The notes beneath the pieces are model-generated. The model did not search any database and was not told where the DNA came from. It worked only from the letters and a program-made list of their open reading frames with translations. The position numbers and the translations under genes were made by a program. From contig NZ_JAIWNB010000005.1 of assembly GCF_020215705.1 (NCBI RefSeq), positions 186,001 through 250,000 of the forward strand: 64,000 nucleotides of DNA, given 5' to 3'. Positions 1 through 64,000 of this stretch are shown one piece after another. Origin of the DNA: Nonomuraea aurantiaca (GTDB lineage Bacteria; Actinomycetota; Actinomycetes; Streptosporangiales; Streptosporangiaceae). Numbering within the stretch: the first letter of the stretch is position 1; each line of letters begins with the position of its first letter.

Positions 1-2
1 TG

Positions 3-302
3 GTGTCGGTGCCGCGCGAGGCCACGACGGGGATCGTCGCGCTGGAGGCCATGGCCTGCGGCGTACCCGTGATCGCCTCGGCCGTGGGCGCGCACCTCGA
101 CTCGATCATCGACGGCGTCACCGGCCTGCTGGTGCCGCCGGACCGCCCCGCGCGGACCGCGCGCCTGGCCCGCGAGCTGCTGACGGACCCGACGCTGCGC
201 ACCGCGCTCGGCTACGCGGGCGCCGACCGCGCCCGTTCGCGTTACTCGTGGGAGCGGGTCAGCCAGGAACTGGTGCGGGTGTACGAACTCGCTTGCGCCT
301 AA
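3..302 (+). CDS. Glycosyltransferase family 4, C-terminal end (partial)
   Basis: The reading frame is already open at the window edge, so only the last 99 codons are seen and the start lies upstream. The visible part carries the nucleotide-sugar binding end of a GT-B fold retaining glycosyltransferase: the GIVALEAMACGVPVIAS segment with the conserved Glu, then the G-x-TGLLVPP turn and a C-terminal helix ending in YSWERVSQELVRVYE. Such enzymes move a sugar from a nucleotide donor to a lipid or small-molecule acceptor at the cytoplasmic face. The acceptor cannot be told from this fragment. The gene ends in TAA at 300-302, only 10 bases before the next gene, so the two may be co-transcribed. Confidence 0.85.
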   Translation: MSVPREATTGIVALEAMACGVPVIASAVGAHLDSIIDGVTGLLVPPDRPARTARLARELLTDPTLRTALGYAGADRARSRYSWERVSQELVRVYELACA

Positions 303-312
303 AATTCCCTTC

Positions 313-903
313 ATGCTGATTCACCCTTGGGACGCGGGCACCGACGAGCAGTCCCTGGCGTACGTGAAGGACAACCAGTTCGGGCACCTGATAGCCGCGG
401 GCCGCGGCCGTGAGGTGCCCGTCGTGGTGCCGACGCAGTTCCTGCTCGTGGACGAGCGGACGATCGTGCTCCATCTGGCCCGGCCGAATCCGATCTGGGC
501 GGCGATCGACGAGAACCCCAAGGTGGTCATGTCGGTGGCGGGTCCCTGGGCCTACATCCCCGGCCGGTGGCGGGCCGAGCCCGGCACCGAGCCGGAGTTC
601 GGTGTGCCGACCACGTTCTACTCCTCCGTCCAGCTCGTCTGCCGGGCCGAGATCGTCAAGGAGGCCGAGGGCAAGCTGGAGATCCTGCGCGAGCAGCTCG
701 CCGACCTCGAACCCGGGCAGGGTGATCCGGCCCGGATGCCGCGGCTGATGGCGGGCATCCAGGGGGTCCGGCTGGCGATCGAGGAGATCCGCGGCAAGTT
801 CAAGTACGACGGGCACAAGGACCACGCTCACCGGCAGCGGGTCGCCAAGGGGCTGACCGAGCGCGGTGGGCCCGGCGACGCCTCCGCCCTCAGCCATCTG
901 TAA
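313..903 (+). CDS. PaiB-family FMN-binding protein
   Basis: This 196-residue protein matches the PaiB / FMN_bind_2 family, which has a split-barrel flavin-binding fold. The typical N-terminus (MLIHPWD then DNQFGHLIA) and the central P-x-VPTQFLLVDE and HLARPNP segments, where the family binds FMN, are all visible. The C-terminal half has the G-KFKYDGHKD-HR-RVA region common in this family. PaiB of Bacillus is described as a negative regulator of sporulation and protease genes, but most relatives have no tested role. No HTH is visible, so direct DNA binding is doubtful. Length is normal for the family. There is no strong Shine-Dalgarno sequence before the ATG. Confidence 0.8.
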   Translation: MLIHPWDAGTDEQSLAYVKDNQFGHLIAAGRGREVPVVVPTQFLLVDERTIVLHLARPNPIWAAIDENPKVVMSVAGPWAYIPGRWRAEPGTEPEFGVPTTFYSSVQLVCRAEIVKEAEGKLEILREQLADLEPGQGDPARMPRLMAGIQGVRLAIEEIRGKFKYDGHKDHAHRQRVAKGLTERGGPGDASALSHL

Positions 904-916
904 GACGCGTCGGCCT

Positions 917-1984
917 TCAGACCCCCGTGACCGCCAGGAGGCGGGCCGCCTTGAGGCCCAGGTGGACGGTCAGCCGGTCGTCGCCCTCCGACAGATCCCG
1001 GTGCAGCGTCCGCTCGGCCTTGCCCAGCCGGTAGTAGAGCGTCTGGCGGTGGATGCCCAGCTCGGCGGCCGTCTTCTGGGCGTGGCCCCCGTGGTCCAGA
1101 TAGACCTCCACGGTGTGCGCCAGCTCGGCGTCCAGCGCCGCCGTCTCGGCCGCCAGCTCGCGCAGGTCGCTCTGGCCGAGCCGGGCCAGCAGCCGGTGCA
1201 CGCCCAGGTCCTCCCACCGGGCGACGGGCGCGAAGCGGGGGAAGTGCTCGGCGACGCGCAGCGCCTGCCGCGCCTCGCGCCAGCTCTGCCAGGCGTCCGC
1301 CGGATCCGCCCGGGGGGCGCCGGTGCCGGCCGCCGTGCCGTACGCGCTCTGCAGGGTCTGGGCGACCTCGGCGGCCAGGTGCGCGGGGGCGAGCAGCGCG
1401 ACGGGCGAGCCGGCGCGGGCCAGTACTCCGCGCGGCAGCGTCCAGAGGGCGGCGACGCGCTCCTCCGACTCGCGCACGGCGATCGCGGTGACGGGCCCGA
1501 GCACCTCGATGGAGGCGCCGGCCCGCTCCTCCGGGTCGGCCGAGAGCAGCGCGCGCAGGCCGCGGCCGAGGTCGTGGCGGCTCCGGGCCTCCTGGGCGAG
1601 CGCGGCGGCGGCCCTGGCCACGAGGGGGGCTGCCCGGCTCAGCGCCTCCTCGGTGAGACTGCCGGAGTCGAGCAGCCACAGGTAGCCGTAGGTGACGTCG
1701 CCGTGGCGCAGCGGCCAGCAGACCCTGGCCAGGACCTTGAGGTCGGCGTCCGCGGGGATCCTGACCGGGCCGTGCGCGCGGGCGATGCCGTAGCGTTCGA
1801 AGTAGTCGCGGACCTCGCCGGTGGCCCGCCTGCGCAGGATCGACTCCTGGCGGACGGTGTCGATGTCGCCGTGCTGCGCTCCATACGCCAGCAGGCGGAA
1901 CGAGCGGTCCTCCAGCGTCGCGGACGCCCCCAGCAGGCGGGCGAGCTCGTCGACGGTCTCCTGTAGATCTGCCGAATTGTGCAT
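917..1984 (-). CDS. PucR-type transcriptional regulator of proline catabolism (inferred)
   Basis: This protein has about 355 residues from the ATG at 1984; a GTG at 1981-2005 upstream would add seven residues. A GGAGG lies about 11 bases before the ATG. The C-terminal ~55 residues form the PucR-type helix-turn-helix (VYLDHGGHAQKTAAELGIHRQTLYYRL), and the middle is the GGDEF-like domain of the family. The N-terminus is a sensory region without a recognised ligand site. It is divergent from proline dehydrogenase with a 76-base gap. Regulators of this class placed next to put genes activate them in response to proline in actinobacteria, so it most likely controls the neighbouring pair; that link is inferred from position. 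Confidence 0.85.
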   Translation of the reverse strand: MHNSADLQETVDELARLLGASATLEDRSFRLLAYGAQHGDIDTVRQESILRRRATGEVRDYFERYGIARAHGPVRIPADADLKVLARVCWPLRHGDVTYGYLWLLDSGSLTEEALSRAAPLVARAAAALAQEARSRHDLGRGLRALLSADPEERAGASIEVLGPVTAIAVRESEERVAALWTLPRGVLARAGSPVALLAPAHLAAEVAQTLQSAYGTAAGTGAPRADPADAWQSWREARQALRVAEHFPRFAPVARWEDLGVHRLLARLGQSDLRELAAETAALDAELAHTVEVYLDHGGHAQKTAAELGIHRQTLYYRLGKAERTLHRDLSEGDDRLTVHLGLKAARLLAVTGV

Positions 1985-2060
1985 TTGTATGACAGCCTCC
2001 CACAAGCGGCGTTACGCGCGTCGATGGCCCTGTTGTGAGCTGCGGTTTTAGGCTGAGAAC

Positions 2061-2978
2061 ATGCTGGGTCAACTGCTACTCGCCACCTCCCGGAGCGCGC
2101 TGGTACGCCGCTCGGTATCCGGCTTCCCCCTCACGCGCAAGGTCGTCGACAGGTTCGTCGCCGGTGAGAGCGTTCAGGAGGCCCGGACCGCCATCGAACG
2201 GCTGCGCGACGCCAAACTCGCCGTCACCGTCGACCATCTCGGCGAGGAGACCCGCGACGCCGACGCGGCGGCGACCACCGCGAAGGCGTACATCACGCTG
2301 CTCGACGCGCTGCGCCCGCTCGAGCTCGGCCGCCGGGGCGAGGTGTCGGTGAAGCTGTCGGCCGTCGGGCAGCGGCTCGACGACGCGATGGCGCTGGAGC
2401 ACGCCCGCCAGATCTGCGCCGCCGCCGACGCCAACGGCTCGACCGTGACGCTCGACATGGAGGATCACACCACCGTCGACTCGACGCTGGCGATCCTGCG
2501 CAAGCTGCGCGCGGACTTCCCGTCGACCGGCGTGGCGATCCAGGCCTACCTGTTCCGTAGCACGGACGACTGCCGCGAGCTGGCGGCCGAGGGTTCGCGG
2601 GTACGCCTGGTCAAGGGCGCCTACCGGGAGCCCGCCTCGGTCGCGTACCAGGGCAAGAGCGACGTCGACAAGGCGTACGTGCGATGCCTGCGGATCCTCA
2701 TGGCGGGGCAGGGGTACCCCATGGTGGCGACGCACGACGACCGGATCATCTCGATCACCGAACTGCTCGCCGACCGCTTCGGCCGCGGGCTCGGGTCCTA
2801 CGAGTATCAGATGCTGTACGGAATCCGCACCGACCGGCAGGAGGACCTCGCCGGGGCCGGTCACACCGTGCGCGTCTACGTTCCCTACGGCGACGACTGG
2901 TACGGCTATTTCATGCGCCGCCTGGCCGAGCGGCCCGCCAACATCGCCTTCTTCCTTCGTGCCCTTGGGGGTAAGTAA
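2061..2978 (+). CDS. putB: Proline dehydrogenase, monofunctional
   Basis: This 305-residue flavoenzyme oxidises L-proline to 1-pyrroline-5-carboxylate with FAD as cofactor, passing electrons to the membrane quinone pool. The family signatures run in order: the strand SVKLSAVGQRLD, TLDMEDHTTVD, the RLVKGAY-EP segment that contacts the substrate, ATHDDRI, YEYQMLYG, and the C-terminal VYVPYGDDWYGYFMRRLAERP that binds the proline carboxylate through its two Arg residues. It is the single-function form usual in Gram-positive bacteria, not the fused PutA. The stop codon directly abuts the ATG of the next gene, so the two steps of proline breakdown are translated together. Confidence 0.95.
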   Translation: MLGQLLLATSRSALVRRSVSGFPLTRKVVDRFVAGESVQEARTAIERLRDAKLAVTVDHLGEETRDADAAATTAKAYITLLDALRPLELGRRGEVSVKLSAVGQRLDDAMALEHARQICAAADANGSTVTLDMEDHTTVDSTLAILRKLRADFPSTGVAIQAYLFRSTDDCRELAAEGSRVRLVKGAYREPASVAYQGKSDVDKAYVRCLRILMAGQGYPMVATHDDRIISITELLADRFGRGLGSYEYQMLYGIRTDRQEDLAGAGHTVRVYVPYGDDWYGYFMRRLAERPANIAFFLRALGGK

Positions 2979-4652
2979 ATGGACGCCATCAGCAACGTGC
3001 CCGTTCCCGCCAACGAGCGGGTGTACGGCTACGCGCCGGGCAGCCCGGAGCGTACGACGCTGGAGAACCGGATCAAGGAGCTGTCCGGGACCTCGATCGA
3101 CCTGACCATGACGATCGACGGCGAGCAGCGGCTGGGCGGCGGCGCGCCGATCGACGTGGTGCAGCCGCACAACAAGGCCTCCGTCCTCGGCCGCACGCAG
3201 GACGCCACGGCTCAGGACGTACGGGACGCCGTCGACAGCGCGCTGCGCGCGGCTCCGGCCTGGCGGGCGCTGTCGTTCGACGAGCGGGCGGCGGTCTTCC
3301 TCAAGGCGGCCGACCTGCTGTCCGGGCCGTGGCGGGCGACGCTGAACGCCGCGACCGTGCTCGGGCAGTCGAAGTCGGCGCAGCAGGCGGAGATCGACTC
3401 GGCCTGCGAGCTGATCGACTTCCTGCGGTTCAACGTGGCCTACGCGCGGCAGCTGTACGCCGACCAGCCGACCTCGTCGCCCGGGGTCTGGAACCGGATG
3501 GAGTACCGGCCGCTCGAGGGCTTCGTGCTGGCGATCACCCCCTTCAATTTCACCGCCATTGCCGGAAATTTGCCGACGTCGGCGGCTTTGATGGGAAATG
3601 TCGTCGTCTGGAAGCCTTCGCCCACGCAGCAGTTCGCGGCGCACTTCACGATGCGCCTGCTGGAGGAGGCGGGCCTGCCGCCGGGCGTGATCAACATGGT
3701 CACGGGCAACGGCCAGGCGGTCTCCGAGGTGGCACTCACGCACCCGCAGCTGGCGGGCATCCACTTCACCGGCTCCACGCCGACCTTCCAGCACCTGTGG
3801 GGCACCGTCGGCGCGAACATCGCCTCCTACCGCGGCTACCCGCGCCTCGTCGGCGAGACCGGCGGCAAGGACTTCGTCCTGGCCCACCCGTCGGCCGACC
3901 CGGCCGTGCTCGCCACGGCGCTGGTCAGGGGCGCGTTCGAGTACCAGGGCCAGAAGTGCTCGGCGGCCTCGCGGGCGTACGTGCCGCGCTCGGTCTGGTC
4001 GCGCATGCGTGACGACTTCGTCTCCGCGGCCGAGTCGCTGACCGTGGGCGACGTGGCGGGCGACCTGTCGACGTTCATGGGCGCGGTCATCGACGACCGG
4101 GCCTTCGCCAAGCACAAGGCGGCCATCGACCGGGCGCGCGGCGCCTCGGGCATCGATCTGCTCACCGGCTCCTACGACGACTCGACCGGCTATTTCGTGA
4201 AGCCGACGATCCTGGAGTGCGCCGACCCCACGGACGAGATCTTCGTCAAGGAGTACTTCGGGCCGATCCTGGGCGTACACGTCTATGAGGACGGCGACTT
4301 CGACGCGGTGCTCGACCAGATGGAGAGCGTCTCGCCGTACGCGCTGACCGGGTCGATCATCGCCCAGGACCGCTACGCGATCGCCTCGGCCTCGGAGCGG
4401 CTGCGCTTCGCGGCGGGCAACTTCTACATCAACGACAAGCCGACGGGCGCGGTCGTGGGCCAGCAGCCGTTCGGCGGCGCCCGCGCCTCGGGCACCAACG
4501 ACAAGGCGGGCTCGATCTTCAACCTGATCCGCTGGGTGAACGCCCGTACGGTCAAGGAGACCTTCGTCCCGCCGGTCATCACGGGCCCTTACCGGGGTGA
4601 CGTTCCACAGTCGCCGTTCGAGCAGCCCGACCTGAAGAAGCTGGGTTACTGA
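2979..4652 (+). CDS. pruA: 1-pyrroline-5-carboxylate dehydrogenase
   Basis: This 557-residue aldehyde dehydrogenase converts glutamate semialdehyde, in equilibrium with P5C, to glutamate with NAD+, and completes proline breakdown. The catalytic Cys sits in GAFEYQGQKCSAASRAYV, the general-base Glu region is LVGETGGKD, and the cofactor site is seen in ITPFNFTAIAGN and FTGSTPTFQ. Length agrees with the L-glutamate gamma-semialdehyde dehydrogenase subgroup. The ATG follows the TAA of proline dehydrogenase without a gap, and the GGGGGTAAG at the end of that gene serves as ribosome binding site. A strong hairpin 12 bases beyond the stop closes the transcript. Confidence 0.95.
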   Translation: MDAISNVPVPANERVYGYAPGSPERTTLENRIKELSGTSIDLTMTIDGEQRLGGGAPIDVVQPHNKASVLGRTQDATAQDVRDAVDSALRAAPAWRALSFDERAAVFLKAADLLSGPWRATLNAATVLGQSKSAQQAEIDSACELIDFLRFNVAYARQLYADQPTSSPGVWNRMEYRPLEGFVLAITPFNFTAIAGNLPTSAALMGNVVVWKPSPTQQFAAHFTMRLLEEAGLPPGVINMVTGNGQAVSEVALTHPQLAGIHFTGSTPTFQHLWGTVGANIASYRGYPRLVGETGGKDFVLAHPSADPAVLATALVRGAFEYQGQKCSAASRAYVPRSVWSRMRDDFVSAAESLTVGDVAGDLSTFMGAVIDDRAFAKHKAAIDRARGASGIDLLTGSYDDSTGYFVKPTILECADPTDEIFVKEYFGPILGVHVYEDGDFDAVLDQMESVSPYALTGSIIAQDRYAIASASERLRFAAGNFYINDKPTGAVVGQQPFGGARASGTNDKAGSIFNLIRWVNARTVKETFVPPVITGPYRGDVPQSPFEQPDLKKLGY

Positions 4653-4664
4653 GGTCCAGCGGCT

Positions 4665-4706
4665 GAACAGGTGAGGCACTCCGGACTCGGGGTGCCTCAC
4701 CTGTTC
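4665..4706 (+). terminator. Hairpin terminator of the proline operon
   Basis: A perfect 14-bp stem (GAACAGGTGAGGCA pairing with TGCCTCACCTGTTC) with a 14-base loop begins 12 bases after the pruA stop. There is no clear T run, as is common for terminators of GC-rich actinomycetes. It could work from both sides, since the next gene reads on the minus strand. Confidence 0.75.
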
Positions 4707-4795
4707 GGTCATTCCGGCGAAGCGCCGGTGGCCCAGGACGAGCGCGGCCCCTGAGCCGGCGGAGGAGCGCTACCGGCTCCGCGTGTGGTGTGGAG

Positions 4796-4939
4796 CTAGC
4801 TGACGATGAGATGGGCGTCGGAGAGGGCGGCCAGGACCAGGCCGACGCACAGAAGGGCCACCGGCCACGCCCTCTGGGTGAGGGCTATGCCAAGGCCCGC
4901 CAGGAGCGCTACGACCGACAGGATGAGGAGGATGTCCAT
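4796..4939 (-). CDS. Small membrane protein, 47 residues
   Basis: This short open frame encodes a 47-residue, almost wholly hydrophobic protein starting MDILLILSVVALLAGLGI. It has one N-terminal membrane helix (about residues 3-19), a short basic turn (TQRAWP) and a second helix (about residues 26-41) ending LIVS. The Shine-Dalgarno candidate is the GGGACCTCC just before the ATG. GC-rich third positions and the clean two-helix hairpin design make a real gene likely. No function can be assigned. It lies alone between the proline operon and a decayed region and converges on the pruA terminator. Confidence 0.6.
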   Translation of the reverse strand: MDILLILSVVALLAGLGIALTQRAWPVALLCVGLVLAALSDAHLIVS

Positions 4940-5211
4940 AGTGGAGGTCCCTGCCCCGGAAAGCGGCCTCTAGCAGCGCGGATCGCGCGCTCGTGGGACA
5001 ACCGGTCACTTGCCCCCTTGCGCTGGGGTTTTGCACTCAGACGGAAACGTCTGGATGGTGCCGACGTGTTGCGGCAGCCTGGCCAGGCACCGGAGAAAGC
5101 GTTCGTCCTTTACGAACTCGACGAAGGTGCGGGAGCACGTTCTGCTCCGCAGGGGGGAGATCGTCCCGGTGTCGGCGGGGGCGCCGCATCGGGACCCTCG
5201 ACCCCGAACCC

Positions 5212-5744
5212 TGCTGGCCCTGCTGACGATCAGTCGCAGGGCGAATTTTCCACAGTAGAGGTTGATCATGGCGCCGTACCGCCACTTCTCATCAACGGCG
5301 CCATTTTTCGTCGCGGGCGTCCCGGTAGCAGGGCCACTGAATGAGCTGCTGGCCGGCCTTGCGGCTCGAGGCCACACCGAGGCATTTACCGGAGTAGACG
5401 TTGACTATGGCACCGTCTTTGTACCACCACTTCTCATCGACGGCGCCGTTGCAGGTGTACTGGATAGCGCCGGCACCGTCTTTGAGGCTGGACGCCACGC
5501 CTATGCATTTCTTCGAGTAGTTGTTCCGCAGGAAGAACGCCCGGCGTCCGTGGCTATCCGTGGTCGATGTGAGAGTTTCGCCGTACGCCGGTACATTCTC
5601 CGGCGCCGCCCCGGGCCCTATCGGGCGGCAGTCCTCACGAAAACCCGCGCAATCGGAAATTGTCCGCGTCCGTTGTCCGGCCCGAACTGGAGCCGATCCA
5701 GCCGGGGATCGCGCGCCGCTTCCGGCGTCTTCACCACCAGCACG
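5212..5744 (-). pseudogene. Ricin-type beta-trefoil lectin remnant
   Basis: The minus strand holds two overlapping fragments of a carbohydrate-binding beta-trefoil domain. The longer frame (5292-5744, no start codon upstream before a TGA) contains two repeats with KKCIGVASSLKDGAGAIQY, CNGAVDEKWWY and GKCLGVASSRKAGQQLIQW, which are the Cys and QxW-like hallmarks of ricin-B repeats. It runs into a stop right after DEKWRR. A further repeat, DEKWRYGAMINLY, continues in another frame (about 5212-5305), with the bases encoding NGAVDEKW partly duplicated at the join. No signal peptide is present, although such lectins are usually secreted. Both ends and the frame break show that the gene is inactive. 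Confidence 0.65.
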
Positions 5745-6036
5745 TCACGCAGCCGGCTGCGCGGCGCAGTCCCTCCATACCGGCCTCCAGCGAGCCGGAC
5801 TCCGTGTGCGGGGTGAGGAAGTCGACGGAGTAGCCGCGGGATGGCGCGAGGGAGGTCAGCCGCCGGGTGAGGGACGGCACGCGGTGCAGGGTCTGTCGCT
5901 TCCACTCGCCGTAGATCATGCTCTGCTCCCGGCGGCGCAGCCGGTGCAGGCTGAGCATCAGCTCCCACATCGCGTCGGGCTCCCGGGAGATCCGGGTCCG
6001 TGCCAGGTCGGCTCCGGTGAAGTGGATGCGCAGCAT
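5731..6036 (-). pseudogene. Truncated DUF5937 / ArsR-like regulator
   Basis: The ATG at 6036 has a good ribosome binding site (AGAAGGGGA) and opens a 101-codon frame. Its N-terminus (MLRIHFTGADLARTRI, then DAMWELMLSLHRL and a PSRGYSVDFLTP segment) matches the start of a common actinobacterial winged-helix regulator family with an N-terminal DUF5937 region. Complete members have roughly 300 or more residues. Here the frame ends shortly after EAGMEGLRRA, before the DNA-binding domain. No continuation of the family is recognisable in the other frames downstream, so this looks like a deletion remnant that may still be translated. Confidence 0.6.
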
Positions 6037-6214
6037 GCCGGTCCCCTTCTGCGGACTGTCGCAGAGCGGGTTCGGCGACCCGTGACCAGCGCTGTCCGCG
6101 CTCAGGCGAAAGGCCCTGTCACCGCCGACGGGCCCAGCGCCGGACTCTTCCCGTAGCCGTGCCAAAGTATCGCGTTCATGATCTTAAAGTGATCTCGATT
6201 ACGTCCGGGATTCG

Positions 6215-6239
6215 GGATCATGCCTGAACCGCATGATCC
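6215..6239 (-). terminator. Hairpin after the snapalysin gene
   Basis: A 9-bp perfect stem (GGATCATGC with GCATGATCC, loop of 7) lies 43 bases beyond the stop of the protease gene read on the minus strand. No T run follows. A terminator is the simplest reading. Confidence 0.45.
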
Positions 6240-6281
6240 TCGGCTGGCCGGCCCGCGCCGTGGGCGGGTACGCGCCCGAGT

Positions 6282-6803
6282 TCAGCGGTCCACGAGCACC
6301 CGGCCGAACTCGACCAGCGGGGTGCCACCGGCGAAGTTACGCTCGACCTGGGCCCGTTCGGCCGCGCTCGGATTCGCGTTCGTGCAGCTCACCGGAGCGC
6401 TGGAGCCGGACATCAGGTCGGAGCAGAGGCCGGTGCGCCGGTCGGGCAGGCCTAAGATGTGGCCGATCTCGTGGGCCGCGATGCGCACTGGGTTGTAGCC
6501 CTGTGAGGTGGCTTCCCTGCCCATCCAGATGGTGCCCCGGCCCAGGCTCGTGGGCAGGGTGCGGGGCCAGCCGTTGTCGGCGACGACGACGAAGTCGGCG
6601 GGGGTGCCTGCGACGAGGCGGACGTTCGTGACACTGGAGTTCCAGATCTGCGCGGCCTGATCGACCGCGCCGCGGAACTCGGCCGCGGGGCCGGCGTCGT
6701 ACCGGAGGGTCCTGACCAGGGGCGCGGCCTGCGCGGGCGAGGTGGCCAGCAAGAACGCGACGGTGAGGATGAGAGAGAGCGCGAGACGCAGGGGTTTGTG
6801 CAT
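6282..6803 (-). CDS. Snapalysin-type secreted zinc metalloprotease (M7)
   Basis: This 173-residue protein has a clear Sec signal peptide (MHKPLRLALSLILTVAFLL then ATSPAQA, cleavage near residue 27). The mature enzyme carries the extended zinc motif HEIGHILGLPD: two His and Glu, then a third ligand Asp, as in snapalysin, the small neutral protease of Streptomyces. The C-terminal half contains paired Cys residues (LCSDLM and VSCTN). I chose the ATG at 6803 because it is preceded by GGAGA and places the signal peptide at the N-terminus; a longer frame upstream adds a non-signal-like stretch. The product should be an extracellular protease for nutrient supply. Confidence 0.9.
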   Translation of the reverse strand: MHKPLRLALSLILTVAFLLATSPAQAAPLVRTLRYDAGPAAEFRGAVDQAAQIWNSSVTNVRLVAGTPADFVVVADNGWPRTLPTSLGRGTIWMGREATSQGYNPVRIAAHEIGHILGLPDRRTGLCSDLMSGSSAPVSCTNANPSAAERAQVERNFAGGTPLVEFGRVLVDR

Positions 6804-6993
6804 CGGGTCTCCTCGGACAGTGGGGGTGCTGTCACGGTAGGCGCGACGACGCCGTCCGGGGATAAGCCAGTTTGCCCCTATTACCGTGTTATGGAGGAGC
6901 CGATGTCGCCCGCCTCGGCAGGGCGAGCGTGAGCGACCGCCGCACCATCCTCCTGAGCCCACCGGCCCGTAGCGCGCCCGTCTCCGGCGCGTG

Positions 6994-7722
6994 TCACGGG
7001 CTCAGGTAATGTTCGCGCAGCGCCGTGATCAGCTCGGCGTCGGCGCCCAGCCGGTCGGCCGCGTAGTCCCGTACGGAGCCATGGCCGGCCGCCAGCTCCG
7101 CCAGGCAGAGCCGCATGATCTCGCCCGGCGCGCGGCCGTAGCCCGGCCACTTCAGCGTCCGGTCCGGATGGGCCGCCCGCCAGTCGGCGACCAGTCGTTC
7201 GGTGGCCAGCTCGGTGAGGGCGAAGTCCTCCACGATGGTCTCCTCGTCCACCCCCAGCAGCGACAGCACCAGCGCAGCCAGCAGCCCGGTACGGTCCTTG
7301 CCCGAGGCGCAGTGCATGACGAGCGGAGCGCTGTCCTCGGCGGCGATCACCTTCAGCGCCCGCCCCAGTTCCTCGACGCCGTCCAGCGCGACCTCGGCGT
7401 ACCGGTCGGCCAGGAAGCGGGCGGTGTCGATGTCCGCGCCCAGCGCGGCCTGGTCGTAGGGCCGATGCTCGATGCTGAGGTTGTGGTAGGCCAGGCCGTC
7501 GCTGTCCGGTACGCGGCCCCTGGCGGCTATCTCCCACGGGTAGCGCAGGTCGATCACCGTACGCACGCCCAGGTCGAGAAAGCGCCGCCAGTCGTCGCCC
7601 TGGAGCTTGGCGAGGGAATCGGAACGGTACAGGCGCCTCCAGCGCACCGTACGGCCGTCGCGGGTACGGTAACCGCCCAGGTCCCGGAAGTTGTGCAGGC
7701 GCTCGAACGCGATATGCCTCAT
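6994..7722 (-). CDS. Tyrosine-protein phosphatase (Y_phosphatase3 / PtpB-like)
   Basis: This 242-residue protein starts at the ATG at 7722 (MRHIAFERLHNFRDLGG), with AAGGTG as ribosome binding site. The catalytic P-loop HCASGKDRTG (Cys nucleophile, Arg anion binder, with the Lys typical of the PtpB/Y_phosphatase3 group) lies in the middle, and the NFRDLGGY-T-DG-TVRW-RLYRSD N-terminal block is the family signature. It removes phosphate from phosphotyrosine and possibly from phosphoinositides or phosphoserine. Mycobacterial PtpB is secreted, but no signal peptide is visible here. The gene is divergent from the subtilisin gene with about 90 bases between starts. Confidence 0.88.
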   Translation of the reverse strand: MRHIAFERLHNFRDLGGYRTRDGRTVRWRRLYRSDSLAKLQGDDWRRFLDLGVRTVIDLRYPWEIAARGRVPDSDGLAYHNLSIEHRPYDQAALGADIDTARFLADRYAEVALDGVEELGRALKVIAAEDSAPLVMHCASGKDRTGLLAALVLSLLGVDEETIVEDFALTELATERLVADWRAAHPDRTLKWPGYGRAPGEIMRLCLAELAAGHGSVRDYAADRLGADAELITALREHYLSP

Positions 7723-7815
7723 CGAGCACACCTTATGAGGTAGGCGGGACCTATGGACGTAGCCGGTAAACATGCCCAGATTGGTGGACATATCCGTCTA
7801 CGCCCGGAGGTACGC

Positions 7816-9528
7816 GTGAAGCGTGTCATCGTCCTAGCCGCCTGCACCCTCGTGGCGACCGCTATGGTCAGCCCCGCTCAGGCAGTCCGGACCTCAACCG
7901 CCTCGGCAACCGAGTACATCGTCTTATACAAGGAGGGCGTGCAGCCGGACGTCGCCCGCAAGGCCGTCCAGGCCGCAGGCGGCACGGTGGTCAAGGAGAA
8001 CACCGCGGTCGGCGTGGCCACCGTCTCCACCACCAACACGGGCTTCGCCGGCGCCGTCGCCGCGAACGCCTCGATCGAGGGCGTGGCGCACAACCGCTCC
8101 ATCGGAACGGTCCCGTCCGCCGCCCGCGCCGCCGCCCAGGCGCGCAAGGCCGCCGACGCCGTGGAGAAGGCCGCTGACGGCGCCCCCGCCGCCACCACGT
8201 TCGGCAAACCGGGGCCGACGGCCGAGCCGCTGTCGGAGCTGCAGTGGGACATGAAGCAGATCCACGCCACGGCCAACGGCTCCTACCGCTACGAGCAGGG
8301 CGACCCGGGGGTGCTGGTCGGGATCCTGGACACCGGGGTGGACGCCTCGCATCCGGATATAGCACCCAATTTCAATCGGGCGCTGAGCCGTAACTTCACG
8401 GTCGACATCCCGGTCGACGCCAACGGCGAGCCGGTCGACGGGCCCTGCGAGGCCGAGCCGGACCACTCCTGCACCGACCCCGCCGACGTGGACGAGAACG
8501 AGCACGGCACGCACGTGGCGTCCTCCATCGCCTCGCCCATCAACCGGCTCGGCGTGGCCGGCGTGGCGCCCAAGGTGTCCATCGTCAACCTCCGGGTCGG
8601 CCAGGACTCCGGCTTCTTCTTCCTGCAGCCGAGCGTGGACGCGCTGACGTACGCGGGCGACCACGGCGTCGACGTGGTCAACATGAGCTACTACATCGAC
8701 CCGTGGCTGTTCAACTGCGTGGACAACCCGGCCGACTCCCCCGCCGACCGCGTGGAGCAGGCCACCATCATCAAGGCGGCCCAGCGGGCGCTGAACTACG
8801 CCCACGCCAGGGGCGTGACGCTGGTGTCCGCGGCGGGCAACGGCGGCACCGACTACACCAAGGAGCTCATCGACGACTCCAGCCCCGACTTCGCCAGCGT
8901 GCCCGGCGAGGCGCCGTACGACCGGACGATCCCGCCGAGCTGCGTGTCCATGCCCAGCGAGGGCGACCACGTGATCGCGGTGTCGTCCACCGGCATCAGC
9001 AAGCGCAAGGCGTACTACTCCGACTACGGCAACGGCTACGTGGACGTGGCCTCCCCCGGCGGCGACGCCTACGACAACCCGGCCACCACGCGTGACGTGA
9101 CCAGGGCGACGCTGGCCGCCTATCCGAAGTCGCTGGCCGAGGAGAACGGGCAGCTCAACCCCGACGGCACGCCGAACACCCCGTCCGTGGTGCGCGACTG
9201 CCGCGGCTCGGTCTGCGGCTACTACACCTACCTGCAGGGCACCTCGATGGCCTCGCCGCGGGCCGCGGGCGTGGCGGCGCTGATCGTCAGCCGGTTCGGC
9301 CACCGCGACCGCGCTCACGGCGGCCTGACCATGAACCCGGACGCGGTGGAGGCGGCGCTGAAGGCGACCGCCACCAAGACGCCGTGCCCGGAGCCCCGCG
9401 CGTTCACCTACACGCGCATCCTGCCGGACGGCACGACGACGACGGCCACGCACACCTGCGAGGGCGGCAGGTCGCGTAACGGCTTCTACGGCTCGGGCAT
9501 CGTCGACGCGTTGAACGCGGCCCGATAA
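7816..9528 (+). CDS. Secreted S8 family serine protease (subtilisin-like)
   Basis: The GTG at 7816 is preceded by GGAGG five bases upstream and gives a 570-residue preproprotein. Residues 1-23 are a signal peptide (KRVIVLAACTLVATAM). An inhibitor-I9-like propeptide follows (EYIVLYKEGV). The catalytic triad is complete: Asp in GILDTGVDASHPDI, His in NEHGTHVASSI and Ser in QGTSMASPRAAG, with the oxyanion Asn in SAAGNGG. Several Cys pairs suggest a disulfide-stabilised extracellular enzyme. No C-terminal anchor or sorting signal is seen. An upstream in-frame ATG at 7753 would put 21 charged residues before the signal peptide, so I did not use it. Confidence 0.93.
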   Translation: MKRVIVLAACTLVATAMVSPAQAVRTSTASATEYIVLYKEGVQPDVARKAVQAAGGTVVKENTAVGVATVSTTNTGFAGAVAANASIEGVAHNRSIGTVPSAARAAAQARKAADAVEKAADGAPAATTFGKPGPTAEPLSELQWDMKQIHATANGSYRYEQGDPGVLVGILDTGVDASHPDIAPNFNRALSRNFTVDIPVDANGEPVDGPCEAEPDHSCTDPADVDENEHGTHVASSIASPINRLGVAGVAPKVSIVNLRVGQDSGFFFLQPSVDALTYAGDHGVDVVNMSYYIDPWLFNCVDNPADSPADRVEQATIIKAAQRALNYAHARGVTLVSAAGNGGTDYTKELIDDSSPDFASVPGEAPYDRTIPPSCVSMPSEGDHVIAVSSTGISKRKAYYSDYGNGYVDVASPGGDAYDNPATTRDVTRATLAAYPKSLAEENGQLNPDGTPNTPSVVRDCRGSVCGYYTYLQGTSMASPRAAGVAALIVSRFGHRDRAHGGLTMNPDAVEAALKATATKTPCPEPRAFTYTRILPDGTTTTATHTCEGGRSRNGFYGSGIVDALNAAR

Positions 9529-9548
9529 CCACCCGACAGCCAACGGCA

Positions 9549-9588
9549 TGACCGGTGCGCGTCCGCGAAGGCGGACGCGCACCGGTCA
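9549..9588. terminator. Bidirectional terminator between subtilisin and siderophore genes
   Basis: An 18-bp perfect stem (ACCGGTGCGCGTCCGC and its complement plus two more pairs) with a GAAG tetraloop stands between the convergent protease gene (plus) and the siderophore-interacting protein gene (minus). Stability and position fit a shared terminator. Confidence 0.8.
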
Positions 9589-9642
9589 GCGAAGGCAAAG
9601 GAGGGTCATGGCGGCGAGCGCGTACAGGACGCGGGTCATCAT
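9586..9642 (-). CDS. Possible 18-residue peptide downstream of the siderophore gene
   Basis: An 18-codon frame (MMTRVLYALAAMTLLCLR) starts 11 bases after the siderophore-interacting protein stop and has a good AGGGGAG ribosome binding site six bases before the ATG. It is basic then hydrophobic, like a small membrane peptide. Its stop codon overlaps the terminator stem. It could equally be chance; no homologue is known to me. Confidence 0.2.
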   Translation of the reverse strand: MMTRVLYALAAMTLLCLR

Positions 9643-9653
9643 TGGGGACTCCC

Positions 9654-10547
9654 CTACTCGCTGTGCTCGGCGCGGCCCAGCCGCCAGTAACCCATGAAGG
9701 CCACGGCCCGCTTGTCCATCCCCCGCTCGGCGACCAGGTGCCGCCTGAGCGACCTGATCACGGCCGCCTCGCCGGCCAGCCAGGCGTACAGCGGGCCGTA
9801 CGGCGCCACCTCGGGCACCTCCCACAACTCCTCCACATCCACATCGATGTCCTCGAAGGCGTCGGGAGTGGGCTGCGGCGGGAGCAGCCGGTCGGCGGCG
9901 GCCCTGACGGCGGGCACCAGCAGGGCGCCGCGCTCCTCGTCGGCGCGGGCCAGCCAGGTGACCTTGACGCCGCTCGCCGTCTCGACCGGCAGGAAGTCCT
10001 CCGCGCAGGGCACCTCCATGAGTGCCTCGCCCTCGTAGCCGGCCGGCAGCCGTTCGAGGATCGAGCAGATCGCGGGCACCGCGGTCTCGTCGCCGGCGAT
10101 CAGCACCGCCCCGGTGTCCGCGGGCGGGTGGAACTCCAGGCCGCCGTGCAGCCCGTCGTGCCGGGCGTCGGGGCCGAGCAGCACCGCGACGGCCCCGGGC
10201 CGCACATCGGCCGCCCAGCGGGCCACCGGGCCGTCGCCGTGGTCGTGCATGACCACGTCCACGTCCACCTCGCGGGCCTCGGGGCGTACCAGGCGGGCGG
10301 TGTAGGTACGGAGCGGATTGCGCAGCTCGTCGGGCAGGCCGCGCCAGCGCGGGAACCAGTCGGGGCCGCTCGGCAGGTGCTCCAGCCCGTGCCCGTCGAC
10401 CGGCAGGATGAGCTTGATCCGCTGGTCGAACCCGTTGTCCGCGAAGTGGCGCAGGTCCTCCCCTTCGAACGTCACGCGCAGGAACGACGGGCTCAGGCGT
10501 GCCAACCGGTTCACGCGTACGTCGAACATGCGAAAGGGCTCGATCAT
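9654..10547 (-). CDS. Siderophore-interacting protein (FAD-dependent ferric reductase)
   Basis: This 297-residue protein belongs to the SIP / ViuB family of flavin reductases that release iron from ferric siderophores in the cytoplasm. The FAD-binding barrel is first (RVNRLARLSPSFLRVTF, then RTYTARLV, with the R-x-YT-R FAD motif). The C-terminal NAD(P)H-binding domain follows (IAGDETAVPAICSIL, with the conserved GDETA). Its end has AWLAGEAAVIRSLRRHLV and AFMGYWRLGRAE, a hallmark of the family. The ATG at 10547 follows GAGGTGGAG; a GTG 12 bases upstream is the alternative start. A DtxR/IdeR-type box lies 24 bases before the start, so expression should rise when iron is scarce. Confidence 0.92.
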   Translation of the reverse strand: MIEPFRMFDVRVNRLARLSPSFLRVTFEGEDLRHFADNGFDQRIKLILPVDGHGLEHLPSGPDWFPRWRGLPDELRNPLRTYTARLVRPEAREVDVDVVMHDHGDGPVARWAADVRPGAVAVLLGPDARHDGLHGGLEFHPPADTGAVLIAGDETAVPAICSILERLPAGYEGEALMEVPCAEDFLPVETASGVKVTWLARADEERGALLVPAVRAAADRLLPPQPTPDAFEDIDVDVEELWEVPEVAPYGPLYAWLAGEAAVIRSLRRHLVAERGMDKRAVAFMGYWRLGRAEHSE

Positions 10548-10570
10548 CGTCAGCTCCACCTCGATCCTTT

Positions 10571-10589
10571 TAAGGTGAGGCTAACCTAA
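10571..10589 (-). promoter_or_regulatory. DtxR/IdeR iron box
   Basis: TAAGGTGAGGCTAACCTAA agrees with the 19-bp consensus TTAGGTTAGGCTAACCTAA at 17 positions. It lies just upstream of the siderophore-interacting protein gene. Binding of the iron-loaded regulator would block transcription when iron is plentiful. Confidence 0.85.
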
Positions 10590-10627
10590 CTCATGATGAT
10601 CGACCCGTCCCGTCCGGGCACGGCAAA

Positions 10628-10659
10628 CGCCCCCGTCCCTCCAGCCCGGGACGGGGGCG
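10628..10659 (-). terminator. Hairpin, likely terminator of the ArsR-like gene
   Basis: A perfect 12-bp stem (CGCCCCCGTCCC with GGGACGGGGGCG, loop of 8) lies about 190 bases downstream of the ArsR-like regulator gene and upstream of the iron box. It would keep regulator transcription from running into the siderophore gene. The stretch 10660-10848 otherwise holds nothing I recognise. Confidence 0.6.
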
Positions 10660-10848
10660 CCTGCCTTTCCGAGCCCTGTGTCCGGCGGACTCGGAGGTCG
10701 GCGACATGACGAGGGCGGCGGCGCCGCCGAGCATCGCCCGCTCCGTCGGCGGCGCCGCGCCCGGCATGCGGACGGGGGACGGAAGCTTGAAGCAGGACAT
10801 TAGGCGGACAGCGGCGGCGTCGCGACAGGGCCCGACCTAGGGATGTCC

Positions 10849-11460
10849 CTAGGAGTCCTTGATCCCTACCGGGAGCACGTCGAAGTGGACCACCACGCGA
10901 CCGGTCGCCGGGTCCGGAGCGCCCGGTGACTCGAGGTCCCTGCGGTCCGCCACCGCCCGGTACCTCTCCAGGACCTCGAACACCTCCTCGCGCATCCGCG
11001 TCGTCTCGCCCACGGTGAGCCGCATCGACCGCCGGCCGAACCCGCTCGCCCGCACCCACGCCTCGGGAGTCGTCGCCTCCTCCTCACGCCAGCGCGCCAG
11101 CTCGGCACCGCGCTGCCGGATGAGGTCGTCGAGCAGCCGGGCGAACGCGTCGACGGTCTCGGCGTCGGCCGACGGATCGGCCAAGGGGTCGCCGTAGGAG
11201 AAGCCGCCCGGCACGATCCGCCAGTATTTCTCCTTGCCCTTGCCCAGCTCGGGCACCGTCTCGATCATGCTGTGCCGGGCCAGCTCACGCAGGTGGTAGC
11301 TGGTCGCCCCGGTGTTCTGGCCGAGCAGTCCGGCCAGCTGGGTCGCCGTCGAGGGGCCGTGCTCGTCGAGCAGTTCGTAGATGCGCAGTCGCAGCGGGTG
11401 CGCGAACGACTTCAGCGCGTTCGCGTCTAGCTTCCTGGCCGAATAGTGCTTGCTCTCCAT
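10849..11460 (-). CDS. ArsR-type winged-helix transcriptional regulator
   Basis: This 203-residue protein has an N-terminal winged helix of ArsR type (LKSFAHPLRLRIYELLDEHG, ATQLAGLLGQNTGATSYHLREL). The C-terminal domain is an acidic/aromatic region (WREEEATTP and VVVHFDVLP) like that of actinobacterial HTH proteins described as ArsR/helix-turn-helix_20. No metal-binding Cys cluster is visible, so the signal is probably not a metal. The ATG at 11460 follows AGGTG by nine bases; a GTG at 11472 is an alternative. It is divergent from an MFS transporter, with a palindrome between, so it probably represses that exporter. Confidence 0.85.
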   Translation of the reverse strand: MESKHYSARKLDANALKSFAHPLRLRIYELLDEHGPSTATQLAGLLGQNTGATSYHLRELARHSMIETVPELGKGKEKYWRIVPGGFSYGDPLADPSADAETVDAFARLLDDLIRQRGAELARWREEEATTPEAWVRASGFGRRSMRLTVGETTRMREEVFEVLERYRAVADRRDLESPGAPDPATGRVVVHFDVLPVGIKDS

Positions 11461-11475
11461 GGCTGTGCACACCTA

Positions 11476-11487
11476 TCTTTGCAAAGA
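11476..11487. promoter_or_regulatory. Palindrome in the regulator/exporter intergenic region
   Basis: TCTTTGCAAAGA is a perfect 12-bp palindrome in an AT-rich stretch between the divergent ArsR-like and MFS genes. It is a candidate operator for the regulator; this is inferred from symmetry and position only. Confidence 0.5.
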
Positions 11488-11528
11488 AATCTGTGCATAG
11501 TTTTCCTTACACACTATCGGAGTGAGCC

Positions 11529-12779
11529 ATGCCACGTCTCGGCCTATCGTTCGGCTTCCTTCTGTCGTCGACCGCCCTCTCGAACCTGGCCGACGGCGTG
11601 CTCAAGGTGGGTGCGCCCCTGCTGGCCGTGTCGCTGACCCGCTCCCCCACGCTGGTGTCGCTGACCGGGGCGGCCGCCACGCTGCCGTGGTTACTGTTCG
11701 CCCTGCACGCGGGCGCGATCGCCGACCGGCTCGACCGCAGGCGGATCATGGTGCTGGCCAACCTCGCCCGTTCCGCCGTGCTCGCGGCGACGACCGCGCT
11801 CGGACTGCTCGGGCTGGTGAACCTGTGGGTCGTGCTGGCCGCCGTACTGGTCGCGGGCGTGGCCGAGGTCTTCGCCGACACCTCGGCCCAGTCGGTGCTG
11901 CCGATGGCGGTGCCGCCGGAGCGCATCACGGCGGCGAACGGGCGGGTGCAGAGCGCCCAGATGATCGGCAACGAGTTCGCCGGCGCGCCGATCGCCGGCC
12001 TCCTCGTCACGCTGCTGCCCGCCGCCGTCTTCGGCGCTCCAGCCCTCCTGTACGGCGCGGCGGGCCTGCTCCTACTGGGCATGAGGGGCTCCTACGGAAC
12101 GGCCGCCACAGCGGGCCCCAGGCGCTCGCTGCTGCGCGACATCGTGGCGGCCCAGCGCTATCTGTGGTCCCAGCGGTTCCTGCGGACGCTGGCCGTCTCG
12201 GCCGGCCTGCTGAACTTCGCCAGCGCCGCCTACTTCGGGGTGTTCGTGCTGTGGGCCGTCGGCGACGGGTCGCGGATGGGGCTGTCCCCCAGCGGGTACG
12301 GCCTGATGATGACCGCGATGGCCGTCGGCGCGGTGGCCGGATCGCTGGTCTCGGAGCGGGTCTCCGGGCTGCTCGGAGAGGGCCGGACGCTGGTCGGCGC
12401 CTGGCTGGTGAGCGCCCTGCTGTACCTCGTGCCGGTGCTGTGGCCCGTCGCCTGGCTGCTGTATCCGACCTCCGTGGTGTGGGGCGTCATCGGGGCCGTC
12501 GCGAACGTCCTCGTCATCTCCACGCGGCAGCGGCTGATCCCGCCCGAACTGCTCGGCCGGGTCAACTCCGCCTACCGCCTGATCGGCATGGGCGGGATGC
12601 CGCTGGGGGCCGCCCTCGGCGGGGTGGTGGCCGAACTGGCCGGGCTGACCGTCGTGCTTCTGGGCGCCACGGGCGTCTGTTTGGTGGGCGTGGGGCTGGT
12701 GTGGCGCGCCTTACACGATCGAATTTCGCACCCTTTGACCAGCACACCTTCCGTTCCCGACACATTCAGATCACGTTAG
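11529..12779 (+). CDS. MFS transporter (drug or metabolite exporter)
   Basis: This 416-residue protein has about 12 hydrophobic helices. The loop between helices 2 and 3 has the MFS motif A variant GAIADRLDRRRIM. The overall pattern (LSNLADGVLKVGAPLLAVSLTRSP at the start and RVNSAYRLIGMGGMPLGAALGG near helix 10) fits the MFS_3 / enterobactin-exporter-like group, commonly annotated as multidrug exporters. It is divergent from an ArsR-like regulator. A role in export controlled by that regulator is likely. Position next to the siderophore gene makes siderophore export conceivable, but an unrelated regulator lies between them. Confidence 0.88.
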   Translation: MPRLGLSFGFLLSSTALSNLADGVLKVGAPLLAVSLTRSPTLVSLTGAAATLPWLLFALHAGAIADRLDRRRIMVLANLARSAVLAATTALGLLGLVNLWVVLAAVLVAGVAEVFADTSAQSVLPMAVPPERITAANGRVQSAQMIGNEFAGAPIAGLLVTLLPAAVFGAPALLYGAAGLLLLGMRGSYGTAATAGPRRSLLRDIVAAQRYLWSQRFLRTLAVSAGLLNFASAAYFGVFVLWAVGDGSRMGLSPSGYGLMMTAMAVGAVAGSLVSERVSGLLGEGRTLVGAWLVSALLYLVPVLWPVAWLLYPTSVVWGVIGAVANVLVISTRQRLIPPELLGRVNSAYRLIGMGGMPLGAALGGVVAELAGLTVVLLGATGVCLVGVGLVWRALHDRISHPLTSTPSVPDTFRSR

Positions 12780-12835
12780 TCACACTTTGGCCTACCTCGA
12801 GATGACATGATTACCCCGAGCAATGAGGGGATGGC

Positions 12836-13642
12836 ATGCGGGAGATCGGCGGACGGTACCTCCTTAACGAGGAGGCCGGTCGTGGAGGTATGGGAGTCGT
12901 CTGGCGGGCTTTCGACCAGCTTCTCCACCGTGAGGTGGCGCTCAAAGAGCTGACCCTCAGCGGTGAGGCCGAGATGGTCCGCCGCCGGGTCCTCCGCGAA
13001 GCGCGGATGGCCGCTGGGCTCACCCACCCGAACATCGTCACGGTCCACGACCTCATCGAAGAGGGCGGCAAGCTCTGGATCGTGATGGAGTACCTCGACG
13101 GCCTCTCACTGCACCAGTTGCTCTCCCAGGTGGGGACGCTGCCCGCGCAGTCGGTGGCGGCGATCGGCCAGCACCTGCTGGCCGCGCTGCGTACCGCCCA
13201 CCAGGCAGGGGTGCTGCACCGCGACGTGAAGCCGGCCAACGTGATGCTCACCGGCGACCGTGTGGTGCTGACCGACTTCGGCATCGCCACGGTCGAGGGC
13301 GACATCCGGATGACCACGTCCCGGCGGCTGCGCGGCACGCCCGCGTTCATGGCCCCGGAGCGGCTGCACGGCGGCCCGGCAAGCAAGGAGGCCGACATGT
13401 GGTCCTTCGGCGCCACGCTCTACAGCGCCATCGAGGGCCAGCCGCCCTACCCCGGGCAGGACGCGGCCACGGTGCTCGGCATGGCCAGGAGCGGCGGCTA
13501 CCCGCCGCCGCGCCGGGCCGGGATCATGCGGCCTCTCATCGAGGGCCTGCTGCACCACGACCCGGTGCGCCGCTTCACGCCCGAGCAGACCGCCGGGTTA
13601 TTGGCCGGCATGCGCGCCAGCAGCTACCCCGCGGCGATCTGA
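12836..13642 (+). CDS. Soluble Ser/Thr protein kinase
   Basis: This 268-residue protein is a kinase domain with little else. It has the Gly-rich loop GRGGMGVVW, catalytic Lys in VALKEL, HRDVKPANV with catalytic Asp, the DFG motif (LTDFGIAT), the activation loop with RRLRGTPAFMAPERL and the late-helix region ADMWSFGATLYS. It belongs to the PknB-type Hanks kinases. Unlike most actinobacterial relatives it has no transmembrane helix and no extracellular sensor, so it must get its signal through a partner or autophosphorylation. It is a lone gene closed by a strong hairpin 20 bases downstream. Confidence 0.93.
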   Translation: MREIGGRYLLNEEAGRGGMGVVWRAFDQLLHREVALKELTLSGEAEMVRRRVLREARMAAGLTHPNIVTVHDLIEEGGKLWIVMEYLDGLSLHQLLSQVGTLPAQSVAAIGQHLLAALRTAHQAGVLHRDVKPANVMLTGDRVVLTDFGIATVEGDIRMTTSRRLRGTPAFMAPERLHGGPASKEADMWSFGATLYSAIEGQPPYPGQDAATVLGMARSGGYPPPRRAGIMRPLIEGLLHHDPVRRFTPEQTAGLLAGMRASSYPAAI

Positions 13643-13661
13643 CCGGCCGTGATCTACCGAC

Positions 13662-13691
13662 CGCCCGGTCAGCCGCCCGGCTGACCGGGCG
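13662..13691. terminator. Terminator between kinase and acyltransferase genes
   Basis: A 13-bp perfect stem (CGCCCGGTCAGCC with GGCTGACCGGGCG) and GCCC loop lies between two convergent genes and ends in TTCC on the plus strand. It probably ends transcripts from both sides. Confidence 0.8.
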
Positions 13692-13696
13692 TTCCG

Positions 13697-14452
13697 TCAT
13701 TCCTCCTCGCCGCGCTTGGCGCGCGCCTCCGCCTCGGCGGCGTCCATCGCGGCGGCCTCCTCCGGCGTGGGAGCCGTGCCGCCGAGGTGCTGGGGCTGCC
13801 ACCACACGCCCGGCGGGATCTCCGGGTAGGTGCGCTGGGCCCGGTCCACCAGCTCCGACATCCGCGCGTGCAGGTCGGCGACGTGCTGGTTGACGTCCTC
13901 GCCGCGCTTGGGGTGCATGGGCTCCCCCACCAGGATCGTGATGGGCACGTGCCGCAGGGTGAGCTGCTTGGAGCGGCCCTTGGTCCAGATCCGCTGACTC
14001 CCCCACAAGGCCATCGGGATGACCGGGACCTTGGTCGCCTGAGCCATGCGGATGGCGCCGTTCTTGATCTCCTTGACCGTGAACGACCGGCTGATCGTCG
14101 CCTCGGCGAAGACGCCGACCACCTCTCCCGCCTTCAGCATGCGCAGCGCCGTCGCGTACGACCCCGCGCCCGCGCCCCGGTCGACCGGGATGTGGTGCAT
14201 GCCGCGCATCAGCGGCCCCGAGACGCGGTGGTCGAACACGTCCTGCTTGGCCATGAACCGCACCAGCCGCTTGGCGGGCACCGCGCCGAACCCGGCGAAG
14301 ATGAAGTCGAGATAGCTGATGTGGTTGCTGACCAGCACCGCTCCGCCGGTGCGCGGGATATGCTCCGTCCCCTCTATGTGGAAGCGGTAGTCGAGCACGC
14401 GAAAGAGGGTCCGCGCGGCGGCGATCACCGGCGGGTACACGATCTCAGCCAT
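13697..14452 (-). CDS. 1-acyl-sn-glycerol-3-phosphate acyltransferase (PlsC family)
   Basis: This 251-residue membrane-associated enzyme transfers a fatty acyl chain to lysophosphatidic acid or a related lipid acceptor. The NHxxxxD catalytic motif is NHISYLD, and the second block is FAEATISRSF, a variant of the usual EGTRS with Ala at the Gly position. The third block is VPVIPMALWGSQ. The C-terminus is an acidic, Ala-rich tail without known role. The Ala variant occurs in actinobacterial members, so activity is likely but the acceptor is open. The gene converges on the kinase gene. Confidence 0.88.
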   Translation of the reverse strand: MAEIVYPPVIAAARTLFRVLDYRFHIEGTEHIPRTGGAVLVSNHISYLDFIFAGFGAVPAKRLVRFMAKQDVFDHRVSGPLMRGMHHIPVDRGAGAGSYATALRMLKAGEVVGVFAEATISRSFTVKEIKNGAIRMAQATKVPVIPMALWGSQRIWTKGRSKQLTLRHVPITILVGEPMHPKRGEDVNQHVADLHARMSELVDRAQRTYPEIPPGVWWQPQHLGGTAPTPEEAAAMDAAEAEARAKRGEEE

Positions 14453-14569
14453 GACCAGAAGGTAGCCTATTCACCCCGGTCGGACGGTAGTCGGCAGGGT
14501 CGTAGAAGCTGTGGCCGAGTTCCACCAAGACGCTTGTCCTGCCGGGGAAACGGGCAGAAGTTTCTCATC

Positions 14570-15550
<981 letters not shown>

Positions 15551-15588
15551 TGGGCGGTTCCCCGGACCACGAGACGGGTGGCGGGTTC

Positions 15589-16227
15589 ATGGACCTCGGC
15601 ACGTTGACCACGGCCTTCTTCGTCGCCTGGCTGGAGGAGATCGCCGAGCAGGTCCGGGTGCATCGTGAGCGGCTGACCGCGCTGGACGCGGCGATCGGCG
15701 ACGCCGACCACGGCGCGAACCTCGACCGCGGCTTCACCGAGGTCCTCAAGGCGCTGGCCGACTCCCCGCCGACCGCGCCGGGCCAGGTGCTGGTGTCCGC
15801 GGGCACGACGCTGATCCGCCGCGTCGGGGGTGCTTCCGGGCCGCTGTACGGGTCGGCGTTCCGGGCCATGGGCAACGCGGTGGAGCCGCCGGTGACGCAG
15901 GCCGGGTTCGCGGCGGCGTTCGAGGCCGGGGTGGTCGCGGTCGAGCGGCTGGGCAAGGCGGCTCCGGGCGACAAGACCATGGTGGACGCGCTGGCTCCGG
16001 CGTCGCTGGCCCTGGCGCTGGCCGTACGGGATGGGGTGGGGGTTCGGGAGGCGTTCGAGCTGGCGGCGCGCGCGGCCGAGGAGGGGGCGCGGGCCACGAT
16101 CCCGATGCAGGCCCGTAAGGGCAGGGCCAGTTACCTGGGCGAGCGCAGCATCGGGCACGAGGATCCGGGGGCGGCGTCCTCCGCGCTCATCGTCGCCTGC
16201 CTGGTCACCGTGAGCTCTCGACGGTGA
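15589..16227 (+). CDS. dhaL: Dihydroxyacetone kinase subunit DhaL
   Basis: This is the ADP-binding subunit of about 212 residues, which receives phosphate from DhaM and hands it to dihydroxyacetone on DhaK. The Mg-ADP site is visible in DAAIGDADHG (three Asp) and in GGASGPLYG and GDKTMVDAL. I chose the ATG at 15589, which follows GGGTGGCGGG and gives the usual N-terminus MDLGTLTTAF. An ATG at 15550 overlapping the dhaK stop (TGATG) would add 13 residues and may couple translation. Confidence 0.93.
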   Translation: MDLGTLTTAFFVAWLEEIAEQVRVHRERLTALDAAIGDADHGANLDRGFTEVLKALADSPPTAPGQVLVSAGTTLIRRVGGASGPLYGSAFRAMGNAVEPPVTQAGFAAAFEAGVVAVERLGKAAPGDKTMVDALAPASLALALAVRDGVGVREAFELAARAAEEGARATIPMQARKGRASYLGERSIGHEDPGAASSALIVACLVTVSSRR

Positions 16228-16234
16228 GCTCGTG

Positions 16235-16618
16235 ATGGTGGGCATCGTGCTGGTGGCCCACAGTGCGGGGCTGGCCGCGGAGACGGCCGCGCTCGTCCGC
16301 GGCATCGCCGGTACGGGCGCGCGGGTGGCGGCGGCGGGCGGCACCGAGGACGGCGGGGTGGGCACCAGCCTCGACCTGATCGAGCGGGCGCTCGCGTCGG
16401 TCGACCAGGGCGACGGCGTGGTGCTCGTGCCCGACCTGGGCAGCTCGGTGCTGACGGCCCGCCTGCTGGCCGAGCCCGGCCGGGTGGTGGTGGCCGACGT
16501 GCCGTTCGTGGAGGGGGCGATCGCGGCGGCCGTCACGGCGGGGGCGGGGGCGCCCCTGGCGGCCGTTCTCGCGGCCGCCGAGGAGGCCCGCACCGTCCGC
16601 AAGCTCAGCGACTCCTGA
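16235..16618 (+). CDS. dhaM: PTS-dependent dihydroxyacetone kinase subunit DhaM
   Basis: This 127-residue protein is the EIIA-mannose-like domain that takes phosphate from HPr. The active-site His is in IVLVAHSAGLA (His9), followed by the G-T-EDGGVGTSLD loop and GVVLVPDLGSS. It is the short form, without the HPr and EI-like extensions found in E. coli DhaM, so it depends on general PTS proteins encoded elsewhere. GTG 16232 and ATG 16235 are adjacent possible starts. The end of the gene is the first copy of a 20-bp tandem repeat. Confidence 0.92.
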   Translation: MVGIVLVAHSAGLAAETAALVRGIAGTGARVAAAGGTEDGGVGTSLDLIERALASVDQGDGVVLVPDLGSSVLTARLLAEPGRVVVADVPFVEGAIAAAVTAGAGAPLAAVLAAAEEARTVRKLSDS

Positions 16619-16682
16619 GCCCGCTCAGTGACTCCTGAACCGGTTCGGTGGCTCCCGAAACCGTCTCAGTGGCCCTTGAACG
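16603..16682. repeat. 20-bp tandem repeat, four imperfect copies
   Basis: Copies begin at 16603, 16623, 16643 and 16663 with the pattern GCTCAGTGACTCCTGAACCG. The first covers the dhaM stop codon and the last covers the end of the convergent TPP enzyme gene, so the repeat fills the whole 47-base gap and touches both C-termini. Confidence 0.75.
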
Positions 16683-18408
16683 CCTCCTCCAGCCACCACG
16701 AGCCGCGCTTCCCGGCGACCTTGGCGTGGACCAGCAGCGGCCGGTCCCTGGGGCCCTTCAGCCACTCGGCCACCCCGGCCAGGTCGCCGGGCCCGGTGAC
16801 CGTCACGGCCGCGAAGCCGTAGCCGGTGGCGATCGCGGCGAAGTCGGCGGGCGGGAACCTGACCGTGCCGAGCGGGTGCCCGTGCGGGCCGAAGTGGTGC
16901 ACCTCGGCGCCGTACGCCTCGTCGTCGTAGACCACGACCACCATCGGCAGCCCGAGCCGTACGACGGTGTCGAGTTCGGCGATGCCCATCAGCGCCCCGC
17001 CGTCGCCCAGCGCGGCCACCGGCAGCCGGTCGGGGCGGGCGAGCGCGGCGCCGATCGCGGTCGCCAGCCCGAGCCCGATCGACTGGAACGCCTGGGTGAA
17101 GCAGAACCCCCGCTCGTCGGGCACGTCGAGGAACATGGCCGGGTACCCCATGAAGTTGCCGGAGTCGACCGCCACGATCCGCTCCGCCGGCAGCAGGTCG
17201 TCGAGCCCGATCGTGAGCGTCCTGGGGTCGATCAGCCCGTCGCCGCCCTCATCGTCGTAGGGCACGGCCTGCCACCGGCCCTCGGCCCGGATCCGCGCGG
17301 CGACCTCCGCCGACCGGTACCCGCGCTCGGCCTCGCCCGCCGGATCGAGAGGATGGCCCGCCGGATCGCAGGCGTCCCCGGTCGGAGCGAGGGCGTCGCC
17401 GGTCGGAGCGAGGGCGTGGAGGACCGTGCGGGCAGTGGCGGCCGTGTCGCCGACCAGGCCGAGGGTGATCGGCCGGTGGACGCCCAAGGCGCTCTCGTCG
17501 AGGTCCACCTGGACGAGCCTGGTGTGCTCGCCGATCAGCCGTCCGTGGCGGGTGGTCCACATGTTGAGTGCGCACCCCCAGGCCACGATGAGGTCGGCGT
17601 CGCGGATCAGCTCGGCGGCGAGCGGCGTGGCGAAGCCGCCGCTCACGTCCAGGTCCCAGGGATTGCCCCGGAACAGGCCCTTGGCGACGGCGGAGGTGGC
17701 GAGCAGCGCGCCCGTGGCGTCGGCCAGCTCCGCCAGCTCGGCTCCGGCGTGCCTGGCGCCGCGCCCGGCGACGAACACCGGCCGCCGCGCCTCCGCCAGC
17801 AGCCGGACCAGCGCGTCGAGCTCCGCGGCCGACGGCGTCCTGAGCGACTCCGCGGCAGACAGCGCCCCGGGCGACCCCGTGGCCGACGGCGTCCCGGGCG
17901 GCTCGTCGATGAGGCCGCGCCACTCGACGAGGTCCTGCTGCACGTCGAGCGGCAGGTTGAGCACCACCGTGCGCCGCTCGCGGGCCGCCGTCCGGTAGGC
18001 CGACAGCGTGTCCTCGACCGCCCGGCCGGCCTCGGAGACGCGGAGCGACACCGCGCCGACCGACGCCGCCAGCGCGTCCTGGTCGATGTGGAAGTTGGAG
18101 CGTACGTCCGTCGCCTCGCCGGTGAGCACGATCATCGGGGTACGGCTCTTGGCCGCCTCGGCGATCCCCGTCACGGCGTTGGTCAGGCCGGGGCCCTGGT
18201 GGACGGAGACGATCCCGACCTTGCCGCTCATCCGGGCGTACGCGTCGGCCATCGTGGTGGCGCCGCCCTCGTGGCGGGCGGCGACGAAGCGTACGCCGTG
18301 CGCCACGAGGGCGTTGGTGACGTGGAAGTTGCCGCTGCCCACCACGCCGAACGCGGTGCCGACGCCGGCCTCGGCCAGCACCCGCCCGACGGCCTCGGCG
18401 ACGATCAT
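16666..18408 (-). CDS. Thiamine-diphosphate-dependent enzyme (acetolactate synthase-like)
   Basis: This 580-residue protein has the three-domain layout of the acetolactate synthase / benzoylformate decarboxylase group. The Pyr domain has the catalytic Glu in ARHEGGATTMADAYAR, the middle domain has VAGRGARH, and the PP domain has the ThDP/Mg motif GDGGALMG ending in NN-like VVYDDEAYG. Asp replaces Asn in that last motif but can still bind the metal. The substrate is unknown. Two short repeat-rich insertions (around residues 165-195 and ALAPTGD repeats near 335) interrupt the linkers. Its start overlaps the stop of the upstream cyclase-family gene by four bases, so the two are translated together. 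Confidence 0.85.
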   Translation of the reverse strand: MIVAEAVGRVLAEAGVGTAFGVVGSGNFHVTNALVAHGVRFVAARHEGGATTMADAYARMSGKVGIVSVHQGPGLTNAVTGIAEAAKSRTPMIVLTGEATDVRSNFHIDQDALAASVGAVSLRVSEAGRAVEDTLSAYRTAARERRTVVLNLPLDVQQDLVEWRGLIDEPPGTPSATGSPGALSAAESLRTPSAAELDALVRLLAEARRPVFVAGRGARHAGAELAELADATGALLATSAVAKGLFRGNPWDLDVSGGFATPLAAELIRDADLIVAWGCALNMWTTRHGRLIGEHTRLVQVDLDESALGVHRPITLGLVGDTAATARTVLHALAPTGDALAPTGDACDPAGHPLDPAGEAERGYRSAEVAARIRAEGRWQAVPYDDEGGDGLIDPRTLTIGLDDLLPAERIVAVDSGNFMGYPAMFLDVPDERGFCFTQAFQSIGLGLATAIGAALARPDRLPVAALGDGGALMGIAELDTVVRLGLPMVVVVYDDEAYGAEVHHFGPHGHPLGTVRFPPADFAAIATGYGFAAVTVTGPGDLAGVAEWLKGPRDRPLLVHAKVAGKRGSWWLEEAFKGH

Positions 18409-19250
18409 CTCTCGAGCTTATGGTCGCGGCCGCTTCGGAGCTCGTTGGCTCGTTCCTCGCTCTCTCCCTCCGAGCTCCTCCGCTCGACCAGGGCCAATAC
18501 CCGCACCGGACTCCCGGACCCGCCCACGATGGGCAGCGGCGGGGCCAGGACGACGGCGCCGGTCACGGGCAGGCGGTCGAGGTTGCGCAGCTGGGTCAGG
18601 CCGTACTTGCCCGCCCCCAGCAGGAACGAGTGGCACGGGAAGGGCGGGTCGAAGGAGTGGGCGGCGCCCGCGTCGGTGCCGACGGTCTCGACGCCGAGGC
18701 CGAGGATGGGCGTCTCGGCGGCCAGCCAGTTCGCGCATTCGACGGAGATGCCGGGAGTGTGCGGGCCGGTCTCGTCGGCGTTCAGGAAGGTCGCCTGGTC
18801 GGCGGCCCTGGCGTCCCAGCCGGTGCGGTAGAGGAGCCAGCCGCCGTCGGGCAGCGGGCCGTTGGCGCGCTCCCACTCCTTGACGTGGTCGATCTGGAGC
18901 AGGAAGTCGGGGTCCTTCTCCGCCTCCGCCGCCAGGTCGAGCACGACGGCGGGCGCCAGCAGGCTGGACACGGGCACCTGGGAGACGTCCTGGCCGTCGC
19001 GGCCGGTCACCCAGTGGATCGGCGCGTCGAAGTGGGTGCCGCTGTGCTCGCCGGTGTGGATGTCGTTCCAGTACCAGGCGGGGCCGCGGTCGTCGTAGCG
19101 GCTGATCTCCTCCAGCCGGAACGGGATCGTGTTGCCGAACGGCTCGGGCAACTGGAGGATCGGCGTCTCCGCCGACAGGGGCGAGGTGAGATCGACCACC
19201 TCGATGGCGCCACTGCGCAGGCTCTCCACCAGGCTCCGCAAGATCGACAT
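18405..19250 (-). CDS. Cyclase-family / kynurenine-formamidase-like metal hydrolase
   Basis: This 281-residue protein has the metal-binding signature HSGTHFDAPIHW (HxGTHxDxPxH) of the cyclase/kynurenine formamidase superfamily, preceded by a conserved N-terminal DLTSPLS segment and followed by GISVECANWLA and LGVETVGTD. It probably opens an amide or lactone with Zn or Mn. The ATG at 19250 is preceded by GGAGGATGAC, an excellent ribosome binding site, and is better than the upstream in-frame extension. Coupling to the TPP enzyme suggests that both act on one small carboxylic substrate. Confidence 0.87.
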   Translation of the reverse strand: MSILRSLVESLRSGAIEVVDLTSPLSAETPILQLPEPFGNTIPFRLEEISRYDDRGPAWYWNDIHTGEHSGTHFDAPIHWVTGRDGQDVSQVPVSSLLAPAVVLDLAAEAEKDPDFLLQIDHVKEWERANGPLPDGGWLLYRTGWDARAADQATFLNADETGPHTPGISVECANWLAAETPILGLGVETVGTDAGAAHSFDPPFPCHSFLLGAGKYGLTQLRNLDRLPVTGAVVLAPPLPIVGGSGSPVRVLALVERRSSEGESEERANELRSGRDHKLER

Positions 19251-19311
19251 GTCATCCTCCTCGATGGGCTGGCTGCATCCTCCTACACCGGCCCGCCCGG
19301 CTCCAAGCACG

Positions 19312-19953
19312 TCAGGACTTGGTCCATGGGGCACAGCCGCCCGTCTGCAACGCCTTGTCGGTGGCCAGGATCGTCACGGTGGCCGGTCCCATCGGCATGT
19401 CCGCCGCGATCACGTCGCCGGCCTGGGCGGACGTGCTCTTCATACGGGCCCAGTAGCACTTGTCCGTGGCGGTCGCGGGACCCGTCGTACGGTAGGTGCC
19501 GGGCTGGATGTCCACGCCCACGATGAGCGTCCGCATGGCGCCGACCGCGCCCGGCGGCCCGACCGAGCCCACCGGCGCGGACGAGCCCACGGGAGCAGGT
19601 GTCCCCACCGGAGCAGGCGTCCCTACGGGAGCAGGCGTCCCGGCCGGAGCGGACGCGGCCGGGTCTGACGGGACCGTGCCCGCCGGGGCCGACGGATCCG
19701 ACGTGGCGGCGCCCGCCGGGGCCGACGGGTCCGCCCCCTGATCCGCGGGCGGCGTCGAGTCCCCGATCGTCATCGTCACCGGAGGCGTCTCCGCGGGCGC
19801 GGCCGTCGTCTGCCCCGAGTCGAGCCCGGTGAAGTACCCGAGCAGGAACCCCAGTAAGCAGGTCAGCCCGGAGACGAGCACGATGATGGTCGGACTGCTC
19901 GTCGCCCGGGGATATTCCGGAGACGGAGGGTATTCCGGAGGAGGCCCGTACAT
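19312..19953 (-). CDS. Membrane-anchored protein with Pro/Ala-rich linker
   Basis: This 213-residue protein has a short Pro-rich N-terminus (YGPPPEYPP), one transmembrane helix at about residues 23-43 (TIIVLVSGLTCLLGFLLGYF), a low-complexity linker built from APVGT and SAPAG repeats, and a compact C-terminal domain (about residues 140-213) with two Cys (DKCYWARM and GGCAPW) that may form a disulfide outside the cell. The domain start GVDIQPGTYRTTGP occurs in many uncharacterised actinobacterial exported proteins. The linker repeats are three exact-period 18-bp units in DNA (19589-19642). Function unknown. Confidence 0.75.
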   Translation of the reverse strand: MYGPPPEYPPSPEYPRATSSPTIIVLVSGLTCLLGFLLGYFTGLDSGQTTAAPAETPPVTMTIGDSTPPADQGADPSAPAGAATSDPSAPAGTVPSDPAASAPAGTPAPVGTPAPVGTPAPVGSSAPVGSVGPPGAVGAMRTLIVGVDIQPGTYRTTGPATATDKCYWARMKSTSAQAGDVIAADMPMGPATVTILATDKALQTGGCAPWTKS

Positions 19954-19978
19954 CACGGGGACAAGCGTCCCACCCGTG

Positions 19979-20407
19979 TCAACGGTGGAGGTAGTCGACC
20001 AGCGACGCCTTCTCCGTCTCCAGTTCCTCGATCGCGCTCTTGACCACGTCGCCGATGCTCACGATGCCGACCAGCCGCCCGTCCTCGACGACGGGCATGT
20101 GCCGGAAGCGGTGGGTGGTCATGGTCCTTCGCAGCTCGTCGACGTTGTCGTGCGGACCGACCGTGCGTACTTCCGAAGTCATGATCGCGGAGACGGGCTG
20201 GTCGAGCACGGCCGCGCCGCGGTCGTGCAGGCGGCGGACCACGTCACGCTCGGACACGATGCCCGTGATCGTCACGCCGTCGGCGGAGACCACGACGGCG
20301 CCGATGTTGTGCTCGGCGAGCTTGGTCAGGAGTTCGCGGACCGTGGCTTCCGGGGCCACGGTCATCACCGCGTTTCCCTTGCCGCGCAGGATTGTCCCGA
20401 TGAGCAT
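19979..20407 (-). CDS. Two-CBS-domain protein
   Basis: This 142-residue protein is a tandem pair of CBS domains. The first has AVMTVAPEATVRELLTKLAEHNIGAVVV with GIVSERDVVR, and the second has IMTSEVRTVGPHDNVDEL with RHMPVVEDGRLVGIVSIGDVV. Such pairs bind adenine nucleotides or similar ligands and sense energy or redox state. No catalytic domain is attached. The ATG at 20407 has GAGGTGG seven bases before it; an upstream GTG is possible. It is a single gene divergent from the aminopeptidase gene. Confidence 0.9.
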   Translation of the reverse strand: MLIGTILRGKGNAVMTVAPEATVRELLTKLAEHNIGAVVVSADGVTITGIVSERDVVRRLHDRGAAVLDQPVSAIMTSEVRTVGPHDNVDELRRTMTTHRFRHMPVVEDGRLVGIVSIGDVVKSAIEELETEKASLVDYLHR

Positions 20408-20556
20408 CTGAACCACCTCGGCTCTCAGTTACCCGGGGCGGCTCCGGCTAAGCGCTCCGCCCGCGTAGCTTTCAAGGCAAGCAAGCAGGTAGGGGCACCG
20501 TCAAGCGTTCCCGTAGGCTGCATGCCGTACATGGAGCTTGTGAAACAGGATGCGTG

Positions 20557-21942
20557 ATGACAGAGCCGCTCAATACCGGCAGCCATGATCTGCCCGTCAC
20601 CGAGGCGCTGGCCGCGTTCATGCGGACGGGCTGGGCCGACACCCGGCGCACCGACGTGGCGGCGCTGCCGATCGCGCCCTGGGCGGCCAGGCGCCGTGCC
20701 GCGCTCGCCGCCCGCTTCCCCGGCGAGCGGCTCGTCGTGCCGTCGGGGACGCTGAAGGTGCGCAGCAACGACAGCGACTACCGCTTCCGGCCGCACAGCG
20801 CGTTCTCCTACCTGACGGGCGCGGGCGAGCCGGGTGACGTGCTGGTCATCGAGCCGTCGGGCGAGGCCACGCTGTACCTCAGGCCGCGCTCGCCGCGCGA
20901 GGACGGCGAGGAGTTCTACCGCGACCGGCGTTATGGGGAGTTCTGGGTGGGGCGGCGACCCGACCTGGAGGAGGCGGCCGAGCTCTACCAGATCGGCTGC
21001 GCCCACATCCGCGAGCTGTCGCTGACCGGGCCCGCCAGGGTGCTGGGCGGCGTGGACGCGGCGGTCGACGCGCTGCTGCCGGGCGACGCGGAGTTCGAGG
21101 GCTTCCTGTCGGAGATGCGGCTGATCAAGGACGCGTGGGAGATCGGCGAGCTGCAGTCGGCGGTCGACGCCACCGCGCGCGGCTTCGAAGACGTCGTACG
21201 CGCGCTGCCCGCCGCGCTCGGGCACCCTCGGGGCGAGCGCTACCTGGAGGGCGTGTTCGGGCTCCGCTCGCGCCTGGAGGGCAACGCGGCCGGCTACGAC
21301 AGCATCGTGGCCTCGGGCGCGCACGCGTGCGTGCTGCACTGGATCCGCAACGACGGCCGCCTCGACCCGAGCGACCTCCTGCTGCTGGACGCGGGCGTCG
21401 AGTCCGACACCCTCTACACGGCCGACATCACCCGCACGCTGCCTCTGTCCGGCCGCTTCAGTCCCGTGCAGCGGCAGGCGTACGAGCTGGTGTACGAGGC
21501 GCAGACGGCCGGGATCGCCGCCCTCAAGCCCGGCGCCCGCTTCCGCGACTTCCACCTGGCGGCGATGCGCGTCATCAGCGAGGGCCTGCACGACTGGGGC
21601 CTGCTGCGCGACTCGCCGGACGCGCTGATGGAGTCGGGCCTGTACCGCCGCTACACGCTCTGCAGCAGCGGCCACATGCTCGGCCTGGACGTGCACGACT
21701 GCGCCCGCGCGCGCTCCGAGGTCTACCTGGACGGGATCCTGGAGGAGGGCCAGGTGCTCACCGTCGAGCCGGGCCTCTACCTGCAGCCCGACGATCTCAC
21801 CCTGCCGGCGGAGTTCCGGGGGCTGGGCATCCGGATCGAGGACGACCTGGTGATCACCGCCGACGGCGCCCGCCTGATGTCGGCCGCCCTGCCGCGCCAC
21901 CCCGCCGAGGTCGAGTCCTGGATGGCCGGGCTGCTGGGCTGA
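20557..21942 (+). CDS. pepP: Xaa-Pro aminopeptidase (M24B)
   Basis: This 461-residue cytoplasmic metallopeptidase removes N-terminal residues preceding proline. The AMP_N domain comes first (FRPHSAFSYLTGAGEPGDVLVI), followed by the creatinase-type pita-bread domain. All five metal ligands can be seen: Asp in LLLDAGVES, Asp in TADITRTL, His in SSGHMLGLDVHD, Glu in TVEPGLYL and Glu in GIRIEDDLV. GTG 20554 and ATG 20557 overlap; I took the ATG. Close relatives are found throughout actinobacteria. A weak hairpin follows the gene. Confidence 0.93.
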   Translation: MTEPLNTGSHDLPVTEALAAFMRTGWADTRRTDVAALPIAPWAARRRAALAARFPGERLVVPSGTLKVRSNDSDYRFRPHSAFSYLTGAGEPGDVLVIEPSGEATLYLRPRSPREDGEEFYRDRRYGEFWVGRRPDLEEAAELYQIGCAHIRELSLTGPARVLGGVDAAVDALLPGDAEFEGFLSEMRLIKDAWEIGELQSAVDATARGFEDVVRALPAALGHPRGERYLEGVFGLRSRLEGNAAGYDSIVASGAHACVLHWIRNDGRLDPSDLLLLDAGVESDTLYTADITRTLPLSGRFSPVQRQAYELVYEAQTAGIAALKPGARFRDFHLAAMRVISEGLHDWGLLRDSPDALMESGLYRRYTLCSSGHMLGLDVHDCARARSEVYLDGILEEGQVLTVEPGLYLQPDDLTLPAEFRGLGIRIEDDLVITADGARLMSAALPRHPAEVESWMAGLLG

Positions 21943-21946
21943 AACG

Positions 21947-21972
21947 GCTACGAAGCGATCACGTTTCGTAGC
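21947..21972 (+). terminator. Hairpin after the aminopeptidase gene
   Basis: An 8-bp stem (GCTACGAA with TTCGTAGC, loop of 10) lies 5 bases after the pepP stop. It is a modest but well-placed terminator candidate that would separate this gene from the mce operon. Confidence 0.45.
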
Positions 21973-22035
21973 GGGCTGACAACCTCCGAGCTGAGCCTCA
22001 TACCTTTTCCTCAAATTCCAGCGAAAGCATCGACT

Positions 22036-22055
22036 TACTAGACGGCCCGTCAGTA
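22036..22055. promoter_or_regulatory. Inverted repeat upstream of the mce operon
   Basis: TACT-A-GACGG-C-CCGTC-AGTA becomes a perfect 19-bp palindrome if a single A is ignored. Its form resembles operators of TetR-family regulators. It lies about 45-65 bases before the first mce-operon start, in the spacer expected to hold the promoter. No regulator gene adjoins it. Confidence 0.4.
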
Positions 22056-22098
22056 GGGTTGCTGCTTCCGTAGTCGGCTGGTTCCACGAGGTGGTCAG

Positions 22099-22884
22099 TT
22101 GTCCGGATACGTTGGCCGCAAGGCTGTGTCCGTGCTCGGCCAGGTGGGTGACCTCTTCGTCATCGTCCTGGAGGGATTGCGCCGTAGCTGGGACGTCCGG
22201 AGCTGGTGGTGGGAGTTCGTCGACCAGTGCTGGTTCCTGGCCCGCGTGACCAGCGTGCCGGTGCTGCTCGTCTCCTTACCCCTCGGCGCCACCGTGGCGT
22301 TGCAGGTGGGTGACCTGGCCTGGCAGCTCGGCGCGGCCTCCGCCACCGGGAGTGCCGTCTTCGTGGGGCTCATCCGGGAGGTCGCGCCGCTGGCCAGCGC
22401 CCTGCTGATCGCCGGGGCCGGCGGCAGCGCGATGACCTCCGACATCGGCGCGCGGCACATCCGCGACGAGCTGAGCGCCATGGAGGTGATGTCGGTCAAC
22501 CCGATCCACCGTCTGGTCACGCCGCGCATGTGGGCGGCGAGCACGGTCGCGGTCTGCCTGTGCCCGCTGGTCATCCTGGCCGGAGCCTCCGGCGGCTACT
22601 TCTTCAACGTGGTCGTCCAGGGCGTGACCTCCGGCGCCTACTTCGACGGCGCGCTGTCGCTCGTGGTGGGCTCCGACCTGTACGTGACGCTGTTCAAGGC
22701 GTGGATCTTCGGCTTCATCGCCGCGGCCGTCGCCTGCTACAAGGGCATGACCTGCGCCACCAGCCCCGTCGGCGTGGGCCGGGCGGTCAACCAGTCGACG
22801 GTGGTCACGTTCATGCTGGTGTTCGCGTTCAACTACGTGATCTCCGCCGTCTACTTCCTCGCCTACCCGCCGAAGGCGCTGTGA
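22099..22884 (+). CDS. yrbE4A: Mce-system permease YrbE4A (MlaE family)
   Basis: This 261-residue integral membrane protein is the first permease subunit of an Mce lipid importer. It has five to six hydrophobic helices and the MlaE family core, with SAVFVGLIREVAPLASALLI then GARHIRDELSAMEVM, the EExDAL-like coupling helix that contacts the ATPase. The start appears to be TTG at 22099, preceded by GAGGTGG at 22088; no ATG or GTG is available in frame nearby. Its TGA overlaps the ATG of yrbE4B. It works with that second permease and an Mkl/MceG-type ATPase that is not encoded in this window. Confidence 0.93.
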   Translation: MSGYVGRKAVSVLGQVGDLFVIVLEGLRRSWDVRSWWWEFVDQCWFLARVTSVPVLLVSLPLGATVALQVGDLAWQLGAASATGSAVFVGLIREVAPLASALLIAGAGGSAMTSDIGARHIRDELSAMEVMSVNPIHRLVTPRMWAASTVAVCLCPLVILAGASGGYFFNVVVQGVTSGAYFDGALSLVVGSDLYVTLFKAWIFGFIAAAVACYKGMTCATSPVGVGRAVNQSTVVTFMLVFAFNYVISAVYFLAYPPKAL

Positions 22885-23738
22885 TGGTCACGCGTACGGC
22901 CGGCCTCAGGTTCGCCGTCAGCGGGCGCGAATGGGCCGAGCGGTTCGCGACCCTGGCCAACTGGCCATTGTTCGTGTGGAAGGTGCTGTTCTACTCCGTC
23001 CGCGACGTGATCCTCCGGCTGAAGTACTTCAAGGTGGTCATCCGCCAGGTCAGCGACGTGGTCGTGGGCGTCGGCGCGACCGTCATCGGCGGCGGCATGA
23101 TCTTCGTGGTGTTCACCATGGCCTTCGTCGTGGGCGCGACCGTGGGCCTGCAGGGCTACCAGGGGCTGCAGGCGATCGGCGCCGAGTCGTTCATGGGCCT
23201 GGTCGGCAGCTTCGCCAACGTACGCGAGATCACCCCGATCATCGCCGCGACCGCGCTGGCCGCGCAGGTCGGCTCGTCGTTCACCGCCGAGCTCGGCGCG
23301 ATGCGGATCTCCGAGGAGATCGACGCGCTGGAGGTGATGGGCATCAACGCCTTCACCTACCTGATCTGCACGCGGGTGGTGGCGGCGCTGCTGGCGCTGG
23401 TGCCGATCTATCTGATCGCGCTGTTCGCCAGTTTCTTCGCCACCCGGCTGATGAGCACGGTCCTGTTCGGGCTGGCGCCGGGCGTCTACGACTACTACTT
23501 CTACCTGTATCTGCCGGTCAGCGACATCGTGTTCAGCGTGACCAAGGTGGCCGTGTTCGCCTTCACGGTCGTCGTCATCCACTGCTACTACGGCTTCTAC
23601 GCCACCGGCGGGCCGGTCGGCGTGGGGGTGGCGGCGGGGCGCGCGATCCGTCAGTCGATCGTCACGATCGTCCTGCTCAACCTGCTGCTGTCGTACCTGT
23701 TCTGGGGTAACGGCAGCAACCTGAAGCTGACGGGGTGA
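22884..23738 (+). CDS. yrbE4B: Mce-system permease YrbE4B (MlaE family)
   Basis: This 284-residue partner permease has the same MlaE core: GLVGSFANVREITPIIAAT, GAMRISEEIDALEVMGI (the coupling helix with the classical EEIDALEVMG sequence), and C-terminal helices with CYYGFYATGGPVGVG. The start ATG overlaps the stop of yrbE4A by one base (TGATG), so the permeases are made in equal amounts. A 60-residue amphipathic N-terminal stretch precedes the first membrane helix, as in mycobacterial YrbE proteins. Confidence 0.94.
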   Translation: MVTRTAGLRFAVSGREWAERFATLANWPLFVWKVLFYSVRDVILRLKYFKVVIRQVSDVVVGVGATVIGGGMIFVVFTMAFVVGATVGLQGYQGLQAIGAESFMGLVGSFANVREITPIIAATALAAQVGSSFTAELGAMRISEEIDALEVMGINAFTYLICTRVVAALLALVPIYLIALFASFFATRLMSTVLFGLAPGVYDYYFYLYLPVSDIVFSVTKVAVFAFTVVVIHCYYGFYATGGPVGVGVAAGRAIRQSIVTIVLLNLLLSYLFWGNGSNLKLTG

Positions 23739-23741
23739 GCG

Positions 23742-24761
23742 ATGGGACGCGACGAGTTCTCCCTGCCCGTGCGCGCGGGCATCGCGCTCGCGCTCATCGC
23801 GGTGCTCGCGGCGACGACGATCTTCATCGTACGGACCGCGTCGGAGATCAGCGGCACCAGGATCGACGCCGTCTTCGCCCGGGCCGGTCAGGGCCTGGAC
23901 ACCCAGTCCCCCGTCAAGGTCCGCGGCATCACGGTCGGCGACGTGATAGGCGTGTCCCTCGACGCCAAGGGCAAGGCCGTGGTGAGCATGGCCATCGAGC
24001 CCGGCGTCCGGCTGCCCCGCACCACCGTCGCGGCCATCGAGCCGTCGTCGGTGTTCGGGCCCAAGTTCGTCGACCTCAGGCTCGGCGCGGGCGAGACCAC
24101 CGGCCCCTACCTGGCCGGCGGCGCGGTCATCACGCAGACCGAGCAGCCGCTCGACCTGTCAGACACGCTCGGCGCCGCTTACCGGGGTCTGAACGCGGTG
24201 GACCCGCGTGAGGTCACCGTCATCGTGCACACGCTGGCCCAGGGGCTCGACGGCGAGGGGAAGCGGCTGCGCGAGCTCATCGACGACGCGGGCACGGTCG
24301 TGGACGTCGCGCACCGGCAGCGCGCGCGGGCCCGGCAGTTCCTGCGTGACACGGCCGGGCTGTCCACCGCGCTGTCCGACAAGGGCGACGAGCTGGTGTC
24401 GATCTCCTCCGACGTCAACGTCATCACCCCCGACCTGCTGGAACGGGCCGACAAGGTGCGGGTCCTGCTCCAAGAGGTCACCTCGGTCTCCGACCTGGGC
24501 GCGCACGGCCTGCGCAAGCACCGGCAGGACCTGCGGGCGGCCGTCCACTCGGGCGAGCGGGTGGCCTCGCTCATCTACGCCCAGCTCGGCCTGGCCGGTG
24601 ACGGCGTACGCGGCCTGAACCGGCTGGTGGACCTGCTGAACAAGCTGATCGAGGCGCCGGGCCCCGGCGGCGCCCGCCAGTTGCAGGTGGAGGCGTTCGT
24701 CTCGACCGACATCTGCGAGCTCGTCGTCGGCTCCTGCGGCCCCACCGACGGGAGGGACTGA
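23742..24761 (+). CDS. mceA: Mce family protein A
   Basis: This 339-residue protein has one N-terminal transmembrane helix (about residues 10-30) and the MCE/MlaD domain (about 38-120, with DTQSPVKVRGITVGDVIGV and the FGPKFVDL strand), followed by a long alpha-helical region that in Mce complexes forms a hydrophobic tunnel across the envelope. It is the first of six mce genes here and starts three bases after yrbE4B. The end has two Cys (DICELV and GSCGP). Cargo is unknown; characterised systems move sterols, fatty acids or phospholipids. Confidence 0.93.
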   Translation: MGRDEFSLPVRAGIALALIAVLAATTIFIVRTASEISGTRIDAVFARAGQGLDTQSPVKVRGITVGDVIGVSLDAKGKAVVSMAIEPGVRLPRTTVAAIEPSSVFGPKFVDLRLGAGETTGPYLAGGAVITQTEQPLDLSDTLGAAYRGLNAVDPREVTVIVHTLAQGLDGEGKRLRELIDDAGTVVDVAHRQRARARQFLRDTAGLSTALSDKGDELVSISSDVNVITPDLLERADKVRVLLQEVTSVSDLGAHGLRKHRQDLRAAVHSGERVASLIYAQLGLAGDGVRGLNRLVDLLNKLIEAPGPGGARQLQVEAFVSTDICELVVGSCGPTDGRD

Positions 24762-24762
24762 C

Positions 24763-25821
24763 GTGGCGCTGTCCAGGGAACGGGTGACCCGCCGGTGGAC
24801 GCTGCTGCGCGTGGTGCTGTTCGTCGGCTTGACGGTGGCGCTGATCGTGGTGATCACCGTGCAGATCGCCCGGGTCAGCACCGGCGGCGGATACCAACTG
24901 ATCGCGACATTTGATGATGTGTCGGGGTTGCGGGAGGGCGACCAGGTGAAGATCGCCGGGGCGCCCGTGGGGCAGGTCGACACGATCAAGGTGGTGAACG
25001 GCCGCGCCGAGGTCGCCATGGAGGTCCAGGACGCCGTCAAGGTGCCGTCGGACACCGAGGCGGCGATCAGGTGGCGCAACGCGGTCGGCCAGCGGGTCGT
25101 CTACCTGCTCCCCGGCACCGCGCCGGGCAGGCTGGCCCCCGGCTCGCGGATCGTCCGCACGTCGTCCGTGGTCGACATCGGCCAGCTGGTGAGCGACCTC
25201 GGCCCGCTGACCCGCAGCCTGGACCCGGACCAGATCAACCAGCTGCTCACCGCCGCCGCCAAGTCCCTGAAGGGCAACGACAAGAACATCCCGCGGCTGC
25301 TCGACAACGTCAACGCCATCACCGGCACGATCAACGAGCGCAAGCAGACGATCCAGCGGCTGCTCAAGGACTACGCCACCGTCACCGGCGTGGTCGCCCA
25401 GCGCGACAAGCAGATCGAGCAGCTCGTCGACAACCTGGTCACCCTGTCCGAGGCGTTCGCCGGCAACCGCAAGCTGGTCGACGACGCGATCGTGCAGCTC
25501 TCGACCACCGTCCACACCTCCGACCAGGTGCTCGGCAAGAACGCCGACGAGCTGGGCGCGCTGGTGGACCACCTGTCCGGGCTGACCGGCGGAATCAGGC
25601 GGCACGTGAACGAGATCGACAAGACGATCGGCACCTTCCAGCCGTTGCTCGCCCGCGCCTACTCCAGCGTCGATCGGGGTCACTACTTCATCACCGCGGT
25701 CCCGTGCCTGGCGCTGAGCGCCTCGCCCTGCCCGTACCCGATGAAGACGCCGCCCCCGCTGCGCGGCAGCACGCGGATCCAGAGCTCGAAGGACCTGCAG
25801 AAGCTCATGGTCGGTGAGTGA
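24763..25821 (+). CDS. mceB: Mce family protein B
   Basis: This 352-residue protein starts at GTG 24763, one base after the mceA stop. It has a transmembrane helix at about residues 13-35, the MCE domain (YQLIATFDDVSGLREGDQVKIAG, then VGQRVVYLLPG), a long helical region, and the C-terminal Cys-containing segment FITAVPCLALSASPCPYPM that is typical of MceB proteins. It is a subunit of the hexameric substrate tunnel. The stop overlaps the mceC ATG (TGATG). Confidence 0.93.
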   Translation: MALSRERVTRRWTLLRVVLFVGLTVALIVVITVQIARVSTGGGYQLIATFDDVSGLREGDQVKIAGAPVGQVDTIKVVNGRAEVAMEVQDAVKVPSDTEAAIRWRNAVGQRVVYLLPGTAPGRLAPGSRIVRTSSVVDIGQLVSDLGPLTRSLDPDQINQLLTAAAKSLKGNDKNIPRLLDNVNAITGTINERKQTIQRLLKDYATVTGVVAQRDKQIEQLVDNLVTLSEAFAGNRKLVDDAIVQLSTTVHTSDQVLGKNADELGALVDHLSGLTGGIRRHVNEIDKTIGTFQPLLARAYSSVDRGHYFITAVPCLALSASPCPYPMKTPPPLRGSTRIQSSKDLQKLMVGE

Positions 25822-26846
25822 TGGCGCTCAAGTCCTTCCGCGACCGCAACAAGATCGTCGTCGGCCTGATCTCGCTGGCGGTGCTCGGCACGGTCCTGGT
25901 GGCCACCTTCCTCGTCGGCAGCCTCGGGCTGCTCGAAGGCGGCTACTACATGTCCGGCACGTTCGTGGACTCCGGCGGCCTGCGCACCGGCAACGACGTC
26001 CGGGTCGCGGGCGTGCGCGTCGGCAAGGTGACCGAGGTGCGGCCCGACTACGGGCAGGGCAACGTGGTCGTCACCTGGAAGGTCGACACCGACGTGCGGC
26101 TCGGCCGCGCCACCCGGGCCGACATCACGCTGTCCAACCTGCTCGGCGGCCGCTACGTCAAGCTGTCTGGCCCGGTCACCGCCCCGTACGTCGACCAGCT
26201 CCCCGAGGCGCAGCGGCGGATCCCCGTGACGCGGACGGGCGTCCCCACGCTGATCAACGACGCCATCAAGGATGCCACCCGCCTGGTCCAGAAGCTCGAC
26301 ACCAAGGCCGTGGACGACCTGCTCACCGAGCTGGGCAAGATCGACACCAGCAAGCGCGGCCGGATCACCAAGCTGCTGAAGAACATCGGCGACCTGTCGG
26401 ACACCATCAGCCAGAGCGAACCGCAGCTGCAGAAGCTCCTCGACAACGGCACCAAGATCATGAACGTGCTGGAGCGAAAGGACAAGCAGCTCGGCCGGCT
26501 CATCGACGCCATCGAGGTCATGCTGAACGAGCTGCGCTCGCGCCGCAACGAGCTGCGCGCGCTGCTCGGCGACGGCAGCGACCTCGTCCAGAGCACCACC
26601 CGGCTGATCAACGAGCACGAGAAGACGCTGGTCCAGGTCCTCGACGACACCGGCGCGATCACCACCAAGCTCAACAGCGGCAACAAGGAGTTCAACGCGC
26701 TCCTGGCGTGGGCCGGCCCGACGTTCTCCGGGCTGTCCACGATGGGCGGCCAAGGCCCGTGGCTCGAGGCCATAGCCACGGGCCTGGGCCCCATCGACCC
26801 GGAGGTGCTCGGCGCCATCGCCAAGGACAGGAAGAACGACCGATGA
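25821..26846 (+). CDS. mceC: Mce family protein C
   Basis: This 341-residue subunit has a membrane helix at residues 11-34, an MCE domain (SGTFVDSGGLRTGNDVRVAGVRVGKV with strand NLLGGRYVKL) and a long heptad-rich helical region (about 150-290, for example LKNIGDLSDTISQSEPQLQKL) that suits tunnel packing. ATG 25821 overlaps the mceB stop; a GTG three bases upstream is also possible. Its own TGA overlaps the ATG of mceD (ATGA). Confidence 0.93.
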   Translation: MALKSFRDRNKIVVGLISLAVLGTVLVATFLVGSLGLLEGGYYMSGTFVDSGGLRTGNDVRVAGVRVGKVTEVRPDYGQGNVVVTWKVDTDVRLGRATRADITLSNLLGGRYVKLSGPVTAPYVDQLPEAQRRIPVTRTGVPTLINDAIKDATRLVQKLDTKAVDDLLTELGKIDTSKRGRITKLLKNIGDLSDTISQSEPQLQKLLDNGTKIMNVLERKDKQLGRLIDAIEVMLNELRSRRNELRALLGDGSDLVQSTTRLINEHEKTLVQVLDDTGAITTKLNSGNKEFNALLAWAGPTFSGLSTMGGQGPWLEAIATGLGPIDPEVLGAIAKDRKNDR

Positions 26847-27874
26847 CCCGTTTCCTGGCGGCCCTGCTGGCCGGCACGCTGCTGGCGGCCGGCGGCGGGT
26901 GCACGCTGCTCGGCGCCGAGCCGTACCGGCTGACCGCGATCTTCAGCAAGGCGCCCTCGCTGTACGAGCAGGCGCGGGTGAAGGTGATGGGGCTCGACGC
27001 CGGATACGTGACGAGCATCCGGATCGACGGCGACAAGGTACGCGTCGAGCTGTCGGTCGACCGGGAGGTGCCGCTGCCCGCGAACGTCAAGGCCGTGGTC
27101 GCGCCGCAGAACACCCTGGGCGAGCGGAACGTGGTCCTCTACCCGCCCTGGAAGCCCGGCGACCAGCGGATCGCCTCCGGCGCCACCATCCCGCTGGAGC
27201 GCACCGACCTGCCGGTGGAGATCGACGACGCGCTCGACGCGTTCACCAAGCTGACCGACGCGCTGGACTCCGACAAGCTGGGCGACGTCGCGGGCGACCT
27301 CGCCGACGGCGTCAGGGGCCGCGGCAAGACGGTCAACAACGCGCTCGCCGACACCGCGCGGCTCACCGACACGCTGGCCAAGCAGGACCAGCAGCTCGTC
27401 GACCTGGCCAAGGGCCTGAACAAGCTGGCCACCAGCCTCAACAAGCGGCAGAGCCAGGTGACCGGCGCCATCGACTCCTTCGCCGAGGCCAGCGCCATCC
27501 TGGCGGAGGAACGGCGGCGGCTGCGGACGTTCATCGCGGGCATGGCCGACTTCGTGCGCCGCGGCGACGTGATCATCGAAGCCTATTCCGAACGGCTCCC
27601 CCAGGCCGCCGGCACGCTGGCCGAGCTGGTGCTGACGGTCCGGGCCAACAGCGCGTCGATGGCCCAGGCGATCAAGGGCGCCGCCGACTTCTCCGACATC
27701 CTGATCGACTCGTGGGACAAGAAGCAGCACGTGCTGAAGATCCGCGTGGTGCTCAACGCGATGACCCGGGCCTGGCTGACCCCGCTGTTCGACGCCCTGA
27801 ACCTCGGCAAGGTGCCGTGCCTGCCCGCCGGCCTCAGCAACTGCCCCTTCGAGCAGGGGAAGAAGAAGCGATGA
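26843..27874 (+). CDS. mceD: Mce family protein D
   Basis: This 343-residue protein has a hydrophobic N-terminus ending in a Cys (LLAGTLLAAGGGC), which could be lipidated although the -3 Gly is not typical of a lipobox. It then has an MCE domain (YRLTAIFSKAPSLYEQARVKVMG and NTLGERNVVLYPPW). A helical region and a C-terminal segment with two Cys (KVPCLPAGLSNCPFEQ) follow. The N-terminal half is more like MceE-type lipoproteins than mycobacterial MceD, so the letter here reflects gene order only. It overlaps its neighbours by four bases on both sides. Confidence 0.9.
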   Translation: MTRFLAALLAGTLLAAGGGCTLLGAEPYRLTAIFSKAPSLYEQARVKVMGLDAGYVTSIRIDGDKVRVELSVDREVPLPANVKAVVAPQNTLGERNVVLYPPWKPGDQRIASGATIPLERTDLPVEIDDALDAFTKLTDALDSDKLGDVAGDLADGVRGRGKTVNNALADTARLTDTLAKQDQQLVDLAKGLNKLATSLNKRQSQVTGAIDSFAEASAILAEERRRLRTFIAGMADFVRRGDVIIEAYSERLPQAAGTLAELVLTVRANSASMAQAIKGAADFSDILIDSWDKKQHVLKIRVVLNAMTRAWLTPLFDALNLGKVPCLPAGLSNCPFEQGKKKR

Positions 27875-28917
27875 AGGCACGTGTCCTGTCAGGACTGCTC
27901 GCGCTGGGCATCACCGCGTCCTGCTCGCTCCAGACCCTCGGCGCCGGCGGCGGCGATCTGACGATCAACGCCACCTTCGACGACGTCCAGAGCCTGGTCG
28001 CCGGGCACAGCGTGCAGATCTCCGACGTACGCGTGGGCACGGTGACCGGCATCCGGCTGCAGGGCTACCAGGCCAGGGTGACCATGTCGATCATGCCGGA
28101 GCACCCGGTGCCCGAGGGCAGCACCGCGACGGTGGCCAAGACCTCGGTGCTGGGCGAGAACTACGTCCAGCTCACGCCGCCCGCGGGCAAGGACCTGTCG
28201 AAGGGCCCCTACCTCAAGAGCGGCGCCACGATCACCGACACCTCGGTCGAACCGGACATCGAGCAGGTCACCGCGAAGGCCGGGCCGCTCATCGAGGCGC
28301 TCGGCACGCAGGACGTCAACGCCATCCTCGACGCCGCCTCGACCGCGTTCGCCGGCAAGGGCGCCGACGTCAACAAGCTGATCAAGCAGACGGCCGAGGT
28401 GACCGACACCTACGCCGCCGCCCGCCAGGACATCGCGACCACCGTGGACGCCCTCGCCAAGCTGGGCGACCAGCTCGCCAAGGGCAGCAAGGAGCTGGAC
28501 CGGCTGCCCGGCACGCTGGCGGCGGCCACGGCCCGCCTCGCGCACGGCCGCAGGCACGTGAAGACGGCCCTCATCGCGCTGACCGACCTGGCCAAGGAGG
28601 CCAACCTCACGGTCTATCCGCGGCACGCCGCCCGGCTGCGCACGCTGCTGCGCGAGCTCGACGCGATCACCTCCTCGATGCTGCGCGGCAAGGAGGACCT
28701 GAAGGCGCTGGTGGCCAAGCTGCAGGCGTTCATCGACACGCCGCCGATCACGGTCAACGGCCAGGTGCTGATCTACGTGTGGCTGAAGGGCCTGCTGACC
28801 CCGAAGCACAACGGACTCCTGCCGAACGGCAAGACGGGCTTGCTGCCGGACGGCAAGACGGGCGTGCTGCCCAACCGGGTGGCGGACTTCCGCCTGCTCT
28901 GGGAGCCGCCGCGATGA
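27871..28917 (+). CDS. mceE: Mce family protein E, probable lipoprotein
   Basis: This 348-residue protein has a short signal sequence ending LGITASC at Cys18, a plausible lipobox with lipid anchor to the membrane, as in MceE/LprK. The MCE domain spans about residues 28-110 (LTINATFDDVQSLVAGHSVQI, then TSVLGENYVQLTPP) and a helical region follows. Near the end is a tandem peptide repeat (GLLPNGKT, GLLPDGKT, GVLPN), encoded by 24-bp units from 28813. The stop codon lies in the first copy of a 22-bp duplication that also covers the mceF start. Confidence 0.92.
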   Translation: MKARVLSGLLALGITASCSLQTLGAGGGDLTINATFDDVQSLVAGHSVQISDVRVGTVTGIRLQGYQARVTMSIMPEHPVPEGSTATVAKTSVLGENYVQLTPPAGKDLSKGPYLKSGATITDTSVEPDIEQVTAKAGPLIEALGTQDVNAILDAASTAFAGKGADVNKLIKQTAEVTDTYAAARQDIATTVDALAKLGDQLAKGSKELDRLPGTLAAATARLAHGRRHVKTALIALTDLAKEANLTVYPRHAARLRTLLRELDAITSSMLRGKEDLKALVAKLQAFIDTPPITVNGQVLIYVWLKGLLTPKHNGLLPNGKTGLLPDGKTGVLPNRVADFRLLWEPPR

Positions 28918-28945
28918 GGGACATCTGGGGGCCGCCGCGATGAGG
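28898..28945 (+). repeat. Duplicated mceE/mceF junction creating a 9-codon frame
   Basis: A 22-bp block starting TCTGGG and ending CGCGATGAGG occurs at 28898-28919 and again at 28924-28945 with one mismatch, a 26-bp period. Copy 1 holds the mceE stop and copy 2 the mceF start. Between them ATG 28914 opens the 9-codon frame MRDIWGPPR, whose stop overlaps the mceF ATG by four bases, as mceE overlaps it. Confidence 0.85.
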
Positions 28946-30286
28946 AACCGCCGCATCTACCTGAACCTCGGCTTCTTCGTCATCCTGGGCGTCGTGATGA
29001 CGATCTGGGCGTTCAGCACGATCATCAAGCTCGACGCGATCACCCAGCCCTACCGGGTGTCGGCGGAGTTCGTCTCCTCCCCCGGCCTGGTCCGCGGGTT
29101 CGACGTCGCCTACCTGGGGGTCCGGGTGGGGAAGGTCGGGGACGTACGGCTGGCGCCCGGCAAGATCGTCGTGGGCCTGGACATCGACAAGGAGGTCCGG
29201 CTGCCGAAGGCCGCCACGGCCGAGGTACGCCGCAAGTCTGCGATCGGCGAGCCGTACGTGGAGCTGTCGCCGCCCGCGACCGGCGTGAACGGCCCGAAGC
29301 TCGCGGCCGGCGACGTGATCCCGCTGTCCAAGACCACGGTGCCGCTGGACTACCGCAAGCTGTTCGAGGGCGTCGGCAAGCTGCTGTCCGCGGTGCCGCC
29401 CAAGGACGCCAAGACGATCACGCACGAGCTGGCGGTGGCGCTGGACGGCCGGTCGTCGTCGATCAGGGACATCATCGAGGACGCGCACGACCTGACCGGC
29501 ACGCTGGCCGACAACTCCCAGGTGCTCGACGACCTGTCCGTGCAGCTCACCCAGCTCACCCACACGCTGGCGGGCCGGAAGGACAAGCTGGCTTCTGGCA
29601 TCACAGACCTGAGCACGGTGACCGCCACGCTACGCGAGTCGCGCAGTGACCTCGACACCTTCCTGGATCAAGGACCGGGCGTGTTCGGGCAGCTCGACCG
29701 GGCCATCAAGCGGGCCAGACCGGGCCTGTCGTGCCTGCTGACCGCGGCGGGCCTACCGCACAAACCGGTGTTCTCCGCCGAGACCGAGCGGAACGTGCAC
29801 CACCTGCTGAGCATCGTGCCGACCGCGCTGAGCCTGGCGGACGACATCAGCGTGAGGGAAGGCAACACGGTGTATGGGAAGGCGTCGTTCATCTTCAGCG
29901 TCCCGGGCGGCCCGCAGCCGGCGGAGGAGTACGCGGGCCCGGTCGGCCCGCCCACCGTGCCCCGCCTGCGCGCCTGCCCCGGCCGCGCCACGGACGAGCC
30001 GGTCCGTACGGAAGACGCCGCCGACCATCCCCGGAAAGACCGAGACACGGACACAGGCACGGAGCAGACCAGGCGGCCGGCAGCCCAGGCCACCGCACAG
30101 CCCGAGCGGACCCCGGAGGCGGCGGGCGCGAAAACGCCCGCGGCGGCTTCCGGGCCCGCGTCCCGTACCCCGGTGGACACCGCTCCGCTGATTGCCGCGA
30201 TCTTCCTCGCGGTGGCGGCGAGCGGTGGCATCTTGGGGTGGATCGCGGTGGGCCGGGCCGCCCGCCGCCGTGAGGAGAAGTCATGA
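28940..30286 (+). CDS. mceF: Mce family protein F with C-terminal membrane helix
   Basis: This 448-residue protein is the sixth Mce subunit. It has an N-terminal transmembrane helix (residues 8-28), an MCE domain (YRVSAEFVSSPGLVRGFDV, then KSAIGEPYVELSPP) and a long helical region. It also has a feature not seen in the other five: a Pro/Thr/Ala-rich disordered stretch of about 90 residues and a second transmembrane helix at the extreme C-terminus (PLIAAIFLAVAASGGILGWI) with a basic end. Both ends would therefore be in the membrane, a topology also found in other actinobacterial MceF proteins. Its stop overlaps the next start (ATGA). Confidence 0.92.
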   Translation: MRNRRIYLNLGFFVILGVVMTIWAFSTIIKLDAITQPYRVSAEFVSSPGLVRGFDVAYLGVRVGKVGDVRLAPGKIVVGLDIDKEVRLPKAATAEVRRKSAIGEPYVELSPPATGVNGPKLAAGDVIPLSKTTVPLDYRKLFEGVGKLLSAVPPKDAKTITHELAVALDGRSSSIRDIIEDAHDLTGTLADNSQVLDDLSVQLTQLTHTLAGRKDKLASGITDLSTVTATLRESRSDLDTFLDQGPGVFGQLDRAIKRARPGLSCLLTAAGLPHKPVFSAETERNVHHLLSIVPTALSLADDISVREGNTVYGKASFIFSVPGGPQPAEEYAGPVGPPTVPRLRACPGRATDEPVRTEDAADHPRKDRDTDTGTEQTRRPAAQATAQPERTPEAAGAKTPAAASGPASRTPVDTAPLIAAIFLAVAASGGILGWIAVGRAARRREEKS

Positions 30287-31098
30287 CCACCAAGCAGGAC
30301 CTCGCGGAGGACCAGCAGAGCACCGCGGAGGAGACCACAGCGGCAGAATCACCGACCACCTCGGCTGGCCCGCCTCAGGAGCCCTCGGCCGGCACGGGGT
30401 CGGACAGCACGGGGTCGGACAGCACGGGGTCGGACAGCGCGGCCTCGGACGCCGACCCCTCGGAGGGCGTCTCCTCTGACAGCGGCCCTTCTGACGGCGA
30501 TGTCTCTGACGGCGGTGGGGTGGTCGCCGCTGGGCGGGCGGGGCTGGGGCGTGGCCGGATCCTGGTGGCGGTGGTGGCCCTGCTGGTGGCCGCGCTGGCC
30601 GCCACGGCGGCGCTGCAGTGGATCTCCGCGGGCCAGGCCCGCGACTCGCTGGCCCGGCTGGAGAGCGAGCGGAACCTGCGGCTGGAGGTCTCGGGCGCGG
30701 CCAGCTCGTTCGGCAAGGCGCTGCTCAGCTACGACTACCAGAACCTCCAGGCCACCCGCGCCACGCTGACGGCCCAGGCCACGGGCGACTTCCTGGCCAC
30801 CTACGACGAGGCGTTCGGCGGCGCGATGGCCCAGGTCATCGTCAAGCTCAAGGCCGTCTCGCAGGCGAACGTCCGCGAGGTCTACCTCTCGGACGTCGAC
30901 GAGGCCACCGCGCACGCCATCGTCGTGGTGGACCAGCAGGTGAACACCTCGGAGGCGATACGCTCGGTCAAGGACTCCCATCTGAAGATCAGCCTGGTCA
31001 AGGAGAAGGGCGTCTGGAAGGTCCACGACGTGACCGTGCTCGGCGCGGCCAAAGAGGACCAGTACAACCTGGACAGCGGCACCAAGAAGAAGGATTGA
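30283..31098 (+). CDS. Mce-associated membrane protein
   Basis: This 271-residue protein has a Ser/Asp/Gly-rich acidic cytoplasmic N-terminus of about 85 residues, one transmembrane helix (LVAVVALLVAALAATAALQW) and an NTF2-like extracytoplasmic domain (about 125-260, with YDYQNLQATRATLTAQATGDF). This is the layout of Mas proteins, which stabilise Mce complexes. The acidic tail includes three 15-bp repeats encoding GSDST (30396-30440). The start overlaps mceF by four bases, so it belongs to the operon. Confidence 0.88.
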   Translation: MTTKQDLAEDQQSTAEETTAAESPTTSAGPPQEPSAGTGSDSTGSDSTGSDSAASDADPSEGVSSDSGPSDGDVSDGGGVVAAGRAGLGRGRILVAVVALLVAALAATAALQWISAGQARDSLARLESERNLRLEVSGAASSFGKALLSYDYQNLQATRATLTAQATGDFLATYDEAFGGAMAQVIVKLKAVSQANVREVYLSDVDEATAHAIVVVDQQVNTSEAIRSVKDSHLKISLVKEKGVWKVHDVTVLGAAKEDQYNLDSGTKKKD

Positions 31099-31116
31099 CC
31101 GATCGGCCCTGTGGCG

Positions 31117-31704
31117 ATGGGTGGGCGCCCCGACGAGGTGCTCGCCTCAGAAGACTGGCTGACCGACGTCGAGCGGGCGCGCGCCGCCCGGTTCGCGTTC
31201 GAGCCCGACCGCCGCTCGTTCACGGCGGCCCACCTGCTCGTACGCCTCTGCGCCGCCGCGGTGCTCGACACCGATCCGGCCCTGCTGACCCTGTTACAGC
31301 ACTGCGAGGTGCACGGCCCCGGCCACGGCCGCCCGTACATCGAGCAGGCCCCCTCCCTGGGCGTCAGCCTCAGCCACACGCGCGGCTACGTCTGCGCGGC
31401 GGCCGGTGCGGGCCGGGTGGGCATCGACGCCGAACGCGTGCCGCCGGGCCCGTTCGACCGGCTGCTCGCGGGCCGGGCGCTCACCGAGCGAGAGCTGGCG
31501 GCGGTGACCACCAACGAGGAGCTGATCAGGCACTGGACCCGCAAGGAGGCCCTGATCAAGCGCGGCGAGCTGACCATCGACGGACTGCGGGCGGCCGACG
31601 CCGACATGACGGGCCGCCACCTGCTCGAATGGACCGCCGAGGGCGACATCGTAGTGGCTGTTATCACAGACTCACCAGCCCAGCAATTCCCCCTGACCAG
31701 CTAA
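31117..31704 (+). CDS. 4'-phosphopantetheinyl transferase (Sfp type)
   Basis: This protein of about 195 residues transfers the phosphopantetheine arm of CoA to carrier proteins. Motifs run in order: GRPYI (P1), SLSHTRGYV (P1a/b), GIDAERVPP with the Mg-binding Asp and Glu, and WTRKEALIKR (P3). The start may be GTG 31111 or ATG 31117; neither has a clear ribosome binding site, so it may be translated by reinitiation after the Mce-associated gene that ends 12-18 bases upstream. Sfp-type enzymes serve polyketide, nonribosomal peptide or fatty acid synthases; none is in the window. Confidence 0.88.
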   Translation: MGGRPDEVLASEDWLTDVERARAARFAFEPDRRSFTAAHLLVRLCAAAVLDTDPALLTLLQHCEVHGPGHGRPYIEQAPSLGVSLSHTRGYVCAAAGAGRVGIDAERVPPGPFDRLLAGRALTERELAAVTTNEELIRHWTRKEALIKRGELTIDGLRAADADMTGRHLLEWTAEGDIVVAVITDSPAQQFPLTS

Positions 31705-31713
31705 AATGGAGGC

Positions 31714-31890
31714 ATGTTCTACAGCAAGTCAGTCGAGGAGCGAATCGCCGACCGGATGGCCAAGCGCAAGCCGCTCGAAGAGGGCAAGACCTTCGAGCAC
31801 GGGCCGGCCAAGTTCGTGTTCGTCTCGCTGATCGTCGCCGTCGTGCTCATGCACGTCGTCGGCCTTGCCGTGGTCATGGCCCTCGACTAG
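31714..31890 (+). CDS. Small membrane protein, 58 residues
   Basis: This 58-codon frame encodes a charged N-terminal half (MFYSKSVEERIADRMAKRKP, then LEEGKTFEHG) and one C-terminal transmembrane helix (FVFVSLIVAVVLMHVVGLAVV). Codon use is typical of its neighbours. The GGAGG at 31708 is only one base before the ATG, which is unusually close; the start therefore remains slightly uncertain. It lies 10 bases after the PPTase gene and is probably the last gene of the mce transcript. Function unknown. Confidence 0.7.
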   Translation: MFYSKSVEERIADRMAKRKPLEEGKTFEHGPAKFVFVSLIVAVVLMHVVGLAVVMALD

Positions 31891-31906
31891 CGGTGACCAA
31901 CGGGGC

Positions 31907-32833
31907 CTAGCGGCGCCGAGTGGGAGTCGGATCCAGGAACACCTGGGAGATGCCGGGATAGCGCTCACGCAGCCGGCGGTCCAGCTCGTCACAGGCGATC
32001 TCCACCCCCGCGGCCGTGGCGTCGTCCCGGAAGTCGATCTTCGCGGCCACCAGGAAGCTCCCCGGGCCCAGCATCATGGTGAGCAGCTCGACCACGCTCT
32101 CCACCTCAGGCTGCGCCACCAGCACCGCGCGGATCTCCTTCTCGATCGGGCCCGGAGCGGACTGGCCGATCAGCAGCGACACGTTCGACCGGATCAGCGT
32201 GAGCGCGGCCACCAGCAGGAGCACGCCGATCGCGATCGACGCCACGCCGTCCCACACGGGCGAGCCGGTCACCTGGTAGCCGAGCAGGCCGAGCGCCGCG
32301 ATCACCAGCCCCACCAGCGCGGCCGCGTCCTCGTACACGACGGCCTTCAGCGCGGTGTCCGAGGTGATCGAGACCAGCCGGAACGGGCTGACGTCATGCC
32401 TGCGGGCCTCCCTGCGCAGCTGCGCGAGCGCGTTGAGGAAGGACACGCTCTCGATCGCGAAGGAGAGGGCCAGCACGATGTACGAGGGGGTGAGGTTGCC
32501 GAGCCGCTCGCCGTGGCTGATCTCGTGCACGCCGTGGGTGATGGAGAATCCCGCGCCACCGACCAGGGTCGCGACCGCCGCCATCATCGCCCAGAAGAAG
32601 CCCGCCTTGCCGTGCCCGAAGGGATGGCGCGAGTCGGCGGGCCGCTGAGCCCGGCGTACGGAGACCAGGAGCAGGAGCTCCGTCACCGTGTCCGCGGCCG
32701 AGTGGGCCGCCTCCGACAGCATCGCCGCCGAACCGCCGATCAGGCCCGCGATCAGCTTGGCCACCGCGATGGCCAGGTTCGCACCGCCCGCGACCAGGAC
32801 GGTGCCCAGACTCTCACCCGAGTTGTCCGACAC
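31907..32833 (-). CDS. Cation diffusion facilitator family metal transporter
   Basis: This 308-residue protein exports divalent metal ions in exchange for protons. It has six membrane helices: the first block has LSEAAHSAADTVTELLLL, with the metal-site pattern HSxxD in helix 2, then PFGHGKAGFFWAMMAAV. Helix 5 carries VVYEDAAALVG, where Glu-Asp replaces the more usual HxxxD. This arrangement resembles the CzcD/YiiP relatives assigned to Mn or Fe rather than strict Zn export. A cytoplasmic domain (about 215-300) completes the protein. The start is GTG 32833. Confidence 0.9.
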   Translation of the reverse strand: MSDNSGESLGTVLVAGGANLAIAVAKLIAGLIGGSAAMLSEAAHSAADTVTELLLLVSVRRAQRPADSRHPFGHGKAGFFWAMMAAVATLVGGAGFSITHGVHEISHGERLGNLTPSYIVLALSFAIESVSFLNALAQLRREARRHDVSPFRLVSITSDTALKAVVYEDAAALVGLVIAALGLLGYQVTGSPVWDGVASIAIGVLLLVAALTLIRSNVSLLIGQSAPGPIEKEIRAVLVAQPEVESVVELLTMMLGPGSFLVAAKIDFRDDATAAGVEIACDELDRRLRERYPGISQVFLDPTPTRRR

Positions 32834-33061
32834 AATCGCTCACTCTATGGCGGACGTTCGCGGACGGCGTGGGGGGTCTCGACCGGCGGCGTATGGATCG
32901 CGGCCGGTGGTCCGCCATGGCCTGCGGTGTCCGCGTCCATGGCGGGCCGCGACCGGCGGGCTCCTACGCACTGCGAGGTCGGCGTCCATGTGCGCTAGAT
33001 TGGAGATCTTGACCTCCTCCCTCGCCGTGAAGACGGGGGTATCCACGCTCGAGGAGTCTCG

Positions 33062-33520
33062 ATGAGCGCGCCTCGCTGGCTCTCCCCCGCCGAGCAGCGT
33101 GCCTGGCGTACCCACCTGGCCCTGCACAAGCTGCTCATGCACCGGCTCGACCGCGAGCTGCAGGAGCACGCCCTCTCGGTGAACGACTACGAGATCCTGG
33201 TCAACCTCTCGGAGAGCCCCGACCACCGGATGCGGATGAGCGACCTGGCCGACGCGACCATCCAGTCGCGCAGCCGGCTGTCGCACCAGATCTCCCGGAT
33301 GGAGGCCAAGGGACTCGTCGTCCGAGAGGACTGCCACGACGACCGGCGCGGCACGTTCGCGGTCCTCACGAGCGAGGGCTGGGCCACGATCGAGCGGGTC
33401 GCGCCTGATCACGTGAGCAGTGTCCGGGAGCATTTCGTCGACCGGCTCACCGACGACCAGCTGGACGCGCTGGTGGCGGCCTACGAGCCGATCGTCGAGC
33501 ACCTGAAGAAGCTGCGCTGA
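33062..33520 (+). CDS. MarR-family transcriptional regulator
   Basis: This 152-residue protein has the winged-helix core of MarR: NDYEILVNLSESPDHRMRMSDLA, recognition helix QSRSRLSHQISRMEAKG, and wing VVREDCHDDRRGTFAVLT. The N- and C-terminal helices form the dimer. GAGGAG lies seven bases before the ATG. Members usually repress an adjacent or own promoter and respond to phenolic ligands. The only close neighbours are the divergent CDF transporter and the downstream lprG pair, and no operator could be assigned. The 228-base spacer upstream holds an imperfect inverted repeat around CCATGGCGG (32911-32960) but nothing else I recognise. Confidence 0.9.
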   Translation: MSAPRWLSPAEQRAWRTHLALHKLLMHRLDRELQEHALSVNDYEILVNLSESPDHRMRMSDLADATIQSRSRLSHQISRMEAKGLVVREDCHDDRRGTFAVLTSEGWATIERVAPDHVSSVREHFVDRLTDDQLDALVAAYEPIVEHLKKLR

Positions 33521-33592
33521 ACGGCCGGGCCGACACCTAACCGATATGCCCGACGGCGCACGATCGTTCCGGGCGCTCGCTACGATCCGCTC

Positions 33593-34243
33593 ATGCTTCG
33601 AAAGCTGCTGTTCGTCGTCGTCTTCGCGCTGGTGTCCGCCTGCTCATCAAGCGGCGGCGGAAGCGAGCTGCCCGCCGGACCCGACCTGCTGAAGAAGTCC
33701 GCCGAGGCCATGAAGGTGGTCAAGTCGGCCACCTTCTCCATCGCCACCGACGGCAAGCCCAAGGTGCCGGTGAAGAAGGCCGACGGCAGGCTGACGGCCG
33801 CCGGTGACGCCGACGGCACGATCACCATCGAGGTGCTGGGCAGCCTGCAGGAGATCACCTTCGCCCTGGTCGGCGACACCGTCCACTTCAAGGGCCCGAC
33901 GGGCGGCTTCCAGAAGATGACCAGGAAGGACCTGGCGCAGCTCTACGATCCGTCGAAGATCCTCGACCCGTCCAAGGGCCTCGCGCAGTTGCTCGGCACG
34001 GCCGCCGACCCGCGCGTGGAGGCCGAGGAGAGCGGCGCCTACCGGGTGGCCACCGCGTTCTCCGGCCAGGTACTCGGCACGCTCATCCCCGGCGTCACGC
34101 AGGGCGTCAACGGCAAGGTCTGGGTGGACAAGGCCACCAGCCGGCTCACCAAGCTCGAACTGCCGCTGAAGGACGGCACGGTGACCGTGTCGCTCAGCGA
34201 CTTCGACGCGCCGGTGACGATCACGCCGCCCCCGGCCGGATGA
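33593..34243 (+). CDS. lprG: LprG/LppX-family lipoprotein
   Basis: This 216-residue lipoprotein has a signal peptide ending in the lipobox LVSAC (Cys17). The mature part matches the LppX/LprAFG fold, a half-barrel with a large hydrophobic pocket that carries acylated lipids: [53 protein letters not shown] and the C-terminal [20 protein letters not shown]. Mycobacterial LprG moves triacylglycerides and lipoglycans through the periplasm. The four-base overlap with a downstream MFS gene reproduces the lprG-P55 operon of mycobacteria. Confidence 0.9.
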
Positions 34244-35748
34244 GGCGCGCCCGCCGGGTCGCGCTCGGCGTCGGCGGCGCGGTGGTGCTGCTGGCCGCCC
34301 TCGACGCGTACGTGGTCGTGACCGTCCTGCTCGACATCGCCACCGACGTGGGCATCCCCACCAACCGCCTGGAGCGGGCCACACCGGTGGTCACCGGGTT
34401 CCTGCTCGGCTACATCGCCGCGATGCCGCTGCTCGGCCAGCTCTCCGACCGGTACGGCCGGCGGCCCCTCATCCACGCCTGCCTGGCGGCGTTCGCGGTC
34501 GGCTCGGTGCTGACCGCGCTGGCGTCCGGGGAGGTGATGGTGGTGGCGGGCCGGACGATCCAGGGGATCGCGGGAGGCGCGCTGCTGCCGATCACGATGG
34601 CGCTCATCGGCGACCTGTGGCACGAGCACGAGCGCCCGGTGGCGCTCGGCGCGGTCGGGGCGGCGCAGGAGCTGGGCAGCGCGCTCGGGCCGCTGTACGG
34701 CGGGGTGCTGGCCCTGCTGCCGAGCACCATGGTGTTCGGGATCGAGCTGGGCGGCTGGCACGCCATCTTCTGGATCAATCTGCCGCTGGCGGCACTGGCC
34801 GCAGTGGCGGTCCACCTGACCGTCCCCTCACCACGGGTGTCCTCCGGGCTCTCGGGTCAGGCGTCGGCCGGGCGTGTGGACGGGGTCGGCGGTGCGTTGC
34901 TGGCCCTGAGCCTCGCCCTTCTGGTGGTGGGCCTGTACAACCCGGATCCCGCCACGACCGTGCTGCCGCCCTGGGGCCTGCCGGTGATCGCGGCCGGGGT
35001 CGTGGCCGGGGCGGCGTTCGTCTGGTGGGAGATCCGGTCGAAGGTCCGGCTGCTCGACCTGACGGGCACCCGCAAGGGACCGCTGCTGGCCACGCTGGGC
35101 GTGAGTTTCCTGACCGGCGCCGCCCTGCTGATCACCATGGTGTTCGTCCAGTTCACGGCACAGACGCTGCTCGACCTGGAGACGTTGGACGCGGCGCTGG
35201 TGCTGGCCAGATTCCTGATCGCGCTGCCGGTGGGCGCGCTGCTGGGCGGCCTGCTGGCCCGCCGGCTCGGTGACCGGGTGGTGGCGGTGGCGGGCCTGAT
35301 CGTGGCCACGGCCGGGTACGGCGTGATGAGCCGCTGGCCGCTCGACCTGGCGAACGCCGGCCTGATGGTGGACCTCGCGCTGATCGTGGCCGGTCTCGGG
35401 CTGGGGCTGGTCATCGCACCGGTGTCGGCGGCAGTGCTCCGGGTGACGCCCGCCACGCAGCACGGGGTGGCCTCGGCGGCGGTGGTGGTGGCCAGGATGA
35501 TGGGCATGCTGATCGGCATCGCGGGGGTGTCGGCGTGGGGGTTCCACCGGTTCCAGTCGCTGACCGCGGGCCTCGACACGCCGCTGCCGGTGGGGGTGGA
35601 ACCGGCGGTGTACGCGAAGCAGCTGAGCGAGTACCTCGCGAAGGTGGACGCTGCGCTGCATCTGGAATACACGGAGATGTTCTTCGTCACCGCACTGATC
35701 TGCCTCCTGGGCGCGGTGGTCGCCGCCTTCCTCCCCCGCGTCCGGTGA
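34240..35748 (+). CDS. MFS transporter, P55 (Rv1410c)-like partner of LprG
   Basis: This 502-residue transporter has 14 predicted helices. Motif A is [14 protein letters not shown], helix 1 has the membrane Asp in [15 protein letters not shown], and helix 4/5 has [13 protein letters not shown] with [17 protein letters not shown] longer periplasmic stretch near the C-terminus (about 440-475) matches the P55 design. P55 works with LprG to move triacylglyceride to the outer envelope and was first known as a multidrug exporter. Translation is coupled to lprG by ATGA. Assignment rests on the gene pair as well as sequence. Confidence 0.87.
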
Positions 35749-35762
35749 AAGCCGTCTCGGCC

Positions 35763-36962
35763 TCAGCCACTGCCTGAGATGAGGCGTTTGCCCAGGCGTT
35801 GCGCTGGAACTTCCACGAAACGCCTGGTCAGCGCGCTGGCCCCAAGCAGCAACCCCATCACGCCGACCAGAACCGCCAGCCGTGCATACAACGGCACAGC
35901 CAGCGGCTCGGGCCAGAAAGGCTCCACGCTCTCCAGGAGCAGCGGGTGCAGCACGTAGATCGAGTAACTGACCAGTCCCAGCCATACCAGCGTCCGTGGC
36001 ATCCTTCGGTGCCGCAGTGCCATCCCAGCGACGAAGGTCATCCAGGCCGCGACTGTGGCCGTCTGAACGCCGAACTCATCACGCGCCAGCCAGACCCCGG
36101 CCAGCGGCACCAAGACCACCCAACCAGCTTGTTTCCAGGAGATCTCCCCCTGCTCGGCCCGATACAGCACCGTGCCGGCGAACATGGTGGCCAAGATCAG
36201 CAACCCCTGCCATGGGCCGGGATAGCTCTGATTGACCGCCAGCAGACCCAGCACGGTGACCCCGATGACGACAGCGCCCGCGTACCGCATCCCGGCTGAG
36301 CCTTTGAGTACCGCGGCCAGTCCCACCGCCAGCAGTCCGGTCACCACCAGCACGACCATCAGCATCCGCCCCGATCCACCAGCCGACAGCAGCGCGACCG
36401 GCAGCACGCCCGCACCCAGTACGGCCGCCGCGGCGAAGCCGAGCGCGCCGGCGACACTCTGCCGGTGCACGCCGAGGCTGAACATCGCGGTCAGGAGCAG
36501 ATAGAAGGCCATCTCATAGGAAAGCGTCCACAGAACATTGACCACGTTCGGCACATACAGCAGGTTCTGCATCATCGTCAGATGACCCAGCACCAGGGAG
36601 ACCGGCCGCGAACTCCACCAGATATGCGGGGCGTCCCAGCCCACCGCCGCCAGTAACGCCATACCTGCCACGCATACCCCGAACAGCGGATATAACCGAA
36701 AGAAGCGAGAGATCCAGAAAGCCGGGATGCTGCCTCGCCGCTCCAGCGACGCGGGCACGATATAGCCGCTGACCAGGAAGAACACCATCACGCCGTACCA
36801 CCCGGGCTCGAAAGCCGCTTTGACCGCCGACTCCATCTCAGACAGCAGGGGCCTCAACGCATGCTCGAAGACCACCACCACAGCGGCGATGCCACGGAGT
36901 GCGTCGAGCCAGGCCAGGCGGCGCCCGGTCTGGTGCTGAGCCGCTGCCGGAAGAGTAAGCAT
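35763..36962 (-). CDS. Membrane acyltransferase 3 family protein (OafA-like)
   Basis: This 399-residue protein has about ten hydrophobic helices. The N-terminus has the family motif RRLAWLDALRGIAAVVVVFEHAL (R/K-x-L-D-x-RG-A-x-x-V-x-x-x-H, with catalytic-type His), followed by VMVFFLVSGYIVPASL and SRFFRLYPLF. Such proteins move acyl groups, often acetyl, from the cytoplasm onto sugars, lipids or antibiotics at the outer face. The substrate is unknown. Some codons are AT-richer than the neighbours'. It converges on the P55-like gene. The 165 bases up to the synthetase gene show nothing I can name. Confidence 0.88.
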   Translation of the reverse strand: MLTLPAAAQHQTGRRLAWLDALRGIAAVVVVFEHALRPLLSEMESAVKAAFEPGWYGVMVFFLVSGYIVPASLERRGSIPAFWISRFFRLYPLFGVCVAGMALLAAVGWDAPHIWWSSRPVSLVLGHLTMMQNLLYVPNVVNVLWTLSYEMAFYLLLTAMFSLGVHRQSVAGALGFAAAAVLGAGVLPVALLSAGGSGRMLMVVLVVTGLLAVGLAAVLKGSAGMRYAGAVVIGVTVLGLLAVNQSYPGPWQGLLILATMFAGTVLYRAEQGEISWKQAGWVVLVPLAGVWLARDEFGVQTATVAAWMTFVAGMALRHRRMPRTLVWLGLVSYSIYVLHPLLLESVEPFWPEPLAVPLYARLAVLVGVMGLLLGASALTRRFVEVPAQRLGKRLISGSG

Positions 36963-37127
36963 CCGGCGATGCTAGCGATCGATTCCCTGGAACCGCACAT
37001 TTATGCCCGGCTCGAGACCATCGAGGTAGGCGGCGCCCCAGCCCGGGCAAGGCGATGCCACTGCTCGCGGGCCGGGGTCGAAGGGGGGCTGGCGTTGGAC
37101 CGTGCGGTGCCGTACGAGATGGCGCTT

Positions 37128-38456
37128 TTACGGAGAGAGCCGATGCAGGTCGCGGGGGAACAACGTGGCCTGGCGGATGTTCGCCGCGCCGACCAGGCGC
37201 GCGGTCCAGCGCTCGAGCCCCAGCGCGAACCCCCCGTGCGGCGGCATGCCGTGCGCGAACGCCTGCAGATACCCCTCATACGGCCCGACGTCCTCACCAC
37301 GCGCGGCAAGGGCGTCGAGATAGTCCTGATGCCTGTGCAGCCGCTGCCCGCCCGTCACCAGCTCCACCCCCCGGAAAAGCAGGTCGAACCCGTTCGAGTA
37401 CCCCTCACGTAGCGGGTCCGGGTGGGTGTAGAACGGCCGCTTGGCCATCGGATACCCCGTGACGAACAGGAACTCCGACCCGTGCTCCCGCACCGCCCAC
37501 TCCGACAGCCACCGCTCCTGGTCCGGTGACAGGTCAGGCTCGAACTCGTTCGTGAGCCGCTGCGCCTCGGTGAAGTGGATCGCCGGGATCTCGGCGGGCA
37601 CCTCCGGCAGCGTCACGTCGAGCAGGTCGACCGCGGGCTGCCCCCGTACCGCCTCCACCATGCCCGCCACCGCCTCGCGCAGCACCGCCATCACGTCGCG
37701 GTGGTCGCGCACGAAGCCCAGTTCGGCGTCCAGGCTGGTGTACTGGGCCAGGTGGCGGACCGTGTCGTGCGGCTCGGCCCGGAAGACCGGCCCCACCTCG
37801 TAGACCCGCTCGAACACACCGACCATCGCCTGCTTGTAGAACTGCGGCGACTGCGCCAGGTAGGCGGGGCGGCCGAAGTAGTCGATGCCGAAGACGTTCG
37901 CGCCCGATTCGGTGGCCGAGGCGACGATCTTGGGCGTGTGGATCTCGGTGAACCCCAGCCGGTCCAGCGCCCGCCGGAACCCGGCCACGCTCGCCGCCGA
38001 GATCTCCAGCGGCGCCCTGAGGCGCGGATGGCGCAGCGCGACCGGCGCGTGGTCGAGGATCGTGGGCAGGGCCGCGGCCACGACCGGCCGGTAGAGGTCG
38101 AACGGCGGCGCCTCGGTGGGCTCGGCCAGCACCTCGATCTCCGGCTCGGTGAGCTCGGCACCGCCCGGCGCCTGCGGGTTCGCGGTCACGACACCCGTCA
38201 CCCGGACGACCGTCTCCTCACCCGGAACCACGCCGGGCTCCGCACCTGGGACCGCGCAGGGCTCCGCACCTGGGACCGCGCAGGGCTCCGCACCCGGGGC
38301 CACGCCGGGCGCCACCACCTGGGCGAGCCCACTGCGGTCCCTGACGACCAGGAAGGTTACGGATTTCAGCCGCCGGCGGCGATGTACCCAACCGGCGATC
38401 GTCACTCGTTGTCCGGCGTGCTCAGCGAGCTCCGCCGACAGGACACGAGAGATCAT
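37128..38456 (-). CDS. aspS2: Archaeal-type aspartyl-tRNA synthetase (second, AspS2-like copy)
   Basis: This 442-residue class II synthetase is the short archaeal/eukaryotic type, without the bacterial GAD insertion. It has the OB-fold anticodon domain (GWVHRRRRLKSVTFLVVRD), motif 2 around VYEVGPVFRAEPHDT with LDAELGFVRDH, and motif 3 GFALGLERWTARLVG. It attaches Asp to tRNA-Asp, possibly also to tRNA-Asn. A Pro/Ala-rich insertion made of three 24-bp repeats (38236-38307) sits in the OB fold between QVV and EETVVRVTG. The ATG at 38456 has GAGGAG five bases before it. Bacterial-type aspS is not seen in the window but is expected elsewhere, so this looks like an accessory, regulated copy. Confidence 0.9.
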   Translation of the reverse strand: MISRVLSAELAEHAGQRVTIAGWVHRRRRLKSVTFLVVRDRSGLAQVVAPGVAPGAEPCAVPGAEPCAVPGAEPGVVPGEETVVRVTGVVTANPQAPGGAELTEPEIEVLAEPTEAPPFDLYRPVVAAALPTILDHAPVALRHPRLRAPLEISAASVAGFRRALDRLGFTEIHTPKIVASATESGANVFGIDYFGRPAYLAQSPQFYKQAMVGVFERVYEVGPVFRAEPHDTVRHLAQYTSLDAELGFVRDHRDVMAVLREAVAGMVEAVRGQPAVDLLDVTLPEVPAEIPAIHFTEAQRLTNEFEPDLSPDQERWLSEWAVREHGSEFLFVTGYPMAKRPFYTHPDPLREGYSNGFDLLFRGVELVTGGQRLHRHQDYLDALAARGEDVGPYEGYLQAFAHGMPPHGGFALGLERWTARLVGAANIRQATLFPRDLHRLSP

Positions 38457-38489
38457 CACAGCTCCTCACGAGTTGCATGATCCCTTGGG

Positions 38490-38706
38490 AGTGCGGGGGA
38501 GAAGGGAACTCCCGGTGCCACCGCACTTTCGCCGCCCACGCAGGGGCGGCCTCCAAGACCCGATGACGGGGGTCAGACCGGCGGGGCATTTCCTCCCCGC
38601 ACTCGGGAGTGTCTTCACCGAAGGGGCGCGAGACCGCCTTCACAGCTGCCGGCGGCTCTCTGGACCCACGCGGGCCTTCGGTTACTCGTCTCCGTCTGCG
38701 CGTTGC
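38490..38706 (-). promoter_or_regulatory. T-box riboswitch, probably tRNA-Asp sensing, translational
   Basis: Read on the minus strand, the leader has the T-box landmarks in order: GACGAGTAAC at the base of Stem I (38681-38690), AGAGAGCCGCC (AG bulge) and GCTGTGA (38640-38646) for the distal loops, GAAGACACTCCCGAG with GAC as likely Asp specifier (38611-38613), and an antiterminator-like element. That element has helix AGTGCGG/CCGCACT, the 7-base bulge TGGCACC, and helix GGGAG/CTCCC (38490-38527). The bulge TGGC would pair with a tRNA end GCCA, fitting the discriminator G of tRNA-Asp or tRNA-Asn. CTTCTC (38499-38504) can instead pair with the GAGGAG ribosome binding site (38462-38467), pointing to control of translation. 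Confidence 0.87.
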
Positions 38707-38711
38707 CGGTG

Positions 38712-38741
38712 ATCGTAGCCAGCGTCGGCGGACGTCGGCAA
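38712..38741 (-). promoter_or_regulatory. Promoter of the T-box / aspS2 transcript
   Basis: TTGCCG and TACGAT with an 18-base spacer on the minus strand resemble a vegetative sigma promoter. Transcription would start about 5-7 bases before the first T-box element. From here to 38895 there is only the upstream region of the divergent orphan gene, with nothing else recognised. Confidence 0.65.
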
Positions 38742-38895
38742 CCTGATTAGGACCCGTCCACACAGGCGCTACGACAAGATCGAGAGTGCCCACCCTCCGA
38801 CTTCCCCACGCCCACGCCGGACCCGAGCCAGTCCACCCCCAGACGCTGAGGCCGGACCTGCCGCACCTCGAGGATCAGGACCAGGAAGACGACGC

Positions 38896-39498
38896 ATGAC
38901 CACACCCGCCCTCAACGACCTCCAGCCCGGCCGTCTCGTCTACATCCCCGCCGGCGCCTCCCCACAGCGCGCCCGCCCCCTCGCCATGTGCCTCCACGAC
39001 GCCGGCCCCAGCTGGTACCCGCCCGGCGAGATCTGGCTGGCCGGACAGGTCCTCCGCGCGGACGGCTCCAACCCTCTCCAGTACCGCACCACCGCGATCA
39101 ACGCCACTCTCGCCAAGATCACCATCGCCCCGCCCGGCATCCGCCACTGCGTCGCCACCGGCTGCCCCAGCTCGTACGTCATCATCGCCATGAACGAGAC
39201 CGGAGAACTGGAGCCCGGCTGGCGCATGCTCCAGACAGGCGACCTCAGCGGCATCAACCTCTGCCCGCAGCACGCCCTCACCGTCACCCCAGACGGCGCC
39301 ACCTTCCTCCACGCACCCGAAGCCATGGACCGCGATACCGGCAACATCACCTGCACCTGTGGAACCCTCATCCGCCCCGTCATGGGGCGCGAGACCACCC
39401 CGGCCATCCGAGCCGCCTGCGTACTCGCCTACGGCGCCCACATCGCCGCCATGACCCCACGGAGACCCTCACGACCACTGCAGCACAGGACCCTCTGA
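38896..39498 (+). CDS. Orphan protein with several Cys, function unknown
   Basis: This 200-residue protein is not recognised. It begins MTTPALNDLQPGRLVYIPAG; a CAGGA/GGAAG stretch lies upstream. It has no signal peptide or membrane helix. Cys and His residues cluster in HCVATGC, LCPQHAL and ITCTCGTL in the second half, a pattern that could bind a metal. Codon choice differs from its neighbours, with a marked preference for C-ending codons and fewer G-ending ones, which hints at a recent transfer. It is divergent from the T-box-controlled synthetase and converges on a pentapeptide-repeat gene, sharing its terminator. Confidence 0.65.
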   Translation: MTTPALNDLQPGRLVYIPAGASPQRARPLAMCLHDAGPSWYPPGEIWLAGQVLRADGSNPLQYRTTAINATLAKITIAPPGIRHCVATGCPSSYVIIAMNETGELEPGWRMLQTGDLSGINLCPQHALTVTPDGATFLHAPEAMDRDTGNITCTCGTLIRPVMGRETTPAIRAACVLAYGAHIAAMTPRRPSRPLQHRTL

Positions 39499-39582
39499 CC
39501 AGAACCACGACGGCTGACAGCTGGCTCGCCTCGCCTCGTCGGATCTGGGGCAGGAGATATCTCACTGCGGTGCCTCAGATTG

Positions 39583-39614
39583 AATGAGACGGATCAATGG
39601 CGATCTGTCTCATT
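39583..39614. terminator. Terminator between orphan and pentapeptide-repeat genes
   Basis: A 13-bp stem (AATGAGACGGATC with GATCTGTCTCATT, one G-T pair) and six-base loop lies between convergent genes, two bases from the stop of the minus-strand gene. Confidence 0.75.
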
Positions 39615-39616
39615 GA

Positions 39617-40084
39617 TCATGAGGCTTGTCGAGGGACGTCTGCGGCCACCCGCCACACCCGTGGCTCGATCTCCCGCGATCGAGCCCGCATCGTCTCCGC
39701 CAGCCCTTCAGGCCACTGCGTCCCTTCCGGGCCCATCGACCACGTGACCCCGTCCAGGCTCGTACCATCCAGGTCCGCGCAGGCCAGATTCGTTCCGCGC
39801 AGGGACGCGCCCGCCAGGTTCGCACGAGTCAGATACGCGCGGCCCAGGTTCGCGTGATCCAGGTTCGCGTCGCGGAGGTCCGCCTCGGTCAGGTTCGCGT
39901 CGTTCAAGTTCGCGCCGACCAGGTTCATGCCGCGCATCTTGCCGCGGTACAGGTCCTCGCCCCGGTCCAGGTCGTAAAGGTCGTCTTCCCAGTCCACCTC
40001 TTCCATGAACCGACGGTAGACCGACCCGCCCATCTGCCACACCATTCCGCCCGATCCGGGCATCCGTCGGAAAGGATCAGTCAC
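39617..40084 (-). CDS. Pentapeptide-repeat protein
   Basis: This 155-residue protein contains about 13 successive A(N/D/S)LxX pentapeptides from roughly residue 50 to 112 (GANLNDANLTEADLRDANLD is a sample), which fold into a right-handed square beta-helix. The N-terminal 45 residues are acidic (EEVDWEDDLYDLDRGEDLY) and the C-terminal 40 are not repetitive. Known members include DNA-mimic proteins that protect gyrase (Qnr, MfpA), but most have no known role and this one is short. No signal peptide is present. Confidence 0.85.
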   Translation of the reverse strand: MTDPFRRMPGSGGMVWQMGGSVYRRFMEEVDWEDDLYDLDRGEDLYRGKMRGMNLVGANLNDANLTEADLRDANLDHANLGRAYLTRANLAGASLRGTNLACADLDGTSLDGVTWSMGPEGTQWPEGLAETMRARSREIEPRVWRVAADVPRQAS

Positions 40085-40255
40085 GCCTCAACGCTCTGCT
40101 TTACCTCCTCGCAGAGGCGTAGCGGCTCATGGCCGTGGTGCAGCCGGCATTCGCGGCTTCGCGTGATCTGCACGGGCACGCGCACTCCGTACCCGCCGGA
40201 GGAGACCCAAGGCGTCCGACGACCACAGGGGGCGGATAGGGGTTATCCGGCTACC

Positions 40256-40281
40256 GGTTGCCCATCACACTCGGGGCAACC
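40256..40281 (+). other. Leader hairpin before the DUF6220-like gene
   Basis: An 8-bp stem (GGTTGCCC with GGGCAACC, loop of 10) ends 9 bases before the GAGGAGG ribosome binding site of the next gene. It may affect translation. The rest of 40085-40302 shows nothing recognised. Confidence 0.3.
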
Positions 40282-40302
40282 TGTCCCCCTGAGGAGGCCG
40301 AC

Positions 40303-40752
40303 ATGCGTAGAGCCCTGGTCGGATGCGCCGTCGCGCAGATCGTCGTGGTGATCCTGCAGTTCTACCTGGCCACGTTCGGCGCGTTCCAGATGCCGCGGCC
40401 CACGGGCACGGATCCCGCGGCGATCGGCCTGCACGCCGCCAACGGCCTGTTCGTCATCCCGGCCGTCTCCCTCGTGGCCACCGTCGTCGCGGCGCTGGCG
40501 AAGGTGCCCGGCAGGCTGATCGCGCTGTGCGCCGCTCCCCTGGTGCTCAGCGCGGTCCAGATGCTCGTCGTCTTCCCGCTGGCCGGCCTCGCGGGCGCCA
40601 CGAAGAACGACACACCGCTGGCCAGCCTGTTCGTGTACGGTCTGCACGCCGTCGTGGGGCTGGGCCAGCTCTGGGCGGTGATCGCCGCCTACCGTGCCGT
40701 ACGCAGGCACACCAAGGCACCCGTGGAAGAACCCCAGCCCCAGCCGGTCTGA
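40303..40752 (+). CDS. Four-helix membrane protein (DUF6220-like)
   Basis: This 149-residue integral membrane protein has four hydrophobic helices (for example AQIVVVILQFYLATF and LFVYGLHAVVGLGQLWAVIA) and a conserved HAANG between helices 1 and 2, a pattern typical of the DUF6220 family. The ATG at 40303 follows a perfect GAGGAGG. The C-terminus is Pro/Glu-rich (EEPQPQPV). Function unknown. A 15-bp tandem repeat begins 25 bases beyond the stop. Confidence 0.75.
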   Translation: MRRALVGCAVAQIVVVILQFYLATFGAFQMPRPTGTDPAAIGLHAANGLFVIPAVSLVATVVAALAKVPGRLIALCAAPLVLSAVQMLVVFPLAGLAGATKNDTPLASLFVYGLHAVVGLGQLWAVIAAYRAVRRHTKAPVEEPQPQPV

Positions 40753-40777
40753 CCCGACCCACTCCCAGGCCCGACCC

Positions 40778-40837
40778 GAACAGAGCCGGACCGAACAGAG
40801 CCGGACCGAACAGAGCCGGACCGAACAGAGCCGGACC
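40778..40837. repeat. 15-bp tandem repeat, four exact copies
   Basis: GAACAGAGCCGGACC is repeated four times without a mismatch between the DUF6220-like gene and the der gene on the other strand. It is flanked by degenerate GGACCGTGACCT copies up to 40875. Confidence 0.9.
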
Positions 40838-40879
40838 GTGACCTTGGGCCGGGACCCCAGACCGTGACCTGGACCGGAG

Positions 40880-42286
40880 CTACTTCTTGGCGGGCTGGCC
40901 GCCGCTCTTCCGCTTCTCCCGGATCTTCATCGTCACGTCGATCGGCGACCCGGCGAAGCCGAACTCCTCGCGGATCCGGCGCTCGATGAAGCGCCGGTAG
41001 GTGTCCTCCAGCCAGCCCGAGGTGAACAGCACGAACTTGGGCGGCTCCACCGACGCCTGAGTGGCGAAGAGGATCTTCGGCTGCTTGCCACCCCGCACCG
41101 GCGGCGGCGTCTGGTGCACCAGCTCGGTCAGGAACGCGTTGAGCCTGGCCGTCGGCACCCGCGTCGACCACGACCCGAGCGCCTTCTCCAGCGCCGGGAC
41201 GAGCCGGTCCATGTGGCGTCCGGTCTTGGCGGAGATGTTGACCCGCAGCGCCCACGGGGTGCGGACGAGCTGCCGGTCGATCTCCCGCTCCAGGTAGTAG
41301 CGGCGGTCCTCGTCGACCAGGTCCCACTTGTTGAACGCGACCACCATCGCCCGGCCCGACTCGATCACCAGGCCGATGATCCGCAGGTCCTGCTCGGTGA
41401 GCACCTCACTGGCGTCGATGAGGACGATCGCCACCTCGGAGCGTTCGAGGGCGGCCCGGGTGCGCATGGCGGCGTAGAAGTCGGCGCCCTGCAGCTCGCG
41501 GTCGCGCCGCCTGATGCCGGCGGTGTCGACGAAGCGCCAGGTCTTGCCGCCCAGCTCGATCAGCTCGTCGACCGGGTCGCGGGTGGTGCCCGCCATCGGG
41601 TCGACCAGCACGCGCTCCTCCCCCGCCAGCTTGTTGAGCAGCGAGGACTTACCGACGTTGGGCTTGCCGAGCAGCGCCACCCGATAGGGGCCGCGCTCGG
41701 CGTCGAACCTCAGCTCCGGCGTCTCCGGCAGCGCGTCGAGGATCACGTCGAGCAGGTCGCCACTGGAGCGGCCGTGCAGGGCCGACACCGGCTGCGGCTC
41801 GCCGAGACCGAGCGACCAGAGCGCGGCGGCCTCCAGCTCCACCTGCTGGTTGTCGACCTTGTTGGCGGCCAGGATGACCGGCTTGCCCGACTGGCGGAGC
41901 ACCGAGCCGACCGTCTCGTCGGCGTCGGTCGCGCCCACGGTGGCGTCGACGACGAACACGATCACGTCGGCCAGCTCGACGGCGACCCGCGCCTGGTCGG
42001 CGATGCGCAGGTTCATCCCGGTGGCCTCGGGGTCCCAGCCGCCGGTGTCGACGACCGTGAAGCGGCGCCCGCGCCAGTTGGCGTCGTAGGTGACGCGGTC
42101 ACGGGTGACGCCCGGCACATCTTCGACGACCGCCTCGCGGCGGCCGATGATGCGGTTGACCAGCGTGGACTTGCCTACGTTCGGGCGACCGACGATGGCC
42201 ACGACCGGTACCGGGCCGCTGTCGGCGACGTCGTCGGATACTGCGAGATCGTCGAGTTCAGCCTCGACCCAATCCCCCGTTGACAC
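40880..42286 (-). CDS. der: Ribosome biogenesis GTPase Der (EngA)
   Basis: This 468-residue protein has two consecutive GTPase domains and a C-terminal KH-like domain, the unique Der layout, and acts in 50S subunit assembly. Domain 1 has [14 protein letters not shown] and NKVD; domain 2 has [14 protein letters not shown] and NKWD. The end has [10 protein letters not shown]-like basic residues. The start is GTG 42286. An N-terminal acidic extension of about 25 residues precedes the first domain. It follows cmk with a 33-base gap, an actinobacterial pairing. Confidence 0.96.
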
Positions 42287-42319
42287 GATTTTTCATCCTT
42301 TGTGAGTACCGCACCCTTG

Positions 42320-42976
42320 TCAGGTGCGCTCCTTGATCAGACTCAGCACCTCGCCGATGACCTCTTCGAGAGTCAACGGCGTGGTGTCGAGCTCGACGGC
42401 GCCAGCCGCCATCGAGAGTGGATCCGTCTTGCGAGTGGAGTCGAGGGTGTCACGCTTGGCCATCGCGGCCTGCTGCGCCTCCACCGTGGTGCCGCTCAGC
42501 TCCGCCGTACGGCGCAGGGCGCGGGCCTCGGCGCTGGCCGTCAGATAGACCTTGACGGTCGCGTCGGGGGCGACCACGCTGCCGATGTCGCGGCCCTCGA
42601 CCACGATGTCGCCGGCGCCGATGATCTCCCGCTGCAGGTATACGAGACGCGCGCGCACCTCGGGCACCGCCGCGACGACGGAGACCGCCCCGGTGACCTC
42701 GGCCTCGCGGATCGGCCCGGCCACGTCGACACCGCCGACGTGGATGGACGGGCCGTCGGGGTCGGTGCCGCAGACGATCTCGGGCTCGCCCGCGCGGGCC
42801 GCGACAGCGGCGGGATCGGCCAGGTCGACGCCCTGCTGGAGCATCCACCAGGTCATCGCCCGATACATCGCCCCGGTGTCCAGGTAGCGCAGCCCGAGTG
42901 CGCGTGCGACTCCACGCGACACGCTCGACTTGCCCGACCCCGCGGGACCGTCCATGGCGACGACCAGACCGGTCAC
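42320..42976 (-). CDS. cmk: Cytidylate kinase
   Basis: This 218-residue kinase phosphorylates CMP and dCMP to the diphosphates. The P-loop is AMDGPAGSGKSSVSRGVA, followed by YLDTGAMYRAMTW, the NMP-binding insert and GRDIGSVVAPDA with the Arg/Asp contacts, then the LID region RDTLDSTRKTDPL. I chose GTG 42976 because GGGAGAGG precedes it and it gives the normal N-terminus; the frame stays open upstream only as repeat sequence. Confidence 0.95.
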   Translation of the reverse strand: MTGLVVAMDGPAGSGKSSVSRGVARALGLRYLDTGAMYRAMTWWMLQQGVDLADPAAVAARAGEPEIVCGTDPDGPSIHVGGVDVAGPIREAEVTGAVSVVAAVPEVRARLVYLQREIIGAGDIVVEGRDIGSVVAPDATVKVYLTASAEARALRRTAELSGTTVEAQQAAMAKRDTLDSTRKTDPLSMAAGAVELDTTPLTLEEVIGEVLSLIKERT

Positions 42977-43080
42977 GGCCTCTCCCTCTTCACGTTTCCC
43001 ACTGCACGTTTTTCCCACTGCACGTTTTCTTTTCTCCAACCTGAAGAGGCTACCGCCTCGCACGCATGCCCCACGCCCAG

Positions 43081-43285
43081 CTGGACCATCCGGCGTACGC
43101 AGCGACCCTTGTCCGGCCACGGTCCCCATTCGGCGCTGGATCATCCGGCGTCCGCCGCGACCCCCGTCCGGCCACGGTCCCCATTTCCCGCTCGGCCATC
43201 CGGCGTCCACCGCGTACACCCGCCCGACCGTGGCCCCGTTCGGCGCTCGTCCATCCGGCGTCCGCCTCGGCCCTCTCCGACATCG
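43081..43285. repeat. 55-bp tandem repeat, about 3.7 copies
   Basis: Copies begin at 43081, 43136, 43191 and 43246, each opening with a CTxGxxCATCCGGCG block and containing CCGGCCACGGTCCCCATT or a variant. The period is exactly 55 bases. They fill most of the 370-base gap between cmk and the flavoprotein gene (42977-43346). Next to cmk there is also a 17-bp direct repeat (TTCCCACTGCACGTTTT near 42996-43029). No gene is supported in this gap. Confidence 0.9.
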
Positions 43286-43346
43286 GTTACTGTGCCAACG
43301 GGGTCGATCAGGCGGCCCGCCAGGCCCTGGCCCGTGCCACCCGCCA

Positions 43347-44510
43347 TCACCTGAATCCGGCCGTCAGCCGGAACAGGCCGACCGGCACCAGCCCGCGCTT
43401 GAGCAGGCGGTAGGTGGGCAGCGGGCTGCCGCTCACCGTCTCCTTGTAGGCGATGGCCCACCGCCCCTTCAGGTACGCCCTGCGCGGTGTGTCGTCGGGG
43501 TGGGTGAACTGGATGACCGCGTCCCGGCGCCCGAGGCTGAGGGGCTGATGAACGTACCCGAACCGGAACTCCTTCACCGGACGGCCGAGCAGCCCGTCGG
43601 CGAGCGCGTCGGCCGCGTGCAGGCCCGTCGGGATGCCGCCCTGGCAGGTCCCGTGCATGACGCCGTACGGCTGGCGCACCGCGGCGGCGTCGCCCACGGC
43701 GTAGACGTCCGGGTGCGACATCGAGCGCAGCGCGGCGTCGACCACGATCCGGCCCCGCGCGTCCACCGTCAGCCCCGCCTCGGCGGCCAGGGGCAGGCCC
43801 TTGGTGCCGGCGGTCCAGAGCGTCGCGTCGGAGTGGACCAGCTCGCCCCCGGCCAGCTCGACGGCGTCCGGCAGCACCTTGGTGACCTCGGCGCCGTCGC
43901 GTACCTGGATGCCGAGCCGGTCCATCGCCCGCTCGACGTAGGCGCGGGCCTTATCGCCCATCATCGCGCCAGGACGACCCCGGGTGAGCAGGACGACGCG
44001 CAGGTTCGGGTGCGCTTCGGCGAGCTCTGTGGCCGACTCGACACCGGTCAGGCCGCCGCCGGCCACGACGACCGTCCCCCGGTCGAGCTCACCGAGGCGT
44101 CGCGCGAGTCGTACGGCCTGGTCGTGGTCGTCGTAGACGTAGGCGTGCTCGGCCACACCGGGGGTCGAGGCGTCGGTGACGGTGCCGAGTGCGTAGATCA
44201 GCTTGTCGTACGCGATCACGCGCCCGGGCTCCCCGCCCCCGCCGTTGACGGTGACCTCGTGCCGTACGGGGTCGAGGGCGCTCACGCGGCCCAGGACGAG
44301 GTCGATGCCCGTGCCGGCGATGATGTCGGCGATCGCGTGGTCCCGCAGCCGTTCGCCGGCGGCGGTCTGGTGCAGCCGCAGCCGCTCCGTGAACCGTGGG
44401 GCGGCGCTGACCAGCGTCACCTTGCCGCCGTGGCGGCGCGTCCGGGTGGCGGCCCTGATCGCGGCCGCGATGCCCGTGTAGCCGGCGCCCAGTATCAGGA
44501 TGTTCGTCAT
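43347..44510 (-). CDS. NADH-dehydrogenase-like FAD oxidoreductase
   Basis: This 387-residue protein has two Rossmann folds: the FAD site ILILGAGYTGIAAA at the N-terminus and the NAD(P)H site VVVAGGGLTGVESA in the middle, then the second FAD block VYAVGDAAAV. It belongs to the pyridine nucleotide-disulfide oxidoreductase / type II NADH dehydrogenase-like group. There is no redox-active Cys pair and no C-terminal membrane anchor, so a quinone or small molecule may be the acceptor. The ATG at 44510 gives the usual start MTNILILGAG. Confidence 0.88.
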   Translation of the reverse strand: MTNILILGAGYTGIAAAIRAATRTRRHGGKVTLVSAAPRFTERLRLHQTAAGERLRDHAIADIIAGTGIDLVLGRVSALDPVRHEVTVNGGGGEPGRVIAYDKLIYALGTVTDASTPGVAEHAYVYDDHDQAVRLARRLGELDRGTVVVAGGGLTGVESATELAEAHPNLRVVLLTRGRPGAMMGDKARAYVERAMDRLGIQVRDGAEVTKVLPDAVELAGGELVHSDATLWTAGTKGLPLAAEAGLTVDARGRIVVDAALRSMSHPDVYAVGDAAAVRQPYGVMHGTCQGGIPTGLHAADALADGLLGRPVKEFRFGYVHQPLSLGRRDAVIQFTHPDDTPRRAYLKGRWAIAYKETVSGSPLPTYRLLKRGLVPVGLFRLTAGFR

Positions 44511-44596
44511 GTCCCTGGCTCCTTCGCGAACTCCGGGTGGATTCCGCACTGAAGACGGAACGAGCCGCCAGGGATGTGACATCAACGCCGTACTTC

Positions 44597-44609
44597 CGCC
44601 CCCCGAAGG
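44597..44609 (-). terminator. Small GC hairpin downstream of tyrA
   Basis: CCCCC-GAA-GGGGG lies in the 198-base gap between tyrA and the flavoprotein gene, about 100 bases after the tyrA stop. It is weak evidence for termination; the rest of the gap is unremarkable. Confidence 0.3.
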
Positions 44610-44708
44610 GGGTGTCCCTCCAAGAGGACCCCAGCCACGACGGACCGTCACAGGAATGAAGACGGGCAAGTGCGACGAACCACCCGCGAAACCATCGCGG
44701 TCACCGCA

Positions 44709-45839
44709 CTACGGGACCTGCCAGCCCCGTTCGTGCAGCGCCTTGGTGAGGACAGCCGCCGCGTCCGGCTGCACGGAGACTTCGGCGATGCCCAGAGGCA
44801 GGCCGGGAGCGTGCTCCAGCCGTACGTCCTCGACGTTGACCCCGACCTCGTCGCAGATCTGGAAGAGCCTGGCCAGCTGACCGGGGCGGTCGCCGACGAC
44901 GACCTGGACCACCACGTACGCGGGCGCGGGGCCGCCGTGCTTGCCGGGGATGCGGCCATGACCGGCCACGCCGCGCTTGAGCAGCTGGGTGATCTCCTGC
45001 GTGACCGTGCCGTCGCCGTCGGCCAGCGCGCGGAGCGCCGTAGCGGCCTCGGCCAGGTCGCGGGAGATGGCCTCCAGCACCTCGGCCACCGGCGTCGCGT
45101 TGCCCGACAGGATGCCGAGCCAGAGGCCCGGGTCGCTGCCCGCGATCCTGGTGACGTCGCGTACGCCCTGCCCGGCCAGGCCGAGCGCGACGTCGGACGC
45201 GTCCGCCAGCCGGGCCGCGACCGCCGAAGCGGTGACGTGGGGCGCGTGGGAGACGACGGCCACGGCCTGGTCGTGTTCGGCGGCGTCCACCTCGACGGGG
45301 TTGCCGCCGCAGAGCTCCACCAGCCGCAGCACGGCCGCCCTGGCCTCCGGCGTGGCGTCGGGGGTGGGGCACAGCGCCCACGGGCGGCCCAGGAACAGCT
45401 CGGCCCTGGCGGCTCCGGGGCCCGACTTCTCGCGGCCGGCCAGCGGATGGGAGGCGACATAGGTGGACATGTCGCAGCCCAGCTGGGCGGCCCGCTCGAT
45501 GGGCTCCACCTTGACGCTGGCCACGTCGGTGTAGAACGTGGCCGTGCCGTTGCGCTGCAGCGCCAGCAGCTCACCGGCGACGAGCGCGGGCGGCACCGCG
45601 AGCACCGCGAGATCGATCGTCTCGCCGGACTCACCCGACTCACCCGACGCCGAAGCGGCCTGGGCGTGCGTCTCTGGGTGCCACTCCTCGCCCGCGCCGA
45701 GCTCCCGGGCCAGCCGTACCGCTCCCTGGTCGTGGTCGGCGAGCAGCACGCGTAGCCCCCGCTCGCGCAGCGCCAGCGCTATGGAGGTGCCGATGAGACC
45801 GGTGCCGACTACCAGCACGGTGCGGAGTTCGGAGGCCAT
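44709..45839 (-). CDS. tyrA: Prephenate dehydrogenase with ACT domain
   Basis: This 376-residue enzyme oxidises prephenate with NAD(P)+ to 4-hydroxyphenylpyruvate, the tyrosine precursor. The N-terminal Rossmann motif is VLVVGTGLIGTSIALAL; the active-site His block is ASHPLAGREKSGP, followed by SHAPHVTASAVA. A C-terminal ACT domain (about 305-376, VVVGDRPGQLARLFQICDEVG) should bind tyrosine for feedback control. A short SGESGESGE insertion, encoded by 9-bp repeats, follows the first fold. It lies 67 bases after aroH, so two steps of aromatic synthesis are paired. Confidence 0.94.
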   Translation of the reverse strand: MASELRTVLVVGTGLIGTSIALALRERGLRVLLADHDQGAVRLARELGAGEEWHPETHAQAASASGESGESGETIDLAVLAVPPALVAGELLALQRNGTATFYTDVASVKVEPIERAAQLGCDMSTYVASHPLAGREKSGPGAARAELFLGRPWALCPTPDATPEARAAVLRLVELCGGNPVEVDAAEHDQAVAVVSHAPHVTASAVAARLADASDVALGLAGQGVRDVTRIAGSDPGLWLGILSGNATPVAEVLEAISRDLAEAATALRALADGDGTVTQEITQLLKRGVAGHGRIPGKHGGPAPAYVVVQVVVGDRPGQLARLFQICDEVGVNVEDVRLEHAPGLPLGIAEVSVQPDAAAVLTKALHERGWQVP

Positions 45840-45906
45840 GTAGATGTCCTGATTTATCGGGCGTCGGAGTAGCTCGGTCGGGTGACAGAAGCGGATGAGC
45901 GGGTCG

Positions 45907-46266
45907 TTACTGGGCGATGTCCTGGCGGAGTGCGACGGCGCCGCGCAGATAGACGTGCTGGATGTCGGAGCGCGGCCGGTCCGTCTCCACGTGGGCCATC
46001 AGGCGTACCACCCTGGGCAGCGCGCCCGGCACGTCGATCTCGGTGCAGCAGATCAGCGGCACGTCGTGGAAGCCCAGCTTCCGCGCCGCCAGCGCCGGGA
46101 ACTCCGCCGTCAGATCGGGAGACGCCGTGAACAGCACGCTGATCACATCGTCGGTGGTCAGCTGATTGCGCCCCATCATCTCGCTGACCAGCTCCGTGGT
46201 CGCCTCGATGATCGCCCCACGGTCGTTGGCGTCCACCTGGATCGCCCCGCGGATCGCCCGCACCAT
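45907..46266 (-). CDS. aroH: Chorismate mutase, AroH class
   Basis: This 119-residue protein has the trimeric AroH fold. It converts chorismate to prephenate, the substrate of the TyrA encoded next. The signature residues are visible: RAIRGAIQVDAND at the start (Arg7), the IIEATTELVSEMM helix, SVLFTASPDLTAEFPA, and VPLICCTEIDVPGALPRVVRLM with the Glu and active-site Arg. Length is typical. A hairpin lies 27 bases before the start and may act as terminator or attenuator for readthrough from the pseudouridine synthase gene. Confidence 0.95.
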   Translation of the reverse strand: MVRAIRGAIQVDANDRGAIIEATTELVSEMMGRNQLTTDDVISVLFTASPDLTAEFPALAARKLGFHDVPLICCTEIDVPGALPRVVRLMAHVETDRPRSDIQHVYLRGAVALRQDIAQ

Positions 46267-46292
46267 GTGATTACACCCCTCTATAGCGGTGA

Positions 46293-46318
46293 AGCCCGTG
46301 CGGAGGTTCGCACGGGCT
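46293..46318 (-). terminator. Hairpin between the pseudouridine synthase gene and aroH
   Basis: A perfect 10-bp stem (AGCCCGTGCG with CGCACGGGCT, six-base loop) begins 17 bases after the stop of the pseudouridine synthase gene, with no T run. It may end or partly attenuate transcription before aroH. Confidence 0.6.
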
Positions 46319-46334
46319 CCTGCGTTCCGCCAGA

Positions 46335-48497
46335 TTACAGCTTCACGGCGGCGTAGAGTTCGCCGACCTCCTTCAGGGACAGCGCCCTGACGGTGCCCGC
46401 CTTGGTACGGCCCAGCTTGATCGGCCCGAACTCGATCCTGGCCAGGTCGATGACGCGATGACCCGCCTCTTCCAGCAGCCGCCGGACGATGTGATTGCGG
46501 CCTTCGTGCAGAACGACCTCGACCAGCGCCTGCTGGCCGTGCTCCTGCACGATCGAGAAGGAGTCGATCTTGGCCAGGCCGTCTTCGAGCTCGATGCCCT
46601 GCTTGAGCCGACGGCTGAGATCACGCGGGATCGGCCCCGGGACCTTCGCCCAGTACTTCTTCTGCACCCCATAACTCGGGTGAGTCAGCCGGTTGGCCAG
46701 CTCGCCGTCGTTGGTGAGCAGCAGCAGCCCCTCGGTCTCGGTGTCGAGCCGGCCCACGTGGAACAGTCTCGGCGCGAGCTCCTCCACATAGTCGGCCAGG
46801 CAAGGCCGGCCCTGCGGGTCGTCCATGGTGGACACGACGCCGATGGGCTTGTTCAGGGCGTAGTAGACCAGGTCGGGGGCGGTCGGGATGCGCTTGCCGT
46901 CTACGTGGATGACCTGCGCCGCCGGGTCCACCTTGGCCCCGAACCTCCGTACGACCTGCCCGTTCACGGTGACGCGGCCGTCGCCGATCATCTCTTCGCA
47001 GGCGCGACGGCTGGCCACGCCCGCCTGGGCGAGCACCTTCTGCAGCCGTACGCCGCCGGGCACCTCGGTGGTGTCGCGCTCGTCGGTGTAGCCGTCGGGG
47101 AAGAAGTTGCGGTCCCGCATGGGCTGGCGAGCGGTCTTGAACCGGTCGCGCGGCGCACCGGAGGCCGCCCCGTCCCGTCCGCCGGACGTGCGCCCGCCGA
47201 TGGTCTGGACGTCGTCACGCCTGGGGGTACGGCTCGGACGGCCGGCGTCGCGGCGCGAGCCGGCGTCGTCACGGCGTCCGAAGCGGGCACGGGTGGACTC
47301 TCCACGGCCGTTGCCGGTCCGCGGGGACTCTCCGCGGCTGTAGCCGGTCCGCGTGGACTCGGTACGGGAACCGCCGTCCCTGCGGCCACCACGGTCGGCC
47401 CGGAAGCCGCCACGGTCGTCCGTACGCTCGAAACGCGATCCGCCCCGGTCGTCACGACGGTCACCCTGGTAACCGCCCCGGTCGTCCCGCCTCTCAGGCC
47501 GGAAACCACCACGGTCATCACGACGCTCGGAACGGAACCCGCCCCGATCGTCACTGCGGTCGGAACGGAACCCGCCCCGGTCGTCACTACGCGGGGAACG
47601 GAAGCCACCGCGGTCGTCGCTGCGGGCTCCCTGGTAACCGCCCCGGTCGTCCCGCCTCTCAGGCCGGAAACCACCACGATCATCACGACGCTCGGAACGG
47701 AACCCACCCCGATCGTCACTGCGGTCGGAGCGGAAGCCGCCCCGGTCGTCGCGGCGGGCGCCCTGGAAGCCGCCTCGGTCGTCGCGACGCTGGGGACGGT
47801 AACCGTCACGGCCGCCACCCTCCCGAGGGCCGGAGCCGCCGCGGTCGGAGCGGTAGCCGCCTCGATCGCCCCCGGCGGACGAGCTGTAGCCGCCACGCTC
47901 GCCACGGGACGACCCGCCGTAGCCACGGTCGCCGCGCGACTGCGCGCCATATCCGCCGCGCGACGGTGAAGAGCCGCCGCGGGACTGCGAGTAGCCGCCT
48001 CGGTCGCTTCCGGGTGCCGGACGGTCGCCGTCGCGGGAGGGGGAGCGGTCGTCGCGGTAGGAACGCTCGCGGGACGTACGGTCGTCGCGGGAGGACGTAC
48101 GGTCGTAGCCGCCCCGGTCGCCCGCCGAGCCGGAGCGGTCGCGGGAGCCGCCGGAGCCGGAGCGGTCACGGGTGTCGCCGGAGGCGGGCCTGCCGTACCG
48201 GGCGCGGGAACCGCCACGGTCGGCGCGGAGCGAGTCGCGGCCGGCGCCCAGCTCGCTTCCGGAGTCGCGGCTGTAGCCGCGGTCGCTGTCGTCGCGGCGC
48301 GCTCCGCCACGGTCACTGTCGTCGCGGCGGGGTCCGCCACGGGAATCGTCTCGGTGGGAACCGCCACGGAACCCCTCACGGCGGGGGCCGCCGCGCGAGT
48401 CGTCCGAGCGGAAGGCGGGACGGCCGCCACGGCTCGCGCCGCCGGTGCGTCCACGACCGCGTCCATCACCGGACGGGGTGCTGCGCCTGTTGATCAC
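46335..48497 (-). CDS. rluB: 23S rRNA pseudouridine synthase (RluB/RsuA family) with long RG-rich extension
   Basis: The last ~240 residues are a normal RluB-type enzyme. The S4 RNA-binding domain (VRLQKVLAQAGVASRRACEE) is followed by the catalytic domain, with the active-site Asp in GRLDTETEGLLLLTND and the C-terminal GRNHIVRRLLEEAG. It isomerises a uridine of rRNA. In front is about 475 residues of disordered sequence rich in Arg, Gly, Asp and Ser, with 12 tandem copies of an 11-residue DDRGGFRSxRR-type unit. The GTG start at 48497 overlaps the scpB stop. Actinobacterial relatives often have such an extension, but this one is very long. Confidence 0.92.
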   Translation of the reverse strand: MINRRSTPSGDGRGRGRTGGASRGGRPAFRSDDSRGGPRREGFRGGSHRDDSRGGPRRDDSDRGGARRDDSDRGYSRDSGSELGAGRDSLRADRGGSRARYGRPASGDTRDRSGSGGSRDRSGSAGDRGGYDRTSSRDDRTSRERSYRDDRSPSRDGDRPAPGSDRGGYSQSRGGSSPSRGGYGAQSRGDRGYGGSSRGERGGYSSSAGGDRGGYRSDRGGSGPREGGGRDGYRPQRRDDRGGFQGARRDDRGGFRSDRSDDRGGFRSERRDDRGGFRPERRDDRGGYQGARSDDRGGFRSPRSDDRGGFRSDRSDDRGGFRSERRDDRGGFRPERRDDRGGYQGDRRDDRGGSRFERTDDRGGFRADRGGRRDGGSRTESTRTGYSRGESPRTGNGRGESTRARFGRRDDAGSRRDAGRPSRTPRRDDVQTIGGRTSGGRDGAASGAPRDRFKTARQPMRDRNFFPDGYTDERDTTEVPGGVRLQKVLAQAGVASRRACEEMIGDGRVTVNGQVVRRFGAKVDPAAQVIHVDGKRIPTAPDLVYYALNKPIGVVSTMDDPQGRPCLADYVEELAPRLFHVGRLDTETEGLLLLTNDGELANRLTHPSYGVQKKYWAKVPGPIPRDLSRRLKQGIELEDGLAKIDSFSIVQEHGQQALVEVVLHEGRNHIVRRLLEEAGHRVIDLARIEFGPIKLGRTKAGTVRALSLKEVGELYAAVKL
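47390..47800 (-). repeat. 33-bp coding repeat, 12 units, with a 165-bp higher-order duplication
   Basis: Twelve consecutive 11-codon units begin with Asp-Asp-Arg-Gly-Gly. Units 2-5 and 7-10 have the same order of variants (FRSD, FRSE, FRPE, YQG), so a five-unit block was duplicated. Boundaries are approximate. Confidence 0.85.
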
Positions 48498-49393
48498 TTT
48501 GTATTCTCCTCGAGGTTTTCCACGTCGTCGGGGAGGAAGGGGGCGAGCTCGGGGAGCTCGCCGATGTCCTTCAGTCCCAGGCGTTCAAGGAAGTATGAAC
48601 TTGTCCGGTAGAGCACTGCCTGGCTCTCCGGGTCGGTGCCGGCCTCTTCGACCAGGCCCCTGGCGACGAGCGTCCGCATGACGCCGTCGCTGTTGACGCC
48701 GCGGACCGCGGCGACTCGTGCGCGGCTCACCGGTTGCCGGTAGGCGACGACCGCGAGGGTTTCCAGCGCGGCCTGGGTGAGCCGGGTCTGCTGGCCGTCG
48801 CGGACGAACCGCTCGACCAGCGCGGCGCAGTCGGCTCGCGTGTAGAACCGCCAACCGCCTGCCACTTCTCTCAGATCGAAACCCCGTCCGGCTTGGGTGT
48901 ATTCCGCGGCCAAGGTCCGGAGTGCGGTGCTCACCTCGTGGGTGGGCCGTTCGAGCACCTGCGCCAGGGTCACTTCGGGGACGGGCTCGTCCACGACCAT
49001 CAGGATGGCCTCGAGCGCCGCCCCGAGCGTCGGGCCGCCGCCCTGGGGGTCGCTCTCGGCGGGTTCGTCAGGTATGTCGTCCAGGCCGACTGGCTCGGAC
49101 AGCTCCGCGCCGGAAGGCACGACGGACGCGTCCCAGAGCTCATCGTCCACATCCGGCTCGACGGACGCCTCCTGGAGCTGGTCGTCCACGCCCGGCTCCC
49201 ACGGCGCGACCTCCGCCTCGTCGACCGCGGACGGGGCCTCAGGCTCGTCGCCCGGTTCGTCCTCCAGCCCGTCGCCCGGTTCGTCCTCCGGTCCGTCGTC
49301 GGTGCTCGTGGTGGCGAGCGATCCCGGGAGGGTCATCCAGGCGGGCAAGGGGGCGGGTTCGCGAGGCGGGGTGTCGTCCAAGCGGTCAGTCAT
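48494..49393 (-). CDS. scpB: Segregation and condensation protein ScpB
   Basis: This 299-residue protein holds two winged helices of ScpB in its C-terminal half (about 120-290), with ALEAILMVVDEPVPEVTLAQVL, TRLTQAALETLAVVAYRQPVSRA and RGVNSDGVMRTLVARGLVEEAG. It joins SMC and ScpA in the bacterial condensin that compacts chromosomes. The first 115 residues are an acidic, Pro/Glu/Asp-rich tail (DEPGDGLEDEPGDEPEAP) with no counterpart in the short Bacillus protein. It overlaps scpA by eight bases and the next gene by four. Confidence 0.94.
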   Translation of the reverse strand: MTDRLDDTPPREPAPLPAWMTLPGSLATTSTDDGPEDEPGDGLEDEPGDEPEAPSAVDEAEVAPWEPGVDDQLQEASVEPDVDDELWDASVVPSGAELSEPVGLDDIPDEPAESDPQGGGPTLGAALEAILMVVDEPVPEVTLAQVLERPTHEVSTALRTLAAEYTQAGRGFDLREVAGGWRFYTRADCAALVERFVRDGQQTRLTQAALETLAVVAYRQPVSRARVAAVRGVNSDGVMRTLVARGLVEEAGTDPESQAVLYRTSSYFLERLGLKDIGELPELAPFLPDDVENLEENTK

Positions 49394-50198
49394 CAGCCGT
49401 CTTCTCCGCGCTCTCCTCGTAGTCGTCCCCCACGGAGACGTCCCCTTCGTCCGACCCGGTCCAGGTCACGTGCAGGTCGCCCAGGGCTTCGACCTGCTCG
49501 AAGGTGACCGCGGACTCCCGGAAGAGCTCCAGCACCGCCAGGAAGCGGGCGATGACCTCGATGGTGCCGTCACAGTCGGCAACCAGGGCCCGGAAGGTGG
49601 CCCGCCGCATCCGCCGCAGGTGCGCCACCAGGATAGCGGCTTGCTCCCGCACGCTGGCCAGCGGTTGATAGATGTGCCCGACGCTGACCGTGGGCGGGAG
49701 CTTGGGGACGAAGGCGCGGGCGGCGATGCGGGCGAGGTCGTCGGGGCTGATGCCGAGGATGAGCTGCGGGAGGAGATTGGCGAACTGCGGCTCCATGGGT
49801 GCGGTGCGGGGGAAACGCAGCGCCTCCTCGGCCATGCGGCCGGAGAAGACCTTCGCCACCTCTTTGTACGCCTTGTACTGCAGGAGCCGGGCGAACAGCA
49901 GGTCGCGGGCCTCCAGCAGAGCCAGGTCCTCTTCGTCCTCGACCTCGCCCGAGGGCAGCAGCCGGGCCGCCTTGAGGTCGAGCAGCGTGGCCGCGACCAG
50001 CAGGAAGTGGCTGGTCACGTCGAGATCCCACTCGGGGCCACGAGCTCGGATGTAGGCGATGAACTCGTCGGTGACCTTGGAGAGCGAGATCTCGGTGATG
50101 TCGAGCTTGTGCTTGGAGATCAGGCCGAGGAGCAGGTCGAAGGGCCCCTCGAAGACGTCCAGGTGGACCCTGAACCCTTGTGGCTCTGTCTCCGTCAC
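49386..50198 (-). CDS. scpA: Segregation and condensation protein ScpA (kleisin)
   Basis: This 270-residue kleisin links the SMC heads. The N-terminal FRVHLDVFEGPFDLLLGLISKHKLDITEISLSKV block (cited in part) is the SMC neck-binding helix pair, and the C-terminal winged helix contains VTFEQVEALGDLHVTW. The middle binds the ScpB dimer (LLDLKAARLLPS). It overlaps the parA-like gene by four bases and scpB by eight, so condensin parts are translated together. Confidence 0.95.
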   Translation of the reverse strand: MTETEPQGFRVHLDVFEGPFDLLLGLISKHKLDITEISLSKVTDEFIAYIRARGPEWDLDVTSHFLLVAATLLDLKAARLLPSGEVEDEEDLALLEARDLLFARLLQYKAYKEVAKVFSGRMAEEALRFPRTAPMEPQFANLLPQLILGISPDDLARIAARAFVPKLPPTVSVGHIYQPLASVREQAAILVAHLRRMRRATFRALVADCDGTIEVIARFLAVLELFRESAVTFEQVEALGDLHVTWTGSDEGDVSVGDDYEESAEKTADD

Positions 50199-51136
50199 CT
50201 GGCCATTGTCGCAGGTGCCGGCCAGCGGGACAGCACCTCGCGGGCCAGCTCACGGTAAGCGTTGGCGCCCAGGGACGACGGGTCGAAGGTGGTGATCGGC
50301 TCGCCGGCGACCGTGGCGTCGGGGAAGCGCACGGTGCGGTTGATCACGGTGTGGAAGACCTTGTCGCCGAACGCCTCGACGACGCGGGCCAGCACCTCGC
50401 GGCCGTGCAGGGTGCGGGCGTCGTACATGGTGGCGAGCAGGCCCTCGATCTCGAGGTCCTCGTTGAGCCGTTCCTGCACCTTGGTGATGGTGTCCATGAG
50501 CAGGGCCACGCCGCGCAGCGCGAAGAACTCGCACTCCAGCGGCACCATGACGCCCTGCGCGCAGGTCAGCGCGTTGATGGTGAGCAGGCCGAGCGACGGC
50601 TGGCAGTCGATGAGGCAGACGTCGTAGTGCGGCAGCAGCGGCTTGATCACGCGGCCGAGCACCTGCTCGCGGGCCACCTCGGTGACGAGCTGGACTTCGG
50701 CGGCGGACAGGTCGATGTTGCTGGGCAGCAGGTCGAGGCCCTCGACGCCGGTCTCCAGCAGCACGTCCTCGGCGGTGACGTTGCGCTCCATCAGCAGGTT
50801 GTAGACCGTGAGGTCGAGCTGGAGCGGGTTGATGCCGAGGCCGACGGACAGGGCGCCCTGCGGGTCGAAGTCGACGAGCAGCACCTTGAGGCCGCATTCG
50901 ACGAGCGCGGCGCCCAGGTTGATGGTGGTGGTGGTCTTGCCGACCCCACCCTTCTGGTTGACCATCGCGACCACCCGCGCGGGCCCGTGGATCTCGGGCG
51001 CGACGGGTTCCGGGAACACCGGGCGGGGACGCCGGGTGGGGCCCAGATTCACGCCGATGGAAGGCGTGTTGGTCTTCGTGTCACCCCAGGGGTTGTCGGG
51101 GGTCCCCGGGGCCGAACCGTTGGTCTTCACAGTCAC
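50195..51136 (-). CDS. ParA/Soj-family ATPase
   Basis: This 313-residue protein has a deviant Walker A ATPase core: NQKGGVGKTTTTINLG, DFDPQGALS, and CLIDCQPSLGLLTINAL. The first 50 residues are a non-conserved Pro-rich extension. It is the ParA homologue always found before scpAB in actinobacteria. It is distinct from the origin-linked parAB, and there is no parB gene nearby. It probably acts in chromosome or cell-pole organisation with condensin; its exact role is not settled. Confidence 0.93.
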   Translation of the reverse strand: MTVKTNGSAPGTPDNPWGDTKTNTPSIGVNLGPTRRPRPVFPEPVAPEIHGPARVVAMVNQKGGVGKTTTTINLGAALVECGLKVLLVDFDPQGALSVGLGINPLQLDLTVYNLLMERNVTAEDVLLETGVEGLDLLPSNIDLSAAEVQLVTEVAREQVLGRVIKPLLPHYDVCLIDCQPSLGLLTINALTCAQGVMVPLECEFFALRGVALLMDTITKVQERLNEDLEIEGLLATMYDARTLHGREVLARVVEAFGDKVFHTVINRTVRFPDATVAGEPITTFDPSSLGANAYRELAREVLSRWPAPATMAR

Positions 51137-51252
51137 CAGCTCGAACCTCCCTGACGATCCCGAACCGGACCGTCCGGACGGACACTATGGCGTCACCACT
51201 TAACGCGGCAAGGCGGCACGCCGAAGTGCCGCACGTCGCAAAAGACTATAGA

Positions 51253-52158
51253 TCACTGCCGGGCACGGGGATGCGCGGCTGCGTATACCTCGCGGAGTTT
51301 GTCGACGGTGACCAGGGTGTAGACCTGCGTGGTCGTCACCGAGGCGTGGCCGAGCAACTCCTGGACCACCCTAACGTCGGCTCCGCCGTCAAGGAGGTGG
51401 GTTGCGAAGGAATGACGGAGAACGTGCGGGGATATCCCGGCGAGTCCGGCCCGTTCGGCGGCGGCCTGGAGCACCTCCCAGGCGCCCTGCCGGGTGAGCC
51501 GGCCGCCCCTGGCGTTGAGGAAGGCGGCGGGCGTGCCCCGGCCGTGGGCCACCAGGCCGGGCCGGGCCCTGACGAGGTAGGCGTCGAGCGCGGAGCGGGC
51601 GTAGCGGCCCAGGGGTACGACGCGGGTACGGCTGCCCTTGCCGCGCAGGCGTACCTGCTCGGCCTCCAGGTCGTCGACGGCCAGGCCGACGGCTTCGGAG
51701 ATGCGGGCGCCCGTGCCGTACAGGACCTCCAGGAGGGCGCGGTTGCGGAGGGTCAGCGGCGCGCCGTCGGGGCCGGAGGCGGCGATGAGCCGCTCGACCT
51801 CGTCGACGGTGATCGCCTTGGGCAGCCTGCGGAGCTGTCGCGGCGGACGTACCTGGTGCGCGGGGTCGTGGGCCGTGACGCCCTCGCGCAGCGCGAAGCG
51901 GTGCAGGCCGCGGACGGCCGACACCGCCCGCGCGGCCGAGCTGGCCACGAGGGCGGGGTGGTCGCAGTCGCCCTCCCGCAGCGCGGCGAGGAAGTCGAGC
52001 ACGTCGGCCTCGCCCACCTCGCCGAGCGACGCGCGGCCGCGTGAGCGCAGGTGCTCGAAGTAGCGGTCCAGGTCACGGCGGTAGGACGCCAGCGTGTTGG
52101 CAGCCAGGCCCCGCTCCACCGTCAGGTGGGCGAGGTAGCTGGAGAGCACCGCCTCCAC
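51253..52158 (-). CDS. xerD: Site-specific tyrosine recombinase XerD
   Basis: This 301-residue protein has an N-terminal SAM-like core-binding domain ([23 protein letters not shown] in part) and a catalytic domain with the complete residue set: Arg in [11 protein letters not shown], His and Arg in [15 protein letters not shown], His in LGHASVTT and the nucleophile Tyr in TQVYTLV. XerD acts with XerC at dif to resolve chromosome dimers. Position between a Nudix gene and parA-scpAB matches the conserved chromosomal order and argues against a phage integrase. Confidence 0.94.
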
Positions 52159-52173
52159 GAAGTGGTCCTTCCG

Positions 52174-54491
<2,318 letters not shown>

Positions 54492-54556
54492 TCAGGATAT
54501 CAAACAACGCCCCCGACATGCCCGAACGGCATGACCTAGCGGTAACTTTGGGCCCT

Positions 54557-55219
54557 ATGTCATTTGTACGGCGGGCGACGGGCGCGCTGATTCACCGTGC
54601 CTACAAGGCGATCCGCGCGGCTGGAGCGATCACTCCCGCCAGTCCGGGCGGCACCCGATTCCGGCATCTGGGCGACGGGGTCAGCATCGCCTTCCCGCCG
54701 GGCGCGATCTTCGGCGAGCAGTGGATCGAGATCGGCGACCACACGCTGATCGGTGAGCGCGTGTCACTGTCCTGCGGCATGGGCCCCGGAGTCGACCTGG
54801 GCCCGGACTCGATCCTGCGGATCGGCGGCGGCTGCTCGATCGGCCGGGGCTCGCACATCGTGGCCCACCAGTCGATCGACATCGGCGAGCACGTCTTCAC
54901 CGGCCCGTACGTCTACATCACCGACCAGAACCACGTCTACGACGACCCGGAGACGCCGATCGGCCGGCAGTGGCCGCGTAACAGCCCGGTCTCGATCGGC
55001 GCGGGCTCCTGGCTCGGGGCGGGCGCGATCATCCTGCCCGGCACCAGGATCGGCCGCCAGTGCGTGGTGGCGGGCGGCGCGGTCGTACGTGGTGAGTTCC
55101 CCGACCACAGCGTGGTCGCGGGGGTGCCCGCCAAGCTGGTGCGCAGCTACGATCCCACGCTGGGCTGGCACACGCCGGGCATGTCGCTGGCCATGGACCG
55201 GCAGGCCACCGCCTCCTGA
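54557..55219 (+). CDS. Hexapeptide-repeat acyltransferase (LbetaH fold)
   Basis: This 220-residue protein has a left-handed beta-helix built from hexapeptides ([LIV]-G-x4), for example IEIGDHTLIGERV and SIGAGSWLGAGAIILPGTRI. The catalytic-type His lies in ITDQNHVYDD and it ends with VAGVPAKLVRSYDP, a hallmark of the maltose/galactoside O-acetyltransferase group. It probably acetylates a sugar or cell-envelope glycan with acetyl-CoA. The ATG at 54557 opens the gene; the longer open frame upstream runs antisense to pyrG. It is divergent from pyrG with 71 bases between. Confidence 0.87.
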   Translation: MSFVRRATGALIHRAYKAIRAAGAITPASPGGTRFRHLGDGVSIAFPPGAIFGEQWIEIGDHTLIGERVSLSCGMGPGVDLGPDSILRIGGGCSIGRGSHIVAHQSIDIGEHVFTGPYVYITDQNHVYDDPETPIGRQWPRNSPVSIGAGSWLGAGAIILPGTRIGRQCVVAGGAVVRGEFPDHSVVAGVPAKLVRSYDPTLGWHTPGMSLAMDRQATAS

Positions 55220-55318
55220 CCCCGGCCGCTCAAGCGGTGGTCCGCGCGCCCGCAGACGGTGGATCCCGCCCCGCGCAGGCAGTAGACCGAACAACCTTCT
55301 GGCGGCTAGCGTCGGACC

Positions 55319-56452
55319 ATGCGGACCGCCATTTGCGAACGTCTCGGCGTCGAGTTCCCGTTGTTCGCCTTCAGCCACTGCCGCGACGTGGTGGCCGCGG
55401 TCACGAACGCGGGCGGCTTCGGCGTCCTGGGCGCGATCGCCTACACCCCCGACCAGCTCGACACCGAGCTCACCTGGATCGACGAGCGCGTCGGCGGCCG
55501 CCCGTACGGGGTCGACGTGCTGGTGCCCGGCAAGCTCGACGCGTCGGCGCTCGATCTCGACGCCCATCTGACCGACTTCATCCCCGAACGGCACCGCGAC
55601 TTCGTCACGCACCTGCTGTCCAAGTACGGCGTGAACGCTCCGCCGCAGCCGGTGGCCGCCTCGACGGACGAGTTCGGCAGGCGGGTGACCGCGGCGGGCG
55701 CGACCGGGCTGATCGACGTGGCGCTCAAGCATCCGATCGGCCTGATCGCCAGCGCGCTCGGACCGCCGCCGCCGGAGATGGTGGCCAAGGCCAGGGCGGC
55801 GGGCGTGCCGGTGGCCGCGCTGGTCGGCACCGTCGAGCACGCCCATCGGCAGGTGGCGGCGGGTGCGGACCTGATCGTGGCGCAGGGCACCGAGGCGGGC
55901 GGGCATACCGGCGAGATCGCCACGATGGTGCTGGTGCCGCAGGTCGTGGACGCGGTCGCCCCGGTGCCTGTGCTGGCGGCCGGCGGCATCGCCTCGGGGC
56001 GCCAGATGGCGGCGGCGATGGCGCTCGGCGCCGAAGGCGTGTGGTGCGGGTCGGTCTGGCTGACCACCGAGGAGGCGGAGACGGCGCCCTCGGTGAAGCG
56101 GAAGATGCTGGCCGCCTCGTCGCTCGACACGGTCAGGTCCAGGTCGCGTACCGGCAAGCCGGCCAGGCAGCTCAAGTCGGCCTGGACCGAGGAGTGGGAC
56201 TCCGGGCCGGAGAGCCCCGGCCCGCTCGGGATGCCGCTGCAGATGCTCGTGGCCGAGGCCGCGATGGCCCGCATCGGCACGGCCGCCGAGCGCGGCGAAC
56301 CGGGGGCCGTGGAGCTGGCCAACTACTTCGTCGGGCAGGTCGTCGGCCAGCTCGACCAGGTCAAGCCCGCTCGCGAGGTGGTCTACGAGATGGTGAGCGA
56401 GTTCGCCGACGCGGTGGACCGTCTGTCCGGATTGACCGCTCTGCCGACGTGA
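55319..56452 (+). CDS. Nitronate monooxygenase-like FMN enzyme
   Basis: This 377-residue TIM-barrel flavoprotein belongs to the nitronate monooxygenase / 2-nitropropane dioxygenase family. The FMN and substrate segments are visible: VVAAVTNAGGFGVLGA at the start, VPVAALVGTVEHA, DLIVAQGTEAGGHTG with the family His, and VLAAGGIASGRQMAAAMALGAEGV. It detoxifies nitronates such as propionate 3-nitronate, although many relatives have other or unknown roles. No partner is seen; the following regulator starts 14 bases later and could be co-transcribed. Confidence 0.9.
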   Translation: MRTAICERLGVEFPLFAFSHCRDVVAAVTNAGGFGVLGAIAYTPDQLDTELTWIDERVGGRPYGVDVLVPGKLDASALDLDAHLTDFIPERHRDFVTHLLSKYGVNAPPQPVAASTDEFGRRVTAAGATGLIDVALKHPIGLIASALGPPPPEMVAKARAAGVPVAALVGTVEHAHRQVAAGADLIVAQGTEAGGHTGEIATMVLVPQVVDAVAPVPVLAAGGIASGRQMAAAMALGAEGVWCGSVWLTTEEAETAPSVKRKMLAASSLDTVRSRSRTGKPARQLKSAWTEEWDSGPESPGPLGMPLQMLVAEAAMARIGTAAERGEPGAVELANYFVGQVVGQLDQVKPAREVVYEMVSEFADAVDRLSGLTALPT

Positions 56453-56465
56453 CCGTGCTGTCGGC

Positions 56466-57287
56466 GTGACCGGCTACGATGCGCGTGTGGTCGGGACACC
56501 CGAGGTCGAGCGCGGCACCGGTGTCCCCGCGCACGTGCAGATCGAGCGGTGGCTGCTGGAGTCCATCGGCAGCGGCGAGATGGAGCCCGGCGACCGGCTC
56601 CCGGGCGAGCGGGAGCTGTCGGCGCGCCTGGGCGTGAGCCGGATGACGCTCAGGCAGGCGCTGGCGACGCTGGAGCACGACGGCGTCCTGGTCAGGACGC
56701 CGGGCAGGGCGGGCGGCGCGTTCGTCGCCGACCCGCGCGTCGAGTGCGATCTGACGGGGCTGGCGGGGTTCACCGAGCAGATGCGGCGTGCCCACCTCCA
56801 GGCCGAGGCCAGGGTGCTGGTCGCCACGACCGTCCCCGCGCCCCGCTCCGTCGCCGCCGCGCTGGAGCTCGCCGTGGGCGAGCCGGTGCACCAGGTCTCC
56901 CGGGTACGCTCGGCCGGGCAGTCGCCGGTGGCGCTCGAACGCTCCTTCTTCCCCGCGCTGCCCGGCTTCCTGGAGGAGGATCTCGGCGGGTCGCTCTACG
57001 CCCTGCTGGCCACCCGCTACGACCTGGAGCCGCGCACTGCCGTCGAGCACCTCGACCCGGTCATCGCCAGGTCCGACGAGGCCGCCGAGCTGGGCGTCGA
57101 GCCGGGCACGCCGCTCATGTTGATCGAGCGCACCGCCTACGCGGCGGCCGGGGAGCCGGTGGAGTTCGCCCGCGACCTGTTCCGCTCCGACCGGGTGCGC
57201 ATCTCGGTCCGCAGCGGTCTCAGCGCACCCACCCGCGGCGGCCTCAGCGCACCCGCTCCCCCGCCGGGTCGAAGAGCGGGTCCCTGA
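56466..57287 (+). CDS. GntR-family regulator, HutC subfamily
   Basis: This 273-residue protein has an N-terminal GntR winged helix (HVQIERWLLESIGSGEMEPG, LPGERELSARLGVSRMTLRQAL) and a UTRA ligand-binding domain of HutC type (about 95-240, ending VEFARDLFRSDRVRISV). HutC operators have the form GTxTAxAC; such a site occurs in front of the divergent flavoenzyme/kinase pair nearby. The C-terminal 25 residues (GGLSAPAPPPGRR) look like an extension caused by loss of an earlier stop, and the end overlaps the convergent flavoenzyme gene by 44 bases. GTG 56466 is the start used; no ribosome binding site is obvious. Confidence 0.88.
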   Translation: MTGYDARVVGTPEVERGTGVPAHVQIERWLLESIGSGEMEPGDRLPGERELSARLGVSRMTLRQALATLEHDGVLVRTPGRAGGAFVADPRVECDLTGLAGFTEQMRRAHLQAEARVLVATTVPAPRSVAAALELAVGEPVHQVSRVRSAGQSPVALERSFFPALPGFLEEDLGGSLYALLATRYDLEPRTAVEHLDPVIARSDEAAELGVEPGTPLMLIERTAYAAAGEPVEFARDLFRSDRVRISVRSGLSAPTRGGLSAPAPPPGRRAGP

Positions 57288-59625
57288 CGACGGTCCCGGT
57301 CACCCAGACGCCCTCCACCTCGACCTCGACCTTGGCGCCCACCCCCACCGGCAGATACGCGTAGGCGATCGGCGAGCCGACCGTGTAGCCGTGGCCGCCC
57401 GAGGTGATCCGGGCCACGACCTGGCCGTCCAGGCGCACCGGCTCGTTGCCGAGCGCGATCGCGCCCGGCTCCAGGGTCAGGCAGCGCAGCCGGCGCCCGG
57501 GGTCGGGGTCGAGCGCGTCCTTGCCGAGGAAGTCCTTGTCGAGCTTGACGCAGAAGCCCAGCCCCGCCTCGTACGGCGTGGTCTCGGGCCCGATGTCGGC
57601 GCCCCAGACACGGTAGCCCTTCTCCAGGCGCAGGCTGTCGATGGCCCGGTAGCCGCCGGCCCGCAGCCCGTGCGCCTGCCCGGCCTCCCACAGCGCCTGC
57701 CAGAGCGCCAGGCCGTACTCGCTGGAGCAGTACAGCTCCCAGCCCAGCTCGCCCACGAACGTCACCCGCAGCGCCAGCACCGGCACGTCGCCCACGGTCA
57801 GCTCCCGCGCCGACATGAACGGGAAGGCGAGCGGGTCGGGCGTGAGCGCCCCGAGGATGTCGCGGGCGCGCGGTCCCCAGAGGGCGAAGCAGGCGTACTG
57901 GCCGGTCACGTCGGCGATCCGCACGTCGGCGCCCCTGAGCGCGGCCTGCTTGCGCAGCCAGCCCAGGTCGTGCGAGCCGAACGCGGTGCCGGTCACGATG
58001 AGGAACTCGTCCTCGGCCCGCCTGGTGACGGTGAAGTCGCACTCGATGCCGCCGCGCCGGTTGAGCGCCTGCGTGTACGTCACCGCGCCCACCTGGCGGG
58101 CGACCCGGTTGTCGCAGACCCATTCGAGCAGCTCGGCGGCGTCCGGCCCGGAGACCTCGATCTTGGCGAACGAGGTCTCGTCGAACAGGCCCGCCGTCTC
58201 GCGCACGGCCCGGTGCTCGACCCCGATCGCGGGCGACCACAGCCGCCCGGCCCATCCCTTGGGCCGCTCGTCGCCACCACCATCCCGTTCGTTCGACCGG
58301 TAGTAGTTGACCCGCTCCCAGCCCGCCTTCTCGCCGAACTCGGCGCCGTGCGCGGCGTGCCAGCCGTACGCCGGAGAGACCTTGAGCGGGCGGCCCGCCG
58401 AACGCTCGTGGCCGGGGTAACGGATGTCGTAGTAGGTCTCGTAGTTCTCGACCACGCGGGCGAGGGTGTAGGACGGGGAGCGGTACTGGCGGCCGAAGCG
58501 GCGGATGTCCATGTGCCAGACGTCCATGGCGGGCTCGCCCTCGACGATCCACTCGGCCATCATCCTGCCGATGCCGCCGGCGCCCGCGATGCCGTGCGCG
58601 CAGAACCCGGCCGCCACGAAGAACCCGCCGACCTCCGTCTCGCCCAGGCAGAACTCGTTGTCGGGGGTGAACGCCTCGGGGCCGTTGATCATCTTGCGGA
58701 TGCCGACGTCGGCCATGGCCGGCACACGGATCCGCGAATTCTCCGAAATTTCGGTGAATCGGTCCCAATCTTCCGCGAGCAAGCGGCCGTTGAAGTCGGC
58801 CGGGATGGCGTCGTACGAGGTCTCGTCCGCCGTCCAGGGGGCGCAGGTGCGCTCGTAGCCGCCCATGACCAGGCCCTGCACCTCCTGCCGGTAGTAGACG
58901 AGCAGGTCGGGGTCGCGCAGCGTCGGCAGGCCGGCGTGCTCGTGGAAGGCGTCGGTGACCACGTACTGGTGCGACATCGGCACGATCGGGATCCGCACCC
59001 CGGCCATCCGGCCGATCTCGGCGGCGAACATGCCGCCGCAGTTGACGACCACCTCGCAGTCGATGTCGCCCTGGTCGGTGCGTACGCGGGTGACCCGGCC
59101 GCGTTCGGTGTCGATGCCGAGCACGCGGGTCCTAGGCCTGACGCGGGCGCCGCCCTCGCGGGCCTTCGCGGCCAGCGCGTAGCAGAGCGCGGAGGGGTCG
59201 ATCTGCCCGTCGGTGGGCAGGTACGCCGCGCCGACGACGCCCGTGGGATCCATCAGCGGGAACAGCTCGACCGCCTCGGCGACGGAGATCTCCTCCAGCG
59301 GCAGGCCGAACGTGCGCGCCCAGCCGATCTGGCGGCGGATCTCGGCCATCCGCTCCGGCGTGCCGGCCAGCTTGATGCCACCGCACTCCGTCCAGCCGGC
59401 GTCGAGCGTGCGGTAGAGCTCCACCGAGTACTGGTTCATCCTGGTCAGCGTGGGGTCGGCGCGCAGCTGGCCGACGAGCCCCGCGGAGTGGAAGGTCGAG
59501 CCGCTGGTCAGCTCGTCGCGGTCCAGCAGGAGGACATCGCGTTCGCCGAGCTGGGTCAGGTGGTAGGCGACGGAGGCGCCGCCCACGCCGCCGCCGATGA
59601 TCACGATGCGGGCCGAGTCGCTCAT
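57244..59625 (-). CDS. Dimethylglycine/sarcosine dehydrogenase-like FAD and folate enzyme
   Basis: This 793-residue protein has four domains: a DAO FAD fold (IVIIGGGVGGASVAYHL, with the covalent-flavin-type STFHSAGLVGQ), an FAO_M linker (FGEKAGWERVNYY), a GCV_T tetrahydrofolate-binding domain (about 440-690, with SPAIGVEHRAVRETAGLFD) and the GCV_T C-terminal barrel (EPVRLDGQVVARITSGGHGYTVG). It oxidatively demethylates an N-methyl amine such as dimethylglycine or sarcosine, passing the methyl carbon to folate. With the kinase-like gene divergent from it and a HutC-type operator between, it probably serves choline/betaine-derived catabolism. Confidence 0.92.
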   Translation of the reverse strand: MSDSARIVIIGGGVGGASVAYHLTQLGERDVLLLDRDELTSGSTFHSAGLVGQLRADPTLTRMNQYSVELYRTLDAGWTECGGIKLAGTPERMAEIRRQIGWARTFGLPLEEISVAEAVELFPLMDPTGVVGAAYLPTDGQIDPSALCYALAAKAREGGARVRPRTRVLGIDTERGRVTRVRTDQGDIDCEVVVNCGGMFAAEIGRMAGVRIPIVPMSHQYVVTDAFHEHAGLPTLRDPDLLVYYRQEVQGLVMGGYERTCAPWTADETSYDAIPADFNGRLLAEDWDRFTEISENSRIRVPAMADVGIRKMINGPEAFTPDNEFCLGETEVGGFFVAAGFCAHGIAGAGGIGRMMAEWIVEGEPAMDVWHMDIRRFGRQYRSPSYTLARVVENYETYYDIRYPGHERSAGRPLKVSPAYGWHAAHGAEFGEKAGWERVNYYRSNERDGGGDERPKGWAGRLWSPAIGVEHRAVRETAGLFDETSFAKIEVSGPDAAELLEWVCDNRVARQVGAVTYTQALNRRGGIECDFTVTRRAEDEFLIVTGTAFGSHDLGWLRKQAALRGADVRIADVTGQYACFALWGPRARDILGALTPDPLAFPFMSARELTVGDVPVLALRVTFVGELGWELYCSSEYGLALWQALWEAGQAHGLRAGGYRAIDSLRLEKGYRVWGADIGPETTPYEAGLGFCVKLDKDFLGKDALDPDPGRRLRCLTLEPGAIALGNEPVRLDGQVVARITSGGHGYTVGSPIAYAYLPVGVGAKVEVEVEGVWVTGTVVRDPLFDPAGERVR

Positions 59626-59646
59626 GCGGGCGACGCTACACTAAAA

Positions 59647-59656
59647 GGTCTAGACC
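59647..59656. promoter_or_regulatory. HutC-type operator GGTCTAGACC
   Basis: This perfect 10-bp palindrome contains GTCTAGAC, an exact GTxTAxAC match, in the 61-base gap between the divergent flavoenzyme and kinase genes. Its surroundings (AAAAGG to CGTTTAGG) are the only AT-richer stretch there and probably include the promoter. The HutC-type regulator encoded 2.4 kb away is the natural candidate to bind it. Confidence 0.65.
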
Positions 59657-59686
59657 GTTTAGGGAGTGGCGGCGCTAGCATCTAGC

Positions 59687-60586
59687 ATGACCGAGATCCT
59701 CGACCGCATCCCCCTGCTGTCCGGCGTGCCGCGTTCCGTCGAGGAGTTGCCCGGCGGGCTGACCAACCGCAACTACAAGGTGACCGTTCCCGGCGGGGCC
59801 TACGTGGTGCGAGTGTCGGCCAGCGAGGGATCGCTGCTGGCGATCGACCGGGACGTCGAGCACTCCTGCTCGCTGGCCGCCGCGCGGATCGGGGTGGGGG
59901 CGCCGGTGCACGACTACCTGCCGGAGCTCGGGGTGCTGATCGTGGGTTTTCTGCCGGGCCGGACGTTCACGGAGGCCGATCTGCGTGATCCGGCGAACCT
60001 GCGGCGACTGGCCGAGGTGTGCGGGCGACTGCACGCGGGGTCCCGGTTCGGGCGGGACTTCGACATGTTCGAGGTACAGCGGGGCTATCTGGAGATCGTC
60101 CAGAGCCGCGGATACCGCCTTCCGGCGAGATATCTCGACTTCATGCCCGAGGTTGAGCGGATCCGGAAATGTCTGGATATTCGGGATGTGGGGCGGGTGC
60201 CGTGTCACAACGACCTGCTGCCCGGCAACATCATCGACGACGGCGAGCGGCTCTGGCTGATCGATTACGAGTACGCCGGCAACAACGATCCCTGCTTCGA
60301 GCTCGGCAACATCTGGAGCGAGTCGGACCTGTCCCCGGACCTGCTGGAAGAGCTCGTCACCGCCTACTACGGCCGCCGCCTGCGCCACAAGATCGCGCGG
60401 GCCCGGCTGCTCGGGCTCATGTCCAAGTACGGCTGGACGCTGTGGGCCTCGATCCAGGACGGCGCCAACCAGAGCATCGACTTCGACTTCTGGTCGTGGG
60501 GCATGGAGAAGTACGAGCGGGCGGTCGCCGAGTTCACCGGATCCGGTCTGCCGCGCCTCATGGAGGAGGCGGTCCGGGCAGACTAG
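59687..60586 (+). CDS. Choline/ethanolamine kinase-like phosphotransferase
   Basis: This 299-residue protein has the kinase-like fold of the APH/choline kinase group. The nucleotide lobe has GGLTNRNYKVTV and YVVRVSA, the catalytic motif is CHNDLLPGNII (Brenner motif HNDxxxxN), and the metal Asp lies in LWLIDYEYAGNND. The YEYAGNND block is typical of choline/ethanolamine kinases (LicA-like). It may phosphorylate choline, ethanolamine or a related amino alcohol. ATG 59687 is used; GTG 59666, nearer the operator and with GGGA before it, is the alternative. Confidence 0.88.
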   Translation: MTEILDRIPLLSGVPRSVEELPGGLTNRNYKVTVPGGAYVVRVSASEGSLLAIDRDVEHSCSLAAARIGVGAPVHDYLPELGVLIVGFLPGRTFTEADLRDPANLRRLAEVCGRLHAGSRFGRDFDMFEVQRGYLEIVQSRGYRLPARYLDFMPEVERIRKCLDIRDVGRVPCHNDLLPGNIIDDGERLWLIDYEYAGNNDPCFELGNIWSESDLSPDLLEELVTAYYGRRLRHKIARARLLGLMSKYGWTLWASIQDGANQSIDFDFWSWGMEKYERAVAEFTGSGLPRLMEEAVRAD

Positions 60587-60590
60587 AAAC

Positions 60591-61196
60591 ATGTTCGCCG
60601 CACTGACAGGGCTCGGACTGTCCACCGCCGCCGGCCTGAACGCCTATATCCCGCTCCTCGTGGTGGGCATCCTGGCCAACTTCACCGACAGGGTGAAGCT
60701 GCCCGACGGCTACTCGTGGCTGTCCAACTGGGGCGTGCTCGCCATCATCGCGGTGCTGCTGGTCGCGGAGATGGTGCTCGACAAGATCCCGGCCGTCGAC
60801 AGCATCAACGACACCATCCAGACCGCCGTACGGCCGGCGGCCGGCGGCGTCGTCTTCAGCGCCACGAACGCGGCGTCGGAGCTGGACCACTCGACCTGGA
60901 TGACCGAGCACCCGTGGGCGGGCTGGCTGCTGGGCATCCTGCTGGCGCTGGCCGTACACGCGCTGAAGGCGACGGCCCGTCCGATGATCAACGTGGGGAC
61001 GGGCGGCGTGGGCGCGCCCGTCGCCAGCACGGTGGAGGACGTCGGGTCGCTCGGTATGAGCCTGGTCGCGGTGTTCCTGCCCGTGCTGGTCATCGTCGCA
61101 CTGCTGGCGCTGGCCCTGCTCGCCTGGTGGACGATCAGGAGAGTACGCCGCTACCGAGCCGCCCGACGGGCCAAACGGACCTCAGGAAGCTCATAG
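60591..61196 (+). CDS. DUF4126 membrane protein
   Basis: This 201-residue protein has five to six hydrophobic helices. The start MFAALTGLGLSTAAGLNAYIPLL and the repeat-like DKIPAVDSINDTIQTAVRPAAGGVVF are the DUF4126 hallmarks. A basic cytoplasmic tail (RRVRRYRAARRAKR) ends the protein. The two halves look like an inverted membrane duplication, a common transporter or channel design. It starts four bases after the kinase-like gene and is probably co-transcribed. No function is established. Confidence 0.88.
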   Translation: MFAALTGLGLSTAAGLNAYIPLLVVGILANFTDRVKLPDGYSWLSNWGVLAIIAVLLVAEMVLDKIPAVDSINDTIQTAVRPAAGGVVFSATNAASELDHSTWMTEHPWAGWLLGILLALAVHALKATARPMINVGTGGVGAPVASTVEDVGSLGMSLVAVFLPVLVIVALLALALLAWWTIRRVRRYRAARRAKRTSGSS

Positions 61197-61199
61197 CGG

Positions 61200-61997
61200 T
61201 CAGGAGGCCCGTAACCATCGGCGCAGGACGAGGAGGAACTCGCCGGGGCGCTCCTCGTGCAGCCGGTGGCTGGAACCCTCCCAGCACACCACCTTCGAGG
61301 CCGGATGATTGCAGAGCCCCGACTCCCAGGCCGCGCGTTCCGGGTCGGACCAGATCGACAGCACCGGGCACTGCCTGCGGGCCAGGTAGTCGTCGCTCGC
61401 CGGCCGCATCCCGACCGCGTCGGGCTCCGTGAACATGGCCTCGAACGCCTGGAGCAGCACGTGCGGCGCCATGCCGTACAGCCGTCGCTTGTGCCAGCGC
61501 TTGATGACGGCCGGGGTGGCGGCGTTGGTGCACCACTGGTCGAGCTGCTCGGCGGCGGCGTGCGCGTGCGGGCCGCGCAGCGCGGCGATCGTCTCCGGGA
61601 AGGTCCGCGCGACGTCCGCCGTGATGCCGTAGCCGGGATCGAGGGCGACCAGCTTGCGTACCTTGTCCGGATGCTCGACGGCCAGGATGGAGACGACCTG
61701 CCCGCCCATGGAGTGGCCGATCGCGATCACCTCGGGGATGGCGAGCACGTCCAGCAGCGCGGCGAGGTCGGCGGCCATCTGGCGCGGGGTGTTGCCCTCG
61801 TCGGGCACGGAGGAGTAGCCGTGCCCGCGCAGGTCCACCGCGATCACCCGGTGCTTGCCGGCGAGCGCGTCGATGTGCCAGGACCACTGGTGGGAGTCCG
61901 TACCCCAGCCGTGGACGAGCAGCAGCGGCGGCCCGTCCCCCTTGCCGTCGTCGGTATAAAAGAGCCGAATGTCATTCCCTAAATCGGCATAAGGCAT
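61200..61997 (-). CDS. Alpha/beta hydrolase
   Basis: This 265-residue enzyme has the classical alpha/beta-hydrolase layout: oxyanion region LLLVHGWGTDSHQW, nucleophile elbow IAIGHSMGGQV (Ser), acid near LSIWSDPE and His in EGSSHRLHEE. Short-chain esterase, haloperoxidase-like or lactonase activity are all possible. It is the last gene of a three-gene minus-strand run with an HSL-type esterase and a short-chain dehydrogenase, with gaps of three bases. It converges on the DUF4126 gene. Confidence 0.9.
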   Translation of the reverse strand: MPYADLGNDIRLFYTDDGKGDGPPLLLVHGWGTDSHQWSWHIDALAGKHRVIAVDLRGHGYSSVPDEGNTPRQMAADLAALLDVLAIPEVIAIGHSMGGQVVSILAVEHPDKVRKLVALDPGYGITADVARTFPETIAALRGPHAHAAAEQLDQWCTNAATPAVIKRWHKRRLYGMAPHVLLQAFEAMFTEPDAVGMRPASDDYLARRQCPVLSIWSDPERAAWESGLCNHPASKVVCWEGSSHRLHEERPGEFLLVLRRWLRAS

Positions 61998-62000
61998 CTT

Positions 62001-62921
62001 TTATCCCACCCGCTCCTTGATCGTGGCGCAGACCCGCTCCTCGGCCTCCTTCGCGACGGGCAGCATGGCGCCCAGCCCGAAGGCCCCGTGGAACATCCCG
62101 GCATAACGCACGCTCCGCGCGTCCACCCCGGCCGCGCGCAACCGCTCCGCGTACGCCTCACCCTCGTCCCGCAGCGGATCGTGCTCCGCCGTGATCACCA
62201 GCGCGGGCGGCAGCCCGCTCACGTCCGCGTTGATGGGCGAGCTGTACGGCTCGGCGCGCCTCGCGTGGTCGGGCTGGTAGCAGTCCCAGTACCACCGCAT
62301 GTGCCCTGCGGTCAGGAAATATCCCTCCGCGTTCTCCGCGTGCGAGGGCGCGTCCTGGGCGGCGTCGGTGACGGGATAGATCAGCACCTGCAGCGCGATC
62401 GGCGGGCCGCCCTCGTCCCTGGCCTTCAGGCACGTCACGGTCGCCAGGTTCCCGCCCGCGCTGTCACCGGCGACCACCAGCCTGCCGGGATCCGCGCCCA
62501 GCTCCCGGGCGTGCTCGTACACCCAGCGGGTCGCGGCGTAGGCGTCCTCGACGGCGGCCGGATACGGATGCTCCGGCGCCAGCCGGTAGTCCACCGACAC
62601 CACGATCACGTCGGCGTCCGTGCAGATCAGGCGGCAGACGGGGTCGTGGGTGTCCAGGGTGCAGAGCGTGAACCCACCGCCGTGGAAGTACACGACCACC
62701 GGCCGCGTCTCTCGCTCCGTCGGCGGCCAGTAGACGCGCACGGGCAGGTCGCCCGCCATCCGGTTCTCCACCCGGCCCACCTTGTACGGCTCCGCCTCCG
62801 GCTGGGGCATCTCGGCCAGGATCCGCCGGGCCTCGGCGGCATCCGTCACCTCGGTGCCCACTTTGGGGAAGACGGCCGTCATCGCGTCGATGACCGCCCT
62901 GGTGACCTCGTCGATCGCCAT
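62001..62921 (-). CDS. HSL-family esterase/lipase (alpha/beta hydrolase 3)
   Basis: This 306-residue esterase has the hormone-sensitive-lipase signature: HGGGFTLCTLD for the oxyanion hole, nucleophile Ser in VVAGDSAGGNLATV, Asp in TAEHDPLRDEGE and His in YAGMFHGAFGL. It cleaves esters of short- to medium-chain acids. No signal peptide is present, so it acts in the cytoplasm. It begins three bases after the short-chain dehydrogenase gene and ends three bases before the next hydrolase. Confidence 0.92.
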   Translation of the reverse strand: MAIDEVTRAVIDAMTAVFPKVGTEVTDAAEARRILAEMPQPEAEPYKVGRVENRMAGDLPVRVYWPPTERETRPVVVYFHGGGFTLCTLDTHDPVCRLICTDADVIVVSVDYRLAPEHPYPAAVEDAYAATRWVYEHARELGADPGRLVVAGDSAGGNLATVTCLKARDEGGPPIALQVLIYPVTDAAQDAPSHAENAEGYFLTAGHMRWYWDCYQPDHARRAEPYSSPINADVSGLPPALVITAEHDPLRDEGEAYAERLRAAGVDARSVRYAGMFHGAFGLGAMLPVAKEAEERVCATIKERVG

Positions 62922-62924
62922 CGT

Positions 62925-63683
62925 TCACTCACCCTCCGTCCGCGGCAGCATGGCGGTCTCGCCCGCCGTCCAGCCGCCGTCCACCGCCAGCTCGGCGCCC
63001 GTGACGTACGAGGCGGCGTCGGACAGCAGGAACGCGATGGCCTCCGCCACCTCCTCGGGCTCACCGCACCGTCCGGCCGCGGCCAGCGGGAACCCGCCGT
63101 CGCCCGAGACCGCGCCGTGCCGGAGCGTCATCGGAGTGACGATCATCCCGGGATGGACGGAGTTGACCCTGATCCGGTGGGGCGCGTACTCGATCGCGGC
63201 GATCTTGGTGAGCCCGCGGACCCCCCATTTGGACGCACCGTAGCCACCGGTGCCGGGCAGCGCCGTCAGCCCGGCCGCCGACGACAGGTTCACGATCGAC
63301 CCGCCGCCTGACGCGCGCATCGGCGCGACCACCGACTTGAGCCCGAGGAAGACGCCGACGAGGTTCACCTTGAGCACGCGCTCGAAGTCGTCGAGCGTGT
63401 ACTGCTCCAGGAGCGCGGAGCGAGCGATGCCCGCGTTGTTGACCAGCCCGTCGATCCGGCCGTATTCGTCCAGGACCTCCTCGACCACATCAGCCCACTG
63501 ATCCTGTTTGGTCACGTCGTGCGGGATAAATCGTGATTCGAGGTCTTTTGCGGTGGCGGTGCCGTCCTCCACCAGAACATCGGTGATCACGACGCTCGCC
63601 CCGGCCGCGACGCAGCGGCGGGCCGTCGCGGCCCCCATACCCCTGGCGCCGCCGGTGATGAGCACTACCTTGCCGTCAAGCAT
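62925..63683 (-). CDS. Short-chain dehydrogenase/reductase
   Basis: This 252-residue NAD(P)-dependent oxidoreductase has the cofactor motif ITGGARGMGAATAR, NNAGIARS, catalytic Ser in IVNLSSAAG and the YGASK catalytic Tyr/Lys, with VNSVHPGMI afterwards. It resembles 3-alpha/3-beta-hydroxysteroid dehydrogenases (classical SDR). Together with two esterases it could break down an ester of a cyclic or steroid-like alcohol, which would suit an organism with Mce importers, but this is a guess. The ATG at 63683 heads the transcript. Confidence 0.92.
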   Translation of the reverse strand: MLDGKVVLITGGARGMGAATARRCVAAGASVVITDVLVEDGTATAKDLESRFIPHDVTKQDQWADVVEEVLDEYGRIDGLVNNAGIARSALLEQYTLDDFERVLKVNLVGVFLGLKSVVAPMRASGGGSIVNLSSAAGLTALPGTGGYGASKWGVRGLTKIAAIEYAPHRIRVNSVHPGMIVTPMTLRHGAVSGDGGFPLAAAGRCGEPEEVAEAIAFLLSDAASYVTGAELAVDGGWTAGETAMLPRTEGE

Positions 63684-63864
63684 GCGTGGCTCCTTCGCGG
63701 TACGTGAACTGAATCACGCATCCGCGATAACAATCAAGAGCTTGCTTGGTGGCGCAGAGTCGGCGTGGCCCCGGCGAGCCTGCTTGGCCACGCACCAGCC
63801 CCGCGCTCGCACTATCCTCTAAGCAGCGAGCGTTCAACAGTCGGCAGTTGACAGTCAGCAGGAG

Positions 63865-64000
63865 GTGGGGACGATCGCCGAAGTCCTTCTCATCATCCTG
63901 GCGGTCCTGTGCTTTTTCGGCCTGGTGGCCGGCGTCGGCATCTACTTCCTCGTCAAGCTGGGCCAGAAGGCGGCGAGCAAGGCCAAGCAGGCGGCATCCC
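63865..64000 (+). CDS. Small membrane protein, start only (partial)
   Basis: A frame opening at GTG 63865 runs off the window. It has a single N-terminal membrane helix (EVLLIILAVLCFFGLVAGVG, then IYFLVKLG) followed by a Lys/Ala-rich helix (QKAASKAKQAAS). AGGAGG directly abuts the GTG, so the true start is uncertain. Function unknown. Confidence 0.6.
   Translation, partial: MGTIAEVLLIILAVLCFFGLVAGVGIYFLVKLGQKAASKAKQAAS

Follow-up and report, generated by a model that had tools for sequence, protein, structure and literature searches.

Why should an actinomycete that already has a bacterial aspartyl-tRNA synthetase (AspRS) keep a second one of a different type, and when would it make it? The question is raised by aspS2 of Nonomuraea aurantiaca (genome size 11.8 Mb), which lies with its leader on the minus strand of the 64,000-nucleotide stretch of DNA analysed here (the window). 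On the grounds of sequence comparison it is very probable that a tRNA-Asp-responsive T-box riboswitch controls the translation of this spare AspRS; the binding of the tRNA, the direction of the switch and the conditions of its use are what we infer from the same comparisons.

The archaeal-type AspRS and its T-box leader

The product of aspS2 (AspRS2) scored 523.5 bits against the NF003483 profile (cut-off 353), which marks it as archaeal-type, and it contains the class II motifs QSPQ, VFRAE and GGFALGLER. The same genome also encodes a bacterial AspRS (AspRS1, 596 aa), and the two enzymes are thus of different types, as a preliminary description of the sequence had held. Among solved structures, the nondiscriminating AspRS-2 from Thermus thermophilus (1N9W) comes closest to AspRS2, and the NCBIfam name of the NF003483 match is “aspartate--tRNA(Asn) ligase”. 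At the positions of W26 and K85 in the T. kodakarensis enzyme, which we take to be determinants of tRNA-Asn tolerance (H plus P being the nondiscriminating combination), AspRS2 has H and P like T. thermophilus AspRS-2, and by these two signature residues it is predicted to be of the nondiscriminating type. The main T-box-linked clade has H in 47 of 48 and P in 48 of 48 enzymes, and archaeal-type enzymes from genomes without a bacterial AspRS have E/D and K at these positions. AspRS1 contains the motifs RRRDHGG and RPEGNENP, which are presumably nondiscriminating residues as well. GatB is present in the genome and AsnRS is absent, because a search for synthetases of the AspRS class returned both AspRS and LysRS and no further member.

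In Nonomuraea aspS2 is located next to cmk and der, a core neighbourhood. In N. aurantiaca the der-aspS2 spacing of many other Nonomuraea is interrupted by an insertion (38896-40752) that holds genes for a pentapeptide-repeat protein and a DUF6220 protein along with small genes that match no family. Within aspS2, a 24-base tandem repeat in four copies (38214-38310, minus strand) lengthens a loop of the anticodon-binding domain by about 24 residues (PGAEPCAV...); the closest Nonomuraea relatives (L073, L085) give a match that is about 24 codons shorter.

Scanned with the Rfam covariance model RF00230, as the preliminary description had suggested, the leader, within the 250 bases before aspS2, matched end to end (model positions 1-219; 73.7 bits, E = 2.1e-15). 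This score is below the gathering score of 93 bits, which is why the leader is missed by a default Rfam scan (at the gathering threshold nothing was reported in the window), and the T-box claim is carried by the comparative evidence and not by the score. The K-turn, S-turn, AG bulge and distal loop were all found in Stem I (Table 1), elements that are missing from ultrashort relatives. Two T-boxes were found in the genome of N. aurantiaca, the aspS2 leader and one before ileS. Folding of the single leader by RNAfold was uninformative (in the minimum free energy structure Stem II is wrongly paired to the antisequestrator; z = -1.5), and a match to RF01527 (CrfA) on the opposite strand (E = 0.78) was attributed to chance.

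Table 1. Coordinates of aspS2 and of the elements of its leader in the window.
Feature	Position	Strand	Basis
aspS2, archaeal-type AspRS, 442 aa	37128..38456	-	ATG 38456-38454; NF003483, PF00152 + PF01336
GGAGCUGUG, Shine-Dalgarno region, 3' strand of predicted sequestrator	38457..38465	-	
AAGGG, 3' partner of loop helix and part of predicted sequestrator	38482..38486	-	covariation
CGCACUCC, 5' strand of predicted sequestrator (A1 3' strand + linker)	38488..38495	-	permutation test
T-box leader	38490..38707	-	RF00230 match
Antisequestrator, A1 GUGCGG/CCGCAC + A2 GGGAG/CUCCC	38491..38526	-	pairs kept, compensatory swaps
CCCUU, A2 apical loop, pairs with AAGGG downstream	38502..38506	-	core pairs 53/53
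T-box bulge UGGCACC	38520-38514	-	flanked by helices A1, A2
Stem III	38531..38550	-	covarying helix
Stem IIA/B region, GACCC / GGGUC	38557..38574	-	paired in nearly all leaders
Stem II, GCGGGG / CCCCGC	38581..38600	-	paired in 51-53/53 leaders
Stem I, long canonical	38601..38702	-	RF00230 alignment; covariation in 53 leaders
Specifier GAC (Asp)	38611..38613	-	specifier position of RF00230 alignment
Stem I: K-turn stem; S-turn AGUA with GAA	S-turn 38686-38683 with 38616-38614	-	RF00230 alignment
Stem I: AGAGAG bulge; distal loop	38661-38656; 38650-38639	-	RF00230 alignment

Conservation of the leader and identity of the tRNA

The preliminary description had also suggested a comparison with the leaders of aspS2 orthologues. 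A T-box leader was found before 79 of the 80 related aspS2 genes (80 genomes) from at least six families: Nonomuraea and other Streptosporangiaceae, Streptomycetaceae, Catenulisporaceae, Pseudonocardiaceae, Nocardiaceae (Rhodococcus rhodnii) and Micromonosporaceae (Catellatospora). Two of the 79 (L083, L084) have an ultrashort form of the leader; since the Rfam model misses such leaders, motif and pairing checks were used as well. This conservation excludes a chance match, and the T-box with a bulge between two helices that had been recognised from the sequence is borne out. When 53 leaders were aligned, RNAalifold predicted 47 pairs, of which 23 are maintained despite changes on both sides; every pair of A1 and A2 is conserved in 50-53 of the 53 leaders, with swaps of C-G and G-C (33/20), A-U and G-C (37/12) and U-A and C-G.

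The specifier GAC is invariant in the leaders with a long Stem I and is present in the ultrashort hairpins of several lineages too, e.g., GAGG-CCUGACACC-CCUC (L158) and GGAG-CAUGACAAC-CUCC (L163). The protein tree requires three or more switches between a long and an ultrashort Stem I, so GAC outlasted repeated remodelling. The frame rule of TBDB puts GAC in the “+0” frame (PMC7778990). Since the specifier loop falls one base short of the Rfam consensus (the gap is before GAC), the neighbouring frames were checked. In this genome G73 is found in tRNA-Asp, -Asn, -Gln, -Trp, -Ser and -Arg(UCU), U73 in tRNA-Thr, and A73 in tRNA-Lys and -Glu. The UGGC of the bulge is complementary to G73 of tRNA-Asp, and given this bulge and these discriminator bases, only Asp (GAC) and Arg (AGA) fit among the overlapping frames; Thr (U73) and Lys (A73) do not. 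A neighbouring frame (AGA for Arg or ACA for Thr) might instead specify another tRNA, e.g., in cross-regulation, as the short specifier loop and the G73 of tRNA-Arg(UCU) would allow; however, ACA or ACC would need tRNA-Thr, which has U73, most ultrashort leaders have lost the AGA frame but keep GAC, and the gene under control encodes an AspRS. We regard such a reading as highly improbable, and the preliminary assignment of GAC and tRNA-Asp is upheld as the predicted specificity.

Two deviations were seen among the leaders. The base after GAC is C rather than the usual conserved purine in many of them (GAAGACC; among L042-L082), and UGGU replaces UGGC in Catenulispora and some Streptomycetaceae, giving a wobble pair with the discriminator.

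A predicted switch at the Shine-Dalgarno region

No intrinsic terminator (a hairpin followed by a U-run) was found in the window (0 sites), so control is likely to be translational. The pairing first proposed for masking the ribosome binding site, CUUCUC with GAGGAG, did not hold up: its key positions are paired in 28-36 of about 50 leaders (about 55-70%), its cognate energies are no better than permuted ones (4800 of 5000 permutations were as low), and another pairing fits better. The distance between GAGGAG (38467-38462) and the ATG is five bases, not the six given before.

The alternative sequestrator, first suggested by folding the 3' part of the leader, joins the 3' strand of A1 and the linker, CGCACUCCC(AAGGG), with the Shine-Dalgarno region GGAG-C-UGUG. 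Among 38 diverse leaders the cognate pairing energy was -14.3 vs. -12.2 kcal/mol for permuted partners, and none of 5000 permutations was as good; relatedness of the leaders inflates this test, and we read the result as strong support rather than proof. The two strands are matched within lineages, e.g., ACCUCCAGG:CCUGGAGGU (L158), CACCUCC:GGAGGUG (L049) and GCACUCCC:GGGAGUGC (L068), and the predicted pairing is weak in some others (L046, L047, L067, L072). The strand CGCAC is common to helix A1 and the sequestrator and cannot sit in both simultaneously, as is expected of a switch; the predicted sequestrator would cover the Shine-Dalgarno site and be incompatible with the antisequestrator.

A further helix between the apical loop of A2 and the tail of the leader, CCCUU:AAGGG, can pair in each of the 53 leaders, five of which have G-C in place of U-A, and has variants elsewhere (CCCAAA:UUUGGG, CCCG:CGGG and GCCC:GGGC); 65 of 5000 permutations among the 38 leaders were as good, in a test that relatedness likewise inflates. 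Because AAGGG is also part of the sequestrator, the loop helix, if formed together with A1 and A2, would act as a pseudoknot that locks the ON state; alternatively, it could be a hairpin of the OFF state. Our literature search found no description of such a loop-tail helix, which is possibly a new feature of T-boxes.

The following course of events is proposed. When tRNA-Asp is mostly uncharged, its anticodon GUC would pair with GAC of Stem I and its free GCCA end with UGGC of the bulge, by which the antisequestrator would be held; CGCAC would then be locked in A1, the apical CCCUU may hold AAGGG, and the Shine-Dalgarno site would thereby be free for AspRS2 to be made. When tRNA-Asp is charged, the antisequestrator would not be stabilised, CGCACUCCC(AAGGG) would pair with the GGAG-CUGUG region, and initiation would be blocked. 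The antisequestrator looks very stable on its own, and these energies do not account for the OFF state winning.

The T-box might instead act on transcription, by attenuation or Rho-dependent termination, since its long canonical Stem I resembles that of transcriptional T-boxes; but a terminator-like hairpin with a U-run is missing and a covarying pairing masks the Shine-Dalgarno region, and we hold this to be quite unlikely. Translational control, as the preliminary description had it, is the type predicted from the terminator search and the conserved alternative pairing.

Role of the spare enzyme

An NF003483-type enzyme above the cut-off, the type to which our sampling of spare enzymes refers, was found in 36 of 395 Actinomycetes genomes. 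A bacterial AspRS is also present in 22 of the 36, and a T-box antisequestrator is located upstream in all 22; in the other 14, all from one family and thus representing few independent events, the archaeal-type enzyme is the only AspRS and none has the T-box. G168, from the same family as these 14, has both enzymes and the T-box. Sampling of the family of N. aurantiaca (81 genomes) added 18 genomes with aspS2 (split into pieces in G471), all with a bacterial AspRS and 16 with the T-box; the only exceptions, G421 and G467 (L224, L225; one genus), have a second-type archaeal AspRS beside the bacterial one. Overall, the T-box is present in 38 of 40 genomes with both enzymes vs. 0 of 14 with the archaeal-type enzyme alone. 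The single T-box-less gene among the 80 relatives (L055) sits within the T-box clade on the protein tree, and no bacterial AspRS above the cut-off was found in its metagenome bin (15 of 15 other genomes tested have one); the housekeeping gene may have disappeared first and the switch afterwards, or the bin may be incomplete. All 16 further T-boxes sampled in the family of N. aurantiaca lie before ileS-like genes.

A distant second clade of AspRS (Q/N and K/S at the two signature positions; GWVxxLRLQ) is found behind a very similar leader in G182, G449, G415 and G460 (L235, L228, L229, L230), as though one switch had been given a different enzyme. In G007 (L226), one of the 22 genomes with both enzymes and the T-box, aspS2 looks split, with an anticodon-domain piece at about 303-500 and the catalytic part at about 3700, some 3.2 kb apart.

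As the leader is predicted to read uncharged tRNA-Asp, the spare AspRS of Nonomuraea and many other soil actinobacteria is probably made only when this tRNA is uncharged, and AspRS2 would back up the bacterial AspRS1 when the latter is limiting, inhibited or short of substrate. Outside Nonomuraea, no neighbour gene is common to the aspS2 loci compared; the conserved unit is leader plus synthetase, which speaks for an enzyme of general emergency use rather than one that serves a single biosynthetic pathway.

As a special case of the spare-enzyme reading, AspRS2 might be insensitive to poisons of AspRS (aspartyl-adenylate mimics etc.) and be induced through the T-box upon inhibition of AspRS1, as insurance against drugs or for self-resistance. 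In favour of this, the spare differs in type from the housekeeping AspRS in all cases sampled (NF003483-type); two distant archaeal-type clades are found behind one T-box, where extra copies of AspRS1 would suffice for dosage; auxiliary resistant synthetases are known in Streptomyces (reviewed in PMC9437257), and many antibiotic-making genera are among the carriers. Against it, there is no linkage to a biosynthetic cluster, with a stable cmk-der location in Nonomuraea and no common neighbour elsewhere, and we find the idea possible but doubtful. The stress or self-resistance logic suggested earlier, with microcin C as an example, is consistent with these data and gains nothing beyond that from the gene neighbourhood. 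AspRS2 could also be a nondiscriminating enzyme that supplies Asp-tRNA-Asn for conversion to Asn-tRNA-Asn by GatCAB, as in Deinococcus and Thermus, to which the H26/P85 residues of 47-48 of 48 T-box-clade enzymes, the presence of GatB without AsnRS and the NCBIfam name would be suited. Yet the specifier is always GAC and never AAC, 359 of the 395 genomes do without an NF003483 enzyme above the cut-off, and type-2 enzymes with Q/N and K/S occur behind the same T-box. AspRS1 itself has the presumed nondiscriminating residues and, with GatB present and AsnRS absent, charging of tRNA-Asp is the likelier job; the supply of Asn-tRNA seems an unlikely one. Tentatively, and with little confidence, the spare-enzyme reading can be extended to a mobile insurance cassette: an Asp-sensing translational T-box that spread through Actinomycetes with interchangeable, mutually distant archaeal-type AspRSs, kept only alongside the cell's own AspRS, in which a new type of switch disarms the sequestrator by a pseudoknot of apical loop and downstream element, and in which the spare would be insensitive to poisons of the housekeeping AspRS.

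The thrZ gene of B. subtilis encodes a silent, T-box-controlled spare ThrRS, a paralogue of thrS, under antitermination control. The two share the principle of a reserve synthetase that uncharged tRNA turns on; thrZ differs in being a paralogue of the housekeeping gene and in its antitermination. In S. coelicolor an auxiliary TrpRS is under attenuation control. Like AspRS2 it is an accessory synthetase in an actinomycete; it is induced, and it is demonstrably resistant (to indolmycin; cited in PMC9437257). The translational ileS T-boxes of Actinobacteria (M. tuberculosis, N. farcinica; PMC1262725, PMC7583486) resemble the aspS2 leader in the UGGN antisequestrator, Shine-Dalgarno sequestration, an ultrashort Stem I in some lineages and occurrence in the same genomes, whereas the aspS2 leader has Asp instead of Ile specificity, precedes an accessory enzyme, mostly has a long canonical Stem I and has the predicted loop-to-tail helix. 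Firmicute synthetase T-boxes, including that of one of the three aspS genes of C. acetobutylicum (PMC2494555), have the same Stem I elements (K-turn, S-turn, AG bulge, distal loop) and likewise control one of several paralogues, but the aspS2 leader is from another phylum, lacks a terminator and serves an archaeal-type AspRS. T. thermophilus AspRS-2 agrees with AspRS2 in the H plus P signature and in being a second AspRS beside a bacterial one, although T. thermophilus, unlike N. aurantiaca, also has AsnRS, its second AspRS serving Asn formation (PMC4206432).

GAC T-boxes and a Clostridium aspS T-box are already known, and the aspS2 leader is a further member of the T-box family. In the accessible literature only ileS T-boxes are reported from Actinobacteria, and no report was found (mostly open literature) that joins a T-box to the extra AspRS of Actinomycetales, although such leaders may already stand in TBDB without comment. 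A survey of 2014 recorded a second AspRS in some Actinomycetales and gave no reason for it in these bacteria (PMC4206432). The present results offer a testable one: all spares in the class-wide sample, and 38 of 40 overall, stand behind a tRNA-Asp sensor, and archaeal-type copies that are the sole AspRS have lost the T-box or never had it. They add a second synthetase gene to ileS among those with a T-box in Actinobacteria and provide a single regulator whose Stem I exists in a long and an ultrashort form, which is useful for the study of T-box evolution. They also mark AspRS as a likely target of the inhibitors or stresses that soil actinobacteria face.
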